Shown here one piece after another: positions 1-64,000 of a stretch of 64,000 nt of DNA. The notes under the pieces were generated by a model that ran no database searches, had not been told where the DNA came from, and was given only the letters and a program-made list of their open reading frames with translations. Each line of letters starts with the position of its first letter. Within the stretch, counting starts at the first letter, position 1. The stretch is from Bacteroidota bacterium (GTDB lineage Bacteria; Bacteroidota; Ignavibacteria; SZUA-365): positions 1 through 64,000 of the forward strand of contig JACZJN010000071.1 in assembly GCA_014860565.1 (NCBI GenBank), given 5' to 3'. The position numbers and the translations under genes were made by a program.

Positions 1-1565
1 AGGTCATTCCCCTCAGCAAGGACGCCGCGCTGGCATATTTCAACGCGACGATTTCAGGCGCAGAAGGGGATTACACCCGCGCGGCCGACCTCGAGGTGGA
101 ACTGACGAAGGTTTTCGCCAACAAAGAGGATTTCCAGACGCTCAAACGCATCCGCGAGGCCGGGGCCATCAGCGATCCGCTGCTGCGCCGCCAGCTTGAG
201 GTGATCTATCTGTCCTTCCTCGAAAAGCAGATCGACGAAGCGAAACTCGAGGAGATGATCCGCCTGCAGAACGAGAACGAAAAGAAATTCTCGACCTTCC
301 GCGCGGAAGTGAACGGAAAGAAACTGACGGACAACGACATCGAGGAAATTCTCCGCACTTCCACCAACAGCGCTGATCTCGAAGCTGCGTGGACAGCCAG
401 CAAGGAAATCGGCAAGGTAGCGGCGCCCGACGTTCTGCGTCTGGTGCGCATGCGTAACGCCGCGGCGCAGGAGCTCGGCTTTAAAAACTACCACGCCATG
501 CAGCTGGAAATGAGTGAACAGGATCCCGCCGAGATCGAGGCGCTGTTCGATGAACTCGACGAACTCACCGCCGGTGCGTTCGCGCGACTGAAGGCGGATA
601 TGGACGTCAAGCTCGCCCAGCGCTGCAACGTGAAGGTGGAGGAGCTGATGCCCTGGCATTATCAGAACCGCTTCTTCCAGGAAGCTCCGAAGATCTACGA
701 CGTTGATCTCGATGTGTTCTACAAGGACAAGGACATTGTCGCCCTGGCGGAAAAGTACTACGCCGGTCTCAATCTCCCGATCGAAGATCTTGTCGAGAAA
801 AGCGACCTCTTCGAAAAAGAAGGCAAATACCAGCACGCGTACTGCACCGACATTGACCGTGAAGGCGACGTGCGCGTGGTGTGCAACATCAAGCCGTCGT
901 ACAATTGGATGAATACCACGCTGCATGAATACGGCCACGCGGTCTATGACAAGTTCAACGACCGCACGGTACCATGGTCGCTGCGCGAACCTGCACATAC
1001 CTTCACTACCGAAGCCATCGCGATGATGTTCGGACGCCTCGCAAGCAATCCCGCCTGGCTCGAAAACGTGGCGGGCGTTCCCGCCGATCAGGCGGACAAG
1101 GTGGCCGACGTGATGTTCCAATCCCTCCGCCTCGAGCAGCTGGTGTTCAGCCGCTGGGCGCAGGTGATGTACCGCTTCGAGAAAGCGATGTACGAGAATC
1201 CCGATCAGGATCTGAACGCCCTCTGGTGGCAGCTGGTGGAGAAGTACCAGATGATCCGGAAACCGGAAGGACGAGACAATCCTGACTGGGCGTCAAAAAT
1301 TCACGTCGCCCTGTACCCCGCCTATTATCACAATTACCTGATGGGCGAACTCCTTGCCTCGCAGCTGCACGCGCATATCTGCACAAAGATTCTTCATAGC
1401 GAGAATCCCAGGCGCGAGGCGTATGTGGGACGCACAGAGGTGGGCACCTTCCTCATCGACAATATCTTCAAACCGGGACGCACCCTTCTGTGGAACGACA
1501 TGATCGAAAACGCAACCGGCGAGAAACTCACGGCGAAATATTACGCCGCGCAATTCGTGAATTGA
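1..1565 (+). CDS. Clan MA (M2/M3-like) zinc metallopeptidase, 5' end cut by window edge
   Basis: The reading frame stays open from base 3 through an internal GTG at 96 to the stop at 1565, so the gene starts left of the window and at least 520 residues are visible. Counting from the GTG codon, the zinc motif HEYGH is at residues 277-281, and a downstream TTEAI segment puts a glutamate at residue 306, a good position for the third zinc ligand of clan MA. The helical character and the spacing between HEYGH and the glutamate resemble peptidyl-dipeptidase A (M2) and oligopeptidase (M3) enzymes, which cut short peptides. The cellular location cannot be judged because the N-terminus is missing. It sits ahead of several other peptidases, which fits a role in peptide breakdown. 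Family-level choice between M2 and M3 is uncertain. Confidence 0.8.
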   Translation, partial: VIPLSKDAALAYFNATISGAEGDYTRAADLEVELTKVFANKEDFQTLKRIREAGAISDPLLRRQLEVIYLSFLEKQIDEAKLEEMIRLQNENEKKFSTFRAEVNGKKLTDNDIEEILRTSTNSADLEAAWTASKEIGKVAAPDVLRLVRMRNAAAQELGFKNYHAMQLEMSEQDPAEIEALFDELDELTAGAFARLKADMDVKLAQRCNVKVEELMPWHYQNRFFQEAPKIYDVDLDVFYKDKDIVALAEKYYAGLNLPIEDLVEKSDLFEKEGKYQHAYCTDIDREGDVRVVCNIKPSYNWMNTTLHEYGHAVYDKFNDRTVPWSLREPAHTFTTEAIAMMFGRLASNPAWLENVAGVPADQADKVADVMFQSLRLEQLVFSRWAQVMYRFEKAMYENPDQDLNALWWQLVEKYQMIRKPEGRDNPDWASKIHVALYPAYYHNYLMGELLASQLHAHICTKILHSENPRREAYVGRTEVGTFLIDNIFKPGRTLLWNDMIENATGEKLTAKYYAAQFVN

Positions 1566-1621
1566 CGGGAATGTCGTCGGGCGAATGCAATCCCGAACGA
1601 TGTTGATCTGAAATATCCATT

Positions 1622-1645
1622 GTAAGGCGGATTCATGAATCCGTC
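1622..1645. repeat. Degenerate copy of palindromic repeat family A
   Basis: This stretch carries the left arm and core of the family A palindrome (GTAAGGCGGATTCATGAATCC) but its right arm diverges, so it is a partial copy. It lies 19 bases before a full copy, just after the stop of the metallopeptidase. Confidence 0.75.
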
Positions 1646-1663
1646 GGAAATATGGCACCCAAT

Positions 1664-1693
1664 CGTAGGGCGGATTCATGAATCCGCCCTACG
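1664..1693. repeat. Perfect 30-bp palindrome, repeat family A
   Basis: The half CGTAGGGCGGATTCA is followed at once by its exact reverse complement, giving a 30-bp perfect palindrome. It starts 99 bases after the metallopeptidase stop and ends 4 bases before the stop codon of the leftward hydrolase. It could form a cruciform or an RNA hairpin ending either transcript. A second full copy and several partial copies lie on the other side of that hydrolase. Confidence 0.9.
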
Positions 1694-1697
1694 TCCG

Positions 1698-3515
1698 TTA
1701 ACGTATGATTACCATTTTCCTGTGTAAGACCCCACGAGGGGTGGTGAGGCGGTAGACATATATCCCCTCCGGCAATCGCGAATTGAGGGTGGCTACATGC
1801 CGCCCTTTTTCCATATAACCCTCCGCGATCACCGCGATCTCGCGGCCCATCATGTCATGTACGGTCAGACGCGCGGGCATGGAGTGATCCAGTTCGAAGG
1901 AAATCCAAACATTCTCACGCGCGGGATTCGGCCAGGCGGATGCGAGACGCATGCGCATGTCGACGGGCAGCGGTTGTGCTGTTGACGTCGCATCGGCTTC
2001 GACATAAAGCGAAACATGCGAGGGATCGTCACCGCCAATGACGAACGTATTGAATGATGGATCGATCGGTCCGAGCACGATGTTTCCAAAGTTATTGGCC
2101 TGATCGGGAATCAGGGCCGTGCCGCCGTTGACAAGCACTTCGATGACATGGCCGGCTTGTACTGTGTGCAGCAGACTCGTCAGCTCGAAGTCCATCGTCC
2201 GTTCGATGTTCGGATCGTCTGCCTGCCTGTGGCCTCGGCAAAGCGGTGTGCGTTTCCCCGCGGCGGGATCCACGTCATAAAGCAGCACATTCATCTGGTA
2301 ATGCGCACCCGTCGCGCGCACGCGCATATGACCGCTTCCCGGCGGCGGGAGAATGGTTATGTCCTTCGTCAGAGGTGGAGTGCGAAAGGAAATCGGCGTC
2401 GAACCCAGAACGTTGATATATGTGATCAGGCGCTCGCTGCGGTCCAGGGGAGGAGTGACGGCGAGGCCGCTCGCATCGAAATACAGGTCGAGACGATCCA
2501 TGTTCTGCGGCAGCGGATCTCCCGGCCGCAGCCACTGCGGCGTTTCTGTTTCCGCATAGATCCGTGGCTTCTTCGTCCCACCGTCGAAAAACACCACTGC
2601 GCTGTCAGGGGAGGCGACGTCGGCGAGTGACGCATCGTCTTTCAGCCAGAAGGCAAGCCACCGGTCAATGACGTCGAGCACATACGCGTTTTGCGATGGG
2701 TCCGCCGGCATGTCATGTCCGGCAGGGTACAACACGATGCGCTTCGCGGCCGGTATGGTATGGAACTGCCGCAGCGCCGCATTCTGGTTGAAAAACCCAT
2801 CGTGATAGCTGACGAAAATGGCGGTCGGGGTGGTGACCGACGATTCAAGCGTGTTAGTGGAGTGATCCTGCAAATACGGCTGTATGGAGGAGTAATTCCC
2901 ACTCTCTCGCGCCTGCTTCAACAACGCTGCCACGCCGGGTTCGAAGCGCACATCCGGCGTCATTGTCGCCGCGGCGAAGGTCCAGTTCAGCGCATCATTC
3001 TCAAGCCAGTTTTCTTCCGCGCGTCCGTTGGCGATTATGGATACCACGCAGCGCGCACCCATGCCATAGGCCGCGGCGTTCCAGGCATGAAGTCCGCCTT
3101 GCGATCCCCCCAGGACAGCCACGCGTTCGGCGTTGACGCGACGCAGCTGTTTTGCGAACGCGATGTTTTCCCGAAGGTCATCGAGAATGCGGGGGGCGGT
3201 GAAGAACTCGAAGAGGCCCTCCGAGTTTCCCTGTCCCCGCACGCTGTACGCCGTCGCTGCGTAGCCCTCCCGCGCAAACCCGATAGCCGTCGACCGATTG
3301 TTGTTTTTCGAACCGGCGAAGCCGTGTACGAGCACGATGGCGGGATAGCCCCCCGGCGGAGCCGGTGTCACGGGGAGAACATACAAGGCATCGACTTTCG
3401 CGCCGTCGCTCATGACCAGCGTTGTATCGACGACCGTCTGGGCGAGGATTGGCGCGGACATCGTCAGATGGAAGGCGAGGACGGCGAACGCGATGCGGGA
3501 GTAGAATCGATACAT
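1698..3515 (-). CDS. Secreted alpha/beta hydrolase of S15/CocE-like type with T9SS tail
   Basis: This 605-residue protein begins with a signal peptide ending near AQT (residue 27). An alpha/beta hydrolase domain follows: VLVHGFAG near residue 62 supplies the oxyanion region, GGSQGG at 136-141 holds the likely nucleophile Ser138, and YPAGHDMP near residue 270 offers the catalytic histidine. The layout resembles X-prolyl dipeptidyl peptidase (S15) and CocE/NonD hydrolases. About 85 C-terminal residues form a T9SS type A sorting domain with a WPNPA segment and the ending RKMVIIR, so export to the cell surface or medium is expected. Substrate is unknown; a peptidase or esterase role fits the peptidase-rich neighbourhood. 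Palindromic repeats lie beyond both ends of the gene. Confidence 0.85.
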   Translation of the reverse strand: MYRFYSRIAFAVLAFHLTMSAPILAQTVVDTTLVMSDGAKVDALYVLPVTPAPPGGYPAIVLVHGFAGSKNNNRSTAIGFAREGYAATAYSVRGQGNSEGLFEFFTAPRILDDLRENIAFAKQLRRVNAERVAVLGGSQGGLHAWNAAAYGMGARCVVSIIANGRAEENWLENDALNWTFAAATMTPDVRFEPGVAALLKQARESGNYSSIQPYLQDHSTNTLESSVTTPTAIFVSYHDGFFNQNAALRQFHTIPAAKRIVLYPAGHDMPADPSQNAYVLDVIDRWLAFWLKDDASLADVASPDSAVVFFDGGTKKPRIYAETETPQWLRPGDPLPQNMDRLDLYFDASGLAVTPPLDRSERLITYINVLGSTPISFRTPPLTKDITILPPPGSGHMRVRATGAHYQMNVLLYDVDPAAGKRTPLCRGHRQADDPNIERTMDFELTSLLHTVQAGHVIEVLVNGGTALIPDQANNFGNIVLGPIDPSFNTFVIGGDDPSHVSLYVEADATSTAQPLPVDMRMRLASAWPNPARENVWISFELDHSMPARLTVHDMMGREIAVIAEGYMEKGRHVATLNSRLPEGIYVYRLTTPRGVLHRKMVIIR

Positions 3516-3608
3516 GACGGAACCTCAATAAATGCCGCAGGTGTGGTACAAAAGAAAATAACCGAATTGGGTGGATTGATGAAACGGGTCTGAACGGTCC
3601 CCGGTTGT

Positions 3609-3630
3609 CGTAAGGCGGATTCATGAATCG
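3609..3630. repeat. Partial copy of palindromic repeat family A
   Basis: The left arm and core (CGTAAGGCGGATTCATGAAT) match family A, and the right arm is absent. It has the same G-to-A change in the arm as the partial copy at 1622, so these two degenerate copies may share an origin. Confidence 0.7.
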
Positions 3631-3652
3631 AAATGGATTGATTTCACCCGTT

Positions 3653-3682
3653 CGTAGGGCGGATTCATGAATCCGCCCTACG
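3653..3682. repeat. Perfect 30-bp palindrome, repeat family A
   Basis: This is identical in sequence to the palindrome at 1664-1693: CGTAGGGCGGATTCA followed by its reverse complement. It begins the 54-bp tandem duplication described separately. Confidence 0.9.
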
Positions 3683-3790
3683 ATGGAAATGATCGGTTCG
3701 GCGGCGGGATGCACGGATTCATGAATCCGCCCTACGATGGAAATGATCGGTTCGGAGGCGATACGTACGGATTCATGAATCCGCCCTACG
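3677..3790. repeat. 54-bp tandem duplication carrying palindrome right halves
   Basis: The segment CCTACGATGGAAATGATCGG starts at 3677 and again at 3731, exactly 54 bases later. Each unit ends in a truncated family A palindrome (core GGATTCATGAATCCG plus right arm, at 3711-3736 and 3765-3790). The two units differ in about ten bases just before the core. The array stops 64 bases before the start codon of the S46 peptidase. Confidence 0.8.
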
Positions 3791-3853
3791 GTAGTATACC
3801 CGTTTTTCGTATTTTATGTGTTCATATATGCGCATTTACGGAGGCCAGATTTC

Positions 3854-5983
3854 ATGTTACGTATTTCCCGCCTGACCACCCTGTTCGTGTTTACCCTGTT
3901 TTTTGTCGTCGGACTCACTGCCGATGAAGGCATGTATCCCCTGAGCGAGATATCCCGTCTCGATCTCAAGGCGAAGGGGTTGAAGATCGATGTATCCGAA
4001 ATATACAATCCAGACGGTGTCAGCCTGGTCGACGCGATCTGCCAGGTGGGGGGCGGAACAGGGGAGTTTGTTTCGGCCGACGGTTTGATTCTCACCAACC
4101 ATCACATCGCCTTCAGCGGCGTGACCAACGCGAGTACGCCCGAGCATGACTATCTGCGCGACGGTTTCACGGCCTCCACGCGCGAGGCGGAATATCCCGC
4201 CCAGGGCTACATGTGCCGGATCACCGAGGCATATCGCGATGTGTCGAAGGAAGTACTCGGCGTCGTGACCGATGGCATGTCGCCGGCAGAACGCAGCGAC
4301 GCCATTCAGGAACAGATGAAGAAGCTGGCGAAGGATGCCGAAGCCGACCGCGAAAATATTTCCTGCGAGGTCTCGGAAATGTTTCCCGGCAAGAGCTACG
4401 TGCTGTTTACCTACCGCATCATCCGTGACGTGCGACTTGTGTACGTCCCGCCTCTCGCGGTCGGTAATTACGGCGGCGAAATCGATAACTGGGTTTGGCC
4501 GCGCCACACTGGCGACTTCTCCTTCCTCCGCGCCTACGTCGGGCCCGACGGCAAGACCGCGCCGTATGCGAAAGAGAATGTTCCCTACAAGCCGAAGCGT
4601 TTCATCAAGGTTGCGCCCAAGGGTGTAAGTGACGGCGATTTCGTTTTCATCCTCGGCTACCCCGGCCGTACTTATCGGCATAAGAGCGCCGATTACATCG
4701 CGCTGTATCAGAATACCATTCTCCCCTATCTCTCGGCGCGCTATGACTACATGATCGAGACGATGGAAAATGCCTCGGAAGGCGATCGGGCACTGCAGCT
4801 CGAATTCGCTGACCTGATGAAGGGACTCGCCAATGCGACCAAGAACTACAAGGGCAAGCTCCAGGGACTGCGCCGTCTCGGCCTGGTCGAAAAGCGCCGC
4901 GCCGAAGAGGCCGAACTGCAGAAGTACATCGAAAGCAATCCGGAGCTGAACGCGAAATTCAGCAAGACGCAGAAGGAGCTGAGTGCAGTGTACAAAGGGT
5001 ATGAAGAAACCGCGCTGCAGGAAATCATCGCATCGATGCTTGGACGCAATCAGTACATCGCAATGCTCAGCTCGGTCATGAAGGCCGTCGAAAAAGGCGA
5101 TGTCACCGGAGAGAAAGCCACTCGTCTGCAGGAGTTCATCGAAAAGCAATACGGCCTGATCCACCAGGAGACGGAACTCGAATTCCTCGCCACGCTGCTG
5201 CATGATTTCCAGAAGCTTCCGGCCGATCAGCGTCCCGCCGCCGTGACGGCATTCGCCGGGAGTGAAACCGACCGCGCCAAGGTGCTCGCCCGCGTGCGCG
5301 AGGCCTTCAAGAAAAGCGCCATTGCGACGCATGCCGGCATGGCCGTCGTGCTTGGTTGGGATGAGGAAAAACTGGCTGCGAGCAAGGATCCGTTCGTCGA
5401 GCTCGTACGCGGACTCAACGCGCTCAACGAGGAAATCATTCTCCGCCGCCGCACGCGTGACGGCGAACTCAAGCGTCTGGAGGCGGAATTCCTCGATGCG
5501 AAAATGGCCTGGCAGAAAAAGGATTTTATCCCCGACGCCAACAGCACGCTGCGTCTGACCTACGGCTACATTCGCGGGTACGCGCCGGCGGACGCGACAA
5601 TCTACAAGCCGCAGACAACACTTCGCGGACTGGTTGAGAAGAACACCGGCGAGGAGCCCTTCAACGCGCCGGCGCGGCTGGTGGAGCTCTACAACACGCG
5701 GAGCTACGATAAAAGCTACGAAGACGCCCTGCTCGAGGATGTGCCCATTGCGATGCTCTACAACATGGATACGACCGGAGGCAATTCCGGCAGTCCTGTG
5801 CTCAACGCCCGCGGCGAACTCGTCGGAGTGAATTTCGACCGTGCCTTTGAAGCCACGGTCAACGATTATCAATGGAGCGAGGATTACAGCCGCAGCATCG
5901 GTGCCGACATCCGCTACGTGCTTTTCGTCGCCAAGTATCTCGGACAAGCAGACTTTTTACTCCGCGAACTCGGCGTTCACTGA
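3854..5983 (+). CDS. S46 family dipeptidyl peptidase, DPP11-type (Asp/Glu-specific)
   Basis: This 709-residue protein has a signal peptide (residues 1 to about 22) and belongs to the S46 serine exopeptidases of the Bacteroidota periplasm, which release dipeptides from oligopeptides. The catalytic histidine lies in TNHHIAF (residues 81-87), and the nucleophile is Ser645 in GGNSGSPV. Eighteen residues after that serine is Arg663 in the segment NFDRAF. In Porphyromonas, arginine at this position marks DPP11 (acidic P1 specificity), whereas glycine marks DPP7. The ATG at 3854 is preferred to the one at 3818 because it starts a clean signal peptide and has GGAGG nine bases upstream. Activity towards Asp/Glu peptides is inferred, not shown. 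Confidence 0.93.
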   Translation: MLRISRLTTLFVFTLFFVVGLTADEGMYPLSEISRLDLKAKGLKIDVSEIYNPDGVSLVDAICQVGGGTGEFVSADGLILTNHHIAFSGVTNASTPEHDYLRDGFTASTREAEYPAQGYMCRITEAYRDVSKEVLGVVTDGMSPAERSDAIQEQMKKLAKDAEADRENISCEVSEMFPGKSYVLFTYRIIRDVRLVYVPPLAVGNYGGEIDNWVWPRHTGDFSFLRAYVGPDGKTAPYAKENVPYKPKRFIKVAPKGVSDGDFVFILGYPGRTYRHKSADYIALYQNTILPYLSARYDYMIETMENASEGDRALQLEFADLMKGLANATKNYKGKLQGLRRLGLVEKRRAEEAELQKYIESNPELNAKFSKTQKELSAVYKGYEETALQEIIASMLGRNQYIAMLSSVMKAVEKGDVTGEKATRLQEFIEKQYGLIHQETELEFLATLLHDFQKLPADQRPAAVTAFAGSETDRAKVLARVREAFKKSAIATHAGMAVVLGWDEEKLAASKDPFVELVRGLNALNEEIILRRRTRDGELKRLEAEFLDAKMAWQKKDFIPDANSTLRLTYGYIRGYAPADATIYKPQTTLRGLVEKNTGEEPFNAPARLVELYNTRSYDKSYEDALLEDVPIAMLYNMDTTGGNSGSPVLNARGELVGVNFDRAFEATVNDYQWSEDYSRSIGADIRYVLFVAKYLGQADFLLRELGVH

Positions 5984-6009
5984 GACGGACTCCTTTTCGA
6001 TTATCATTG

Positions 6010-6039
6010 GCGCAGGACGGTACAGTCGTCCTGCGCTTT
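6010..6039 (+). terminator. Rho-independent terminator after the S46 peptidase
   Basis: A 10-bp stem (GCGCAGGACG with CGTCCTGCGC) encloses a 7-base loop and is followed by TTTGT. It lies 27 bases after the stop and directly before the ribosome binding site of the next gene. Confidence 0.7.
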
Positions 6040-6054
6040 GTATAGGAGCAGTAT

Positions 6055-6834
6055 TTGAACATCATCGTTCTCAACTCCGGAAGCAACGGCAATGCCGTGT
6101 ATGTGGAATCGCCGCGGAGCGGCGCGGCGGTTCTTCTCGACTGCGGTATCTCCCGCAGGCAGATCGAAGTGCGCCTGAAAGTGCACGGACGCTATCTGCA
6201 GAATGTACGCGGGCTGTTCATCACGCATGAACATGCGGATCATGTGCGCGGGGTGCCGGTAACGGCCAAGATGTACCGCATGCCGACCTTCCTGACCGAG
6301 GCCACGTGGCGCGGACTACGGATGAACCGTCCGCATAAGGGACACCGCTTCATCCGCAGCGGCGAAACCGTAAAAGTGGAAGACATCAGCGTGCAGGCCT
6401 TTCCGAAATCGCATGACGCGCAGGATCCCGTGTTCTTTCTCGTCACCATCGGCGAGCTGCGTTTTCTCTACGTGACCGATTTGGGTGTCCATAATGACGA
6501 GGTCGCTCGCCTCTTGGGAGAAGTGGATGCTGCACTGCTCGAAAGCAACTACGACGAGCACATGCTCAACACTGGTCCCTACCCCGAACATCTCAAGGAG
6601 CGTATCCGCGCGCCCCACGGACATCTTTCCAACCTGCAGGCCATGGAGCTCATCGAGCGGCATTGCAACGGCCGTCTGCATACACTGATCTTCGGCCATC
6701 TGAGTGAGAATAATAACACCCCCGAGATCGTTCAGCGCGAGATCGACGCCGTGCTCGCTCGCAGGCCGGACTTTCGTCCGCGCATCGTCATTGCTTCCCG
6801 CTATGAAGTGGGCGAGGTATTGAGCGTAGGGTAA
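6055..6834 (+). CDS. WalJ/YycJ-like metallo-beta-lactamase fold hydrolase
   Basis: This 259-residue cytoplasmic protein has the metal-binding motif THEHADH at residues 57-63. It begins with the NSGSNGNAVYV segment typical of the YycJ/WalJ branch, a group of metal-dependent exonuclease-like or phosphodiesterase-like enzymes linked to DNA repair. Further ligands are plausible in the TDLGVH segment and in the GHLS segment near the end. The start codon is TTG at 6055, with AGGAG eight bases upstream; no in-frame ATG precedes it. The gene stands alone between a terminator and a convergent gene. The exact substrate is unknown. Confidence 0.85.
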   Translation: MNIIVLNSGSNGNAVYVESPRSGAAVLLDCGISRRQIEVRLKVHGRYLQNVRGLFITHEHADHVRGVPVTAKMYRMPTFLTEATWRGLRMNRPHKGHRFIRSGETVKVEDISVQAFPKSHDAQDPVFFLVTIGELRFLYVTDLGVHNDEVARLLGEVDAALLESNYDEHMLNTGPYPEHLKERIRAPHGHLSNLQAMELIERHCNGRLHTLIFGHLSENNNTPEIVQREIDAVLARRPDFRPRIVIASRYEVGEVLSVG

Positions 6835-6924
6835 TAACTGCTGCACCAGTCGTTGCGCGATGATATCGCGGACTGCCGATTGCTCACCTCATCACGTACC
6901 GTGAATGCAGAATGGAGGCGTGTA

Positions 6925-6958
6925 TAAAAAACATCCGTCCTGGGGAGAACGGATGTTT
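6925..6958 (-). terminator. Rho-independent terminator for the leftward TonB-like gene
   Basis: A stem of AAACATCCGT with ACGGATGTTT is followed by a U-rich run when read on the minus strand. It lies about 70 bases past the stop of the TonB-like gene. Read rightward, the U-run is short, so any effect on the hydrolase transcript would be weaker. Confidence 0.7.
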
Positions 6959-7030
6959 CATAGCATTCGGTCGGGAGTGTTATGGGGGTGTGGCTGCAGC
7001 TGGTTCAAGGCTGCGGCGACGCCTGGTGTA

Positions 7031-7849
7031 TCAGAGATACGATTTCTTCATTTCGAGTTCCTGCGTAAGGCGGTCCATGCCCTCGGTGCCGATGGTGCGA
7101 GAATTCACCACGCCGGATCCGGGAAGCGCGACCTGCACGTTTGCGCGCGCACGGTCCTGCAGTTCACGTCGCCAGGTGGCATCGGCGGCATCCGTGATGG
7201 GGGCCTGCCCGCGATGCTCGTCGATCTGCTCGCGGAGACGCAGGATGGCGGTTTCCTTTTTCTCCGCAAGGATGCGGTGGATGTTCTTGGCAACGGAGAC
7301 TTTTTCTTCCATCTGCCGCTGAATCTCCTTAACCCGCTGCGGCGGAGTCTTGCTGCGCTCCATGACGAAGTCCTGGAATTTCTTCATCACGACTTCATAC
7401 TCCTGCTGCACGCGCGCAAGTTCAAGGCGCGACTGCCAGTACTGCTCGGGATCCGGAGACAGCAGGAAGTAGAACGGCATGGCGATGCGAAAATCGCGCG
7501 GAAGGCCTTTCACCGTCGCGTATCCAATCGGGAACCGTGCACGCATCGCGCTGGCGAGTGCCGCTTGGTCAAACTCTTCCATCCCTGACCCGACCGTGAT
7601 CTCGCTGTACACCACTTCTCCCTCGGAGGTCACGTACATCTGCACCTCTACCACACCTTCCACTCCCATGTTCAACTGCGACGCGGGATAATCCGGAAGT
7701 TGGAAAAGCGGCTTCTCGGATGAGGTGAAGCGAACTTCGTCCCCGTCAGCAGGCAGGGTGAAAAGTGGGGGAATAAAACCGCGCGACTGTGAGGTCGCCA
7801 CAGTGGTGAGTACCAGGAAGAGCACCAGAAAGGAGAACAAACGCTGCAT
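7031..7849 (-). CDS. TonB C-terminal-domain protein with coiled-coil region
   Basis: This 272-residue protein starts with a hydrophobic signal segment (LFSFLVLFLVLTTVA). Residues from about 45 to 120 match the TonB C-terminal fold: a YPASQL segment, a GVVEVQMYV strand and a conserved-looking FDQAAL helix. Instead of being anchored by a long proline-rich arm, the domain is followed by charged heptad-like sequence (about 125-215) likely to form a coiled coil. The ATG at 7849 is chosen over the upstream ATG because it begins the signal sequence and has GGAG nearby. A role in energy transfer to outer-membrane transporters is doubtful, since the usual N-terminal anchor and linker are missing; it may instead bind another envelope protein. 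Confidence 0.7.
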   Translation of the reverse strand: MQRLFSFLVLFLVLTTVATSQSRGFIPPLFTLPADGDEVRFTSSEKPLFQLPDYPASQLNMGVEGVVEVQMYVTSEGEVVYSEITVGSGMEEFDQAALASAMRARFPIGYATVKGLPRDFRIAMPFYFLLSPDPEQYWQSRLELARVQQEYEVVMKKFQDFVMERSKTPPQRVKEIQRQMEEKVSVAKNIHRILAEKKETAILRLREQIDEHRGQAPITDAADATWRRELQDRARANVQVALPGSGVVNSRTIGTEGMDRLTQELEMKKSYL

Positions 7850-8104
7850 CGATTTCTCCGGGATGGAACAAATTTGTCTGTACACAGGTGGGCTCTGCTT
7901 TAGCAGGTCTTAAACATTACGGGGAAATCACGATAAATGCAATATGCTGTTAGAAAAATGTGAGAAATTCTGTAACCTTCAAGCGGTGTTCATTGTCAAC
8001 CCCTAACCCCTCGAATAGATGAATATCGACGAAACCACCAATCGGGCCTCGTTCTTTCTTCTGTATTATCAAGTACTTGTGTCCCTGCGCGGCAAAGGCG
8101 ATTC

Positions 8105-9349
8105 ATGAAGTCCGTTTTTATGCATATCGCTGATGGCGGTGCGTCATGGTATCGCCGGGCGTGTATCTTTGTCGTACCTGTTCTATTCTTCGCTGCTCAC
8201 GGTGTCATGTTGCTCACGATTATCGCGGAGATGAACGCACAAACGCGGATCCCCGCGGAGCAGGCCGCGATGTCGCGACCACCTTCCATGGAACGCAACT
8301 GCGACCGAGACACGCTGCGGTATCGAGGACAGGGACCGGAGAGAGAAACGCAAGCGCTATTCTATCACGGACAGGATTGGGGAAGCGAGACGCAGTATGC
8401 ACCATGGACACTGCTGCTGAACGGGGGCTTCGACATTCTGCAGCTTGACCGCTATCGGCGCGATGTTTTCAACTATCCTTTCGCACAGGCGGGTCGAACG
8501 GTATTCAGCAATCTTGCCAAACCACTGCCGTTGATTCATCGTTACGGCTGGGGAAATTTTCTCCGCAATGAAATTTTTCCCCTGGAATTCAGCGAAGGGG
8601 CGTCATGGTGGCCGAACTATCAGCTGCATCTGATCGGCGGCGGTATGACCTACGTGAAAATGGGGGAATGGTACGCACAGCACGGCTTCGCCGCGCCGCG
8701 GGCGTGGTCGGCTGCCACGGTGATGACGTATCACCTTCTCAATGAAGTAATGGAGAACAACGCGCAGGAAGGAGAACTGATCGATCCGCTGGCGGATATC
8801 TATCTCTTCGATATCGGAGGAATGCTTCTCTTCAGCATAGACGATGTAGCGCTCTTTTTTTCGCGCACGCTGCATATGAACGAATGGTCGCTGCAGCCGA
8901 CGCTTGGGGTCAGCGACATGACGCTTCGGAATACGGGGCAGTATTTCGTGGTGAAATATGATCTGCCGTTCTGGGACAAGTATTCTCTGATCTATGTTTT
9001 CGGCGTCAACGGTCTGGCAGGACTCACCCGCCGTTTCAACAATGGCACGTCCCTGTCTGTGGCGGCGGGTTTGCGCAATGCGGACATCCTGCCGGAGACG
9101 GATAATCCCCTGCACCTGACGGGAAGTCTTGTCTGGAGCGCGGGTGTGTTCTACGACCGGGAGAATTCCCTCCTGGCTTCACTCATCCTCAGCGGCATTT
9201 CATCGAATCTTGCGACGTTGAATGTGTACCCGGGATTCGTCGACATCGCAGGACTGCGTCCGGGCTGCTGGTGCACGGTCACCACGGAGGGCGAGCTGCT
9301 CTTCGGCCTAACGACGCAGTGGGGCGTTGGATTGGGGAAGGGTGAATAG
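8105..9349 (+). CDS. Conserved-looking envelope protein of unknown function
   Basis: I do not recognise this 414-residue protein. It has a hydrophobic stretch at about residues 20-45 (signal or anchor), then a segment rich in Trp, Tyr and Gly (SWWPNYQLHLIGGGMTY) followed by alternating hydrophobic strands through the C-terminus (SLSVAAGLRN, HLTGSLVWSAG, LLASLILSG). This pattern is compatible with a membrane-associated or beta-barrel-like outer-membrane protein. It stands alone, with about 250 bases upstream that hold nothing recognisable, and it converges with lgt 17 bases further on. A DUF3943-type outer-membrane protein is one possibility, but this is a guess from general appearance. Confidence 0.65.
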   Translation: MKSVFMHIADGGASWYRRACIFVVPVLFFAAHGVMLLTIIAEMNAQTRIPAEQAAMSRPPSMERNCDRDTLRYRGQGPERETQALFYHGQDWGSETQYAPWTLLLNGGFDILQLDRYRRDVFNYPFAQAGRTVFSNLAKPLPLIHRYGWGNFLRNEIFPLEFSEGASWWPNYQLHLIGGGMTYVKMGEWYAQHGFAAPRAWSAATVMTYHLLNEVMENNAQEGELIDPLADIYLFDIGGMLLFSIDDVALFFSRTLHMNEWSLQPTLGVSDMTLRNTGQYFVVKYDLPFWDKYSLIYVFGVNGLAGLTRRFNNGTSLSVAAGLRNADILPETDNPLHLTGSLVWSAGVFYDRENSLLASLILSGISSNLATLNVYPGFVDIAGLRPGCWCTVTTEGELLFGLTTQWGVGLGKGE

Positions 9350-9366
9350 CGGTTACCGCTGTGCGG

Positions 9367-10146
9367 TTAGCTCTGTGCGGGTTCCGCTGGCTTGCGCAGC
9401 AGCAGCCAGAGGCCGAAAACCACCAGAGGAATGCTCAGAAGCTGTCCCATCGTGATGGGCATGGAGGGATCGAGAGTGGACTGCCCGGTCTTGAAGAATT
9501 CCAGGACGAAGCGCGTGGAGAAAAGCATGGCAACCATGCTGCCGGCAAGGCGTCCCGTGCGCGCGGCAATGCCGCGGCGATAGAGCAGGATCATGACGAA
9601 GAAAATGATGAGATAGGCGCTCGCTTCGTAAAGCTGCACGGGGTGGCGTGGGATATCGTCGATGCGCGCGAAAACCACGGCCCAGGGCACGCTTGTCGGG
9701 AGGCCGAGGATTTCCGAATTGACAAAATTCCCGAGACGAACGAAAATCGCGGCCAGGGGAATCACCACCGCCACACGGTCTGCGACCCAGAGAAAGGTCA
9801 TGCCGGGAGTACGGTGAGCGAAGATCGCCAGGGCCGTGATGATACCTATGGCGGCACCGTGGCTGGCGAGCCCGCCCTCCCAGATTTTCAGAATTTCAAT
9901 GGGATGCGTGAGATAGAATTCCGGACTGTAGAAAAGGCAATGTCCGAGACGGGCGCCGGCAACGACGCCGATGAACACATAGAGAAACAGCTTGTTGAGA
10001 AGATCGTCGCCTTTATGTTCCTTGCGGAAAATCCAGACCATGACCGAGAAACTGCTCAGAAAGGCAAGCGAAAAAAGAAGGCCATACCAGCGTATGTGGA
10101 GGGCGCCGATGGAAAACAGTTCGGGGTCAGGACTCCAGGTGAACAT
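9367..10146 (-). CDS. lgt: Prolipoprotein diacylglyceryl transferase
   Basis: Lgt transfers diacylglycerol from phosphatidylglycerol to the cysteine of prolipoprotein lipoboxes in the inner membrane. This 259-residue protein has several membrane segments and the expected conserved blocks: IRWYGLLF near the N-terminus, GARLGHCLFY, GGLASHGAAIG and the signature RLGNFVNSEILG, followed by RHPVQLYEA. A longer open frame begins at 10275, but its first 43 residues are unlike Lgt and overlap a terminator, so the ATG at 10146 is used. The window contains lipoprotein substrates such as the LptE homologue and the peptidase at 23574. The gene lies downstream of a sorted subtilase but is separated from it by a terminator. 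Confidence 0.96.
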   Translation of the reverse strand: MFTWSPDPELFSIGALHIRWYGLLFSLAFLSSFSVMVWIFRKEHKGDDLLNKLFLYVFIGVVAGARLGHCLFYSPEFYLTHPIEILKIWEGGLASHGAAIGIITALAIFAHRTPGMTFLWVADRVAVVIPLAAIFVRLGNFVNSEILGLPTSVPWAVVFARIDDIPRHPVQLYEASAYLIIFFVMILLYRRGIAARTGRLAGSMVAMLFSTRFVLEFFKTGQSTLDPSMPITMGQLLSIPLVVFGLWLLLRKPAEPAQS

Positions 10147-10161
10147 GCGCGGTCGTTCCGG

Positions 10162-10205
10162 TGTGAAAAAAAATGAAGGATACCGATTTCGGTATCCTTC
10201 AAGTA
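10162..10205 (-). terminator. Strong rho-independent terminator after the first subtilase
   Basis: The stem GAAGGATACCG with CGGTATCCTTC has a 4-base loop and is followed on the minus strand by eight U residues. It lies about 100 bases past the subtilase stop and just before lgt. Confidence 0.8.
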
Positions 10206-10300
10206 TAAGAAAAAAATCAGCGAACGGGGAGGAAATTAGTCGGTTCTCACAACAAGGCGGGCACCGCCATGCCACACCGACCGAACGACTCCTCCTGCGA

Positions 10301-13300
10301 TCAATGAATCACGAGCAGACTCGACGTGGCCGTGCGCTCTCCGGATTGCACGCGCACGTGGTAGCTGCCCACCGGCAGCGATGAGGTGTCGAGACGCAGG
10401 CTGTGCGATCCGGCGCCGAGACGTGCGTCGGCTCCCTGCAGTACCATGCGGCCGAGGTTGTCGTATATGGCGACGCGTGTGTTCGCGGATTCCTCAAGCG
10501 TGAAGCCGACGGTGACACCGCTCGACGAGACGGTGGAAACGGGATTGGGATAGACATCGTCGAGACGGAAACCGATTGCCGGCATGGCGCTGACCGCGGA
10601 AGTGTTGTAGGGATCGAAGGTCGACGAGAACCTGAAGATGTCGAGCCCTGCTGCGTACACATCCGACTTCGTGGAACTGCTGAACGATGAAGAGCAGGTG
10701 ATCAGGCTGAAGCCACCGGGTGTCGCCTGCACAGTCCAGGTCGCGCCGAGGTCGGTGGTGACCCATGCATTCGTGCCCTGGACAAACCAGAAGCGCTTGC
10801 CGTCGGGTTCCACTTCGATCGTCCCGCCGCTGGTCACGGCGATCGAGGAAAGCAGTGTCCAGTTCTCACCACCGTCATTGGTCACGGCGAGTGCGTTGGT
10901 GCCGCCCTGGTTGGTCTGCGTGGTGAAGCGGATCATGCCGCGATCCGCATCGGCGAACACCATGTCGACCGAGTGCTTGCTCGGTGTGACAAAGCTCTCC
11001 CACGTGACGCCGCGATCCGTCGATCGATAGATCTTGCTGTTGTTGGTGCCGAACCAGAGCCTGTCGCCGACGGCGGCATAGCTGTTGTTCCAGCCGGCTT
11101 CACCGCTCGGAGCGCTGGGTGCACCCGAGACCTTTTTCCATGTCGCCCCACCGTCGGTGGTGGTCGCGACGCCCCAGCTTCCGCCAAGAGGATCGCCTTC
11201 GAGAATGCCGTTCTGATCGTCGAACATGTGAATCCAGTTGACGAAGCCCGTGATGTTGCTTACCGATGAACCGGTCCATGACGTACCACCGTTTGACGTG
11301 CGGTATACTTCGGCCGCGCCGGTGCTGGGTCCGGTGCCCACGAGAGCAGCATTATTGCTGATACCAAAAACGCAGTACACACCCTTGCCGCTGGGGAAGC
11401 CGCTGCCAGAGGCGTTGGACCAGCCGGAACCGCCGTTGACGGTGCGCACGCCGATATCCTGGCTCTGTACGTTGGCGGAAGCCCATACGGTCATACCGCT
11501 CACTGCGTCGATGCTCGTGAAATACGGCGCGCCAAACTCAAGCGAGGTATGCCACGCATCGTCGAGGAAAATAGGAATGCGGCCCATGAGGAAGTCGACG
11601 TATTCACCGTCCTCAATCCGCACACGGACAGGCAGATAGCCTTCGGATGTCTGGGGATTGTCGGCGAGGGTCACGTCGAATTCGATCGTTTTACGATCGA
11701 AGGTTCCCAGCACGCCGATCGCGAAATTGGTGGTCGATGCCGTTATCGAGGGGTCATCGAGGTCAACATACGCCATAGCCGCGGCGGAGGTTGGTGCCAG
11801 TACGTTCTCGAGTTCCATCGTGACCCGGGCGACTTGCTTCGGTTCCGTGAAGCTCGAGCCGCCGCCCTGGAACACGTAGCTGAAACGGCTGACGCGCAGG
11901 CCGGGAATTTCGTCAAGGTTTTTATTGAGCGAGACGGCCTTGAACGCGTTGAGGCGGCCGAAGCGTTTGCTCTTTGCCGGAGCGTCGAAGCGGTCAGAGG
12001 TCACGCGAATCTGTGCGGCAACCTGATCCGGGGTCCAGTCAGGATGCACGGCGAATACGAGCGCGGCCACGCCTGCCGCGAGCGGCGAGGAAAAGGATGT
12101 TCCCGTCGGACTCGTATAGCCGCCGCCGTTCTTCGTCGTGAGAATGCCGCTGCCCGGGGAATACGTATGCACGGACGTGCCGTACGTGCACCATGTGGAA
12201 GCGGCACCGCTCGATTCGACCGAACCGACGTTGAGCACGTGGCTGAACGATGACGGCCAGTGCGCAATGTAGTCGTTGTCTATCGGGTCGTTGCCGGAAG
12301 AACCCACGACCAGTGCGCCCATGTCGGTCACGTCGTCAATCAGATCCTGCAGGGCCTGGGAACGGTCGCCCGTTCCGCCCCAGCTGCAGTTGATGACGCG
12401 GCAGCCCATCTGACCGGCATACAGAATGCCGTCGTAGCCGCCGACGCCGGTCGTAGCGTCCGTGGAGGCTTTGATGGCCATGATCTTCGCGCGATAGCTG
12501 CTGCCGGCGATGCCGACGCCGTTATTGGCCAGGGCGGCCGCACAGCCCGAAGTATTTGTTCCGTGGCCGAGCGTGCCGTCCATCGGATTATTGTCAGGGT
12601 TGGGCGACTGGAAGCTGCCATTGCCGAAATAATCCCAGCCGTGCCAGTCGTCGATCTTGCCGTTGCCGTCGTCGTCGATGCCATTGTCTTTCAACTCGCC
12701 ATTGGCGCCGTACTCTCCTGGGTTGATCCAGATGCTGAGCGCAAGATCCTCATGCGTCCAGTCCACACCGGTGTCGACGTCACCGATCACGATCGTGGAA
12801 TCGCCGGTGGTGACGTCCCACGCTTCCTTCAGTTTCATGACCGTGACGGCCCACTGTGTACTGAGGCGCGGATCGTTCGGCGTGTGGTTGACGGGATAGA
12901 TATAATACGGTTCCGCGTACTCCACGTTCGGATCGTTCGCTATCTCCTTCGCGAGCAATGCGGGATGGTCGCCCGATGTGTAGCGCACCTTCACCATGCG
13001 GTCGTAATTGTACGGACGCCGCGAAGCCTTCTTCATGGAACTTTCCTTCACGGTGCTGAACGATTCCACCGCGGTGGCGCCGATGCGCTGCAGCAGGGCA
13101 TCGAGACTGCGCACACCAAGGCGGTCGCCGCCGCTGGTGAACGTCGTCTGCGGACGCAGCTTTATTATGACGAGATTCGGGACGATCTCAATGGTCTTTT
13201 TTCCTTGACGGATCGGGGTTGCCGGTCGATCAGGGGAATCCGCAACCGCAGGTGCAAATGCGATGAGAAGAAGCAGCGCTGCGAGGCACATGCTGGAAAA

Positions 13301-13309
13301 AGCTTTCAT
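10301..13309 (-). CDS. T9SS-exported subtilisin-like serine protease, copy 1
   Basis: This 1002-residue S8 protease has a signal peptide (about 1-23), an inhibitor-like propeptide and a catalytic domain with Asp179 (DVDTGVD), His249 (GHGTNTSG), Asn340 (SSGND) and Ser405 (GTSFSSP). An aspartate-rich insert (DNGIDDDGNGKIDD) after the first motif looks like a calcium loop. Residues from about 600 to 900 carry repeated Asp-box elements (STDRGVTW, TTDGGATW and similar), suggesting a beta-propeller. The last 85 residues form a type A sorting domain (DVYPNPV onward). The product should be secreted or surface-attached and digest extracellular protein. It is adjacent to a paralogue of equal length and the same architecture, 170 bases upstream. 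Confidence 0.93.
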   Translation of the reverse strand: MKAFSSMCLAALLLLIAFAPAVADSPDRPATPIRQGKKTIEIVPNLVIIKLRPQTTFTSGGDRLGVRSLDALLQRIGATAVESFSTVKESSMKKASRRPYNYDRMVKVRYTSGDHPALLAKEIANDPNVEYAEPYYIYPVNHTPNDPRLSTQWAVTVMKLKEAWDVTTGDSTIVIGDVDTGVDWTHEDLALSIWINPGEYGANGELKDNGIDDDGNGKIDDWHGWDYFGNGSFQSPNPDNNPMDGTLGHGTNTSGCAAALANNGVGIAGSSYRAKIMAIKASTDATTGVGGYDGILYAGQMGCRVINCSWGGTGDRSQALQDLIDDVTDMGALVVGSSGNDPIDNDYIAHWPSSFSHVLNVGSVESSGAASTWCTYGTSVHTYSPGSGILTTKNGGGYTSPTGTSFSSPLAAGVAALVFAVHPDWTPDQVAAQIRVTSDRFDAPAKSKRFGRLNAFKAVSLNKNLDEIPGLRVSRFSYVFQGGGSSFTEPKQVARVTMELENVLAPTSAAAMAYVDLDDPSITASTTNFAIGVLGTFDRKTIEFDVTLADNPQTSEGYLPVRVRIEDGEYVDFLMGRIPIFLDDAWHTSLEFGAPYFTSIDAVSGMTVWASANVQSQDIGVRTVNGGSGWSNASGSGFPSGKGVYCVFGISNNAALVGTGPSTGAAEVYRTSNGGTSWTGSSVSNITGFVNWIHMFDDQNGILEGDPLGGSWGVATTTDGGATWKKVSGAPSAPSGEAGWNNSYAAVGDRLWFGTNNSKIYRSTDRGVTWESFVTPSKHSVDMVFADADRGMIRFTTQTNQGGTNALAVTNDGGENWTLLSSIAVTSGGTIEVEPDGKRFWFVQGTNAWVTTDLGATWTVQATPGGFSLITCSSSFSSSTKSDVYAAGLDIFRFSSTFDPYNTSAVSAMPAIGFRLDDVYPNPVSTVSSSGVTVGFTLEESANTRVAIYDNLGRMVLQGADARLGAGSHSLRLDTSSLPVGSYHVRVQSGERTATSSLLVIH

Positions 13310-13429
13310 GGTTCACCGATATTGGTTCGAGGCGAGAGGGCTAAAAGATCAATGAAGATAGTGAAGGGAGCGATAAGAAGAAATGCACTCCGGGAGAGAA
13401 GGTGAGCAGAGGAAGGGAGGGAGGGATGA

Positions 13430-13465
13430 AAAACCCCGCGCGCAGGGTTCCTTGCGCGCGGGGTT
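13430..13465 (-). terminator. Rho-independent terminator after the second subtilase
   Basis: A 13-bp GC-rich stem (AACCCCGCGCGCA with its complement) is followed by UUUUU on the minus strand. It separates the two subtilase genes, so they are probably transcribed independently. Confidence 0.8.
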
Positions 13466-13479
13466 CGTGAAGTTAGAAG

Positions 13480-16476
13480 TTAATTGAGGACGACGAGCTT
13501 CTGCGCGCTGCTGTGCGTGGAGGTGTTCAAGCGCAGAAGGTAATTACCGGCGGGGAGTCCGGCGGTGGAGACGCGGGCGCTGTGCGTGCCGGCCTCAAGG
13601 GTTGCGTTGAGCACTTCGCGCACTTTTTTTCCGCTCATGTCATAGACGGCAAGTATGACAGCGGCGGATGTCGGCAGCTGCAGCTGCGCGACGACGCTTC
13701 CGTCGCGGCCCGAGGCGACAGGATTCGGATACAGCGGCTGCAGCATCGGAGTCTGTGGGGCGGCGGCTTCCACGTCGTCGACGCCGAGCACCATGAACTC
13801 ACCGTTGTAACGGAATATTTCAATACCGGCGGCAAAGACGGAAGTGACGAATCCGTCGTTCCATTCCGCTGCGTCGTTGATGTAGTTGAAATTCACGGGC
13901 GCTGCCTGCACGGACCAGGTGGCGCCGAGATCTTCGCTGACCAGCGCATTCGGACCCTGGAAGAACCAGAGCCGCTTGCCGCTGCGTTCGAAGACAATCG
14001 AGCCAGACGGCGCCGCGACCGTGGAAATCAGCGACCAGGTCAATCCGCCGTCCGTGGTCAAAGCGAGGGTGTCGGTGCCGACTTCGTTCTGCTTCGAGAA
14101 GCGGGCAACGCCCACCATCTCGTCACGGAAGTTCACGTCGACCGAGTTCTTGCTGGGCGTGGCGTAGCCGGTCCATGTCTGCCCGCGATCGGTGGAACGA
14201 AAGATTTTGCTGTTGTTGGTGCCGAACCACATGTAGTCGCCAACGACGTCATAACTGTTGTTCCATCCGGCTTCACTCGCCGCGGCACTCAGCGCGGTGG
14301 GGATCGCGGTCCAGGTCGCGCCGCCATTATTGGTGGTCGCGATGCCCCAGACATTGTTTTTCGGATCGCCCTGCATGATGCCGTTCTGCGCGTCGAACAT
14401 GTGAATCCAGTTGACGAATGCGGTGTAATTCGAGACGCTGGTCGAGGTCCAGTTCTGTCCGCCGTCGCCAGTGCGGAAAATCGCCGCGTTGGCATCTGTG
14501 GGACCTGTCCCCACCAAGGCGGTTGTCTGGTCTATACCATCGATACAATAGACACCTCGCCCAGAAGGATAGCCTGTTCCGAAGGCAAATGACCAGCTAT
14601 CGCCGCCATCAGTTGACCGAAGGGCGATATCCTGGGTGACGACACCGTTCGGGGCGTAATCACCACTTACCCAGATCGTCCAGCGATTGGCAATGTCAAT
14701 TGAATTATAGGGATAGGCCAGGTCGACTACCGTGTGCCAACTATCGTTGAGATACACAGGTACGCGGACGATTTCGAAGTCCACATATGTGCCATCGGTA
14801 AGTTTCAGGATGACGGGAATGTATCCTTCGGATTGCTTGACGTCGTTATTGAGAAGCACTTGAATATTCACACTTTTCGTATCGAACGTTTGCAGCGCTC
14901 CAAGAGTATAGCTGGTCACGCTGGCGGTAAATGGAGTGCCGTCGAGTACGAGTTCCACCGTCGCATTCGACGTCGGGGCAAGCATGTTTTTGAAAGTGAC
15001 ATTGATGTCGGCAGTTTGCCCACCCTCGGTCAGATAATCGCCGCTCGGCGTGCTCACAGTGAAACTCTCAACCGAGAGGCCGGGAATATCGGTGAGCGTC
15101 TGATTCGTCGAGAGCGCTTTGTAGGCGTTGGCCCGGCCGTAGCGCTTGGCGTCGGGAGTGGCGCCGAACGGATCGGCGGTCACGCGGATCTGCTCCAGGA
15201 CCTGGTCGGGAGTCCAATCAGGATGCACTGCGAAAATGAGCGCGGCAAGTCCGGACATATGCGGGGTCGAGAACGAAGTGCCGCCGACAGCCTGATATCC
15301 GAAGCTGCCGCGCGTGGTCATGACGTTGGTTCCCGGTGCATAGACATGTACGGATGCGCCGTACGCGGCCCAGGTGCTCGCGCTGCCGTTCTCCTCGATG
15401 GAACTGACACTCAGCACATGATTCAGAGCGGAGGGGAGGAAGGGATCGATGTCGTTGTCGATGACACTGTTGCCTGCGCCGCCGATCACCAACGCGCCCT
15501 TCGACCAGGCGTAGTCGACAACGTCCTGCAGTGTTTGATTGATGCCCATATTTCCGCCCCAGCTGCAATTGATGACGCGGCAACCCATATCGGCAGCGTA
15601 GATCATACCGTCGTAGCCGCTCATACCGGTGGTGCCTGCATCGTCCTGTACCTTGATCGCGAGCACTTTGGTGTTGTACCCGATACCGGCAATGCCGAGG
15701 CCGTTGTTTGTTCGTGCCGCCGCGATACCGGCGCCGTTGGTTCCGTGACCGTTGAAGTCCATAGGATCGTTGTCAGGATTCGGGGTCTGCAAATCTCCAT
15801 TGCCGATGAAATCCCAGCCGCGCCAATCGTCGATGTATCCGTTGTTGTCGTCGTCGATGCCGTTGTCCTTGAGTTCGCCGTTGCTGCCCCACTCCCCTGC
15901 GTTGATCGCGAGGGAAAGCGAGAGATCCTCGTGGTTGTAGTTGACACCGGAGTCGACGTAGCCGATGACGATGGTGGAATCACCGGTGGTGATATCCCAC
16001 GCCTGCTCCATCTTCAGCATACTGATCGCCCACTGCGTGCCCAGACGCGGATCGTTGGGCGTGTTGAGCGGACGGAACACATAGAACGGCTCGGCATACT
16101 CCACAGTGGGATCAGCGGCCAGTTCTTCAGCAAGTTTGCGGGGGTCGACAGGAGCGCTGTATTTCACTTTCATGATGCGGGCGATGCTCGACTCCTGCTG
16201 GGAAGCGAAACTTTTGCGCATGGCGAGTGCCTGATGCAGCGGTTCGATCGAGGATGCCAGCACACGTGTCAGGATGCGGTCGACGCTGCCGATGCCCACG
16301 GACGTCGCTCCCGGAGCGATGCCGTGGATTTCCTTGAGCTTGACAAACACGATCCCCGGCACGATGTCGGAAGAGGAGGCAGCGGGCGAAGCAGGACGCG
16401 GACGTTCCTTGGCCAGCCCGTCGGTGGTCATCGCAAATGCGATGAGCAGAACGAGAAGCGGTACGGCAAGACGCAT
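13480..16476 (-). CDS. T9SS-exported subtilisin-like serine protease, copy 2
   Basis: This 998-residue S8 protease has the same plan as its neighbour: signal peptide, propeptide, catalytic domain, Asp-box propeller and type A sorting tail. Catalytic residues are Asp175 (YVDSGVN), His244 (GHGTNGAG), Asn336 (GAGNS) and Ser401 (GTSFSTPH). An aspartate-rich loop (DNGIDDDNNGYIDD) matches that of copy 1. The first motif has DSG in place of DTG, which is common in active subtilases. The stretch GWNNSY and an HMFDAQNGIM-type propeller segment are shared closely with copy 1, so the pair arose by tandem duplication. Secretion and protein digestion are inferred from family and domains. Confidence 0.93.
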   Translation of the reverse strand: MRLAVPLLVLLIAFAMTTDGLAKERPRPASPAASSSDIVPGIVFVKLKEIHGIAPGATSVGIGSVDRILTRVLASSIEPLHQALAMRKSFASQQESSIARIMKVKYSAPVDPRKLAEELAADPTVEYAEPFYVFRPLNTPNDPRLGTQWAISMLKMEQAWDITTGDSTIVIGYVDSGVNYNHEDLSLSLAINAGEWGSNGELKDNGIDDDNNGYIDDWRGWDFIGNGDLQTPNPDNDPMDFNGHGTNGAGIAAARTNNGLGIAGIGYNTKVLAIKVQDDAGTTGMSGYDGMIYAADMGCRVINCSWGGNMGINQTLQDVVDYAWSKGALVIGGAGNSVIDNDIDPFLPSALNHVLSVSSIEENGSASTWAAYGASVHVYAPGTNVMTTRGSFGYQAVGGTSFSTPHMSGLAALIFAVHPDWTPDQVLEQIRVTADPFGATPDAKRYGRANAYKALSTNQTLTDIPGLSVESFTVSTPSGDYLTEGGQTADINVTFKNMLAPTSNATVELVLDGTPFTASVTSYTLGALQTFDTKSVNIQVLLNNDVKQSEGYIPVILKLTDGTYVDFEIVRVPVYLNDSWHTVVDLAYPYNSIDIANRWTIWVSGDYAPNGVVTQDIALRSTDGGDSWSFAFGTGYPSGRGVYCIDGIDQTTALVGTGPTDANAAIFRTGDGGQNWTSTSVSNYTAFVNWIHMFDAQNGIMQGDPKNNVWGIATTNNGGATWTAIPTALSAAASEAGWNNSYDVVGDYMWFGTNNSKIFRSTDRGQTWTGYATPSKNSVDVNFRDEMVGVARFSKQNEVGTDTLALTTDGGLTWSLISTVAAPSGSIVFERSGKRLWFFQGPNALVSEDLGATWSVQAAPVNFNYINDAAEWNDGFVTSVFAAGIEIFRYNGEFMVLGVDDVEAAAPQTPMLQPLYPNPVASGRDGSVVAQLQLPTSAAVILAVYDMSGKKVREVLNATLEAGTHSARVSTAGLPAGNYLLRLNTSTHSSAQKLVVLN

Positions 16477-16687
16477 AAAATATTCCGGAATTGTTGTGAG
16501 GGAAATCAGGCTTATTCAAATAATATACAACAGCGGAGAATCCGAGGTAAGGGAAAAAATGCGCGCGGGAAATGATCGTCCGTACCGGATGATTTTAAAG
16601 CCTGTTCCTCGTATATTCAGATGAAAATCACATGCGCGGATCAACCGCGCAGTATTGTTTGTGTCACCTGTCCATGGGAGTGAGGGT

Positions 16688-18595
16688 ATGCGCATCGTTT
16701 TTCTTTCCTTCCTGGTTCTTCTCATGTCTGCCACGGCTGTGCAGGCACAGCTGCAGAAATCATTCCGGAAACAGCTTCTCGAAGAAATCGTCCGCGAACA
16801 TACGCGTGTGCGTCCGCCTGCACATTCACGTGCGGTCGAGGAAGCACTTGCGTCACGAACCGACGCCGGGCACAATGAAGACGCCCGCAAAGGACGCGCC
16901 GTTGATACACGCGCATCGGACGCTTCGGCGTCGGTACCCCTCGGTAAAGCCGTGGACGAATGGGTGGAGACTCTCGTCAGTGACGATCTCTACCCGGAAT
17001 CGGAGGTACATGCGGTGGTGAATCCGGCGAATCAGAAGAATTTCGTCGCTTCCCCCATTCGGCAGCAGGTGTACCAGGGACAAATCGCGGATCTTACCTG
17101 TCCGATTTACTACACGCTCGATGATGGCGCAAGCTGGCAGTTGAGTTCGTTTCGAAACGATCCGGAGGATCCTTCCGCGATCACGGTGGGGGGCGGCGAC
17201 CCGGTGCTCGCGGCCGATGCCGACGGCACTCTCTATTTCTCCTGGCTGGCGTTTTATATGCCCACGTCATTCGATCGACTGATATCGGAGCTGTACTGGG
17301 TGTATTCCACCGACGGCGGCATCAGCTGGGTTCGACCGGAAAAGGATGTCATCGCAAAGGCCACCATGCCGCTCAATGGAACGGTGCAGCATTTTGTCGA
17401 CAAGCAATGGCTTGCGGTCGACCGCAGTACCAACGCAACACGCGGTTCGCTGTACGCAGGGTATCTGCGGGTAATGGATGACCGCATGCATATCGCGGTG
17501 CGCAGAAAGGTGCCGGGGTCCCTGCAGTTCGATATCGACGAAGTCTTCGTTTCGCCGCCCGACACGCACGCCATCGTGCAATTCACCAACATCGACGTTG
17601 ATCCCTCTGGCGGGGTGCACGTCACGTGGTTCGGCTCTGCCGACGAACAGCATTTCAGCCTCTGGCACGCCCTGTCCACCGATGGAGGTGCAACGTTCCC
17701 GACGGTAACAAAGATATCGGACATCGTTTTTCCGAAATACTCTATCGAGGACCGGCTCGGAGAAATCCCAGGCATGTCCTACGACCGTATCTATCCGAGT
17801 CCGCAATCCTGCGCGGATCGCGGTGCACATCCCGGGTACATGTACATCACCTGGGCGGCGAGCGGCATCGACAAGAAAGAGGGGAACGGCACGGACATCT
17901 ATTTCTCCCGCTCCACCGACAACGGGATGACCTGGCAGGCGCCATTCGTCGTCAACGACGACGAGAAAGGAATTGTGCGCGACCAGTTCCACCCAAGCAT
18001 CGCGGTCAACGAGCAGGGGGTGGTGGCGATTACCTGGTATGACCGGCGCGAGGATGAGAAGAACGAAAGCGCACGCTACTACATCGCGGTATCGCGAGAC
18101 GGCGGAACCCGATTTCTTCATAACAGGCCCGTGGCTGCGGTGCCGATGGACATGTACAAGGCAGGTGAAGACAATGGTGCATTCGGCATCGGTGAGTATA
18201 CACAGGTCATCCTCACCGAAACCGAGGCGATTCCATTCTGGTCCGACGGACGTACGAATGACGGCAACATCGATATCTACAGCGCGCGGCTTGGACTCGC
18301 CACGCTGGATGTGAAGCAAATGTCGCCCCTCGTCTCGGGGTTCCGCATCGTCGATGCCTGGCCGACGCCTGCCCGCAGGCAACTGCAGCTCCGTGTCGCC
18401 TTCGATCAGGCCATGGAAGTAACCATCACTGCGAGCGATCTTCTCGGACGCAAGCTGCACGAGCGCAGCACTCGATATGAGAGGGGAACGCATGACCTCA
18501 CGTTCGATGTCGCTGCATTTGCAACCGGAAGTTATCAGGTCGTGATACAAGCCGGCTCAGGCATTGCGACACGGCTCGTTCAGATCGTTCGCTGA
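16688..18595 (+). CDS. T9SS-exported Asp-box (sialidase-like) propeller protein
   Basis: This 635-residue protein has a signal peptide (RIVFLSFLVLLMSATAVQAQ), a charged, probably disordered region to about residue 75, and then repeated Asp-boxes (STDGGISW, STDGGATF, STDNGMTW, SRDGGTRF) typical of six-bladed sialidase/BNR propellers. About 85 C-terminal residues are a type A sorting domain ending TRLVQIVR. Asp-box propellers occur in sialidases but also in many non-enzymatic surface proteins; no sialidase FRIP motif or arginine triad could be assigned with confidence, so enzyme activity is not claimed. The ATG at 16688 has GGAG seven bases upstream; the ATG at 16655 would add an unneeded extension. 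It is divergent from the second subtilase. Confidence 0.8.
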   Translation: MRIVFLSFLVLLMSATAVQAQLQKSFRKQLLEEIVREHTRVRPPAHSRAVEEALASRTDAGHNEDARKGRAVDTRASDASASVPLGKAVDEWVETLVSDDLYPESEVHAVVNPANQKNFVASPIRQQVYQGQIADLTCPIYYTLDDGASWQLSSFRNDPEDPSAITVGGGDPVLAADADGTLYFSWLAFYMPTSFDRLISELYWVYSTDGGISWVRPEKDVIAKATMPLNGTVQHFVDKQWLAVDRSTNATRGSLYAGYLRVMDDRMHIAVRRKVPGSLQFDIDEVFVSPPDTHAIVQFTNIDVDPSGGVHVTWFGSADEQHFSLWHALSTDGGATFPTVTKISDIVFPKYSIEDRLGEIPGMSYDRIYPSPQSCADRGAHPGYMYITWAASGIDKKEGNGTDIYFSRSTDNGMTWQAPFVVNDDEKGIVRDQFHPSIAVNEQGVVAITWYDRREDEKNESARYYIAVSRDGGTRFLHNRPVAAVPMDMYKAGEDNGAFGIGEYTQVILTETEAIPFWSDGRTNDGNIDIYSARLGLATLDVKQMSPLVSGFRIVDAWPTPARRQLQLRVAFDQAMEVTITASDLLGRKLHERSTRYERGTHDLTFDVAAFATGSYQVVIQAGSGIATRLVQIVR

Positions 18596-18670
18596 TTCCA
18601 TTTCCACATTAACGGATTGCATCGTTATTTTATGGGAATGCAGAGTTGTTCTCTCAATACAGGATTTCCC

Positions 18671-20800
18671 ATGACAAGACGATCGATATTCATCTTTGGC
18701 GTGATGCTTCTCACGCTGTCGCTTCAGATTGCACTTCCGCTCGCGGCGCAGAATGGACAGAAACCCCGGCGGCTGCCTGCCGAGCTGCAGAAGAAACTCG
18801 AAGCCGAGGTGCAGGCAAAGGCGAAACAGGGCACGCATCTCATCACGGCCGAAGAACTGCTGAATCTCAAGCGTGTCTATAGTCCCGCCGTGTCGCCTGA
18901 CGGCAAATGGGTGCTCTACGGCGTGACCACGCCCGACATTCCTGCAAACCGCAGCAATTCGGATCTCTACCTCGTATCGATCGAGGGCGATCGCCACAAG
19001 CAGCTGACAAGTTCCCCTTCGGCGGACTACAACGGCATCTGGTCGCGTGACGGGAAGTCTGTAGCGTTCATCTCCACACGTGGCGGGACTCCGCAGATTT
19101 ACACCATCGCAATTGACGGCGGCGAGGCGGTCAAGGTCTCGGATGTGGAGAACGGGGTGAGCAATCTTTCCTGGTCGCCAGACGGCAAGTACTTTGCGTT
19201 TACATCCGACGTGAAACTCGATTCCACCGTGGCGGAAAAATATCCCGCCTACGACAAGGCCAACGTGCGCATCTACGATCAGATTCCCGTGCGGCACTGG
19301 GACGAATGGAACGACGAGAGCTACATGCATCTGTTCGTGTTGCCGGTCAAAGGCGGCGAGCCGCGCGATCTGATGGCCGGTGAGCGCTTCGAGACGCCGC
19401 TCAAACCCTTCGGTGGCGGTGAGCAAATCGCCTGGTCGCCCGATGGCGCGGAGATCGCGTACACCTCGAAAAAAGGCGATCACTTCGCTGAGAGCACCAA
19501 CTCGGACATTTATATCGTGAATCTGGCGAGCGGGTCCACACGCAATATCACCCAGGGCATGCCCGGCTTCGACCGCGATCCTCTGTATTCGCCGGATGGC
19601 CGGTATATCGCATTTCATTCCATGGCGCGCGCGGGGCACGAGGCCGACCGCAACCGTCTCATGCTCTTCGATCGCGAAAGCAGCCAGGTGCGCGAGCTGT
19701 CGGCGACGCTCGACCAGTGGATCGGGCATACCGTCTGGGCGCCTGACAGCAAGTCACTCTACTTCGCAGCCGAAGACGGCGCTACCGTTCAGGTGTATCA
19801 TATCGATGCGGAAGACGGGAGTTGGAAAATTCTCACCGGCGGCGTGTACAATCACGACGGAGGTCTTGATATTACTCCCGACGGGAAGACCATGGTGTAC
19901 GGCCGCCGCAATTTCAATGCGCCGACCGAGCTCTTTGCACAGCCGGTCAAGAAAGATGCGCGGGCATGGCCGTTGACATCGGAAAACGCGGCAGTGCTTT
20001 CGACCATTCGTCAGGCTACGATCGAGGAGCGCTGGGTTACCAGCACCGACGGCAAGAAAGTTCAAACCTGGGTGGTGTATCCTCCGGACTTCGATCCGGC
20101 GAAGAAATATCCGCTGATCACCTATTGCCAGGGCGGACCGCAGGCCACCGTCAGCCAGTTCTTCAGCTTCGCGTGGAATTTCCTTCTGTATGCCTCGAAG
20201 GGGTATGTGATCGTGGCGCCGAATCGCCGAGGACTCCCGGGCTTCGGTCAGGAGTGGAACGACGCTATCAGCCAGGATTGGGGCGGCATGCCGATGCAGG
20301 ACATTCTCGCCTGCACCGATGTCATGCTCAAGGAACCGTACATCGACACCAGGCACGTGTCCGCGATCGGCGCCAGCGCCGGCGGGTATGCCACGTTCTG
20401 GCTCGCCGGGAATCATCAGGGCCGTTTCAGCAGCTTCGTCTCGCATTGCGGCGTGTTCAACCTCGAGAGCATGTACGGCGCCACCGAGGAACTCTGGTTC
20501 ACGAACTGGGAAAACGGCGGTCCCTATTGGGATCCGAAAGCGAAAAAGAATTACGATAAGCATTCGCCGCATCGCTACGCGCAGAACTGGGATACACCGA
20601 TCCTCATCATTACGGGAGAAAAGGATTTCCGCGTTCCCTACACGCAGAGCCTTGAGGCCTTCACGGTCGCGCAGGTCAAGGGCATTCCCTCAAAACTCAT
20701 TGTTTATCCGAACGAGAATCACTGGGTCCTTCACCCGCAGGAGCAGCTGATATGGTTTGAGGAATTCTTTGATTTCATCGGTTCCCATGTGAAGCAGTAA
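18671..20800 (+). CDS. S9 family prolyl oligopeptidase, DPP5-like
   Basis: This 709-residue periplasmic peptidase has a signal peptide ending near AAQNGQ. A long N-terminal beta-propeller carries repeated VSPDGKW, WSPDGKY and YSPDGRY segments. The C-terminal alpha/beta hydrolase domain holds Ser569 (GASAGG), Asp652 (GEKDFRVPY) and His684 (NENHWV). Family S9C members of this form, such as DPP5 of Porphyromonas, release dipeptides with hydrophobic residues in the penultimate position. The ATG at 18671 starts the signal peptide; an earlier ATG at 18617 adds residues unlike a signal. It would complement the acidic specificity expected of the S46 enzyme upstream. The gene ends at a strong terminator. 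Confidence 0.92.
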   Translation: MTRRSIFIFGVMLLTLSLQIALPLAAQNGQKPRRLPAELQKKLEAEVQAKAKQGTHLITAEELLNLKRVYSPAVSPDGKWVLYGVTTPDIPANRSNSDLYLVSIEGDRHKQLTSSPSADYNGIWSRDGKSVAFISTRGGTPQIYTIAIDGGEAVKVSDVENGVSNLSWSPDGKYFAFTSDVKLDSTVAEKYPAYDKANVRIYDQIPVRHWDEWNDESYMHLFVLPVKGGEPRDLMAGERFETPLKPFGGGEQIAWSPDGAEIAYTSKKGDHFAESTNSDIYIVNLASGSTRNITQGMPGFDRDPLYSPDGRYIAFHSMARAGHEADRNRLMLFDRESSQVRELSATLDQWIGHTVWAPDSKSLYFAAEDGATVQVYHIDAEDGSWKILTGGVYNHDGGLDITPDGKTMVYGRRNFNAPTELFAQPVKKDARAWPLTSENAAVLSTIRQATIEERWVTSTDGKKVQTWVVYPPDFDPAKKYPLITYCQGGPQATVSQFFSFAWNFLLYASKGYVIVAPNRRGLPGFGQEWNDAISQDWGGMPMQDILACTDVMLKEPYIDTRHVSAIGASAGGYATFWLAGNHQGRFSSFVSHCGVFNLESMYGATEELWFTNWENGGPYWDPKAKKNYDKHSPHRYAQNWDTPILIITGEKDFRVPYTQSLEAFTVAQVKGIPSKLIVYPNENHWVLHPQEQLIWFEEFFDFIGSHVKQ

Positions 20801-20820
20801 AGACGAACTGTTATGAACAC

Positions 20821-20855
20821 AAAACGGGCGTCCTGTTTTTCAGGACGCCCGTTTT
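20821..20855. terminator. Bidirectional rho-independent terminator
   Basis: A 15-bp stem (AAAACGGGCGTCCTG with its complement) encloses TTTTT. It lies between two convergent genes, with A and T runs at both ends, so it can stop transcription from either side. Confidence 0.9.
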
Positions 20856-20876
20856 GCATCATTCAATTCGTACCCG

Positions 20877-21563
20877 CTACTTCACCAGCGCCATGCGTTT
20901 GACGGCGCGGAAGCTGCCGGCGCTGAGACGATACAGGTAGGTACCCGACTCCACGAGACGGCCGGCGTCGTCACGGCCATTCCAGCTGCTGCTGTAGATG
21001 CCGGCATCCATGCGCTCATCTGCCAGCACGCGCACACGGGCGCCGATGCTGTTGTAGATTTCGAGCCGTGCATGCGTGGCTTCCGGAAGCTGGAAGCGGA
21101 TAGTAGTGGAGGGATTGAAGGGATTGGGATAGTTTCCTTCAAGCAGATATTCGCCGGCAATGCCTGCGAGCGGCTGTACCGATGTGGTGTTGGGGAAGTC
21201 ATTGGCGTCGCCCGGGTTGGTGACCAGAGCGAGGTCGCCCGGTGCAGGCTGACCGATGACCCACGTTCCTTCGGGATCCTGAAGCTCCTGTCCGTTCGTG
21301 AAGCCATCGCCGTCGGAGTCCAATGCCGCGAGCGCCGCGCTCCACTGTACCTGGCCGCTGCCGCCCTGGACAGTCATGTGGTTGCGTTCGATTTCAGTTC
21401 CGAACGCCGTACGCGGACCACCCCCAGCCGGGTTCACATGACAATTGGCACAGGCGTTTTTCGTTCCGTTGGGAATCTGTCCGACGCGGAATGCGCGTGC
21501 CGCGATATAGGTCGACGAGGCCACCAGGAGAAAGAGGCCAAAAAAGAGAATCTGTTTTTTCAT
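20877..21563 (-). CDS. T9SS-exported protein with CxxCH motif and calcium loop
   Basis: This 228-residue protein has a signal peptide (about 1-23), a CANCH motif at residues 38-42 that would covalently bind one haem c, and a DSDGDGFTNGQEL calcium-binding loop at 82-94. It ends in a type A sorting domain with the classical NYPNPFNPSTTI segment. A small secreted cytochrome-like protein is the best reading. The family to which the CxxCH region belongs was not recognised, and a sixth haem ligand was not assigned. The ATG at 21563 begins the signal peptide with GGAG six bases upstream. It is the last gene of a leftward group including a NUDIX hydrolase and two membrane proteins. Confidence 0.8.
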   Translation of the reverse strand: MKKQILFFGLFLLVASSTYIAARAFRVGQIPNGTKNACANCHVNPAGGGPRTAFGTEIERNHMTVQGGSGQVQWSAALAALDSDGDGFTNGQELQDPEGTWVIGQPAPGDLALVTNPGDANDFPNTTSVQPLAGIAGEYLLEGNYPNPFNPSTTIRFQLPEATHARLEIYNSIGARVRVLADERMDAGIYSSSWNGRDDAGRLVESGTYLYRLSAGSFRAVKRMALVK

Positions 21564-21667
21564 GTATTGCTCCACTAGCAGGATGAGACGATGGTGAAAT
21601 GTGCATGCCATGGGTTTGGATCATGACATAACGCAGTCGTGGAGCATTTCGTTCATCCTGGCTGAAA

Positions 21668-22108
21668 TCAGTCGAGCAGGGAATTGATCATGCGCTCGAA
21701 GCGGCGGAGGAGGAGTTTGAGGTCGCGGGTGTCGACAAGCTCCTGCGACTGCTGAAGGCCGACCCAGCGGCGCTTGCGGACTTTCTCTTCGTCCCAGTGT
21801 TCATGAACGTCGGTAACCTGCATACCGAATACCTGCACACGGCAATTGCCGTTCCATTTCCTGTAGAAGTATTCGCCGATACGTTCGTCGGAGACGATAC
21901 CGTCCACCCCGGCTTCTTCCAGTGCCTCCTTACGCGCCGAAGCACGCGCACCCATCCCCGGTTCGATCACGCCTTTCGGGATGATCCAACGCTTCTTCCT
22001 CGCACTGGTGACAAGGAGGATTTCAATTCCACGGTGATGCCTGCGCCACGGTATCACGGCGGACTGCTCAAAAAACCATGACGGAGGCGGACTGGAGGTT
22101 GAGGTCAC
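21668..22108 (-). CDS. NUDIX hydrolase
   Basis: This 146-residue protein contains a NUDIX box starting at PKGVIEPG and ending at KEALEEAGV (about residues 44-68), which binds metal and the diphosphate of a nucleoside diphosphate linked to another group. The KGVIEPG form resembles the diadenosine or diphosphoinositol polyphosphate hydrolase branch (MutT/DIPP-like). The start is a GTG at 22108, three bases after the stop of the upstream membrane protein gene, so the two are likely translated from one message. Substrate is unknown. Location should be cytoplasmic as no signal is present. Confidence 0.85.
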   Translation of the reverse strand: MTSTSSPPPSWFFEQSAVIPWRRHHRGIEILLVTSARKKRWIIPKGVIEPGMGARASARKEALEEAGVDGIVSDERIGEYFYRKWNGNCRVQVFGMQVTDVHEHWDEEKVRKRRWVGLQQSQELVDTRDLKLLLRRFERMINSLLD

Positions 22109-22111
22109 GTT

Positions 22112-22399
22112 TCAGATCAGATAAAGCAACAGGAAGATTACGTAGAAGACGCCTGTGACGGCAAGGGCGACAGCGAGATTTTTCAGGAGCTGTACGAGCG
22201 GATGCGTTGCGACCGCGAAGGAATAGCGTGCTGCGATGCCGCCGGTAAACAGTGCAATGCCGCTATAGCCGATGCTGGCTGCCAGAAGCGGATCAATGTC
22301 GCTCAGCAGCGCAAGCATGGGACCAAGAAAAAATACAAGAATGCCGAATCCCGCGCATGCGGTGTAGAGCAGCTGTCCGCGCTCCGTTTCCGTGTTCAT
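22112..22399 (-). CDS. Small membrane protein, unknown function
   Basis: The 95-residue protein has three predicted membrane segments (about 10-32, 37-57 and 70-94) and no recognisable motif. Its start codon overlaps the stop of the upstream membrane protein gene by four bases (ATGA), which indicates translational coupling. It is followed after three bases by the NUDIX gene. Confidence 0.75.
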   Translation of the reverse strand: MNTETERGQLLYTACAGFGILVFFLGPMLALLSDIDPLLAASIGYSGIALFTGGIAARYSFAVATHPLVQLLKNLAVALAVTGVFYVIFLLLYLI

Positions 22400-23388
22400 T
22401 TTTTTGAACCGTTCCTCTGTTTATCCTCTGGAATTGCGTCATCTGACGGATTCACTGACGGAGGCGGCACAACGGCGGGATCCTCGACCTGAGCGGGCTC
22501 CTCCATCACGGCGGGTTCCAGCGTGACGCTGTCCATGACCGCCGGATGCTGTCGCGCACGTTCGGCATCGAGTTTTGAGTAGTCGAGCTCACTGCCCATC
22601 ATGCTGTGCGGAATCAGATACACCGCGAGGGTGACGAGTGCGGCGATGGCGACCAGCCAGCGCCGAACGGGGTGACGTTCGATTGCATCCGCCTTCCATA
22701 TCGCCACGAGGGCGATGGCCCAGGCAATGAATGCGATCAGGGTTTTATTATCGGTCAGATCGGTGCCAAACGGGAAACCCGTCCAATATGCGCCAAAGGC
22801 ATACTTCTGCACGATCGGACCAAGAATGAGTCCTCCGATAATCAGCAGTCCCGTAGCCCAGATCGCCTGGCGGCGCGGCTTGCCCTTGCGGCGGAAAGAT
22901 TCAATGCCGGCGCGCGTGGACAGCAGCATGGCGAGAAACATCGCGATGACATGCGGAATGAGTACGCCAAGTGGTACGGCTCCCTTGAACCGTGTGACCA
23001 CCGATTCATGTGCCGGAAGGCGATCCACGCCGCTGCCGTCATCGAGTTCGACGAAATACTCGATCTTGCCTGCGGGAGGCTGATGCGGCAGCCAGCCGCG
23101 CAAGGTGTCGCCGTTGCGCGTGAGTGCCCGGCGCGACCAGTCATCCGGGGATTTGTAGCGCCTGAAAACGATTTCGCCCGTGACAGTCCCGCTGGGATCG
23201 AGAAGCGAAACCGGCTGATCGCCATCACCGCCATGCGTTCGTGTAAGAGAATAATGCACATCAGCGCCGTGGACGGAAACGGTTCCATCGACCGGATAGG
23301 TCGGGCCGGTTGTCCTCTGATAATATGCGGAGGCGAGGGTGATCAGCAGGGCAAGAATCCAGAAAAGTATCGAGCGGGTCATGGGCAT
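22396..23388 (-). CDS. Multi-span membrane protein with N-terminal extracytoplasmic domain
   Basis: This protein of about 330 residues begins with a membrane segment (LFWILALLITLASAYY), followed by a roughly 110-residue soluble beta-rich part (GDTLRGWLPHQPPAGKIEYFVEL) and then about four further membrane segments to residue 270. The C-terminus is long, acidic and proline-rich. I do not recognise the family. The double ATG at 23388/23382 is used since upstream sequence to 23490 is not membrane-like and overlaps the divergent gene. It heads a leftward operon with the small membrane protein and NUDIX gene. Confidence 0.75.
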   Translation of the reverse strand: MPMTRSILFWILALLITLASAYYQRTTGPTYPVDGTVSVHGADVHYSLTRTHGGDGDQPVSLLDPSGTVTGEIVFRRYKSPDDWSRRALTRNGDTLRGWLPHQPPAGKIEYFVELDDGSGVDRLPAHESVVTRFKGAVPLGVLIPHVIAMFLAMLLSTRAGIESFRRKGKPRRQAIWATGLLIIGGLILGPIVQKYAFGAYWTGFPFGTDLTDNKTLIAFIAWAIALVAIWKADAIERHPVRRWLVAIAALVTLAVYLIPHSMMGSELDYSKLDAERARQHPAVMDSVTLEPAVMEEPAQVEDPAVVPPPSVNPSDDAIPEDKQRNGSKK

Positions 23389-23573
23389 ATCTTCGCGCGT
23401 GGAACAAGTATGGTAATATCGAACGAAAAGGTTCGGAATTCCAACACACAGTGGGTGGAAAAAATGGGGCCTTGCTGGATATTCAGACAAATGGGGGTAT
23501 TTTTACAGGACATCCCGGGAGCATCTCCCTGTTGCAAGGAAAAGAAAACACTTCATTTCGAATAGGTGACCTG

Positions 23574-25637
23574 ATGACATCGAACATCATTCGAGTACTT
23601 CCCGTGATCGCGCTGCTGCTGCTGGCAGCCTGCGGCACCCCGGGCGAGAAAGGAAAAACCATGACAGAGAGCACTATCAGCGAACAGACGATCACCGTGA
23701 CGATCGATACGTTGATCGCGCGGCACGGCGAGGCGCAGCGCGCACGCATCGAACGCGGTGTGCGGCAAGTGGCGCGCCTCTGGCGGGAGGACGACGGGAG
23801 CGCGGCCGATTTCCAGGTATTCTGTACCGCGCAGTTCATCGGTGATCCGGATCTTCTCGATGCCAGTTTCGAGCGACTGCAGACCAATCTGATGCTCATC
23901 GGCGGTTATCTCGACGAAATGGGCCGCGACCTCAACGCGCCGCTGCAGTTGGAGCAAGGTCCGATACTCCCGATCGATTACCAGTTCGGCGAGTTCTCTC
24001 CCGGTGCGCATGTGAACGAAGACCTTTTCAAGACGAAAATCGCGTTTACCGTTCTTCTCAACTTCCCGCTGTCCACGCTGAAGGAACGGCTGGAAAACGG
24101 GGACAAATGGTCCCGCCGGCAATGGGCGGAAACACGTCTGGCAGACGGTTTTGACACCCGCGTTCCTTCCGAGGCCAACCAGGCGCTCAACGTCGCCTAC
24201 ACCAACGCCGATAACTACATCAGCAGCTACAACATCGTCATGCACAATGTGCTGACGAAAGACGGTCAGCGTCTTTTTCCCGAGGGACTGTCGCTGATCA
24301 CGCACTGGGGACTGCGCGACGAACTGAAGGCACAGTATGCCAAGCCCGACGGGGTATCGCGGCAGAAGCTCATTCACCAGATCATGGAGCGCATCATCAC
24401 GCAGGAAATTCCCGCAGAGGTTATCAATAATCCCTCGGTCGACTGGTCCATCGCCGACAATGCCGTTGCACCGTTTGGCAAGAAGCCCACGGGGCAGGCC
24501 GCGCCCCGCGAAAATGATGTCCGCTATCAGCACTGGCTCAACATTTTCAATGCGGAACGCAGCGTCGATCCGTACCATCCCGACAATCCGACCCATATCG
24601 CGCGGCGCTTCAACGAAGACCGTGAGATTCCGGAAGAAAGAGTGGAAGAGCTTTTTGTCTCAATTCTGAGTTCCCCTGAAATCAAGCAGACCGCGGCGCT
24701 GATCAAGCAGCGGCTGGGACGCGAGCTTGAGGCGTTCGACATCTGGTATCCGGGCTTCAAGAGTAAGCCGGCGATCACGGAAGACGAACTCGATCGCATC
24801 GTGGCCAGGAAGTATCCCACCGTGGAGGCGTTTGAAAACGGCATCCCCGACATTCTGACCAAGCTGGGCTTCAGCTTCGACCGGGCGAAATTCCTTGCCA
24901 GTCACATCACCGTGGATCCGTCACGCGGCGCGGGCCATGCCATGGGTCCGGGCCGGCTCGTCGACAACGCGCATCTGCGCACGCGCGTGCCGGAAAGCGG
25001 CATGAACTACAAGGGCTACAACATCGCCGTGCACGAGCTCGGGCACAACGTCGAGCAGGTGATGAGCTTTCAGCTCATGGACTATACGTTGCTGCGCGGC
25101 GTGCCCAACACCGCATTTACCGAAGGTTTCGCCTTTGTCTTCCAGTCGCGTGATCTCGAGCTTCTGGGACTCCGCGTCGACGATCCCCGTGCGAAGGCGC
25201 TCAACACGCTTGACGTGCTCTGGTCGACCTACGAAATCGCCGGTGTCGCGCTGGTCGACATGCGGGTGTGGCGCTGGATGTACGACCATCCCGATGCGAC
25301 TCCCGCGCAGCTGCGCGAGGCCGTTCTCGGCATCGCAACCGAAGTGTGGAACAGCTATTACGCTCCCGTGCTCGGCGTCAAGGACGAGCCGCTGCTCTGT
25401 ATTTATTCCCACATGATCGATGCCGGCATGTACACGCCCGACTATCCGCTTGGCCATATCATCGCCTTCCAGGTGGAGCAATATCTGGAGGGGAAGAATC
25501 TTGGCAAGGAAATGGAACGCATGTGTGCGATCGGCAGCGTCGCTCCCGACTTGTGGATGCGTACCGCGGTAGGTGCGTCCATTTCAACACAGCCCATGCT
25601 CGACGCAGCCCACGCTGCGCTGACTGCCGTCCAATAG
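23574..25637 (+). CDS. Clan MA zinc metallopeptidase lipoprotein
   Basis: This 687-residue protein has a lipoprotein signal peptide with LAAC and lipid-attachment Cys20. The zinc site is HELGH at residues 487-491 with a candidate third ligand Glu517 in FTEGFAFVF, a gluzincin-like arrangement. The long N-terminal part is mainly helical. It does not match a family I can name with certainty; M3-like oligopeptidases and related enzymes are the closest in appearance. The ATG at 23574 follows an AGGTGA box; the frame remains open upstream to 23451, but that part overlaps the divergent gene. As an envelope lipoprotein it would act on peptides in the periplasm, consistent with the other peptidases in this region. 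Confidence 0.82.
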   Translation: MTSNIIRVLPVIALLLLAACGTPGEKGKTMTESTISEQTITVTIDTLIARHGEAQRARIERGVRQVARLWREDDGSAADFQVFCTAQFIGDPDLLDASFERLQTNLMLIGGYLDEMGRDLNAPLQLEQGPILPIDYQFGEFSPGAHVNEDLFKTKIAFTVLLNFPLSTLKERLENGDKWSRRQWAETRLADGFDTRVPSEANQALNVAYTNADNYISSYNIVMHNVLTKDGQRLFPEGLSLITHWGLRDELKAQYAKPDGVSRQKLIHQIMERIITQEIPAEVINNPSVDWSIADNAVAPFGKKPTGQAAPRENDVRYQHWLNIFNAERSVDPYHPDNPTHIARRFNEDREIPEERVEELFVSILSSPEIKQTAALIKQRLGRELEAFDIWYPGFKSKPAITEDELDRIVARKYPTVEAFENGIPDILTKLGFSFDRAKFLASHITVDPSRGAGHAMGPGRLVDNAHLRTRVPESGMNYKGYNIAVHELGHNVEQVMSFQLMDYTLLRGVPNTAFTEGFAFVFQSRDLELLGLRVDDPRAKALNTLDVLWSTYEIAGVALVDMRVWRWMYDHPDATPAQLREAVLGIATEVWNSYYAPVLGVKDEPLLCIYSHMIDAGMYTPDYPLGHIIAFQVEQYLEGKNLGKEMERMCAIGSVAPDLWMRTAVGASISTQPMLDAAHAALTAVQ

Positions 25638-25654
25638 TCGAATCTCCGACGCAG

Positions 25655-25694
25655 ACAACAAAGGCCGCGGACACGATCCCGCGGCCTTTGTTGT
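25655..25694 (+). terminator. Rho-independent terminator after the lipoprotein peptidase
   Basis: A 16-bp near-perfect stem (ACAACAAAGGCCGCGG with its complement) encloses an 8-base loop. It lies 17 bases after the stop, between two genes transcribed in the same direction. Confidence 0.85.
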
Positions 25695-25725
25695 TATAGG
25701 GGGAACAGTTTTCGAAAGTGATCAC

Positions 25726-26988
25726 ATGAATACATCGAAGCACATCGACATTGTCATCCTCGGGGCCGGATACGGAGGCATCAGCTGCGTGACAAGGCTG
25801 TCGCGCCGTTTTCGCAAAAAGACGGATGTACGCATCCACCTCGTCGACCGCCACACCTATCATCTGCTTGAAACGCGTCTGCACGAACGTGCCGTACGCG
25901 AGTCGGAAATCACTGTCCCGCTTTCAAGATTTCTGGCGAAGCGGCCGAATGTGGCTTTCCATCTCGGCGAAGTGACGCATATCGATCTTAATGACCGTTA
26001 CGTAGAACTTGATTTCGGGATGACCGATACCACCTCGGCGCAGCCGCGTCGAATCCGCTATGACTACCTCGTCATTGCGTTGGGAAGCAAGACCAATTTC
26101 TACCAGATCCCCGGCCTTGAGCAGCACGCCTTTCAGCTCAAGGAACTGGAGGATTCGGAGCGTATCCGCGCGCATACCGAGCGCATGTTTGCCATCGCGG
26201 CAACGGAAACAAACCAGAACAAGCGAAAGGAATACCTGCGCTTCGTGATCGGCGGAGGTGGACTGACAGGCGTAGAGCTGGCGACGGAGATGGCCGAACG
26301 CTTCGACGCACTCAGTGAGCAATATCATCTTGACCATTCCGAGCCGGAAATGGTACTGGTCGAGCTTTCGGACCGCATCCTCCCCTCTCTCGACGGGAAG
26401 CAAGTGGCGCGGTCGACCGAGGCCATGCAGGCGATGGGAATCCAGATTTACACGAACACGCGGGTCACCGGCATGCGCGAGGAGGAAGGGAGGCTTGAGG
26501 TGCTGCGCTCCCCTGGCGCACCCATTCCCACACGCACGATGATTTGGACTGGAGGGATTCGGATCTCGGATCTGATACGACGCAGCGGAGCGGAAACCGG
26601 TCCACAGGGGCGTGTTATCGTCAACGAGAGTCTCCAGGTCAGGCAGTACCCGGAGGTGTTTGCCATCGGCGACAACGCGTTGGCTATCAATCCGAAGGGT
26701 GGCAAGACGGTTCCCACCGCGGCACAGTTCGCTCTGCAGCAAGGCTATCTCACCGCGGATAATCTCGACCGATTGATCCGTGGGCGCACACTCAAGGAAT
26801 ACCATCCGAAAGTACTTGGGGAGGTCGTATCACTGGGGAAGCATCTTGCCGTGGGATGGGCCGCACTGCCTGTAGGTGCACAGTTCCGTTTCCTTGGCTT
26901 TCTTGGAAGCCTGGTCAAGCGGGCGATAAGTGAGCGCCATATTTTCCTTTTATGGAAAGAGCGTCAGAACTGGACCGGGCACTGGTAG
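25726..26988 (+). CDS. ndh: Type II NADH dehydrogenase-like FAD/NAD(P) oxidoreductase
   Basis: This 420-residue flavoprotein has two dinucleotide-binding motifs: GAGYGG near residue 13 for FAD and GGGGLTG near residue 176 for NAD(P)H. The segments YDYLVIALGS and VFAIGDNA are typical of NDH-2 enzymes, which oxidise NADH and reduce quinone without pumping ions. The C-terminus (VKRAISERHIFLLWK) could be the amphipathic membrane-binding helix. A quinone-linked NADH dehydrogenase at the inner membrane is most likely; a sulfide:quinone oxidoreductase is less likely because its conserved cysteines are not apparent. It is preceded by a terminator and followed by another, so it is probably monocistronic. 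Confidence 0.87.
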   Translation: MNTSKHIDIVILGAGYGGISCVTRLSRRFRKKTDVRIHLVDRHTYHLLETRLHERAVRESEITVPLSRFLAKRPNVAFHLGEVTHIDLNDRYVELDFGMTDTTSAQPRRIRYDYLVIALGSKTNFYQIPGLEQHAFQLKELEDSERIRAHTERMFAIAATETNQNKRKEYLRFVIGGGGLTGVELATEMAERFDALSEQYHLDHSEPEMVLVELSDRILPSLDGKQVARSTEAMQAMGIQIYTNTRVTGMREEEGRLEVLRSPGAPIPTRTMIWTGGIRISDLIRRSGAETGPQGRVIVNESLQVRQYPEVFAIGDNALAINPKGGKTVPTAAQFALQQGYLTADNLDRLIRGRTLKEYHPKVLGEVVSLGKHLAVGWAALPVGAQFRFLGFLGSLVKRAISERHIFLLWKERQNWTGHW

Positions 26989-27008
26989 CCGCGGCTGTCA
27001 TATAAAAA

Positions 27009-27043
27009 CACAGATGGCCACGTTCGATACGCGGCCGTCTGTG
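27009..27043 (+). terminator. Terminator-like hairpin after ndh
   Basis: CACAGATGGCC pairs with GGCCGTCTGTG (one mismatch-like G-U position) around a 13-base loop and is followed by a CT-rich stretch without a strong T run. It lies 20 bases after the ndh stop. Confidence 0.55.
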
Positions 27044-27221
27044 CTCTCTCTTCAATCGAATACCATCTCATCTTGTCTCAACTATCCATTTGAGTGCAAG
27101 CATCGTGCCAAAGGTGAAACGGGCAATTCTGATTCATTTTGATCCACCGTGGAGCAAAGGGATACGGATTTCGATCCGTGGCGTTCGGATTACGAACGCC
27201 TAAAGCGAATTTCCTGCAAAG

Positions 27222-27267
27222 AAAAAGGCCGGGATCATGCACTTGAGGCAGATCAACCGGCCTTTTT
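27222..27267 (-). terminator. Rho-independent terminator, usable from both sides
   Basis: AAAAAGGCCGG pairs with CCGGCCTTTTT around a 24-base loop. On the minus strand it lies about 50 bases past the stop of the sorted protein gene. The A/T runs on both sides let it work for a rightward transcript too. Confidence 0.75.
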
Positions 27268-27318
27268 CCGAAAATGGTGAGGTTCAGTGGCGGAAAAGAC
27301 TTCCGCAGGATTACTATT

Positions 27319-28158
27319 CTACAGGATCGCGAGGCGCTGAAGCTGTACGCCAGCTGACGTCTCGAGACGAAGAGTATATACTCCGCTGGGGAGAGAAGAC
27401 GTGCTGAAAGGAATAATATGATGTCCCGCTTCAAGATTGGCGTTATTTATAAGCGTGGCAACATTACGGCCATAGCTGTCGACCATCGTGACATTCACCG
27501 GCATTTCGCTGTGGAGCCCAAAGGAAAGCGTACCAAAGCGCGTGAAGGAGTCCACATTGTGCTGCCAGATCACGAAGGAATTCGGCACCATGCTTGGCAT
27601 AACGCAGATTGCCGGCGTCGGCATGCTGCTTCCACTCGCGGCCACCTGGCGGAGGCGATAGTATGTTACCCCGTGCACACCGGATTCGTCAAGAAAGCTG
27701 TATCCCTGACCCTTTTGACGGGGATTCACGCGCGAATAGGAAATAGTTGCCCATTTTTCATCTGCCTGCGAGCGACGTTCCACCACAAATCCCAGTGCCT
27801 TGGCGCCAGGGGTCACCGTCCAGTTCAGACGGACGAGATCCTTGACGAAAGAACCTTCAAATGAGATGAAATCAGGCAGCTGTTCATCGTGCCTGATAAT
27901 GGAAGCGGGTGCAGGGAGGACGGAAGCAGGCTCCATGCTCGCGAAGGACGTCAGTGCTTCAGCATGCATGAAGCGCGCTGCTGCGGAGGAAAGCGTCGGG
28001 CGTGCATCGCGATACTCGTCGCCGGAGGGCGCTGCAACAGAAGACAATGCAGCTTCGCCAGTCAGACCGGCAAATTGCACATTCTGCAGCGAAGGTTCGG
28101 CTGCGCCCACACTGTAAATCAGCAGAAGCGCAATGGCTGTGAAAAGGAAGCGATACAT
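27319..28158 (-). CDS. T9SS-exported protein of unknown function
   Basis: This 279-residue protein has a signal peptide (MYRFLFTAIALLLIYSVGAA), a low-complexity Ala/Ser-rich region, an immunoglobulin- or fibronectin-like domain at about 100-185 (LVRLNWTV, GFVVERRS, YYRLRQV) and a C-terminal sorting domain (VTMVDSYGRNV, LPSGVYTLRLET). Small proteins of this plan occur widely in T9SS-bearing bacteria, and their role is generally unknown. The ATG at 28158 begins the signal peptide and follows GGTGAG. The gene is flanked by terminators and is probably monocistronic. Confidence 0.78.
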   Translation of the reverse strand: MYRFLFTAIALLLIYSVGAAEPSLQNVQFAGLTGEAALSSVAAPSGDEYRDARPTLSSAAARFMHAEALTSFASMEPASVLPAPASIIRHDEQLPDFISFEGSFVKDLVRLNWTVTPGAKALGFVVERRSQADEKWATISYSRVNPRQKGQGYSFLDESGVHGVTYYRLRQVAASGSSMPTPAICVMPSMVPNSFVIWQHNVDSFTRFGTLSFGLHSEMPVNVTMVDSYGRNVATLINNANLEAGHHIIPFSTSSLPSGVYTLRLETSAGVQLQRLAIL

Positions 28159-28293
28159 ATTTCTCACCAAGTTCTTAATGACTAACAAAGTTCCAGTCAA
28201 AGAACAAGTGAGAGTGGAGAGAGATTCAAGAGAGTGAGGGAAGAAAACTAAAGCATTTCATCTTGAAAAGCAAGAGAAAAATTGCGATGCAGA

Positions 28294-28324
28294 AAAAAAG
28301 CCGGATAGGGAATCCGGCTTTTTT
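28294..28324 (-). terminator. Rho-independent terminator after gmhA
   Basis: AAAAAAGCCGGAT pairs with ATCCGGCTTTTTT around a short loop; on the minus strand it follows the gmhA stop by 13 bases and ends in a U run. Confidence 0.85.
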
Positions 28325-28336
28325 CGATCGGTGCAA

Positions 28337-28915
28337 TCAGTACAGATCCGGGAAAAGAGATCGTTCCACAGTTTCGATCACGATGTGGATGATCTTGATA
28401 TGCAGTTCCTGGATGCGGTCGCTGGTGTTTCCCGGCACGACGATGGGGATGTCGCAGAGTGGAAGCACCGCTCCGCCGCCCTTGCCGAGGAGTCCGACGG
28501 TCGTGACGCCTTTTGCGCGTGCTTCTTCAGCGGCCCGTATCAGGTTGGGGGAATTGCCGCTGGTACTGAGCAGAAGGAGCAGATCGCCTTCCTTCCCGAG
28601 GGCCTGCACCTGCCGGGCAAAGACTTCCGCAAAGCCGTAGTCGTTGGCGACGCAGCTCATGTGTCCCGGATCACTGAAGGCGATTGCAGGCAGAGGGGGA
28701 CGTTCCTGGCGGTAGCGGCCGCTCCATTCTTCGGCGAAATGCATGGCGTCACTCATCGAGCCGCCGTTTCCGCATGACATGGCCTTACAGCCCGCGCGAA
28801 AGGTGGCGGTCAGTTTGTCGGCGAAGAGCTGAACGCGCGGAAACTGGTCCTGATCATTGACGAATTTTGTGAGAACGTGCTGCGCGTCGTGGAAGCCATG
28901 CTCGATGGTGTTCAT
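28337..28915 (-). CDS. gmhA: Sedoheptulose 7-phosphate isomerase
   Basis: This 192-residue SIS-domain protein matches GmhA, which converts sedoheptulose 7-phosphate to D-glycero-D-manno-heptose 7-phosphate, the first step towards ADP-heptose for the LPS inner core. Visible signatures are GNGGSMSDAMHFAEE near residue 49, STSGNSPN near residue 117 and the final helix with HIKIIHIVIE, which places the catalytic histidine. Length is normal for the family. It starts 15 bases downstream of the fumarase gene and probably shares its transcript, although no functional link is obvious. It supports a Gram-negative LPS envelope. Confidence 0.92.
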   Translation of the reverse strand: MNTIEHGFHDAQHVLTKFVNDQDQFPRVQLFADKLTATFRAGCKAMSCGNGGSMSDAMHFAEEWSGRYRQERPPLPAIAFSDPGHMSCVANDYGFAEVFARQVQALGKEGDLLLLLSTSGNSPNLIRAAEEARAKGVTTVGLLGKGGGAVLPLCDIPIVVPGNTSDRIQELHIKIIHIVIETVERSLFPDLY

Positions 28916-28930
28916 GCGGATCCCGTCTGA

Positions 28931-30457
28931 TTATTGCAGGACAGTCAGTTCAAGTTTCTTCAGGCGTGCAGCGGAGTCATCGAGGACATCGGCATGCAGG
29001 GAATTTCCATGGGCATCCATGGTGACAATGGCGGCGAATCCCTCCACCTCAAACTGCCAGAGTGCCTCGGGAATGCCGAATTCCTCGAGGAAATGAACTC
29101 CCGAGACTTTCTTCACCGTCTCTGCATAGTACTGCGCGGCGCCACCGATGGCATTGAGATAGACTGCCCCATGATCCTTGAGGCCTTGCAGTGTTTTCGG
29201 CCCCATGCCGCCCTTGCCGATAACGGCGCGTACGCCGAATTTCCTGATGACGTCGGCCTGATAGGGTTCCTCACGAATACTTGTCGTCGGTCCTGCCGCC
29301 ATGACATGCCACTCGCCGCTTTCATCCTGAAGCATGACAGGGCCGCAATGGTAGAGCACGCCGCCATTCATATCCACTGGTGCGTCATGATCCATCAGGT
29401 AGCTGTGCAGGGCATCGCGTCCGGTGAACATGCGTCCGCTGATCAGCACAATGTCGCCTACCTTGAGGTTGCGGATCTGCTCCTCACTGATGGGCGACTG
29501 CAGCACGACTTCCTTGCCGGTAAGGGGAATGCCTTCGCCTTTCGCCATGGCCGCAGGGCTTATGTCGCGGTACAGCCACTGCTTGATGCTCCCCGAGGCC
29601 GGGTCGATGTGCACTCCAAGACGACGGAAGGCCCAGCAGTCATAGGCAACGGAAACAAAGAAGCTGGCGGGCAGGCGGTGGTAGCTTCCGATTTTGCAGC
29701 CGATGAGTGTGCTTGCGCCGCCGAAGCCCATGGGACCGATGTTCAGCGTATTGCTGTACTCCATGATGTAATTTTCAAGTTCCGCCAGCACCGGATCCGG
29801 GTTGGTGTCGTCGAGTTCGCGGAAGAGCTGTTCCTTTGCGTTTCCATAGCCGGAGGCACGGTCGGACCCTACGGCAACGCCGATGGCCCCCACGGAGCAG
29901 CCCTGCCCCTGTGCCTGCCATACGGCGTGCAGGATGCACTTGCGCACGCCGTCAAGATCGCGTCCGGCTTTGCCGAGATGCTCAAGCGTGGCAGGAAGAG
30001 AATATTGGATGTTTTTATTTTCGCAGCCGCCGCCTTTGAGAATCAGCTTTACCTGAATATCGTCACCCTCCCATTGCTCCCAGTAAAAAATGGGTGCGCC
30101 TGCGCCGATGTTGTTACCGCTGTTCTTGCCCGTCACCGAGTCCACGGTATTGGGGCGCAGCTTGCCCCTGCGCGTGGCCTCTTCGATCGCCCAGATGATA
30201 TCCTTCTTCATCTCGAGCTGGTTAACGCCGACCGGCGTCTTGATCTTGAAGGTCGGCATACCGGTATCCTGGCAGATTGCCCCCTCATTGTCGCAGGCCA
30301 TGTCGATATTGCGTGCGATCGTGGCCAACGCCATCGCGGCGCGAGAACCCGGCTCCTCCTTGTCCAGGATGGCGTTCATTGCGCGACGGACGTCGGCGGG
30401 AAGATTGGTCGATGTCTGAATGATCAGCTCGAGCATACTCTGACGAAACTGTTCCAT
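28931..30457 (-). CDS. fumA: Class I fumarate hydratase (one-chain, iron-sulfur)
   Basis: The enzyme interconverts fumarate and malate in the citric acid cycle using an oxygen-sensitive 4Fe-4S cluster. The protein of 508 residues joins the alpha part (ICQDTGMPTF, KGGGCENKN, GQGCSVGAIG, supplying candidate cluster cysteines) to the beta part (LTGKEVVLQSPI, GRMFTGRDALH, YHCGPVM, GKGGMGPKTLQ, IGGAAQYYAE). Single-chain organisation matches FumA/FumB rather than the split alpha/beta form. The ATG at 30457 is preferred to one four codons upstream because GAGG lies six bases before it. A fumarase-family tartrate dehydratase cannot be fully excluded from motifs alone. Confidence 0.92.
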   Translation of the reverse strand: MEQFRQSMLELIIQTSTNLPADVRRAMNAILDKEEPGSRAAMALATIARNIDMACDNEGAICQDTGMPTFKIKTPVGVNQLEMKKDIIWAIEEATRRGKLRPNTVDSVTGKNSGNNIGAGAPIFYWEQWEGDDIQVKLILKGGGCENKNIQYSLPATLEHLGKAGRDLDGVRKCILHAVWQAQGQGCSVGAIGVAVGSDRASGYGNAKEQLFRELDDTNPDPVLAELENYIMEYSNTLNIGPMGFGGASTLIGCKIGSYHRLPASFFVSVAYDCWAFRRLGVHIDPASGSIKQWLYRDISPAAMAKGEGIPLTGKEVVLQSPISEEQIRNLKVGDIVLISGRMFTGRDALHSYLMDHDAPVDMNGGVLYHCGPVMLQDESGEWHVMAAGPTTSIREEPYQADVIRKFGVRAVIGKGGMGPKTLQGLKDHGAVYLNAIGGAAQYYAETVKKVSGVHFLEEFGIPEALWQFEVEGFAAIVTMDAHGNSLHADVLDDSAARLKKLELTVLQ

Positions 30458-30583
30458 GCGAAGCCTCAAAGATTGAATCTGTGGAAGCGGAAAAACGGAT
30501 TAAATGATACGATGAATCACTGTCGGAATCAAACAGGCGATATGCCGCCCCCCATATTCTTATTAAAATATCTTAAAATACTC

Positions 30584-30612
30584 TTGACATTTATTTCATA
30601 TCCACATAAGTT
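30584..30612 (+). promoter_or_regulatory. Possible promoter of the MarR gene
   Basis: TTGACA at 30584-30589 sits in an AT-rich stretch. A weak -10 candidate (TAAGTT) follows after 17 bases. The -10 match is poor and Bacteroidota promoters often deviate from this form. Confidence 0.3.
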
Positions 30613-30644
30613 GATAGAGGCAAGTTATTTATTGCGTAGCACTT

Positions 30645-31112
30645 ATGGAAGATCCAGAAACCCACCGAAAAGCCGAACGTCTGGCAGACCTGACCTTGGG
30701 ATTGGTCGGATGCTGCCAGACCAAACAGGAAGAGATCGCTGAACGCGCCCATCTCTCTCTGTCCGAATTCAAATGTCTGCGGGCATTCCGCCACGATACT
30801 GAAATGTCTGTGAAGGACATTGCACACCGCATGAGCCTGACCAGCAGTCGTCTTACCCGCATTATCGACGGTCTTGTGAAGAAACGGTACGTGACCCGGC
30901 ACATCGATCCCAACGATCGCCGCATCGTCAACGTGCGCCTGACCAAGCAGGGTGAAATTGTTGCCCGCAAAGTGACCAACGATTGCACCCACGTCTACGA
31001 ACAGGTGCTCGGGATTCTTCAACAAAAAGACCACGACCGCATCATCAACGCAATCAATGAACTCGCGGATGTGATGCAGATCAGAACAGACTTCGTTGAG
31101 GACTACAGTTAA
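30645..31112 (+). CDS. MarR family transcriptional regulator
   Basis: The 155-residue protein has the winged helix-turn-helix of MarR regulators: MSVKDIAHRMSLTSSRLTRI (about 55-74) supplies the recognition helix, and DPNDRRIVNVRLT (about 88-100) the wing with its conserved DxRR. MarR proteins usually repress their own or nearby genes and release DNA on binding a small ligand or on oxidation. Two cysteines near the N-terminus (GCCQ) might be redox-sensitive, which is conjecture. The gene is divergent from the fumarase gene. A perfect palindrome spans its stop codon, and a related half site lies before its start. Confidence 0.9.
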   Translation: MEDPETHRKAERLADLTLGLVGCCQTKQEEIAERAHLSLSEFKCLRAFRHDTEMSVKDIAHRMSLTSSRLTRIIDGLVKKRYVTRHIDPNDRRIVNVRLTKQGEIVARKVTNDCTHVYEQVLGILQQKDHDRIINAINELADVMQIRTDFVEDYS

Positions 31113-31133
31113 CTATTGCACTATGCAATAGTT
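31111..31133. promoter_or_regulatory. Perfect inverted repeat at the end of the MarR gene
   Basis: AACTATTGCA and TGCAATAGTT flank a 3-base centre and overlap the MarR stop codon. Its size and TTGCA-TGCAA form resemble MarR-type operators. A partly matching sequence (TATTGCGTAGCA) occurs at 30629-30640 just before the MarR start. Confidence 0.45.
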
Positions 31134-31170
31134 TCTATCCGCAACTAATTCGCCCAACAATTATTATGAT

Positions 31171-31206
31171 GCGCACAGATCGGTCTCGACCGAATGTGCG
31201 CTTTTT
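31171..31206 (+). terminator. Rho-independent terminator after the MarR gene
   Basis: GCGCACAGATCGGTC pairs imperfectly with GACCGAATGTGCGC and is followed by TTTTTC. It ends the rightward MarR transcript just before the convergent symporter gene. Confidence 0.75.
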
Positions 31207-31208
31207 CT

Positions 31209-32612
31209 TTATTGTCGACGACGAAGAATGCCAATGCCGTAGACAAGTACGCTGATGCCAAGCCCGGCGTACATCGGTTCGATGCCAAGAGGATAATGCG
31301 GGACGGCATCCACGGCGAGGGATTGTCCTGCGATGAACGAAGCTGCGCTCACCAGGAAGCCGCCGAGCATGGCGATGAAAGTGGCAGAACTGGAAATCAG
31401 GATGCGGGGAAAATAGCTTGCGGTAAGGGGAAGCAGCAGGGCTGGAATGAAGAGCGTACCAATCACATACCAGAGATCGATGACGGAAGGGAAAAGCAGT
31501 ACGGCCATGATCGAAACCGCGGTGGTGAACACGACGCCATACTGCGTGTATCGCGTGATCGAGCGGTCGTCGCTGCGCCCACCCCAACGGGAAAGGATGT
31601 CTCGTCCCACGGTCAGCGCGGCGATGAACGTGAGTCCGTCGGTTGTCGACATCACGGTCGCGAGCATGCCGACGTAAAAAACGCCTTTCGCGGCCGTCGG
31701 CAGCACGGCCTCAGCGAGCAGGGGATACGCCATTGACGGCTGCGCGATATCGGGCAGCAGCGCACGTGCGTACAGGCCGGACAGAGTGGTCGCGGTGTCG
31801 AAAACGAACCAGAACAGGATGGACAGGAGGATACCGTTGCGTGCTGTTCGCGGCGATTTGGCGCTGAGTGTGAATTGATGAAACTGAGGGGAGACCAGCG
31901 TCCACAGCGCGATGAAGAACCACACGAGAATGTACTGCCAGGAATTGCCGCCTGTCAGCGTCAGATGCATCGCCGGGAGATGCGTTGAAAGGAATGGCTC
32001 GAAACCGAAATCGGAGAGGAGAAAAGCGAGAAGGATGAAAAAGCCTCCGAACATGAGCGTGAACTGCAGAAGATCCGTCCGCACAACAGCCCGAAAGCCG
32101 CCTGCGTAAACGTACAGCATCGAAAACAATGCACCGATAATCAGGCACAGCGGGAAGCTCCATCCGGATACTACCTGGAGCAGTATTGCCAGCATAAGCA
32201 GATACGGTGCAGGTGAACTGTTGAAAAAGACCAGCACCGATCCCAGCAGCCCGGTCTTCCGGTCATAGCGCTGATAGAGCTGATCAGGAATGGAATACGT
32301 GCCGGTATCGCGTACGCGCCGGGCAAAAAACAGCGCGAAAACAAGAGCGAAAATGTAATAGGGGAAGCCGAAGACAAACCAGTTTGCGATGCCGTACTGA
32401 TAGCTGAATTCGCCGACTCCGAGTATGCCGCCGTACCAGGTCGCGACGAGCGCGGCAACGAAACCGGGCAGGCTCAGCATTCGTCCCCCGAGAATGAACT
32501 GTTCGGCGCTGCCACGATTGAGCGCGGAGCCGCGGAATCCCAGATAAAGCAGAAACCCGAGATACGCGGCGACAATGAGCCAGTCAATCCAGGTGAAGTG
32601 AAGAAGCGACAT
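31209..32612 (-). CDS. Sodium:solute symporter (SSS family)
   Basis: This 467-residue inner-membrane protein has about 13 membrane segments and matches the SSS family in the early segment LGFRGSALNRGSAEQFILGGR, the WYGGILGVGEFSYQYG motif and STTDGLTFIAALTVGRDIL late in the chain. SSS transporters use the sodium gradient to import sugars, amino acids, proline, pantothenate or similar solutes; the substrate here cannot be read from sequence. The ATG at 32612 is chosen because it precedes the first membrane helix and has GGAG nine bases upstream; a longer frame to 32705 adds a stretch that is not helix-forming. Its neighbours give no clear hint of the substrate. Confidence 0.88.
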   Translation of the reverse strand: MSLLHFTWIDWLIVAAYLGFLLYLGFRGSALNRGSAEQFILGGRMLSLPGFVAALVATWYGGILGVGEFSYQYGIANWFVFGFPYYIFALVFALFFARRVRDTGTYSIPDQLYQRYDRKTGLLGSVLVFFNSSPAPYLLMLAILLQVVSGWSFPLCLIIGALFSMLYVYAGGFRAVVRTDLLQFTLMFGGFFILLAFLLSDFGFEPFLSTHLPAMHLTLTGGNSWQYILVWFFIALWTLVSPQFHQFTLSAKSPRTARNGILLSILFWFVFDTATTLSGLYARALLPDIAQPSMAYPLLAEAVLPTAAKGVFYVGMLATVMSTTDGLTFIAALTVGRDILSRWGGRSDDRSITRYTQYGVVFTTAVSIMAVLLFPSVIDLWYVIGTLFIPALLLPLTASYFPRILISSSATFIAMLGGFLVSAASFIAGQSLAVDAVPHYPLGIEPMYAGLGISVLVYGIGILRRRQ

Positions 32613-32702
32613 GGGACAGTGCTCCCTGTGAACGTTTGGATACTCCGGATAAAAAACAAGGTGCGGGCTTGTAATCCAAGCGCTCCGCGAGAGGAACAGA
32701 GA

Positions 32703-32731
32703 CAAAAAAAAAGGGCGCCATGACGGCGCCC
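32703..32731 (-). terminator. Rho-independent terminator after the small cysteine protein
   Basis: GGGCGCC pairs with GGCGCCC around a 5-base loop, and the minus strand continues with nine U residues. It lies 17 bases past the stop. Confidence 0.8.
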
Positions 32732-32747
32732 GTAAGCAGCACGCTGG

Positions 32748-33074
32748 TTAGCGTGGCATGGACTTCAGTATTTTCTTCTGAGCCGGATGACGTTCACGGT
32801 ACAGGTGTTCCGAAAGATTCTTGCTGTGCCGGTCGCTGTCAATAGTCACGAATACCAGTTTCTCCATGCAATCCCTGCACACACGCACTTTTCGCTCACC
32901 TTCCATATCCAGCGGCTTCTTGAAATACAGCTGCTCAGATGGAATTGCGTGGCCGAACATACAATCATGTTCCTTCTCGGAAATTCCGGTGTGCCACTCG
33001 TACTGCTGTGAGGAGAGTGCGTTAAAACGCTTCAACGAACGGAGAAACTCCTTCTCGGACTGATATACCGCCAT
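32748..33074 (-). CDS. Small cysteine-containing protein of unknown function
   Basis: This 108-residue cytoplasmic protein has an early CMFGH segment and a later VCRDCMEK segment, four potential metal ligands that could form a small zinc site. The C-terminus is basic (RHPAQKKILKSMPR). No family was recognised. The ATG at 33074 follows GGAG by seven bases and is preferred to a frame extending to 33329, which would overlap the promoter region of the divergent pullulanase-like gene. It has its own terminator. Confidence 0.7.
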   Translation of the reverse strand: MAVYQSEKEFLRSLKRFNALSSQQYEWHTGISEKEHDCMFGHAIPSEQLYFKKPLDMEGERKVRVCRDCMEKLVFVTIDSDRHSKNLSEHLYRERHPAQKKILKSMPR

Positions 33075-33269
33075 AGAACTACTCCGGATGTGAACAGTTA
33101 TGGAAGCTGCTTGCAGATACTCCGGCTGAAAGGGCGGAGTAACGCAATCGGGACTCGCAATGTAACATTTTATGAAACAAATGCGATAGGGGGGAAGAAT
33201 TCTTCCTGAATATCGGGCCGTCCGCTGTACAAATAACAATTTTCTGTTATATTCCCACCATACGATAAA

Positions 33270-35633
33270 ATGATGATCATGCAGATACGACCCATCACAG
33301 CGATATTCTTCGCTGCCTGTATGCTGCACTCCTCTGCCGCAGCACAGGCTTTGTCGGGACGTGCCGAACTCGTCGGTCCGCGCCTCGTGCGGCTGCGTTG
33401 TGTCGACGGTTCAAGCACGCTTGCCAAGGAGGCCTCGCAGTTCGCTCTGATGACCGCCGCCGGAAAGCGGATTGCGGTCGAAGCGGTGTCTCCTGTCAGT
33501 GAAAATGAACTCGATCTCCGTCCCGTCCAGGACCTCGACATCCGCCGCGTCCATTATCTGCTCGAACCGGGTGGCGACACGCTGCTGTGTTCTTTCGACG
33601 GATGGCTGCGCGATGCCTACTCGGATAAAGAACTTGGGGCATGTTTCCTTGCCGACCGCAATCAGACCGCGGTGCGTGTGTTTTCTCCGCGCGCCGACAG
33701 CGTGCTGCTGTATCTGTATTCATCGAGGAATGCCGCGGAAGCAGATCTGCGCATCGTCATGCTGCGCGATGACGACGGTGTTTGGGAAGCGGTGCTCGAG
33801 GGCAATTACGAACGTTGGTGGTACGATTTCACCGTGCACGGTCCTGAAGACCCCGGGAATGATTTCTACGAACAGGTGCCGATGCATGTCACGGATCCCT
33901 ATGCCCGCGTCTCGGACGACAGTTTCGGCCGCGCGCGCATCTGGCCGCGGATGACGCCGGCACCACCCGTCCGTGGCGGTCGGCCCCGTATGGAAGACGT
34001 CATCGCGTACGAAGTACACGTCGAGGATTTCACCCTCGCGCTCGAACAGCTCGATCCTGAATTGCGCGGAACGTTTACCGGCTTTGTGGCGTCGGGACTC
34101 CGGAACGCGCAGGGCGCACCGGTCGGTTTCGACCATCTCGTCGAGCTGGGCGTTAATGTCGTGCACCTGATGCCCGTGCAGGAATTCCTGCACTACTCCG
34201 ATGAAGAATGGCAGCGTGCTTTTGCCGACGATCCCTACATGCGTGAACAGATGGTGGCGGAAAGCAATTATCAGTGGGGCTATCGTACGTCGCATGCGTT
34301 CGCGATCGAAACACGATTTCGCGAGCACGGGAGCGATGTGGGTGAACAGAACCGGCAGTTCCGCGATCTCGTCGCAGCCTTCCACGACAAGGGCATCGCA
34401 GTGATCGTCGATCTGGTGTTCAACCACACCGCCGAACGAATGGATGGCCGCGAGATGTATTTCAACCTGCGTGTCTTTGACCGTCAGGTCTATTATCGCA
34501 CGGACGACAAACTCGGCTTCATCGGGGGCTACGGCTCGGAAACAAAATCCGAGGATCGGCCGATGACCGCGCGCTGGATTTATGATCAATGCACAGCGCT
34601 TGTGAATGAGTACGGTGTAGACGGATTCCGCATCGATCTGGCGGGACTGACCGACGAGCAGACGCTGCGGGAACTGAGACGGCGGCTCGGTCCGGACATC
34701 ATTATTTACGGCGAGCCCTGGATCGGATCCAGTGACCCGGATTTCGAAAGTAATCCCGACTGGGACTGGTACAAGGCCGATGCCCCCATCACCTATTTCC
34801 AGGATGACTGCCGCAACGCGCTGTGCGGTCCGCCCGACAATCCGCAAGACAAACGGCGCGACCGAGGCTATGCCGGCGGCAACGGCAACCGGGAAGCGGC
34901 AATGCGCGCGATCGCCAACAGCTTTGAATATGAAGACAATCCCAACGAGGGCATCAACTACCTGGACATTCATGACAACTGGGCGCTGGCTGACCGTTTC
35001 GCCCGGGATGACTGGAACGGACTTCGCGGTGTGGAAGAAGACCGCTACCGCATCGCGGCTGCCATGCTGCTGACGTCGCTGGGACCGGTGGTCATACACG
35101 GCGGCAGTGAATTCATGCGAAGCAAGGCTTCGTCGCCGCTGGTTGAATACGTCAAATACACCGAAAGCGGTCCGATATACATTCATGGGAAGCGCGACAC
35201 GTATAATCTGCGCCGGCCAAATCTCTTTCTCTGGGAAACGCTGGGGAAAAATACGGAGGACGGTGCGGCATGCAATTTCCAGCGGATGAATGATTATTGG
35301 AAAGGACTGATCACCCTCCGCCGCTCGGAATACGGCAGCGTTTTGCGGAGGGGCGAGGCGGTGCCCGCGGATTATATCCGCTGGATCACACCGGACGACA
35401 GTATGCTGCTCGGCTACGTCATCGATGCACGCATCGCGGTGCTGGTGAATACCGGCGATGCACCGGGCACCGTTTCATCGTTCGAATTGCCTGAAGGCGA
35501 TTGGGTGCTTGTCGCTGCAGGCGACCGCGCCGGAACAGAGCGGCTTGACGATATTCCACAATCGAAACTGATGGGCGGCGCGCATACACTTTCCATCGAT
35601 GCGCGTGACGTCAGGATCTGGATTCGAAAATGA
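33270..35633 (+). CDS. Pullulanase-like glycoside hydrolase family 13 enzyme
   Basis: This 787-residue protein has a signal peptide (RPITAIFFAACMLHSSAAAQA), a beta-sandwich region resembling CBM48 (about 130-215) and a GH13 barrel. Conserved regions are DLVFNH (I), GFRIDLAGL with nucleophile Asp456 (II), YGEPW with acid/base Glu482 (III) and DIHDN with Asp569 (IV). The segment YQWGYRT near residue 338 corresponds to the YNWGY motif of type I pullulanases, which cut alpha-1,6 branches in glycogen, pullulan or starch. The extracytoplasmic location suggests use of external glucan. ATGs at 33270, 33273 and 33279 are all possible; the last gives the cleanest signal peptide. No sorting domain is present. 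Confidence 0.88.
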   Translation: MMIMQIRPITAIFFAACMLHSSAAAQALSGRAELVGPRLVRLRCVDGSSTLAKEASQFALMTAAGKRIAVEAVSPVSENELDLRPVQDLDIRRVHYLLEPGGDTLLCSFDGWLRDAYSDKELGACFLADRNQTAVRVFSPRADSVLLYLYSSRNAAEADLRIVMLRDDDGVWEAVLEGNYERWWYDFTVHGPEDPGNDFYEQVPMHVTDPYARVSDDSFGRARIWPRMTPAPPVRGGRPRMEDVIAYEVHVEDFTLALEQLDPELRGTFTGFVASGLRNAQGAPVGFDHLVELGVNVVHLMPVQEFLHYSDEEWQRAFADDPYMREQMVAESNYQWGYRTSHAFAIETRFREHGSDVGEQNRQFRDLVAAFHDKGIAVIVDLVFNHTAERMDGREMYFNLRVFDRQVYYRTDDKLGFIGGYGSETKSEDRPMTARWIYDQCTALVNEYGVDGFRIDLAGLTDEQTLRELRRRLGPDIIIYGEPWIGSSDPDFESNPDWDWYKADAPITYFQDDCRNALCGPPDNPQDKRRDRGYAGGNGNREAAMRAIANSFEYEDNPNEGINYLDIHDNWALADRFARDDWNGLRGVEEDRYRIAAAMLLTSLGPVVIHGGSEFMRSKASSPLVEYVKYTESGPIYIHGKRDTYNLRRPNLFLWETLGKNTEDGAACNFQRMNDYWKGLITLRRSEYGSVLRRGEAVPADYIRWITPDDSMLLGYVIDARIAVLVNTGDAPGTVSSFELPEGDWVLVAAGDRAGTERLDDIPQSKLMGGAHTLSIDARDVRIWIRK

Positions 35634-35664
35634 CTCTTTCCTCATAGTGACGAGGAGGTACATC

Positions 35665-36501
35665 ATGAGCAAACGCATCGTCGTCGGACTTGACGGATCG
35701 CCCTACGCCAAAACCGCTCTGGATATGGCTCTCCGCCGGGCGAAACTGTACAAGGGTACGCTTATCGGTGTTGCGGTGATCGACAGGCCGAGCATCGAGC
35801 ACCTGGCGGCGGGGGCGCAACCCGGCGCATTTCAAATAGCAGAGAGCACTGTTTCCACCATGCTCAACGATGCCAAGGAGCACGCGGAAAAGCTGATCGC
35901 GCAATTCCGCATGGAATGCGATCTGAACGAGGTGACGCACGAAGACATCATTTACACCGGTACACCTTTCGAGGGACTGGGCCAGGAAAGCCGTACCGCG
36001 GATCTGATCGTCACGGGACTGCGCACGTTTTTTCATTATCCGACGCGGGAAGGTCCGGGCGATACGCTCGAACTGCTGATGAAGGATCCGGTTTGTCCGG
36101 TGCTTGCCGTGCCGAAGGATCTTGAACTGCCACGCAATGTGGTTATCGCTTATGACGGATCGAAGGGCGCTGCCCGCGCGCTTCAGGCGTACGCGCATAT
36201 CACGCCCGACATCCCCGACATCTATCCCGTGACGCTGCTCTGCGTCGCCGCGGAGTACGACAGGAACAAATATCATCTCGAGAAAGCGGCGCGTTTCCTT
36301 CGCGCCCATGGCATCGAAGCACGCATGATGCTGCGCACCGGCAAGCCACTCGAAGCGATCCGGCAGGTGATGAAAGAATTGCATCCGGCCCTGATTATTC
36401 TCGGCCGGCCGGTTTCCCAGGGTTTGACGGAACGCATTTTCGGCAGCACTGTCGGCAGCATCATCAAGGACGGAACAGCCCCGGTTTTTGTCTTCCATTG
36501 A
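35665..36501 (+). CDS. Tandem universal stress protein (two USP domains)
   Basis: The 278-residue protein holds two UspA domains. The first starts KRIVVGLDGSPYAKTAL and the second at about residue 150 with NVVIAYDGSKGAARAL. Near the end the segment ILGRPVSQG followed by GSTVGSIIK resembles the ATP-binding G-2x-G-9x-G-S/T motif, so the second domain probably binds ATP, while the first looks incomplete at that site. Universal stress proteins support survival in starvation or oxidative stress, with partners usually unknown. GAGGAGG precedes the ATG at 35665 by a few bases. It lies 31 bases after the pullulanase-like gene and is likely co-transcribed with it. Confidence 0.88.
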   Translation: MSKRIVVGLDGSPYAKTALDMALRRAKLYKGTLIGVAVIDRPSIEHLAAGAQPGAFQIAESTVSTMLNDAKEHAEKLIAQFRMECDLNEVTHEDIIYTGTPFEGLGQESRTADLIVTGLRTFFHYPTREGPGDTLELLMKDPVCPVLAVPKDLELPRNVVIAYDGSKGAARALQAYAHITPDIPDIYPVTLLCVAAEYDRNKYHLEKAARFLRAHGIEARMMLRTGKPLEAIRQVMKELHPALIILGRPVSQGLTERIFGSTVGSIIKDGTAPVFVFH

Positions 36502-36513
36502 AAGGAAAGCGAC

Positions 36514-37320
36514 ATGCATGCCACACGTGAAAAGCATCCGTATCCTGTCGTGATTCTTTGCGGCGGCCTTGGGCTTCGCATGCGGGAGTTCACCGACGGG
36601 AAACCCAAGGCACTTGTGCAGATCGGCGGCCGCCCCGTGCTGTGGCATGTGATGAAGCTCTACTCGCATTTCGGTTTCCGCAATTTCATTTTGCCTCTGG
36701 GACACGGCGCCGATCAGATCATCACCTGGTTCGAACGCTATCTGAGCATGACGGCGGATTTCACACTCCGCCTTTCCGACGGTGCTCACACCTTTCACAC
36801 CCTGCTTCCCGACGATGAACGCGACTGGCGCGTGACCTTTCTGCATGCCGGCGCGAGTACGGAAACCGCGGGACGGCTGCTCCGCTGCGCACCGTTCATC
36901 GAGGAAGACCACTTCCTCACAACGTATACAGACGGCCTGTCTGATGCCGATCTTGGCGCCGAGCTCGAGCAGCATCTCTCTTCGAAGGCGGATGTCACTC
37001 TCCTGTCGGTCAAACTCATGACCAGCTTCGGCATCCTTGAAAGCGACGGTCGCATGCTTCTTGGCTTCGATGAAAAACCCAGGACGACCTGCGAAGTCAA
37101 CGGCGGCTTTTTCGTCATGCGGCGAGAAGTGCTCGATGAAATCCGGGGCGATGACGCAATTCTCGAGAAGGATCTTCTGCCACGATTGGCGAAGGAAGGG
37201 CGCATGCAAGTATTTGCGCACGACGGCTTCTGGCACTGTATGGACACGCCGAAGCACGTGCAGGAACTCAACCGTATGTGGTATGGCGATGCTGCGCCGT
37301 GGAAATTATGGGACGGGTGA
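36514..37320 (+). CDS. rfbF: Glucose-1-phosphate cytidylyltransferase-like sugar nucleotidyltransferase
   Basis: This 268-residue enzyme is a nucleotidyltransferase-fold protein. It has the activation loop GGLGLRMRE with a leucine where related enzymes usually have threonine, PKALVQIGGRPVLWHVMK, the metal-site TYTDGLSD and the VNGGFFVM segment. The combination is closest to RfbF, which forms CDP-glucose from CTP and glucose 1-phosphate for deoxysugar synthesis. The start is 12 bases after the stress protein gene. No other CDP-sugar gene lies in the window, so the pathway is unclear; a function with another nucleotide is possible. Confidence 0.8.
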   Translation: MHATREKHPYPVVILCGGLGLRMREFTDGKPKALVQIGGRPVLWHVMKLYSHFGFRNFILPLGHGADQIITWFERYLSMTADFTLRLSDGAHTFHTLLPDDERDWRVTFLHAGASTETAGRLLRCAPFIEEDHFLTTYTDGLSDADLGAELEQHLSSKADVTLLSVKLMTSFGILESDGRMLLGFDEKPRTTCEVNGGFFVMRREVLDEIRGDDAILEKDLLPRLAKEGRMQVFAHDGFWHCMDTPKHVQELNRMWYGDAAPWKLWDG

Positions 37321-37373
37321 AATCGCCTGCGCCCCTACACGTTCGGATCGTTGTACCGTCGTGCGAAATGTTT

Positions 37374-38078
37374 TCAATGCCGGGGAGGGCGTGCGACGGC
37401 GAGGATGCGCACGTCGGTGAAGCCCGCCTGGACCAGGACGTCGGCACAGGCCCCGATGGTCGCGCCGGTAGTGATCAGATCGTCGACGAGGAGAAGCGGT
37501 CGACTGCCAAGCGTTGTCGCCCGGGCCGCATCGACGGCGAAGGCGTCGCGTACATTTGCCTGGCGTTCGTCCCGGTCCAGCCGTGACGCGGACTGTGACG
37601 TCGTATAGCGCAGGCGCTGCAGCAGCCCTCCGTCCCATTCCAGTCCGCATTCCGCGGCGAGTCCCCGACAGAGAAATTCCGCCTGATTATATCCGCGTTC
37701 GATACGCTTGATGCGATGCAGAGGAATCGGCAGCAGCAGCGGATCGCCATCGAGCAGTATTGTTCCCACGAGGCGTTCGCCCAGCAAACGTCCCAGCCAC
37801 TCGCCCGCGCGATACAGCTGGCGGTATTTCATCGCGTGAATGCAGCGTTCGATCACGCTGCCGCTGTCATACTCCCATCCCACGAGCATCATCGACGCAT
37901 CGCACGCACAGGCAAGCGAAGCGATATGCGCGGATGATTGCGCCGCAGTCAGCGGCAGGGGAACGAGTTCCGCCATGCAGAGCGGACACAGCAGGTCGCC
38001 CGTGTGCGTACGCAACCCGCAGCCAAGGCACAGCGGGGGATAGAGAACGTCGAGTAATGCGGATAATGCGAAGTGCAT
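37374..38078 (-). CDS. comF: ComF family phosphoribosyltransferase-like protein
   Basis: This 234-residue protein begins with a zinc-finger-like pair (CLGC at residues 17-20, CPLC at 31-34) and ends with a phosphoribosyltransferase domain marked by LLVDDLITTGAT. ComF proteins take part in uptake of single-stranded DNA and, in some bacteria, in replication restart; the enzyme activity is unproven. The GYNQAEFL and TTSQSASRLDRDERQANV segments are typical. The ATG at 38078 has GGGAG eight bases upstream and is preferred to one eight codons earlier. It is the last gene of a long leftward cluster, after the ispG terminator. Confidence 0.9.
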   Translation of the reverse strand: MHFALSALLDVLYPPLCLGCGLRTHTGDLLCPLCMAELVPLPLTAAQSSAHIASLACACDASMMLVGWEYDSGSVIERCIHAMKYRQLYRAGEWLGRLLGERLVGTILLDGDPLLLPIPLHRIKRIERGYNQAEFLCRGLAAECGLEWDGGLLQRLRYTTSQSASRLDRDERQANVRDAFAVDAARATTLGSRPLLLVDDLITTGATIGACADVLVQAGFTDVRILAVARPPRH

Positions 38079-38104
38079 GTCTGATCTCCCTGTGACCTGC
38101 ATTC

Positions 38105-38144
38105 GGAAAAAAGCGGACCGCCCGTCATGTGCGCGGGCGGTCCG
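38105..38144 (-). terminator. Rho-independent terminator after ispG
   Basis: CGGACCGCCCG pairs with CGGGCGGTCCG, followed on the minus strand by CTTTTTTC. It separates ispG from comF. Confidence 0.85.
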
Positions 38145-38156
38145 GTATGATCTATC

Positions 38157-39305
38157 TCAGGCCGTGGCGGGTTCTTCCTTCTGTTCGTCGGGGACGAACC
38201 GCATGGCTTCCTCGTACACGGCGTCGATGATTTCATCCTCCTTCAGCCGGCGGACAACCTCGCCCTTGCGGTAGAGGATGCCGACGCCTTTTCCGGCGGC
38301 GATGCCGATGTCGGCTTCGCTGGCTTCGCCGGGACCATTCACCACGCAGCCGAGCAATGCGATTTTCACCGGTTTCTTGATGCCGGCGAGCCGCTTCTCG
38401 AGTTCGTTGGTGATTTTGAAGAGGTCCACTTCCAATCGGCCGCACGTCGGGCAGGCGATGATTTCCACGCTGCGCGAAGCGAGGCCGAGTGAGCGGAGAA
38501 TCTCCTTGCCCACTTCGACTTCCTTCCACGGTTCGTCTGTGAGCGAGACGCGGATGGTGTCGCCGATTCCCTCGGCGAGCAGGGTACCGATGCCGACGGC
38601 GCTTTTGATCGTCCCCACACGGGTGGTGCCCGCTTCGGTGACGCCGAGATGCAGCGGATAGTCGGTCCGCTCGGCGAGATAGCGGTATGCTTCGATCATG
38701 AGCCGGGTGTCGGTGGACTTCACGGAAATGATGACGTCGCGGAAACCGAAATCCTCGCAGATCGTTGCGTGCCGCATGGCGCTTTCGAACAGCGCCTCGG
38801 CGGTGGGGTAGCCGTGTTTTTCGAGTATGTCTTCCTCGAGCGAGCCGGAGTTCACACCGATGCGGATGGGGATGCCGCGCTCTTTGGCGGCGGCGAGGAC
38901 CTGATGAATGCGGTCGATCGAGCCGATGTTGCCCGGGTTGATGCGCACTTTCGCAACGCCGGCCTTGATCGATTCGAGCGCAAAGATATGGTTGAAATGG
39001 ATATCGGCGACAATGGGAAGCGGCGACTTGCGAACAATGTCGGCCATGGCCGCTGCCGCCTGCTTGTCGTTGACGGTGATGCGCACGATGTCGCAGCCCT
39101 CGTCGGCGGATTTACGAATCTGCTCGACCGTGGCATCGACGTCGCTGGTCTTGGTTTTCGTCATGGTCTGCACGCTGATCGGCGCATCGCCGCCGATCGG
39201 GATGTCGCCGACCCAGACCTTGCGGGTTCTGCGTCGCACGCTTTTCACTTGCGGCGGCTGCCAGACGGGCGCGTTCGGATCCTGAATGACGGGAATTTCT
39301 ATCAT
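38157..39305 (-). CDS. ispG: 4-hydroxy-3-methylbut-2-enyl diphosphate synthase
   Basis: IspG (GcpE) reductively converts methylerythritol cyclodiphosphate to HMBPP in the non-mevalonate isoprenoid pathway, using a 4Fe-4S cluster. This 382-residue protein has the normal short bacterial form. The barrel segments GDAPISVQTMTKT, ADIHFNH and VRINPGNIG are present, as are the cluster cysteines in IACPTCGR and GCVVNGPGEASEADIG. The start lies 20 bases after the stop of the rhomboid gene on the same strand. It shows that the organism makes isoprenoids through the MEP route. Confidence 0.97.
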   Translation of the reverse strand: MIEIPVIQDPNAPVWQPPQVKSVRRRTRKVWVGDIPIGGDAPISVQTMTKTKTSDVDATVEQIRKSADEGCDIVRITVNDKQAAAAMADIVRKSPLPIVADIHFNHIFALESIKAGVAKVRINPGNIGSIDRIHQVLAAAKERGIPIRIGVNSGSLEEDILEKHGYPTAEALFESAMRHATICEDFGFRDVIISVKSTDTRLMIEAYRYLAERTDYPLHLGVTEAGTTRVGTIKSAVGIGTLLAEGIGDTIRVSLTDEPWKEVEVGKEILRSLGLASRSVEIIACPTCGRLEVDLFKITNELEKRLAGIKKPVKIALLGCVVNGPGEASEADIGIAAGKGVGILYRKGEVVRRLKEDEIIDAVYEEAMRFVPDEQKEEPATA

Positions 39306-39325
39306 GGGGTGTTGTTTGCTCAGGT

Positions 39326-40249
39326 TCAGTTGTTGTTTCTGTCAGGATGGATGCGTTTGCTCGCATCGAGGAGGATGTGTTTTTCTTCCTCGGTCAAACC
39401 GGCGTACCCGGAGACACTGATCTTGTCGAGAATTTCATCGATGCGCTGCTGTGCCGCGTCATAGGTGTGGTCGCCACTTTTCCTATCAAGTTTGCCGGGA
39501 GTGAATTCGTAGAATTTCGCATCCTTCTGACTCTGGTTCCAGCGTGTCGAGACGGTGCTTCCGGATTTGCGGTTTAGCCAGCGGTCGATATATCCCCGCT
39601 GATCGAGCAGTACCCAGATACCTCCCACGACTGCGCCACCAAGATGTGCCACGTGCGCGATGCCCTCATGCGTTCCGAGCACGCCGTACACCACTTCCAG
39701 AATGATGAGCCCGGCGATAAGATACTTGGCGCGAATCGGGAGGAGGAAGTACAGGTATACGTAGCGGTCCGGGAAAACCATCGCAAAGGCCGCCATGATT
39801 CCGTACACGCCTCCTGAGGCGCCGATGGTCGGACCGGTGCCGGTGAACAGCGGAGCGATGAGCAGATTGGCGAGGCCGGCGGCGATGCCCGCGGCGAAAT
39901 AGAAAATCGCGAATTTTTTCGAGCCCCAGAGGTTCTCGATTTCCACGCCGAACATCCACAGCATGAGCATATTGAAAAACACATGCTGAAAACCGCCGTG
40001 CAGAAACATGTAGCTGATCAGCTGCCACGGCATGAAATTTCCACTGCCCAGAGGCCAGAGGTAGAATGTGCGCGCAAACCAGTTGTATAGCGGTTCGCCG
40101 TGAAACGTGAGAAAGCCGCCTTCGAGCGTCATCTGGATGAGAAATATCCCCACGTTGGCCAGCAGCAGATATTTGATCACCGGCGGGAAAAAACTGAATC
40201 CGCCAAACTGGGGACGGAAGGGCTGATTAGATTGATTTCTGTAGGGCAT
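39326..40249 (-). CDS. Rhomboid family intramembrane serine protease
   Basis: This 307-residue protein has six or so membrane segments. Ser145 in GASGGVYG and His202 in HVAHLGGAVVG form the catalytic dyad, and HGGFQHVFFNM near residues 84-94 supplies the conserved His and Asn of the second transmembrane helix. Rhomboids cut within or near membrane helices of other proteins. The C-terminal cytosolic tail of about 85 residues (from DRWLNRK) ends with a short helical segment (LTEEEKHILLDASKRI). It sits between pgk and ispG in a same-strand cluster. Substrates are unknown. Confidence 0.92.
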   Translation of the reverse strand: MPYRNQSNQPFRPQFGGFSFFPPVIKYLLLANVGIFLIQMTLEGGFLTFHGEPLYNWFARTFYLWPLGSGNFMPWQLISYMFLHGGFQHVFFNMLMLWMFGVEIENLWGSKKFAIFYFAAGIAAGLANLLIAPLFTGTGPTIGASGGVYGIMAAFAMVFPDRYVYLYFLLPIRAKYLIAGLIILEVVYGVLGTHEGIAHVAHLGGAVVGGIWVLLDQRGYIDRWLNRKSGSTVSTRWNQSQKDAKFYEFTPGKLDRKSGDHTYDAAQQRIDEILDKISVSGYAGLTEEEKHILLDASKRIHPDRNNN

Positions 40250-40387
40250 GGTTACCTGTTATTCAACAAATAGAAAAACAGAGCGCGGGTTGGGATCGTT
40301 CCGCTCACAGCTGCTTGTCACCGTTATCATCGTCAGCGAGTGCGGCGATCTCCGTGCCTTGCTGTGTGAAAATCTCCAGCGACTGGC

Positions 40388-41587
40388 TTACACCCGGTCG
40401 GTGAGTGCGTCGAGGCCCGGCAGCGTTTTGCCTTCGAGCAGTTCGAGCGAAGCGCCGCCGCCTGTGGAAACGTGACTCACCTCGTGTTCGAGTCCCGCCT
40501 GGTTGATCGCCGCGGCCGAATCGCCGCCGCCGATCACGGTGATGGCACCGTTTTTTGTGGCCTGGACGAGAGCGTCCGCCACGGCGAAGGTGCCGCGGGC
40601 GAAGTTCGGCATTTCAAAGACGCCCATCGGACCGTTCCAAACAATCGTTTTCGCATCCGCGATGTGCCTGGCGAACAGAGCGATGGATTCCGGGCCTATG
40701 TCGAGTCCCATCATGTCCGCCGGGATTTCAGAAACGGGTACCGTGAGTATTTCGGTTTCGTTACTGAATTCCTTTCCCACGACCGTGTCTATAGGAAGCA
40801 GCAGCTGTTTATTGTCTCTCGAGGCCTGATCGAGAATCTGCCTGGCGAGTTCGAGCTTGTCTTCCTCGAGCAGCGAGCGGCCGATTTCGAAGCCCTGTGC
40901 TTTGAGGAAGGTAAACATCATGCCGCCGCCGATCAGCAGCGTGTCGACTTTCCGCAGGAGATTTGAAATGACGTCGATTTTCCCGGAGATTTTCGCTCCC
41001 CCCAGAATGGCAAGATAAGGACGTTCGGGATTGCCCACCGCTCGGCCGAGATAATCGATCTCCTTTTCCATCAGGAGCCCAGCCAGCGCGGGTTTGAGAA
41101 AATGCGTCACGCCTTCGGTGGAAGCATGAGCGCGGTGCGCGGTGCCGAATGCGTCGTTGACGTACACGTCGCCGAGTTCGGCGAGTGCGCGCGCGAAATG
41201 CGGGTCGTTTGCTTCTTCCTCCGCATGGAAGCGGAGGTTTTCGAGCAGCAGCACGTCGCCCGGTTGCAGGGCCGCTGCCATGGCTTCAACCTCTCCGCCG
41301 ATGCAGTCCGGTGCGAAGCCGACCGGACGGCCAAGCAGTTCAGACAGGCGTGCGGCCACCGGACGCAGGCTGTAAGCGGGATTGACCTTGCCTTTCGGTC
41401 TGCCGAGATGACTCATGAGAATAACGGCGGCACCACGCTCAATCATTGCATTGATGGTAGGCAGACTCGCCTCGATGCGCGTATCGTCCGTGATCACCTG
41501 ATCGGCGTTGAGAGGAACGTTGAAATCGACGCGGGTCAGGGCGCGTTTTCCCTGCAGCGCCGCGTCACGGATGGTCATTTTATTCAT
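40388..41587 (-). CDS. pgk: Phosphoglycerate kinase
   Basis: Pgk transfers phosphate from 1,3-bisphosphoglycerate to ADP in glycolysis and the reverse in gluconeogenesis. The protein is about 399 residues, normal for bacteria. It has the RVDFNVPL signature near the N-terminus, [10 protein letters not shown], the ENLRFH segment, GGAKISGK and the nucleotide loop [11 protein letters not shown]. The ATG at 41587 carries AGGAG seven bases upstream; a longer frame to 41680 is only read-through from the gap terminator region. It lies downstream of the GAPDH gene, the usual gap-pgk order, but a terminator between them suggests separate control or partial read-through. Confidence 0.97.
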
Positions 41588-41647
41588 TGCATGCTCCTGT
41601 GGAATCGTGCAGATACGCGAAAAACCTACGAAAACCTGAGGCTCAAA

Positions 41648-41680
41648 CAAAAAGTGACCTGCAGGAATGCTGCAGGCCAC
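41648..41680 (-). terminator. Rho-independent terminator between gap and pgk
   Basis: On the minus strand TGGCCTGCAG pairs with CTGCAGGTCA around a short loop, followed by CTTTTTG. It lies about 20 bases after the gap stop. Confidence 0.8.
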
Positions 41681-41701
41681 CAGAATTCTTCCACGCGGCG
41701 A

Positions 41702-42692
<991 letters not shown>

Positions 42693-42882
42693 AGTGCGTT
42701 CCCGTGCTTGTGGAGTGTGTTGTTGTTGCTCAATGCCTTCAACTTAGGTCGGGTGCCGACGAAAGTCAATTGTTAACCTAACGTGTCCGTTTTCAAAATC
42801 GTGCCCGGCGGAAGCATACAGTTCTTGTAGGGCGCAGACAACGATCCGGAATCTGTCGCTGTATTCCTGGTGACCGCCAGGG

Positions 42883-44277
42883 CTATTTTCTGAGCAGCTG
42901 CTGCCTGATCAGCAGATCTTCTGCGTCACGGGCCTTGCGAACGGCGTCCGCCTCAGTGGTGTTGCCGACTTTGCGGAGCGCGAATTCCAGCAGACCGGTG
43001 AGTGTGTCACGGATGCCGATGCGGGTGTCCTGGTCCTGGATCTGCAGCCAGGCATGCTGCTCGTTGAGTCTGCGAAGGCGATGCACGATCTGTCCCGGCC
43101 TCGCCGAATCCTTCATCGCGCGAAGATTCACCCGGCGCAGGTAGGATGTCACGTTGATGTTGGGATCGTCGCCATCGCCATGCATGCGCTGCACGCGATC
43201 CAGTGTCGCGTTGACTGTCGCGGAATCGGCGACCATCTGCTTGAGGCGGATATTGCTCCCCGAAAGCATGCGCAGACGCACGGCGTCGGCGCGGTGATGG
43301 GGGAATCCTTTCTTCTCGAGATTGTACACCATGCCGAGACAGAACTCCCGTGTCAGATTCGTCGTGAGGAAATTCAGTCCCGACGAAATGATCAGATCAC
43401 CGGTCCCGCCAGTGAGCAGCGGGAACTTGTCGATCAGGTTCTGCCGCATGAATACGGCCTGGTTATGTGCGCGCTGGATGTCGCCGCCCGGCAGCGTCCG
43501 GCGTGTACGCAGGAATTGCAGGGTCTTGACCGGTTCCTTGTAGCCGAGGATTTCGAGAATGCCCATGGCCTGGCTGAAGCCGACTTCTATGTAGTAGTTC
43601 ACCGGACCACGTTTGGCCAGATCGCTGACTTTGCGCATGAGATTGCCGTTGCCGGGCAACTTGGCGTTCGCGATGATGTTGAAGCTCGTGGTGTCGGGAT
43701 ATCCGAGATCGACGTACGTGTCGCGTGGAATGGACATGATTTCCACCACGGCGGAATCGGGATTGATCGTCACCAGATGCAGCGCGTCGGCCCGGGCATC
43801 ACGCGCGGAAAGACGCGAGTCGATGCCGATGATCAGAATGTTGATCAGACGTCCGCGTATCGGCGGCAGGCTGGATATGTTCGAGAGCTGCTGCTGGAGA
43901 GTGGAGTCCTCGAGCAGGGGACGCACAGGCAGGCGCGCCCGGCGCTCGTCACTGAGACGCTCGAGGTCGGACTGCGTCGTGTCGTCGGGACCGTGCTCCA
44001 CGGCGGATTCGCGCACATGCTCGGCTGCTTTCTCGAGAGACTCCTCCTTCGCCCAGAAATACACTTCGTCGGTTGCGTTTTTTGCAAGACGCAATAGCGA
44101 ACGCATCGCGGCGCCCGGACCGGCAATGCCGGGCATCATAGAAGCCAGCAGCCCCCATCCCGCTACGATGATGAGCAACCAGAAGGCCCAGCGTACGATC
44201 AACGTGAAGACGCGGCCGGTCTTTCCCTGTTGTTGTTCCTGTTCTTTGTCTGCGTGTATTTCCGGATCGGACTGCAT
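42883..44277 (-). CDS. LytR-CpsA-Psr (LCP) family protein
   Basis: This 464-residue protein has a cytoplasmic basic/acidic N-terminus, one membrane segment (about residues 27-48) and an extracytoplasmic LCP domain beginning at INILIIGIDSR. The conserved DSR, RADALHLVTINP and SIPRDTYVD segments match LCP enzymes. These use polyprenyl diphosphate-linked glycans and attach them to peptidoglycan or other cell wall polymers, mainly in Gram-positive bacteria. Here the host appears Gram-negative, so its target is unknown. The gene begins three bases after the MetH-like gene and lies 190 bases upstream of gap. Confidence 0.85.
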   Translation of the reverse strand: MQSDPEIHADKEQEQQQGKTGRVFTLIVRWAFWLLIIVAGWGLLASMMPGIAGPGAAMRSLLRLAKNATDEVYFWAKEESLEKAAEHVRESAVEHGPDDTTQSDLERLSDERRARLPVRPLLEDSTLQQQLSNISSLPPIRGRLINILIIGIDSRLSARDARADALHLVTINPDSAVVEIMSIPRDTYVDLGYPDTTSFNIIANAKLPGNGNLMRKVSDLAKRGPVNYYIEVGFSQAMGILEILGYKEPVKTLQFLRTRRTLPGGDIQRAHNQAVFMRQNLIDKFPLLTGGTGDLIISSGLNFLTTNLTREFCLGMVYNLEKKGFPHHRADAVRLRMLSGSNIRLKQMVADSATVNATLDRVQRMHGDGDDPNINVTSYLRRVNLRAMKDSARPGQIVHRLRRLNEQHAWLQIQDQDTRIGIRDTLTGLLEFALRKVGNTTEADAVRKARDAEDLLIRQQLLRK

Positions 44278-44280
44278 GCG

Positions 44281-46161
44281 CTACTTGACGTTGAAATATT
44301 TTGCTTCGGGGTGGTGCACGATAATGGCACTGGTGCTTTGCTCGGGAACCAGCTGATACTCTTCCGTCAGCGTGATGCCGATGCGCTCGGGGCGGAGGAG
44401 AGCGAAGAGCTGTGTCTGGTCTTCAAGATTCGGACATGCCGGGTAGCCGAAGGAGTAACGGGAACCCTGGTATCCCTGTGAAAACAGGCGCCTCATCTCG
44501 GTCGCATCCCTGTCACCGATGCCCAGCTCCGTGCGTACCGACTTATGCCAGTACTCGGCCAGCGCCTCGGCGCTCTCGACGGTGAGTCCATGGATATAAA
44601 GATAGTCCTGATACTTGTCCTGAGCGAAAAGCGCGGCCGTGTATTCACTGGCATAGCCGCCCATTGTCACGATGTGGAAGGCGCAGACATCCATGGCGCC
44701 CTCTTCCGCCGCGCGGAAAAAGTCCGCTATGCAAAGATAACGGTCGCCGCCCTGCCGTGGAAATGAGAAACGCTGCCATTCGACAAGCTCTTCAAGGATG
44801 TAGTCGGTGCGCGGCCAGGGAGCGTGCAGGGAGTCTTCATCGAGATCGCGGGGGCGAAACACCACCAGGTCGTTCCCATCTGCCTGGCACGGGAAATAAC
44901 CGTAGACCAGGGCGGGCCGCAGCACGTTTTCGCGTTTGAGCCGCAGCTTCAGTTCGTCGAGGCGCGGACGAACGACAGTCTCGAGTTCGTGCTGATACTC
45001 TTCCTCGCTGCGCTTGCCGCGGCGAAACTGCCACTGTCCGCGCACGAGGGCAACCTCGTTGATGTACTCGTAGATTTTATCGATCGACACGTCGTCCACA
45101 ATTTTTGATCCGAAGAACGGAGCCTTCGGAACAGGTGCGTCGCGCGCCACTTCCGAACGGAGCAGGTACGCCGGACGCCCAAGTCTGTTGGCTGCAATGC
45201 TGCGGTGGCCTTCCGCATGCTTTTCCTGCGCGTCACGCAAATGGATTGCTGTTTCCATTGCCGCACCTCCCGGACGTCCTTCCCGGGCGGCGTCAACAGG
45301 GAACTGCGCATCGAATTCCTGCGCCGCGGCTATCTTCGCTTCCATGCCGGAGAGTTCCTCGTTCGTGTCGGCGCTCTCCGTCAGATGGTCGGTCCCGTCA
45401 GGGAAAAGGCGGCCGGCCGCGAGATCCTCCATGAAATGCAGTCCGTCGAACGCATCCTTCGCATAGCGCACGGTGCCGCCATACAGGGGCTGCAGGTCAT
45501 TGGTGACGAATCGCCGGTTCAGCGCCGCGCCGCCGAGAATCACCGGCGTGGTGATTCCACGCTGGTGCATCAGTTCGAGATTCTCTTTCATGATGAGAGT
45601 GGATTTGACGAGAAGCCCGCTCATGCCGATTGCATCCGCGTGCTGTTCGGCCGCGGTAGCGAGCATCTGTTCGACCGGTACTTTGATGCCGAGATTGATG
45701 ACGCGGAAGCCGTTGTTGCTCAGGATGATGTCGACGAGGTTTTTCCCGATATCATGCACGTCGCCTTTGACCGTCGCCAGCACGATGATTCCCTTCGCCG
45801 CGGTATCGATTTTTTCCATATGCGGTTCGAGCAGCGCGACCGCGGTTTTCATGGTTTCGGCCGACTGCAGCACGAAGGGCAACTGCATCTGTCCCGAACC
45901 GAAAAGCTCACCGACCGTTTTCATTCCGTCGAGCAGAATGTTGTTGATGATGTCAAGCGCTTCATATTTCTGCAGCGCTGCGTCGAGGTCCCGGTCGAGA
46001 CCGATGCGATCGCCGTCGATAATGCGGCGCTTGAGCTTTTCTTCTATAGTAGCGGCTGCCTCCTGATCCACGTTGCGGACCGACTGCCCGCTGCCGGTGA
46101 AATGTTCCATGAACGCGATGAGCGGATCGTAGATGCAGTTTTTCTCCTGCTTTTGCGTCAT
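44281..46161 (-). CDS. metH: C-terminal methionine synthase module (cap, B12, AdoMet activation)
   Basis: This 626-residue protein corresponds only to the second half of cobalamin-dependent methionine synthase. Residues 30-120 match the helical cap, GDVHDIG at 133-139 gives the cobalt-binding His136, and SGLLVKST and ILGGAALNRR belong to the B12 fold. The last part is the activation domain with the RxxxGYPACP AdoMet motif at about 568-577. The homocysteine- and folate-binding domains are absent; the upstream 220 bases lead into a divergent Rrf2 gene, so the missing half must be encoded elsewhere if the enzyme is complete. A separate role in corrinoid methyl transfer or AdoMet-dependent reactivation is possible. 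Confidence 0.9.
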   Translation of the reverse strand: MTQKQEKNCIYDPLIAFMEHFTGSGQSVRNVDQEAAATIEEKLKRRIIDGDRIGLDRDLDAALQKYEALDIINNILLDGMKTVGELFGSGQMQLPFVLQSAETMKTAVALLEPHMEKIDTAAKGIIVLATVKGDVHDIGKNLVDIILSNNGFRVINLGIKVPVEQMLATAAEQHADAIGMSGLLVKSTLIMKENLELMHQRGITTPVILGGAALNRRFVTNDLQPLYGGTVRYAKDAFDGLHFMEDLAAGRLFPDGTDHLTESADTNEELSGMEAKIAAAQEFDAQFPVDAAREGRPGGAAMETAIHLRDAQEKHAEGHRSIAANRLGRPAYLLRSEVARDAPVPKAPFFGSKIVDDVSIDKIYEYINEVALVRGQWQFRRGKRSEEEYQHELETVVRPRLDELKLRLKRENVLRPALVYGYFPCQADGNDLVVFRPRDLDEDSLHAPWPRTDYILEELVEWQRFSFPRQGGDRYLCIADFFRAAEEGAMDVCAFHIVTMGGYASEYTAALFAQDKYQDYLYIHGLTVESAEALAEYWHKSVRTELGIGDRDATEMRRLFSQGYQGSRYSFGYPACPNLEDQTQLFALLRPERIGITLTEEYQLVPEQSTSAIIVHHPEAKYFNVK

Positions 46162-46290
46162 TAATGACCTTTAGATTTTTTCATCTGAAACTTTTCTTCA
46201 TCCGTCGAATGTTCTATTTTGAGCTACCATCGCGTATCATATTTCAAGACCGCACTCTCTGCTCATCATGAATTTTCGATGAACAGGGTA

Positions 46291-46319
46291 TTGACAAAGC
46301 CAAAAAAAGACCTTACTTT
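46291..46319 (+). promoter_or_regulatory. Sigma-70-like promoter of the Rrf2 gene
   Basis: TTGACA at 46291-46296 and TACTTT at 46314-46319 are separated by 17 bases, and the Rrf2 start codon lies about 60 bases further on. An imperfect inverted repeat overlaps the -10 element. Confidence 0.55.
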
Positions 46320-46335
46320 TCCTACTAAAAGGTAA
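46313..46335. promoter_or_regulatory. Imperfect inverted repeat overlapping the Rrf2 -10 element
   Basis: TTACTTTT and AAAAGGTAA are near-complementary around CCTACT, overlapping the predicted -10. This is a natural site for autorepression by the Rrf2 protein. No binding is shown. Confidence 0.4.
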
Positions 46336-46380
46336 TCAAATCTTTATTTATTTTTACCCACTAGCAAGGAGTCACGCCTC

Positions 46381-46935
46381 GTGTTGTACTCAAAGACCGC
46401 ACAGTATTCAATCCAGTCCATGCTCTTCATCGCAGCCAACAACTCGGAGCACAATATCCTGGTGCGCGATGTTGCCAAGGAACTGGGTCTGCCTTCATCC
46501 TTCCTGAGCAAGATTCTCCAGACGCTCAGCCGGTATGGATTCCTCAACTCGGTGAAAGGACCCAAGGGCGGGTTCTCTCTCTCCGAGAAGGGTGCCGGGT
46601 CCACAATTGCCGAACTCGTCGCCGTCGTCGATGGACCGATGAATTTCGACATGTGCCTCGCAGGCTTCAGCCCGTGCAGCGAAGAGAACGCCTGTCCGTT
46701 CCATCACGATTGGAAGCGCATTCGCGAAGAGATTCGTGAGCTGGTCAACAGCAAAGCGATTTTCGAACTCGCCAAGGAAATGCCGATCCGCTATCGTACG
46801 CTGCTCGCAGGTATCACACCGGTCGTTGAAGAAAAACCGAAGAAAGCTCCTGTGAAAAAGGTTGCCGCGAAAAAACCCGTGGCCAAGAAAGCCGCTCCGG
46901 CCAAGAAAGCCGCGCCCGCGAAAAAGAAGAAATAA
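46381..46935 (+). CDS. Rrf2 family regulator with histone H1-like C-terminal tail
   Basis: Residues 1-147 form an Rrf2 winged-helix regulator starting LYSKTAQYSIQSM, with the recognition region VRDVAKELGLPSSFLSKILQ. Cysteines at 92, 99 and 105 are spaced much like the iron-sulfur ligands of IscR and RsrR, so an Fe-S-sensing regulator is likely. Residues 151-184 are a low-complexity tail with 15 lysines, 10 alanines and 5 prolines and only one acidic residue at its start, a composition like histone H1 or Hc1. The tail begins EKPKKAPVKK and ends AAPAKKKK. The start is GTG at 46381 with AAGGAG nine bases upstream. The tail could add sequence-independent DNA binding. Confidence 0.9.
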   Translation: MLYSKTAQYSIQSMLFIAANNSEHNILVRDVAKELGLPSSFLSKILQTLSRYGFLNSVKGPKGGFSLSEKGAGSTIAELVAVVDGPMNFDMCLAGFSPCSEENACPFHHDWKRIREEIRELVNSKAIFELAKEMPIRYRTLLAGITPVVEEKPKKAPVKKVAAKKPVAKKAAPAKKAAPAKKKK

Positions 46936-46964
46936 TCTCTTCCAGACGAAGATCTTTCCGGAAT

Positions 46965-46998
46965 ACCGGGACTGCCATGCGCGGTCCCGGTTTTTTTT
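46965..46998 (+). terminator. Rho-independent terminator after the Rrf2 gene
   Basis: ACCGGGAC pairs with GTCCCGGT around an 11-base loop and is followed by seven or more T residues. It lies 30 bases after the stop. Confidence 0.85.
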
Positions 46999-47060
46999 AG
47001 TCCCGGCAGTCGGCCGTCAGTCAACGCTCCCGGCATGGGGCGCCCGTTCGCACTTGTTTC

Positions 47061-47127
47061 TGCCAAATTGACTATCTATTTTACTAATCTATAAAATTTT
47101 CTTGCATATTTCACTGCCAATTTGACA
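47061..47127 (+). repeat. Direct repeat TGCCAA(A/T)TTGAC upstream of miaB
   Basis: TGCCAAATTGACTAT at 47061 and TGCCAATTTGACAGA at 47115 share 12 of 13 leading bases and start 54 bases apart. The first contains the -35 element of the predicted miaB promoter; the second lies between that promoter and the start codon. Confidence 0.6.
47068..47095 (+). promoter_or_regulatory. Sigma-70-like promoter of miaB
   Basis: TTGACT at 47068 and TATAAA at 47090 are separated by 16 bases in an AT-rich stretch. The miaB ATG lies 46 bases after the -10 element. Confidence 0.5.
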
Positions 47128-47141
47128 GATATAACGAGAAC

Positions 47142-48467
47142 ATGCGCCGATCGATATATATAGAGACCTATGGCTGCCAGATGAATTTCGCTGATACGGA
47201 AATCGTCAACGGCATTCTCAACGAGCAAGGCTATGAGCTGGCAGCGGACCTTGAGTCCGCCGACGCCATTTTCGTGAACACCTGTGCGATCCGGGACAAT
47301 GCCGAGCAGCGGATTTACGGACGGCTCTCCAACTTCGAGCACCTCAAGAAACGGAACCCGCACCTGGTGGTCGGCATTCTTGGCTGCATGGCCGAGCGGC
47401 TGCGAGAGAATCTGCTCGAGCAGAAATCCGTCGTCGACATCGTATGCGGTCCCGATGAATATCGCAAGCTGCCGGCACTGATCGACGAGGCCTTCCAGGG
47501 CGAGAAGGGTATTCGCACGCAGCTCTCGCGCGTGGAAACCTACGACGATATCGTGCCGCTGCGCACCGAAGGTATCAGCGCCTGGGTCTCGGTGATGCGC
47601 GGATGCGACAAGTTCTGCACGTTCTGCGTCGTGCCCTTCACGCGGGGACGCGAGCGCAGCCGGACGCTGGAGGGTGTGGTGAGCGAGGTCCGTGATCTCG
47701 CGGCGCGCGGTTTCCGTGAAGTCACGCTGCTCGGACAGAACGTCAATTCGTATAGCGACGGCGAACATGATTTCGCCTCCCTGCTGACCGCTGTCGCGGC
47801 AATTGACCCGCGGCTGCGGGTGCGATTCACGACCTCGCATCCTCAGGATATGTCCGATCGGTTGATCGAGGCCATCGCCGCGCATGAGAACATCTGCAGC
47901 TACATCCATCTGCCGTTCCAGTCAGGGTCGGATCGCGTTCTTGAACTGATGAACCGTACCTACACGCGCGAGCACTATCTCGATCTCGTGCGGCGTATCA
48001 AGGAGCGCATACCCGGTGTGGCACTGTCAACGGACATCATCGCCGGTTTCCCGACCGAGACCGAAGAGGATCACCGCGAGACGCTCGCATTGCTCGAGGA
48101 GGTACGCTTCGACGGAGCCTACATGTTCAAGTACTCGCCGCGAGAGAAGACCCGCGCCTGGAAAATGGGCGACGACGTGCCTGATGAAGTGAAGGGCCGT
48201 CGGCTCGAGGAAATCATCGACCTTCAGCGCAGGATTTCCTATGAAATCAACCAGGCAATGATCGGCGGCAATGAGCGGATTCTACTCGAAGGACCCAGCA
48301 AGCGTTCGGATGCCGAATGGCTGGGTCGCACCGATGCCAACAAATCCGTCATCATTCCGAAAGCGGAGTTCGCCGTGGGCGACTACGTGGATGTTCGCAT
48401 TGTCAGCGCCACTTCGGCGACCCTGTTTGGCACGATTGTCAGCCAAGTCGTCACCGAAGCAGCCTGA
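47142..48467 (+). CDS. miaB: tRNA-2-methylthio-N6-dimethylallyladenosine synthase
   Basis: MiaB adds a methylthio group to N6-isopentenyladenosine at position 37 of tRNAs reading codons that start with U. This 441-residue protein has the MTTase N-terminal domain with three cluster cysteines (Cys12, Cys48, Cys82), the radical SAM domain with Cys155, Cys159 and Cys162 in RGCDKFCTFCVVP, the GQNVNSY and PFQSGSDRVL segments, and a C-terminal TRAM domain ending about residue 435. It needs two 4Fe-4S clusters. It is the first gene of a seven- to eight-gene rightward cluster. Paralogues such as MtaB and RimO have different segments near the radical SAM site, so MiaB is preferred. Confidence 0.95.
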   Translation: MRRSIYIETYGCQMNFADTEIVNGILNEQGYELAADLESADAIFVNTCAIRDNAEQRIYGRLSNFEHLKKRNPHLVVGILGCMAERLRENLLEQKSVVDIVCGPDEYRKLPALIDEAFQGEKGIRTQLSRVETYDDIVPLRTEGISAWVSVMRGCDKFCTFCVVPFTRGRERSRTLEGVVSEVRDLAARGFREVTLLGQNVNSYSDGEHDFASLLTAVAAIDPRLRVRFTTSHPQDMSDRLIEAIAAHENICSYIHLPFQSGSDRVLELMNRTYTREHYLDLVRRIKERIPGVALSTDIIAGFPTETEEDHRETLALLEEVRFDGAYMFKYSPREKTRAWKMGDDVPDEVKGRRLEEIIDLQRRISYEINQAMIGGNERILLEGPSKRSDAEWLGRTDANKSVIIPKAEFAVGDYVDVRIVSATSATLFGTIVSQVVTEAA

Positions 48468-48491
48468 GGCAGGCGCAAGGAAGCAACCGGC

Positions 48492-49277
48492 ATGCTACCC
48501 ACATTGCACAGATGTTCACGTTTCTATCTTCCCCTGATTCTCCTGGCGGCTCTTGGCCTGGCTCTGCCGGGCGGACTTGCGCAGGCACAGGCGCGGCGCG
48601 ACATCGCCGTGCTCGTCACGCAGGTCAAGTCCGGTGCCGCGGCTGAAGTTGAGAAGTTGCTGCCTTCTCTGAAGAAATCGCATCCGGATAAAGCCGGTGT
48701 CCTGTTTCTCGAAGCCCTGCTTGAAACCAACGCGGAGAAAGCCGTCGAGCTGTACCAGCGCGTCGCCGACGAGTACGCACGCAGCGAATGGGCCGATGAC
48801 GCCTTATACCGTCTTTATCAGTACAGCTATGCCGTGGGCGCATATCGAACCGCCCGCTCATACACCGACCGCATGATGAAGGAGTTTCCGCAGTCGCCGT
48901 TCCTGAGCCGTGAACAGCGCGCAGCGGCTAAGACAGACGCCGGAAAAACTGCCGCGTCATCGTCTCCCTCGGGTGGACCCATGGCGGCGAAAGACCCCAC
49001 GACTGCGAAGTCCACACCGGCGACCATAAAAGAAAACGACTCGGCCAAGAGCTATGCCGTGCAGGTAGGTGCATATGCGCGCGAAGCCGATGCCCGAAAG
49101 CAGGTGGAAGAGCTCAAGACGAAGGGCTACACCGCATATGTGCGCGAAAAGACCGTCAACAAGAAAACGGTGCAGGCGGTCTGGCTCGGGATTTTTCCCG
49201 GTTTTGATCAGGCGCAGGCATTTGCCCGCAAGTTGAAGGAACAGCAGAAAATCGACGCAATCGTCGTGCGCCGCTGA
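48492..49277 (+). CDS. Envelope protein with tetratricopeptide-like and SPOR domains
   Basis: This 261-residue protein has a signal peptide (LPLILLAALGLALPGGLAQAQA), helical repeat segments at about 45-135 resembling TPR or YbgF-type repeats (KAVELYQRVADEYARSEWADDALYRLYQ) and a disordered Thr/Ala/Ser-rich linker. A C-terminal SPOR domain at about 188-261 (SYAVQVGAYAREADARKQVEEL) follows. SPOR domains bind denuded peptidoglycan at division or remodelling sites. It lies 24 bases after miaB and eight bases before the hydrolase gene, so co-transcription is likely. A role in cell-wall organisation is inferred from the SPOR domain. Confidence 0.83.
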   Translation: MLPTLHRCSRFYLPLILLAALGLALPGGLAQAQARRDIAVLVTQVKSGAAAEVEKLLPSLKKSHPDKAGVLFLEALLETNAEKAVELYQRVADEYARSEWADDALYRLYQYSYAVGAYRTARSYTDRMMKEFPQSPFLSREQRAAAKTDAGKTAASSSPSGGPMAAKDPTTAKSTPATIKENDSAKSYAVQVGAYAREADARKQVEELKTKGYTAYVREKTVNKKTVQAVWLGIFPGFDQAQAFARKLKEQQKIDAIVVRR

Positions 49278-49285
49278 GGAACTCC

Positions 49286-50062
49286 ATGCGATTCATTCTT
49301 ACAGGAACCGCCTCCGGTGTGCCCGTCATTCATAGGCGGCATGCCTCCCTCGTAATCGAGGACGGCAGCCAGCGTGTGCTGGTCGATGCCGGAGAAGGCT
49401 GTGCAGCGGCTCTGCTCGCCGCAGGCATCGAACTCGCGTCGCTGACCCGGGTCGTCATTTCCCACACGCACGCAGACCATGTTTCAGGGCTGCCCATGCT
49501 GCTGCAGGGTATGTATCTTGCCGGGCGCACCGAGCCGCTGCCGATCAGCGTGCCTCCCGGGCGCGTCCAGTGGTTCCGCGATTGGCTTCGCGGGATGTAC
49601 GTGTTCAGCGAGAAATGGTCTTTCCCCTTCCAGGTCCAGCAGTACGGCGACATACCGGCGACGGAGGAGGGGCTGCGTATTGCGCCGTTCCCCAACCGTC
49701 ATCTCGAAAAGATGCGCGAGCTCGCCGCCCGGCACGACGTCCCTGCCGCCGCCTATTCGCTGCATGTCAGCAGCCGCTGCTGTTCGGTGGTGATTTCTTC
49801 CGATATCGCAGGGCTCGATGATGTTGCCGCCGCCGCCGCGGGCAGCGACGTGCTGATTGTGGACAGCGCCCACGTGGGCCAGGATGAAATCTTCGCCTTC
49901 GCCGCGGCGCATGAGAAGCTGACAATCATCTGCACACACATTCCTCCCGAGATAGAGCCCGGACTGATGGCACTGCGGGAGCGGAGCGGCGAGGAAGTGG
50001 GAGGCCGTGTGCTCTATGCTTACGATGGAATGCAGTACTTGCTGGAGAAAAAGGAAGAATGA
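49286..50062 (+). CDS. RNase Z-like metallo-beta-lactamase fold hydrolase
   Basis: This 258-residue protein begins [14 protein letters not shown], the opening strand seen in RNase Z and PqqB-like enzymes, and has the metal motif [10 protein letters not shown] at about residues 59-68. Later histidines in [15 protein letters not shown] with an aspartate and CTHIPPE offer further ligands. It is shorter than typical RNase Z (about 300) and lacks a clear exosite, so tRNA 3' processing is not certain; a phosphodiesterase role is equally possible. Its last four bases overlap the next gene (ATGA), which indicates translational coupling to the sigma-54 activator. Confidence 0.8.
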
Positions 50063-51219
50063 GCGACGTCACCGCAGGAGCGACCAATATTTCCCCGGGC
50101 GATCGCCAGGCCTTTCAGCGCCGCCACGGTATTATCGGCAGAAGCACGGAAATCCGTGAGGTCGTCGATACGATCATGCAGGTGGCCCCCACCGACATTA
50201 CCGTGCTGGTGACAGGTGAAAGCGGCACAGGCAAGGAAGTCATCGCGAAAGCCATTCACGGTGCCAGCCGCCGCGCAGCGCGCCGGTTCATTCCGGTCAA
50301 CTGCGGTGCCATCCCCGAAGGTATTCTCGAGAGCGAACTCTTCGGACATGAGAAGGGCTCGTTCACCGGCGCCGTGGAAACCCGCAAAGGCTACTTCGAA
50401 CTGGCCGACGGCGGAACGATCTTTCTTGATGAAATCGGCGACACGCCGATCTCGACACAGGTCAAACTGCTGCGCGTTCTGGAAAGCGGTGAATTCATGC
50501 GGGTCGGCAGCTCCGAGCCCAGGAAATCCGATGTGCGCATCATCGCCGCCACCAATAAAAGCCTCGATGAGGAAGTGCGCAGCAAGCGATTCCGGCAGGA
50601 TCTCTATTTCCGTCTGCGTTCGGTCAACATCCGTATCCCCCCGCTCCGCAATCGACGCGGCGACGTCCCGCTGCTGGTAGAGTCTTTTCTGCTCAGCCTT
50701 GCCGGCGAAGCTCGCAAAGACATCCTCATAACCGACGACGGCATGGCCGCCCTGATGAGGCACAGTTGGCCCGGAAACGTGCGCGAGCTGCGGAATGTGA
50801 TCGAGAGCATCATCATACTCGAACGAGGCAATGTCGTCGACGAGCACGTGGTGGCGAAGTACCTGCATCTCATGGAGGAGCCGCACGACGAACGCTCCCT
50901 GCCCATGCACCTCGGAAAGGCTCCCGAGCAGGCCGAGCGCGAGCTGATTTTCCGCCTTCTCTGGGAAATCAAGACCGACATCCAGGAACTTCGCGGGATG
51001 GTGGGCGAGCTGCAGCACCGACCACCGCTTTCCCTCCCACCTGGAGATAACGACCATGGAGGCACGGTGAACATGGACGAGATGACGCTGCGCGGCATGG
51101 AAGAAGAGCTGATCGCACATATGCTGCACCGCTTCCACGGCAACCGAAGGCTCGCCGCGGAGGCATTGAACATAAGTGAGCGAACTTTGTACAGAAAAAT
51201 CAAAGATTACGGACTGTGA
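50059..51219 (+). CDS. Sigma-54-dependent activator without receiver domain
   Basis: This 386-residue regulator opens almost directly with its AAA+ domain: GESGTGKE (53-60) is Walker A, GSFTGA (100-105) is the variant of the GAFTGA loop that contacts sigma-54, and [11 protein letters not shown] carries Walker B at 120-128. RxDLYFRL and the WPGNVREL sensor II segment follow. A Fis-type helix-turn-helix is at the end ([19 protein letters not shown]). No phosphoreceiver or PAS domain precedes the AAA+ module, only about 22 residues. It is coupled to its upstream and downstream genes, so it probably controls envelope genes; the target promoters were not found. Confidence 0.92.
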
Positions 51220-51743
51220 TGCGAAGCTTGCGTTCGTTTTGGATTATCTTGTATCTTAGTCCCATATTTCTTGCTGTCGCCACGTTCGGCGGGTGCGCCT
51301 ATTCGTTCACCGGCGCGTCCGTCCCGGCACACTGGAAATCCATTGCCGTCCCGTTGTTCGACGACGAGAGTAATTTCGGCCAGCCCTCGCTGCGTGAGGA
51401 CTTGACCAACATGCTGATACAGAAGTTTCAGCAGGACAACACATTGCAGCTGGCGGACAGACAGTCGGCGAACGTCGAATTGAGAGGTGCCATCATCTCC
51501 ATCATCGCAGACCAGCCCATCGCTGTGGCTCAGGGCGCGCAAGCGTCCAGGCTGCAAATCAGTCTCAAAACACGAGTCAAACTGATCGACCACGTTACCA
51601 ACAAGGAAGTCTGGAGCAAGGACTTCACCGCCACCGGTGATTACACTGCTGCGTCCGGTCAGTCCGGTCGTGAGGAAGGCCTCACCCAGGCCATGGAAAA
51701 CATGACTGACGACCTCTTGCTGGAGACGGTCTCCGCGTGGTAA
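51219..51743 (+). CDS. lptE: LptE-like lipopolysaccharide assembly lipoprotein
   Basis: LptE is the lipoprotein partner that plugs the LptD barrel delivering LPS to the outer membrane. This protein of 174 residues has a lipobox FGGC with lipidated Cys26, and the following AYSFTGASVPAHWKSIAVPLFDDES segment matches the CGYSFTG start of LptE in Bacteroidota. The mid part (LREDLTNMLIQKFQQDNTLQL) fits the expected helix. The ATG at 51219 overlaps the stop of the activator gene (TGATG), so translation is likely coupled; a GTG three bases earlier is an alternative. LptD itself is not in the window. Confidence 0.86.
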   Translation: MRSLRSFWIILYLSPIFLAVATFGGCAYSFTGASVPAHWKSIAVPLFDDESNFGQPSLREDLTNMLIQKFQQDNTLQLADRQSANVELRGAIISIIADQPIAVAQGAQASRLQISLKTRVKLIDHVTNKEVWSKDFTATGDYTAASGQSGREEGLTQAMENMTDDLLLETVSAW

Positions 51744-51784
51744 ATTTGCTGTTTCATTCACTCTCCTGAGGTGAAATCTTAATC

Positions 51785-53248
51785 ATGGAAGATTTTATAC
51801 TGGGTGCATATGTATTCTCTCTGAGCATCCTGTTCTTGTTCGGGTCGCACGGTTTCGTGATGATCTACTACTATTTCAAGAACAAGGACAAGGCGCCGGA
51901 AGGGATGGCGGTCCTGGACGACCTGCCCATGGTGACCGTTCAGCTCCCGGTGTACAACGAACTGTATGTCGTAGAGCGGCTCATCGATGCTGTCTGCGCG
52001 ATTGATTATCCCAAGGAAAAATTGGAAATTCAGGTTCTTGATGACTCCACCGACGAGACTGTCGAGGTTATCGCAGCCGCTGTTGCCGCCAGGCAGGCCG
52101 AAGGCTTCGACATCGTCCAGGTTCGCCGTGAGAACAGAGTCGGCTTCAAGGCCGGAGCACTGCGCTATGGCATGGATATCGCGAAAGGCGAGTTTATCGC
52201 GATATTTGACGCAGATTTTGTTCCCAGGGCGAACTTCCTTACCGAAACACTTCGTCATTTTACGAATGATCGAATCGGTATGGTGCAGACCCGCTGGGAG
52301 CATCTGAACAACGAGTTTTCACTTTTGACACGCGCCCAGGGCATCGCCCTCGACGGTCATTTCGTGATCGAGCAGCAGGTGCGCAACAAATCCGGATTTT
52401 TCATCAATTTCAACGGGACAGCCGGAGTATGGCGCCGTTCGTGCATCGTGGACGCCGGAAACTGGGAAGCCGACACGCTGACCGAGGATCTCGATCTGAG
52501 TTATCGCGCACAGCTCAAGGGCTGGCGCTTCGTATATCTCAATAATGTGACTTCCCCGGCCGAGCTGCCGTCTGAAATCAACGCGCTGAAATCCCAGCAA
52601 TTTCGATGGACCAAGGGTGCCATCGAAACCGCGCGGAAAATTCTTCCCCGCGTCTGGAAGGCCAAGCTCCCGCTGCGCGTCAAGCTGCAGTCGACCGTAC
52701 ACCTGACCAACAACCTCGTGTTCCCCTTCATTCTTCTGACCGGCATTCTCAACGTACCGCTGGTCTTCATCAAGCACTCCGGGCGCCACGAGACGTTTTT
52801 TGCCTTCATGTCGATTTTCGTGCTCGCCTTCATCAGCTCCTTCCTGTTCTATCTCTATTCTCAGAAAGATGTGTATACGGATTGGAAAAAGAGGATTTTC
52901 CTTTTCCCGCTTTTCATGTCGGGCAGCATGGGCTTTTCCGTGAATAACTCCCGTGCCGTCATCGAAGGACTTCTGAACCGGAAAAGCGCGTTTATCCGCA
53001 CGCCGAAATTCCGTATTGAGACCGACAAGGACACCTGGAAAAACAAGAAGTACCAGGCCTCGACAAAGAAAATCTCGCTTGGCGTGATTTTTGAAATCGT
53101 GCTGGCACTGTACTGTTTCATTGGTGTCGTCGCATCGGTCTGGTTTCTCGAAATCGCCGCCCTGCCGTTCCAGTTACTGTTTTTCCTGGGCTTCGGTCTG
53201 GTTGGCCTTCTGTCTATCCGTCATGCCCTCGGGCCGCGGAGCGCCTGA
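51785..53248 (+). CDS. Membrane glycosyltransferase family 2
   Basis: This 487-residue membrane enzyme resembles cellulose synthase-like or ceramide glucosyltransferase-like GT2 proteins. An N-terminal membrane segment precedes the catalytic domain with VQLPVYNE, DDSTDET, DADF, TEDLDLSYRA and QQFRWTKG (the D, DxD, TED and QxxRW signatures). At least four membrane segments follow. Processive synthesis or glycosylation of an envelope lipid is possible; the product cannot be read from sequence. It follows lptE by about 40 bases, suggesting a role in surface glycans. GGTGAAATC lies shortly before the ATG. Confidence 0.88.
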   Translation: MEDFILGAYVFSLSILFLFGSHGFVMIYYYFKNKDKAPEGMAVLDDLPMVTVQLPVYNELYVVERLIDAVCAIDYPKEKLEIQVLDDSTDETVEVIAAAVAARQAEGFDIVQVRRENRVGFKAGALRYGMDIAKGEFIAIFDADFVPRANFLTETLRHFTNDRIGMVQTRWEHLNNEFSLLTRAQGIALDGHFVIEQQVRNKSGFFINFNGTAGVWRRSCIVDAGNWEADTLTEDLDLSYRAQLKGWRFVYLNNVTSPAELPSEINALKSQQFRWTKGAIETARKILPRVWKAKLPLRVKLQSTVHLTNNLVFPFILLTGILNVPLVFIKHSGRHETFFAFMSIFVLAFISSFLFYLYSQKDVYTDWKKRIFLFPLFMSGSMGFSVNNSRAVIEGLLNRKSAFIRTPKFRIETDKDTWKNKKYQASTKKISLGVIFEIVLALYCFIGVVASVWFLEIAALPFQLLFFLGFGLVGLLSIRHALGPRSA

Positions 53249-53289
53249 TTTTCTATCAACGGAGAGCGTAGCGGAATCTTGCTGCAATT

Positions 53290-54183
53290 TTGAATCTGTA
53301 TGAATGGAATTTCGCCACAGCGGCCGCGGCTGATGTGGCGAAATATTTTCTTTACGACGGCACCATGGAGCAATCGGCACCGGGAAATATGTTCTACGAC
53401 ATCGCCGCGCTTGAGCGGCATCTTGTCGCCTACCCTGCTTCGCCGCTTTTCGCGCGTCTCGCCTCCCTGTACATCGACAACAATCGTCCCGCCCAGGCAC
53501 TGAAACTTTGTCTTCAGGGCATCAAGCTGCATCCCGATTATCCGACTGGACTTCTGATGATCGCCCGTGCACAGATAATGCTGCGGCAATACAGCGACGC
53601 GAGGCAGACCCTGCACGAGCTGATCCGTATCCTGCCGTCGTGTACCGCCGCCGTGCGGCTGATCGACCGGATGACAGAGCTGGAACTCGAATATCCTCCG
53701 TATGCCGCTTCGGGCGGCTTGCTGGTCTCGCAACACAGTGTGACGCGCGATGCGGAACGCGATCGCCGGCAGCAGTGGAGTCATCAGGACGACATTCTTC
53801 CCGGCATCGAGAGTTTTTCTCCCCCGTCTCCGAGTCCTGCGACCGTCAAGGAAGCGAAATCCGAACCCGCTCCATCTGCGCCGCTTTTCGACCTCGGTGC
53901 GCTGGCCGAGCGTTTGGAAGGCGCGCGCATTCCCTCCCTTCCCGAAGAGGATGAGCGCGGAGAAAGCACAGGCGACGACGAGACGCTCGAAGAAGTCAAT
54001 CTCAACCTTCGTCCGGTCACGGAAACCCTGATCGCGATATACGAACAACAGGGGCGCTGGCGCGAAGCCATCGACGGCTATCAGCGTCTTGCGCTCAAGC
54101 AGGCTGGGCGGCGCGAGTATTTCGAGGGGAAAATCAGGGAGACGGAGGCCAAGCGGGACAGCGAGAATTCACCGAAACAATAA
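53290..54183 (+). CDS. Tetratricopeptide repeat protein
   Basis: This protein of about 297 residues holds TPR-like helical pairs at about 40-125 (SPLFARLASLYIDNNRPAQA, DYPTGLLMIARAQIML) and again near the C-terminus (ETLIAIYEQQGRWREAIDGY). A charged, probably disordered linker lies between. No catalytic motif is visible, and no signal peptide is present, so a cytoplasmic scaffolding or assembly role is likely. The start is uncertain: TTG at 53290 is the longest option, with an in-frame ATG at 53365. It is downstream of the glycosyltransferase by about 40 bases. Confidence 0.7.
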   Translation: MNLYEWNFATAAAADVAKYFLYDGTMEQSAPGNMFYDIAALERHLVAYPASPLFARLASLYIDNNRPAQALKLCLQGIKLHPDYPTGLLMIARAQIMLRQYSDARQTLHELIRILPSCTAAVRLIDRMTELELEYPPYAASGGLLVSQHSVTRDAERDRRQQWSHQDDILPGIESFSPPSPSPATVKEAKSEPAPSAPLFDLGALAERLEGARIPSLPEEDERGESTGDDETLEEVNLNLRPVTETLIAIYEQQGRWREAIDGYQRLALKQAGRREYFEGKIRETEAKRDSENSPKQ

Positions 54184-54198
54184 CACGAGGGAACGATC

Positions 54199-54738
54199 AT
54201 GCTCACCACCGCTCATGCAATGCTGCTTGTCATCGATGTTCAGGGCAAACTGGCCGATCTGGCCTGGCGCTCCGAACAGCTGCAGAAGAATATCCGTATC
54301 CTGATCGAAGGCATGAAGGTGCTCGGAGTGCCTGTCGTCGCTACCGAACAGTATCCGAAAGGACTCGGCGGCACCGTGCCTGCCATCGCCGAACTGCTGG
54401 GCGACACCCCGATAATAGAGAAAAACAGCTTTTCCTGTTGTGGTGAATTTGAATTCGAAAGCAAACTCACCGAAATGCATAAAACCGATATCATCGTCTG
54501 TGGTATCGAGACGCATGTCTGCGTCTACCAGACCACACGCGATCTTCTCACGCTGGGCTACAACGTACATCTGGTAACCGATGCAGTGTCGAGCCGCACC
54601 GAGGAAAACTGGATGCTGGGAATCGACGTCAGCCGCTCCCTCGGCGCCAAGCTGACCGGTACCGAGATGGTGCTGTTTGAGCTGTTGAAGGAATCAGGCA
54701 CCGACTCGTTCAAAGCGATTTCGAAGATGGTCAAGTAG
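54199..54738 (+). CDS. Isochorismatase-like cysteine hydrolase
   Basis: This 179-residue protein has the catalytic triad of the isochorismatase-like family: Asp13 in VIDVQG, Lys75 in IEKNSFSCC and Cys108 in GIETHVCV. Family members include nicotinamidases and hydrolases such as YcaC-like proteins; the HVCVYQTTRDLL segment is typical of the latter. The usual cis-peptide glycine precedes the active-site region. Substrate is unknown. The gene lies 15 bases after the TPR gene, so it is probably part of the same cluster, and it is followed by a perfect palindrome. Confidence 0.87.
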   Translation: MLTTAHAMLLVIDVQGKLADLAWRSEQLQKNIRILIEGMKVLGVPVVATEQYPKGLGGTVPAIAELLGDTPIIEKNSFSCCGEFEFESKLTEMHKTDIIVCGIETHVCVYQTTRDLLTLGYNVHLVTDAVSSRTEENWMLGIDVSRSLGAKLTGTEMVLFELLKESGTDSFKAISKMVK

Positions 54739-54795
54739 GGGAAGAATCTCGTCCCGGACGAGAGGAAAGTAAAACTCCCGATACAATCCAAACAA

Positions 54796-54825
54796 TGTAG
54801 GGGCGCAGCATGCTGCGCCCCTACA
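54796..54825. repeat. Perfect 30-bp palindrome, repeat family B
   Basis: TGTAGGGGCGCAGCA is followed at once by its exact reverse complement. It lies between two convergent genes and could form a strong hairpin ending either transcript. The same 30 bases occur at 63031-63060 and 63402-63431. Confidence 0.95.
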
Positions 54826-54890
54826 CGTGTGCGGGTAATTTTTATTTGCGGGGGATTCTCGTATTCGGCGAATCCACGGTCGCGACGAGA

Positions 54891-57008
54891 TCACTTCTTG
54901 GGTTCGAACTGCGCGTCGTCGATTTCAGTGTTGTGCTTGTAGGATGTGATGGTTGCCTTCTGCGTCATCCCGGTCGACTCGACCGTGAGGGAGAAAGGAA
55001 GCATGACGCCATCAACTTGCTGGTAATCTCCGAAGGTCTTCATCACGGAGATAAGACCGTTCGGCGTGTCTTTGCTCGCTGACTCGGCGGCGAGGAGGAA
55101 GTTTTCAGCGTCGATGAACAGTTCATCAGTGCCATGCTTCTTCTTCAGGTTGAGCACATACACCACGCGACCGTTCATTTCCTTCTTTTCCGTCACCGTC
55201 GGTTCGTACCCGAGTTCCTTCCAGCGAACGACGCTGTTGAACTGCTCGTCCTCGAGCGTCTGCGCGAGGTCGTCGCCCTCCACTTCCACAAGCGGCTGCA
55301 TGGGCTGCCGACTCCAGGCCTTCTGGCCGTTGACCCATTCCTCGATTTCAAGAATCTGTGAGCCGCCGCCCATGTCGACCGAGAGCGTCACGAGCTGGTA
55401 TTTTTTGTTCGGCGCCATCGCGATTTCCTTGAACATCCCCTCGGCGGTGGCCGGTCCGAAGGAAATCGTCACATCGCCTTCGGTAATGCGTGATTTCTGT
55501 TTTGCGAATGCCGCATGGCCACCCATGGCTTCGATGTGTTTTTCGAGCAGTGTCGGACCGTCAATGTCGACCTCGTACGTCTTCGTCGCGGAGACGGGGT
55601 TCATATCGGTGTCATACATGTGAACTTCACCGAGCACGGAGAGGGGCTCCTTGATCACGCTGGCGTCTCCGACGGCAAGGAAGGCGACGTTGTCGGGCGT
55701 GAGGTATTTTTTCGCCAGTTTCTGCACGTCGTCAGCCGAGACGTTCATCATCTTGGCGACGTAGGTCTTGTAGTAATCCTTCGGCAGTCCGTAGAGGTCG
55801 ATGTTCTGTACCATCGAGGCGATGTTTGACGGGCTTTCCAGCCCCAGGAGAAAACGTCCCGCCGCATACTGCTTGTGCATGTCGATAGTTTCTTCATCGA
55901 CTTTTTCATCGCGCAGGCGGTTCATTTCCAGAAGAATCTGTGTGAATGCGGAATCGGTGGCAATACGGCGCACGTCGGCGGTGGCCTGCCAGAGACCGGC
56001 GGACTTGCGTGATTCCATGCTGCTATAGGCGCCGTAGGTGAAGCCATGCTTCTCGCGGAGGTTCGCGAACAGACGTCCCGAGAATCCGCCGCCGATGATG
56101 GAGTTCATCAATCCCGCTGCGATGTAATCAGGATTGCTGCGCTCCATGCCGGTTGCCTGCACCGTGATGGATGTCTGCGTCTGCGTCTTGCCGAGGTCGA
56201 CAAGATGCACGCTGTGTCCTGTGATGCGCTCGGGTTTGGGGAAATTGTCAACCGGCGGCGTGCCTTTCTTCCAGCTTCCGAAATATTTCTTCACGATGGG
56301 AAGAATTTCCTTCGGCGTCACATCGCCGACGATCGCGAGCGAGGCGTTATTCGGGATGAAGTAGCTCTTGTGAAATGCGACCAGTGCGTCGCGGCTGATT
56401 TTCTCCACGTCCTCTTCCGTACCGAAGTGGGAATAGGGATGCGGAGCGTATCCGACGGTGATCTGCATGCGACTCATGACTTCGTCAGGACTGCGCTTGA
56501 CGGTCCTGAGGCCGGAGAGGGACTGCTTTTTCTGCTTATCCAACTCGTCCTGCGGGAAGGTCGGGTTGTACATGGCGTCTGTCATCAGGGTGAGCAGCTT
56601 GTCCATGTTCTTTTTCAGACCGGAGCCGCTGATCGACATCTGATCGTCGGCCGCGCCGGCGCCGATGCTGAGACCGAGCGCGTCCGCTTCCTGCGCGAAT
56701 TGCAGGGAAGTGCGCGAAGACGTGCCGGATGTGAGCAGATCGGTGACGCTGCTCGCGATGCCGGATACGTCGCCGTCGTATTCCGATCCCGATTTGATCA
56801 GGACACGGAAGGTGACGACCGGCTGCGCGGCGTTGGTGATCACAAAGACCTTGAGCCCGTTGTCGAGCGTGGTTTCATAGAAATCCGGGAAGGACGCCTT
56901 GGGGGCGGGACCCGGTGCCGGTTTTTTCGACCGGTCGATCTGGGCTTCCAGCTGTCCGCCAACGAGCAGAAGGAGCGCAAAGATCATGAAAATGCGAAAG
57001 TATTTCAT
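54891..57008 (-). CDS. M16 peptidase-like partner with no catalytic motif, plus LolA-like domain
   Basis: This 705-residue protein has a signal peptide (KYFRIFMIFALLLLVGGQLEAQ) and two M16-type half-domains up to about residue 460. At the position of the zinc motif HxxEH it has SSVTDLL, so it lacks the metal-binding histidines and glutamate. The C-terminal 220 residues (from about TLLEKHIEAMGG) look like an outer-membrane-lipoprotein-sorting or LolA-like beta domain. The neighbouring M16 gene has a complete motif and is 29 bases upstream on the same strand, so the pair probably forms a heterodimer, as in other M16B systems. The ATG at 57008 with AGGA nine bases before is chosen. Confidence 0.85.
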   Translation of the reverse strand: MKYFRIFMIFALLLLVGGQLEAQIDRSKKPAPGPAPKASFPDFYETTLDNGLKVFVITNAAQPVVTFRVLIKSGSEYDGDVSGIASSVTDLLTSGTSSRTSLQFAQEADALGLSIGAGAADDQMSISGSGLKKNMDKLLTLMTDAMYNPTFPQDELDKQKKQSLSGLRTVKRSPDEVMSRMQITVGYAPHPYSHFGTEEDVEKISRDALVAFHKSYFIPNNASLAIVGDVTPKEILPIVKKYFGSWKKGTPPVDNFPKPERITGHSVHLVDLGKTQTQTSITVQATGMERSNPDYIAAGLMNSIIGGGFSGRLFANLREKHGFTYGAYSSMESRKSAGLWQATADVRRIATDSAFTQILLEMNRLRDEKVDEETIDMHKQYAAGRFLLGLESPSNIASMVQNIDLYGLPKDYYKTYVAKMMNVSADDVQKLAKKYLTPDNVAFLAVGDASVIKEPLSVLGEVHMYDTDMNPVSATKTYEVDIDGPTLLEKHIEAMGGHAAFAKQKSRITEGDVTISFGPATAEGMFKEIAMAPNKKYQLVTLSVDMGGGSQILEIEEWVNGQKAWSRQPMQPLVEVEGDDLAQTLEDEQFNSVVRWKELGYEPTVTEKKEMNGRVVYVLNLKKKHGTDELFIDAENFLLAAESASKDTPNGLISVMKTFGDYQQVDGVMLPFSLTVESTGMTQKATITSYKHNTEIDDAQFEPKK

Positions 57009-57036
57009 TGTCATCATTCCTGTGTCTCGTTGAGAA

Positions 57037-58362
57037 TCAGCTGTTTTTATCCATGACCACATACTTGACCACGTTCTTGCGCTCGGGGCGCAGATACGTG
57101 TTCGCCACGCGCTTGATGTCGTCGCGGGTCACGGCCATGTATTTCTCGAGTTCCTTGTTGACCAGATCGGTCTGGTTGCGGAACAGGGAGAACTGCGCGA
57201 GATTGCGAAGCTTCCCGTCGAGCGAAAGGAAGCTGCGTGTGAATTCGGTTTCCTTTGCCATACGGACTTTGTCAAACTCTTCCTGCGTGATGCCGTCGCG
57301 CTGCACTTTTTCGAGTTCTTCGCGAATGGCTTTCTCGATCGGTTCGAAGTCCACCCCCTGGTTGGCGATGGCGAAGAATGCGAACATGCCGGCTTTGTCG
57401 AGCGGCATGCCGAAGCTCGATGCCTGAAGGGCAAGCTGTTCGGTGTCGACCAGGCGCTGGTAGATGCGCGAGCTCTTGCCGTCGGAAAGCACGTTCCCCA
57501 GCAATTCGAGCGCGTAGGCGTCGGGATTGCGCGAATCGACCGTGACATACGACTCGATGTACGCAGGCAGAGGAGTGACTTCCTCTTCCACGATCATCGT
57601 ACGCGGTTCGGTCTGCTTGGGGATGACGACCTCGTTGCGCTCGGGCGCAGGACCGGCGGGAATGTCGCCGAAATAATCCTGGATCATCTTCTTGGTCTGT
57701 TTGACGTCGAGATCGCCGCCGACCACGAGACAGGCATTGTTCGGGAGGTAGTATTTGTCGTGGAACTGCCGGAATTCCGCGATGGACGCATTGTTGATGT
57801 CCTGCGCCACACCGATCGGCATCCATTCGTACGAGGATCCCTTGAAGGTGTTTTTGAAAAGATTATCACCGAGCGTGCCGAAAGGGCGGCCTTCGTACCG
57901 CTGCTTGAGTTCTTCCTTGACGACCTTGCGCTGCGTTTCCACGCCGAGGGAATCAATGACGAGATGCATCATTCGCTCGGACTCGATCCACAGTGCGAGC
58001 TGAAGCTGGTTGATGGGAACCTTGAAGAAGTAGTCTGTCTGATCGAAGGACGTGGATGCGTTCAGCACGCCGCCCGCCGCGGTGATCAGCTTGTCGACCT
58101 GTCCGCGCGGGATGTTTTTGGTGCCTTCGAACATGAGATGTTCGAAGAAGTGTGCGAAGCCGGTGCGGCCGGGGACCTCGTCTTTCGAGCCCACCCGGTA
58201 GAGCAGGTAGGTCATCGCTGTCGGTGCCGTGCGGTCCACATGCAGGATCACCGTCAGGCCATTATCCAGCTTGTATTCTTCGTACTGGATCGGCTTGAAG
58301 CTCTGCGCGTGCAGTCCCACGGCCAGCAGCAGCAGGAGCGGAATGAAAATCCGTAGTTTCAT
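57037..58362 (-). CDS. M16 zinc metallopeptidase, catalytic subunit
   Basis: This 441-residue periplasmic protein has a signal peptide (RIFIPLLLLLAVGLHAQ) and the inverted zinc motif HFFEH at residues 71-75, with further glutamates at 150-151 in KEELKQRYEG as the third ligand. M16 peptidases close over small peptides and cut them in a chamber formed with a second, often inactive, subunit. Here that partner is the next gene downstream. The length corresponds to a single M16B half. Its role is peptide degradation or processing in the envelope. The start lies 55 bases from the adjacent HAD gene. Confidence 0.93.
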   Translation of the reverse strand: MKLRIFIPLLLLLAVGLHAQSFKPIQYEEYKLDNGLTVILHVDRTAPTAMTYLLYRVGSKDEVPGRTGFAHFFEHLMFEGTKNIPRGQVDKLITAAGGVLNASTSFDQTDYFFKVPINQLQLALWIESERMMHLVIDSLGVETQRKVVKEELKQRYEGRPFGTLGDNLFKNTFKGSSYEWMPIGVAQDINNASIAEFRQFHDKYYLPNNACLVVGGDLDVKQTKKMIQDYFGDIPAGPAPERNEVVIPKQTEPRTMIVEEEVTPLPAYIESYVTVDSRNPDAYALELLGNVLSDGKSSRIYQRLVDTEQLALQASSFGMPLDKAGMFAFFAIANQGVDFEPIEKAIREELEKVQRDGITQEEFDKVRMAKETEFTRSFLSLDGKLRNLAQFSLFRNQTDLVNKELEKYMAVTRDDIKRVANTYLRPERKNVVKYVVMDKNS

Positions 58363-58416
58363 GGAAAGAACCTCAATGGAGATTGAAGTGATTGATTGAA
58401 TGTCGTATGTATCGTA

Positions 58417-59067
58417 TCAACCGGCGGATTGCAGGAAGGGGAGTTCGAGCAGGCCGCGAATTTCGTGAATGACGTAATCTGCGAGTCCGAGATAGTCCCG
58501 GCCAAGCGTGGTTTCCACCGCCACGCAGGTCATGCCGGCGTTTTTTGCGGATTCGATGCCCAGCGGGGCGTTCTCCACTACGAGGCATTCAGTCGGAGAC
58601 AGATTCATATGATGCATGGGAGCGAGGTATGGATCCGGGCTGGGCTTGGCGCGGCGCACTTCGTCGCCGGTGATCAGGAAGTCGAACAGAGTCCGATGGT
58701 CTCCGCTCAGCGCAGTTTCCATATTTTTCTTCGAGGAAGCCGTGACCAGTGCGGTCAGAAAACCCCGACGCCGCAGTTCGGCGATCACTTCGAAGACATG
58801 GGGATAGTAGGTCACCTCGACGATCGAGCGGTAGTACTCGCGTTTGCGGTCGATGAAGGCTTCATGCTCTTCGACGGGCAGCGTTACACCCGCCTCCGCA
58901 AGGAATGTCGGCAGGATTTCGCGCGAAGCGCGTCCCTCATGCAGCAGCACCGAATGTTCGGATACGCTGCCGCCGAGTTCCTGGAACATCTTTTCCCAGG
59001 CCAGATAATGAAAATGGAGAGTGTCGGCGATGACGCCGTCGAGGTCGAAAAAAACCGCCTTGATCAT
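58417..59067 (-). CDS. HAD-superfamily phosphatase, beta-phosphoglucomutase-like
   Basis: This 216-residue cytoplasmic protein has the HAD motifs in order: DLDGVIADT near residue 8 (nucleophile and acid aspartates), VTASS near residue 107, KPSPDPYL near residue 142 (lysine) and VVENAPLGIESAKNAG near residue 162 (final acids). The cap fits the beta-phosphoglucomutase-like subfamily, which includes sugar phosphatases and pyrophosphatases. Substrate is unknown. It is followed by the M16 pair on the same strand after 55 bases and lies next to the repeat-rich spacer. Confidence 0.88.
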   Translation of the reverse strand: MIKAVFFDLDGVIADTLHFHYLAWEKMFQELGGSVSEHSVLLHEGRASREILPTFLAEAGVTLPVEEHEAFIDRKREYYRSIVEVTYYPHVFEVIAELRRRGFLTALVTASSKKNMETALSGDHRTLFDFLITGDEVRRAKPSPDPYLAPMHHMNLSPTECLVVENAPLGIESAKNAGMTCVAVETTLGRDYLGLADYVIHEIRGLLELPFLQSAG

Positions 59068-59491
59068 AGGTCGCGTGCAGGTGTGACATCGGTCGCTACA
59101 GACTTATAATCTACGAAGAAAGTCCGGAAAAGTTCTAGGTAAAAGGGGAGGCACAGGAGGAGTAAGGGAGGGAGGGTTCGGAGGACACAGAGAAGAGCTT
59201 TACCACTGAGGCGCGCCGAGGGACGCAGAGGATTTTGAGGAAACGCTTCCGATTTCATCCCGGGTACTGTTGACAATCGTTGTGGGTGTTCACTCATCGT
59301 CATGCCGAGTGGGACGCGACAGCGACCGAATCGAGGCAGGGTCCCTCGATACGCGTCACCCGCCTCCGGCGTGCGCCGCTACTCGGGATGACGCTCCGTC
59401 CGTCAAAACCCCTCGGCGCGCCTCAGCGTGCCTCCGTGGTAAAATCTTCTCCGTGCTCTCTGCTTCCTCCCTCCCTTACTCCTCCTGCGCC
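59068..59491. repeat. Gene-free spacer of nested imperfect inverted repeats
   Basis: No gene is supported. The outer arms at 59148-59231 and 59411-59493 are imperfect reverse complements about 83 bases long (shared GAGGAGTAAGGGAGGGAGG and GAGGCGCGCCGAGG). The inner arms CGTCATGCCGAGT (59298) and ACTCGGGATGACG (59381) are a separate short inverted repeat. The pattern suggests one element inserted within another. The right outer arm ends at the stop codon of the membrane protein gene. Confidence 0.75.
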
Positions 59492-60121
59492 TCACTTCAT
59501 CAACGGCAGGATGACGGCGATGATCACCCACGCCTGCAGGAGCGTTAGCGCGATGCCGGCGAGTGCGCCTGCGATCACCTGCGCGATCGTGTGCGCCCGG
59601 AGGGTGACGCGGGCCCAGCCGAGCAGCGCGATGAGGGGCAGCGTCCACAGCAGCTCCCACCCGAAGAGGGGAAAGAGGAAGACCAACGGTCCGGTGAAGC
59701 CCATCATATGCGCACTGATTTTCCATCGTAGATTAATGGCGTTGAGGATGAGCGTGTTGACGAGGAAGCACCACATCAGTCCCCAGACGAACACCGAAGC
59801 GTTCAGGAAGAGAAGGAACATGAGTCCCCCGAGCGAAATCCCGGCGCTGATCATGTACGGTTTTGTGCGCTGCAGACGTTCGGGCACGTCGTAGGCGCTG
59901 ACCTGCTTCATTTTTCGCAGATACATGACGTACGCCATTTGCAGTCCTCCCGCACAGGCAGTCGCCACGACCCAGACCACCACCTGGTGGAAAATGCTGC
60001 CGTGCTCGTAGGCCAGGACGAGCAAGGCGAACACCGCGGCGGCGATCGTCGGGGGGATGAGCGCGATCGAAAGCCGATGCGCGAATTGTTCGGCGGGGGT
60101 GCGGGGCGTCGGATAATCCAT
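59492..60121 (-). CDS. PAP2-like membrane protein with degenerate active site
   Basis: This 209-residue protein has about five membrane segments and the order of motifs seen in PAP2-type lipid phosphatases: KISAHMMG near residue 135 resembles the KxxxxxxRP and SGH region only loosely, and ARVTLRAHTIAQ near residue 178 corresponds to SRxxxxxHxxxD with the final aspartate replaced by glutamine. It may be a weak or inactive PAP2 homologue, or use a different acid. The start is the ATG at 60121. Both sides carry inverted-repeat elements. Confidence 0.7.
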   Translation of the reverse strand: MDYPTPRTPAEQFAHRLSIALIPPTIAAAVFALLVLAYEHGSIFHQVVVWVVATACAGGLQMAYVMYLRKMKQVSAYDVPERLQRTKPYMISAGISLGGLMFLLFLNASVFVWGLMWCFLVNTLILNAINLRWKISAHMMGFTGPLVFLFPLFGWELLWTLPLIALLGWARVTLRAHTIAQVIAGALAGIALTLLQAWVIIAVILPLMK

Positions 60122-60136
60122 CCCGCAAGATATGAA

Positions 60137-60289
60137 GAGTAACCACGGATTGCACGGATTACACAGATTGGCTTTGTGTGCGCAATGTCTCGAAGATCGG
60201 GTGCGATATTTTTTCCAGAAGATTCGGGCGGGCGTTCGAGAAGCGCTCGAAGAACCAATCTGCGCTATCCGTGTAATCTGTGGTTACTC
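60137..60289. repeat. 153-bp element with 35-bp imperfect terminal inverted repeats
   Basis: GAGTAACCACGGATTGCACG begins the left arm (60137-60171), and the right arm (60255-60289) is its imperfect reverse complement, ending in GTGGTTACTC. The middle 83 bases are unrelated to the arms. It lies between the start of the PAP2-like gene and the large sorted protein gene, so it may carry or displace their promoters. Arms containing this AACCACRGATTACACGGAT pattern are familiar from dispersed repeats of many bacteria, which is recollection and not a search result. Confidence 0.75.
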
Positions 60290-60368
60290 CTCTCTGCCTT
60301 GTAAATCCTCACTGATTTCGGTAGTATTGGTCCGATACTCTCGACACCTGTTTTTCAGAGGATTCCTG

Positions 60369-62969
60369 ATGATGCAACGGCGCCTTCTTCATTTATTGTT
60401 GTTATTCCCGTTACTGCTTCCGGTTCATCTCTCGGCGCAGGAAGGCCATTTCAATCCCCTTCCCACATTCGAGGACCGGGGAATGCGCATCACCTTGTCG
60501 ATGAAAGGGCAACTGGGGTATACGGCGACGAACGAACCCTTCGGGATGTTGTGGCCCGCGCCGTCGGTATCCGATTCCCGCGCGCGCGGACTCTGTTTCT
60601 CCGCGACACCGGTGCTCGCTGGCCGAGTGAACGGCGCACTCCGCGTATCGGCGAGTTATTACCGCGACAATTTCATCCCCGGACCCATTTTCAGCGGAAA
60701 GCCGGTCACCAACCCCACCGATCCGTATTACCGCGCCTACACGGTAACGTGGATGCAGGAAAACGGCAGCGATTATCGCGACTGGCCGGTGGACCTCGGT
60801 GCGCCCGGCGTGGCGGAAGGAGAGCCGGAGTTCTACGGAAACTCGCAGATGTTCTGGGTGACGAATGATCTCGATACGACCGCCATGCGGCAGAACAATG
60901 GCTGTGATCCGATGGGAGTCGAAATGCGTTCCCTGCTCTACTCGCCCTGGGAGGGAGACGCGAGAGACAACACCCTGCTGCTTCAGGTCACCTACATCAA
61001 CAAGGGAAAGGAAAACATTCGCGATGCGTATGCCGGATTTTTCATGGATACGGATTTGCGGGATGCGCTCAATGACCTGGCGGGATCTGATTCCGTTCGC
61101 GGGATGGTGTTTGCATACGACGGGCGCGTCGATGCGGTGCCGGACGGCATGCCCACGGCCTTCGGTATCGCAATGCTTCAGACGCCCGCCGTCGCATCAC
61201 CGGGAGACAGCGCGCGATGGTTCTCCGGATGGAAATCCGATGCACGGAACATACCCGTCACGGCAGCGGTCGTGCCGTTCAAGTGGCAAAGCACTCCCGT
61301 CAGCGAACCGGTGCTCGGCAAGGACGACACGGAGCAGTGGTATGCACTGATGCAGGGACGTGGAACGGATGTGGATGTTGTCAGTCCGCTCAGCGGAACA
61401 CCGACACGCTTCTGGTACTCCGGCGACGTCGTGGCGGGCAGCGGCTGGCTGCCGCGTGACGGGATGAAGCTTGCCGACGGACAGATGTTTCCGCAGAGCG
61501 TGGGAGATCAGCGTGTGCTTATTTCAGCCGGGCCGTTCGATCTCGCTCCCGGCGACACGCAGCAGGTGACGTTTGCTTTCATCGCAGCCCGCGGCGCAAC
61601 ACCCCGCGCCGCAGTCCAGGAACTTCGCGACCGCGCCGATTTCTGGCGTGCCGATTTCCTGCGCCGCCCGATCGCGGCCGCCTATCGCAGTATTGCCGTC
61701 CGTCCTCCCAGCTCGACGTCTCTCCCCGGCGTGATCGAGGTGAATGCGCGCATGAGTGGGATTCCGGTGGATATGCGCGTCGAAGTGACCGCTGCGGATG
61801 GAGCAGTGCTCACCGACGCGGCGATGGACCGCTTCGCTTCGCAGGGCGAGTGGGTGTACCGGAAAACCTTGACACTCGCCGATGTCCTCCGTGACGGCGT
61901 GAATGTATCGTTCATCGCCGAGTGGAACGGGGAAACGATGCGCATTCCTGGCAGGGTTTCCCTGCCGGTGAGCGGCAGCATCGACATGGATGGAATCGAA
62001 GTCCTCGAAGAAGGTGACGGAAACGGACGCATGGCGCTGGACGAGGACGCGAAGTGGTTTCCCCGTATCGTCAATCGTACCGCCTATGACTACGACATTC
62101 TCGCGCAATCCTACCAGATGCCGAATGCCCAGTGGCTCAACGCGCCCGGTCTTCCGGCAGGCGGGACGCTTCCCTCCGCGCAGCGGCCCTGGCAGCCGAC
62201 GATGGGGTATGCCAGTTTCTGGGATGACTCACTCAGAATCACAGGCGACAGCATCGCGTACCGCTACGACCTTTTCGATCCTTTGCATAATGTCTGGTGG
62301 GAGCGGCAGAACTGGATTCCCGCTGACAGCACTGCCGACGAATGGTATGACGTGCTGATGACGCAGGTGCGCGGTTCGTCGGACGAACGCCCGGGTGTGC
62401 GCCTGATCGATCTCGGGGTCCTGCAGGACAAATGGTACGTCGCATCGATTTCCGGCGTGGCCGGGATCTTCGACCGGCAGCTGGCGCTGCACGACTCCGC
62501 CACGGGCGTTCCGTATTTTTCCGACTACGGTCTCGACGTTTTCACCGGCGCCGTACCGGTGACGGACGGGTTCCGCGTAGTGCGCGGCACGATCGGGAAA
62601 GCCGGGCAGGGTGCCCATCCGGCGACAGCGGCGGATCTCTACATCTTCAATCCGCGGCACGTGCTGCTCGCACGCAGCCAGAAAGCCGCGGCGGATGCCG
62701 TCGTATCGCGTCCTTCCCCCATGCCGTTGACGGACTGGACTTCTATCACGATCGATCTTCCAGAACCATCCACCCTGCGTGCCGAGGTCTACAATCTCAT
62801 CGGTCAGCGCGTCAAGGTGCTGCGCGACGAGGCGGTGCCCGCCGGCCGGCATCTTCTCGTGTGGGACGGCTACTGGTCCGACGGCCGCGCCGCCGAAACC
62901 GGAACCTACCTCCTCCGCATCCTCGCCCGGGGCTCCGAGGTCACGCGCAAAATTATGGTGATCCGGTAG
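60369..62969 (+). CDS. Large T9SS-exported surface protein of unknown function
   Basis: This 866-residue protein has a signal peptide (RRLLHLLLLFPLLLPVHLSAQ), a long middle region rich in beta-strand and aromatic segments (LLQVTYINKGKENIRDAYAG, a typical immunoglobulin-like segment) and a C-terminal type A sorting domain of about 80 residues (LRAEVYNLIGQRVKVL, GTYLLRILARG). No catalytic residues could be assigned. Similar long sorted proteins with unknown role are common in the same lineages. The ATG at 60369 has AGAGGA seven bases upstream; the frame remains open from 60132, but that part lies over the inverted-repeat element and lacks signal features. Confidence 0.8.
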   Translation: MMQRRLLHLLLLFPLLLPVHLSAQEGHFNPLPTFEDRGMRITLSMKGQLGYTATNEPFGMLWPAPSVSDSRARGLCFSATPVLAGRVNGALRVSASYYRDNFIPGPIFSGKPVTNPTDPYYRAYTVTWMQENGSDYRDWPVDLGAPGVAEGEPEFYGNSQMFWVTNDLDTTAMRQNNGCDPMGVEMRSLLYSPWEGDARDNTLLLQVTYINKGKENIRDAYAGFFMDTDLRDALNDLAGSDSVRGMVFAYDGRVDAVPDGMPTAFGIAMLQTPAVASPGDSARWFSGWKSDARNIPVTAAVVPFKWQSTPVSEPVLGKDDTEQWYALMQGRGTDVDVVSPLSGTPTRFWYSGDVVAGSGWLPRDGMKLADGQMFPQSVGDQRVLISAGPFDLAPGDTQQVTFAFIAARGATPRAAVQELRDRADFWRADFLRRPIAAAYRSIAVRPPSSTSLPGVIEVNARMSGIPVDMRVEVTAADGAVLTDAAMDRFASQGEWVYRKTLTLADVLRDGVNVSFIAEWNGETMRIPGRVSLPVSGSIDMDGIEVLEEGDGNGRMALDEDAKWFPRIVNRTAYDYDILAQSYQMPNAQWLNAPGLPAGGTLPSAQRPWQPTMGYASFWDDSLRITGDSIAYRYDLFDPLHNVWWERQNWIPADSTADEWYDVLMTQVRGSSDERPGVRLIDLGVLQDKWYVASISGVAGIFDRQLALHDSATGVPYFSDYGLDVFTGAVPVTDGFRVVRGTIGKAGQGAHPATAADLYIFNPRHVLLARSQKAAADAVVSRPSPMPLTDWTSITIDLPEPSTLRAEVYNLIGQRVKVLRDEAVPAGRHLLVWDGYWSDGRAAETGTYLLRILARGSEVTRKIMVIR

Positions 62970-63001
62970 GATTCGATTCACGGGGAATCTCCGACTCGCA
63001 C

Positions 63002-63032
63002 GATATTGGGATATTGGGATATTGGGATATTG
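63002..63032. repeat. Short tandem repeat (GATATTGG, almost four units)
   Basis: The 8-base unit GATATTGG occurs three times and is followed by a partial fourth (GATATTG). It lies directly before the family B palindrome at 63031. Confidence 0.85.
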
Positions 63033-63060
63033 TAGGGGCGCAGCATGCTGCGCCCCTACA
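63031..63060. repeat. Perfect 30-bp palindrome, repeat family B
   Basis: Identical to the copy at 54796-54825. It lies 61 bases after the stop of the sorted protein gene and 75 bases before the RAYT start. Confidence 0.95.
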
Positions 63061-63135
63061 CAACGGTTGAGGGTAATACAACACGTCGGGAGTTTCATCG
63101 ATTAGGGACCGTCATACAACAATAGGGAGAACACA

Positions 63136-63684
63136 ATGCCTCGACATCGTCGTCAATCAATGCGTTTGCGTGGATTCGATCAATCCCTTCCGTTCATGTG
63201 CTTCATCACCATTCACACCCATGACAATCAACATCTCTTCGGTGCAGTTACAGATGCTGCGGTGATACATAGTGAGCTCGGTGTCATTGCGGTAAAATGC
63301 TGGCAGGAAATTCCGAGACACTTTCCCAACGTCAAACTCGATGAAATGGTCGTTATGCCGAACCATGTCCATGGGATATTGCACATCGCTCCATCGAAGA
63401 TTGTAGGGGCGCAGCATGCTGCGCCCCTACAAAGGCGTGGGGCGAACCTGACTCCCGGTACGATGGGTGTCATCGTGCGGTCCTATAAATCCGAAGTGAC
63501 ACGACAGGCACGCCAATGTCTGAACTCTCTGTCGGCGGTAATCTGGCAGCACAATTATCATGATCGCATCATCCGAGATGATCGCGCGTTATTCCACATG
63601 CGAAATTACATCCGATCGAATCCGGAACGGTGGGGTGCGTGCGGGACGGATGCTTCAGGATACACCACCCCCGACAGCCAGTAA
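63136..63684 (+). CDS. REP-associated tyrosine transposase (RAYT) with a palindrome in its reading frame
   Basis: This 182-residue protein belongs to the Y1 HUH transposase family associated with REP palindromes. His77 and His79 in MPNHVHGI form the HUH motif, and Tyr141 in WQHNYHDRIIRD is the nucleophile, as usual for single-tyrosine IS200/IS605-type enzymes that cut and join single-stranded DNA hairpins. Between them, residues 90-99 (VGAQHAAPLQ) are encoded by the 30-bp family B palindrome at 63402-63431, so the transposase appears to have received a copy of its likely substrate. The ATG has GGGAG seven bases upstream. Catalytic residues remain intact, so it could be active. Confidence 0.9.
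   Translation: MPRHRRQSMRLRGFDQSLPFMCFITIHTHDNQHLFGAVTDAAVIHSELGVIAVKCWQEIPRHFPNVKLDEMVVMPNHVHGILHIAPSKIVGAQHAAPLQRRGANLTPGTMGVIVRSYKSEVTRQARQCLNSLSAVIWQHNYHDRIIRDDRALFHMRNYIRSNPERWGACGTDASGYTTPDSQ
63402..63431. repeat. Perfect 30-bp palindrome, repeat family B, inside the RAYT gene
   Basis: The 30-base palindrome is identical to those at 54796 and 63031 and keeps the reading frame because its length is divisible by three. In the RAYT frame it is read as GTA-GGG-GCG-CAG-CAT and so on, without a stop codon. Confidence 0.95.
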
Positions 63685-64000
63685 ATGACTCCTGCAGCCG
63701 CGATACCGAGAATGACGTCGATGGCGTAATGCGCCTGGATGTACACCGTCGCGGCGATGATGCCGAGGCCGGGAAGGAGGAAGAGCCAGAAGTACCGCCG
63801 TTGAAAGCGGAACGCGAAGACGAGGGTGAGCAGCGTCACGCCGGTGTGCATGGAGGGAACGCAGTCGCGTACGGCGGGATTGAGATTGGCGGCAAGAAAG
63901 GCCTGCACCCACGCGGTGATAGGCAGCAAGCCGTGCAGCACCGGAAGCTGATCGGCCATCCAGCGGCTGGGTCCGAGCGCCGGGAAGAGGGCGTAAGTAA
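63606..64000 (-). CDS. PAP2-like membrane phosphatase, 5' end cut by window edge
   Basis: The frame stays open to the right edge, and at least 131 residues are visible. CVPSMHTG (the C-P-S-x-H signature) and QAHYAIDVILG (His and Asp of the third PAP2 motif) mark it as a PAP2-superfamily enzyme of the type that dephosphorylates or transfers lipid phosphates, similar to AUR1-like proteins. At least three membrane segments are visible. Its last 26 codons overlap the 3' end of the convergent RAYT gene, so its C-terminal residues (YPEASVPHAPHRSG) may be newly acquired at an insertion junction. Confidence 0.78.
   Translation of the reverse strand, partial: TYALFPALGPSRWMADQLPVLHGLLPITAWVQAFLAANLNPAVRDCVPSMHTGVTLLTLVFAFRFQRRYFWLFLLPGLGIIAATVYIQAHYAIDVILGIAAAGVIYWLSGVVYPEASVPHAPHRSGFDRM

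Follow-up and report, generated by a model that had tools for sequence, protein, structure and literature searches.

A subclass 2.4-like RAYT gene carrying a double-foot REP in frame between its HUH motif and catalytic tyrosine

The RAYT (TnpAREP) gene near the end of the window, the 64,000-nucleotide stretch of DNA analysed here, contains within its coding sequence a 30-bp palindrome that bears a GTAG foot on both strands. We consider it probable that this RAYT belongs to subclass 2.4 or group 4 of Bertels et al. and carries its own cognate double-foot REP as a tolerated self-insertion. The arrangement itself was published in 2018 (PMC6006769), and the window holds a further example of it, with quantitative support for cognate matching. 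The counts made here reveal that insertion into the loop is very frequent among homologues, tied to one floppy loop and matched to the palindromes beside the same gene. A single sequence would presumably serve an enzyme as its substrate and also form part of the gene encoding it.

The RAYT gene and its palindrome

The original prediction, made from the window alone, placed an in-frame palindrome of ten codons between the HUH motif and the catalytic tyrosine of a RAYT gene, with identical 30-bp copies at 63031 and 54796, and all of these elements were recovered (Table 1). The ORF is intact and encodes 182 amino acids, with the HUH motif at H77/H79, a WQ motif and the catalytic Tyr158 in YIRSNP. 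In the alignment of homologues, H77, H79, Y158 (in the YIxxNP motif) and N162 are among the invariant residues.

Table 1. Positions of the RAYT gene, the REP copies and neighbouring features in the window
Feature	Position	Strand	Basis or remark
RAYT / TnpAREP gene, subclass 2.4-like	63136..63684	+	NF047646 match, invariant residues of the alignment, structure match 4ER8
In-frame 30-bp double-foot GTAG palindrome (REP) in RAYT	63402..63431		codes residues 90-99, VGAQHAAPLQ
Identical REP copy, 75 bp 5' of the RAYT start codon	63031..63060		sequence identity
Identical REP copy between two convergent ORFs	54796..54825		8.2 kb upstream of the 63031 copy
Short tandem repeat of GGGATATT	63003..63032		immediately before the upstream REP copy
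PAP2-family phosphatase gene	63606..63998	-	convergent with RAYT; 3' end overlaps the last codons of RAYT

The assignment as a RAYT, also part of the original prediction, is supported by both profile and structure. The NCBIfam RAYT model NF047646 matched the window protein with an E-value of 6.5e-13 and 48.8 bits, below the curated cut-off of 80 bits, which is a naming rule and not a biological definition. This cut-off was passed by none of the proteins of the window's genome and in one of six matching control genomes, and the model is therefore narrow. The Pfam Y1_Tnp match was weak, and a profile built from the window RAYT and eight homologues led to E. coli TnpAREP (4ER8). The same entry, the E. 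coli RAYT-REP complex, was the top structural match in the PDB (E 7.6e-7) for the AlphaFold2 model of the window RAYT (pLDDT 77.7, pTM 0.75). Judged from the predicted structure, the product is a RAYT with a Y1 transposase fold.

The palindrome, TGTAGGGGCGCAGCATGCTGCGCCCCTACA, remains perfect to 32 bp (63401-63432) when the outer T/A pair is included, and its double-foot form (GTAG ... CTAC) reads GTAGGGGCGCAGCATGCTGCGCCCCTAC. The 28-bp core did not arise by chance in any of 100 shuffles of the window. No REP was found downstream of the RAYT gene, the flanking copy being upstream only. The encoded peptide lies between H77/H79 and Y158. In the AlphaFold2 model, residues 90-102 have pLDDT values below 50 and sit between the strand of residues 77-84 and the helix of residues 110-129; the HUH-Tyr loop is thus predicted to be disordered, and the ten added residues are therefore plausibly harmless.

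The arrangement agrees with that described for TnpAREP subclass 2.4, which corresponds to group 4 of Bertels et al. in Table 1 of Quentin et al. 2018 (PMC6006769). That article describes the subclass by NH[IFV]H, WQ and YIxNNP-type motifs, by "double-foot" REPs on the flanks of the gene and by REPs that lie in frame between HuH and Y; the insertion that separates beta3 from alphaC is variable, and the subclass is spread across Bacteroidetes and other phyla. REPs within the gene are reported there as unique to this subclass. NHVH and WQ are exact in the window RAYT, whereas in YIRSNP the first N is replaced by S, and the flanking REP found is a single one, upstream. On the portion of the description compared, the window case fits each tested part, one residue of the Y motif aside. 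The insert-flank match, the frame use and the frequency, all counted here, were not seen in the same portion of the article (PMC6006769). E. coli TnpAREP (4ER8, subclass 2.2) shares the fold, the motifs and a GTAG-tagged hairpin substrate, but the REP of E. coli is bulged and has a single GTAG foot, whereas the window REP has GTAG feet at both ends. Literature searches with the loop peptides gave no match, and among the papers listed for the DNA words there were only unrelated ones.

The sequence facts, the position and frame of the insert, its match to the flanks and the predicted disorder of the loop were established directly; the mechanism that we propose on this basis is as follows. The REP would move as single-stranded hairpin DNA that is cut and rejoined by the RAYT, and the window palindrome would itself be cut and mobilised by the RAYT of the window. 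Copying of the cognate REP by the RAYT would favour sites in or around the RAYT gene itself: the transposase would meet the DNA around its own gene first, making that gene a frequent target, so that the insertion would be self-targeted and action near the own gene would cause the enrichment described below. A ten-codon unit keeps the reading frame open in two phases out of three (the remaining one reads the TAG of GTAG), and the loop that follows the HUH strand and precedes the next helix would tolerate it. The conserved A after CTAC gives CA, where the cut site may lie; in biochemical work on other groups, GTAG-guided cutting occurs at CT or CA (PMC8266576).

Hairpins in the loop of RAYT homologues

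A whole-protein search detected RAYT homologues in 80 of 149 relatives of the window's genome, most of them from its class. Most of the 120 analysable genes came from this search and a few from a peptide-seeded search; the class-wide counts include at most eight peptide-seeded loci. Perfect arms of at least 9 bp were present in 71 of 120 HUH-Tyr loops, as compared to one N-terminal and two C-terminal parts. When 12-bp arms with mismatches were allowed, 60 of 117 loops reached 11 or 12 pairs; by the same criterion none of 117 equally long upstream stretches did so, and codon shuffling predicts 0.1 such hairpins among the 117 homologues, most of which are from the window's class. Many relatives carry 28-29-bp palindromes of the form GTAGRGRC-core-GYCYCTAC, in which the core differs.

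The inserts are read in two frames, 43 as GTA GGG and 11 in the other open frame, with none in the TAG frame. Their use of two frames and their varying position argue for several independent insertions, and some loops (L080, L138 and L149) contain more than one copy. Frame, position and multiple copies per loop together show repeated insertion into the loop. Separately, the loops of L106, L149 and L151 are swollen to 105-185 residues by tandem repeats, some of which derive from palindrome-like units.

The hairpin could alternatively be a maintained working part of the gene, either bound by the RAYT in its own gene or transcript to limit expression or serving as an in-gene substrate, with a core that tracks the specificity of the protein. 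Its presence in the same loop of about half of the homologues, its near-bimodal quality, mostly either near-perfect or at background, and the strong RNA fold (-45 kcal/mol, z -6.2, for the palindrome region of the window) all speak for such a role. However, the other half of the homologues, whole clades among them, lack a loop hairpin (in a tree of the sequences fetched here alone, which is poorly resolved), and both the two reading frames and the variable position of the inserts argue against it. Selection at the RNA level would further be expected to leave a strand asymmetry in the hairpin mismatches, that is, a preference for G-U on the sense strand, but no clear one was found (GT 19, AC 13). 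We therefore regard a maintained role as unlikely, with further evidence on both sides coming from the cores considered below.

Identical palindromes also occur in the same loop of distant RAYTs, about 45% identical, from Chloroflexi and Gemmatimonadetes, namely in L019 (Anaerolineales), L020 (Anaerolineae), L021 (Gemmatimonadetes) and the truncated L026 (Dehalococcoidia). Since AQHAAPLQ was among the seeds of the search that gave L019-L026, such cases are over-represented, and the search itself accounts in part for the finding of the identical palindrome in other phyla. The recurrence of the same ten residues in distant RAYTs might suggest conservation of VGAQHAAPLQ as a protein motif, with codon use giving rise to the DNA palindrome incidentally. 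Yet the DNA palindrome is identical wherever the full peptide is seen, as in L019, L020 and L021, so that the distant homologues with the peptide and no palindrome, by which the original prediction would have fallen, did not appear. Moreover, relatives encode quite different peptides that are still palindromic at the DNA level, and this persistence of the palindrome under a changing peptide refutes the reading, to which we give almost no credence. Among these different peptides, the insert VGAGFKPA that the original prediction mentioned for other RAYTs does exist: the same loop of L053 contains GTCGGGGCGGGTTTCAAACCCGCCCCGAC, translated as VGAGFKPAPT.

In the sister species SZUA-365, of the same genus (L029/L153), what is left of the RAYT between the same two neighbours is a C-terminal remnant, a deletion of about 594 bp having taken the upstream REP and most of the gene. 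The remnant at the shared site shows that the gene itself, though not necessarily its palindrome, was there in the common ancestor.

Cores, flanking palindromes and genome-wide copies

The core of the palindrome varies by lineage and tends to match the palindromes that flank the same gene. The central 18 bases of the inserts scored a mean of 13.0 against the flanks of their own gene and 10.8 against those of other genes, and the best of 20,000 permutations reached 11.4, below the observed own-flank value. All five double-foot palindromes of G039 are within or close to RAYT genes. Of the ten in G097, five are within such genes, and no RAYT was found at the other five. In seven genomes picked for carrying palindrome-bearing RAYTs (G007, G025, G032, G039, G097, G124 and G144), 15 of 61 perfect double-foot palindromes fall within RAYT genes, and these genes account for about 0.05% of the sequence in those genomes.

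Several cores, on the other hand, run counter to the tolerated self-insertion that we favour, as they are private to the RAYT gene: those of L032, L047, L048, L067 and L110 were not found as a perfect double-foot palindrome elsewhere in their own genome. A pool of abundant REPs feeding the insertions therefore does not fit every case. Apart from this, GTAGAGACGGGATATATCCCGTCTCTAC occurs at least seven times in G032 outside the RAYTs found there, and the same core is inside a RAYT of G134 (L108).

Private cores favour a maintained hairpin, as do the changes within its arms. In 30 related RAYT pairs we counted 66 two-sided changes that keep the pairing against 26 one-sided changes, in a comparison of hairpins with at least 10 of 12 pairs only, which favours the two-sided count and weakens the excess as an argument. 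The excess hints at upkeep of the hairpin, counter to self-insertion, but the pattern suits repeated replacement of the insert as well as upkeep of its pairing. Near-perfect pairing that persists while the core changes with the transposase and the flanking REPs may mean that the subclass 2.4 hairpin is no scar but is kept up by the element as an inbuilt substrate or a site of self-control within the coding sequence; we think this improbable. The numbers (one loop, own-flank match, two of three frames and RAYT-private cores) make tolerated self-insertion versus maintained function directly testable.

Throughout the window's genome, the 28-bp core was found at 42 places with at most three mismatches, 26 of them exact, and a reversed-core control gave no matches. 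The palindrome is a dispersed REP carrying a GTAG foot at each end. Its many copies support the original prediction, which few genomic copies would have contradicted. The 42 copies share a preceding T and a following A, but farther out their flanks show no relation, except in one tandem pair. The dispersed unit is therefore 30 bp, exactly ten codons, and the sequences indicate that the REP spread as a short unit and not via larger duplications.

Of these copies, 33 are intergenic with respect to the predicted ORFs; 14 of those have convergent neighbours and none has divergent ones, a placement like that of known REPs. The remaining nine are the copy within RAYT plus eight found at, or close to, where predicted ORFs start; the palindrome contains the start of four of these ORFs, and the others begin 4 to 42 bp away from it. 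ORFs were predicted by a simple codon score and not from annotation, and the wrong strand was called at the RAYT; ORF starts in or just ahead of the palindrome were counted as false starts. The count of copies inside genes suggested by the original prediction thus leaves, by these codon-score ORFs, a single copy among the 42 that lies deep within a gene, the one in RAYT.

This bears on whether the RAYT gene is merely one of many genes that catch REPs, with nothing special about it beyond its tolerant loop. Short palindromes in frame in coding sequences are known as the Rickettsia palindromic elements (RPE) and other intragenic GTAG/CGTC REPs, in Rickettsia and other genomes (PMC3733652). Those elements, however, are in unrelated host genes, whereas the host gene in the window is the presumed transposase itself, and RPE-type (CGTC) repeats have no associated transposase gene (PMC3733652). 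Both the solitary position of the RAYT copy and the share of palindromes inside RAYT genes in the seven selected genomes stand against the RAYT being an ordinary host, and we judge this very improbable.

The tandem pair (L010, G000:C109:6987-7123) is a BIME-like tandem duplication, with 109 bp between its two REP copies and nearly the same flanks on each.
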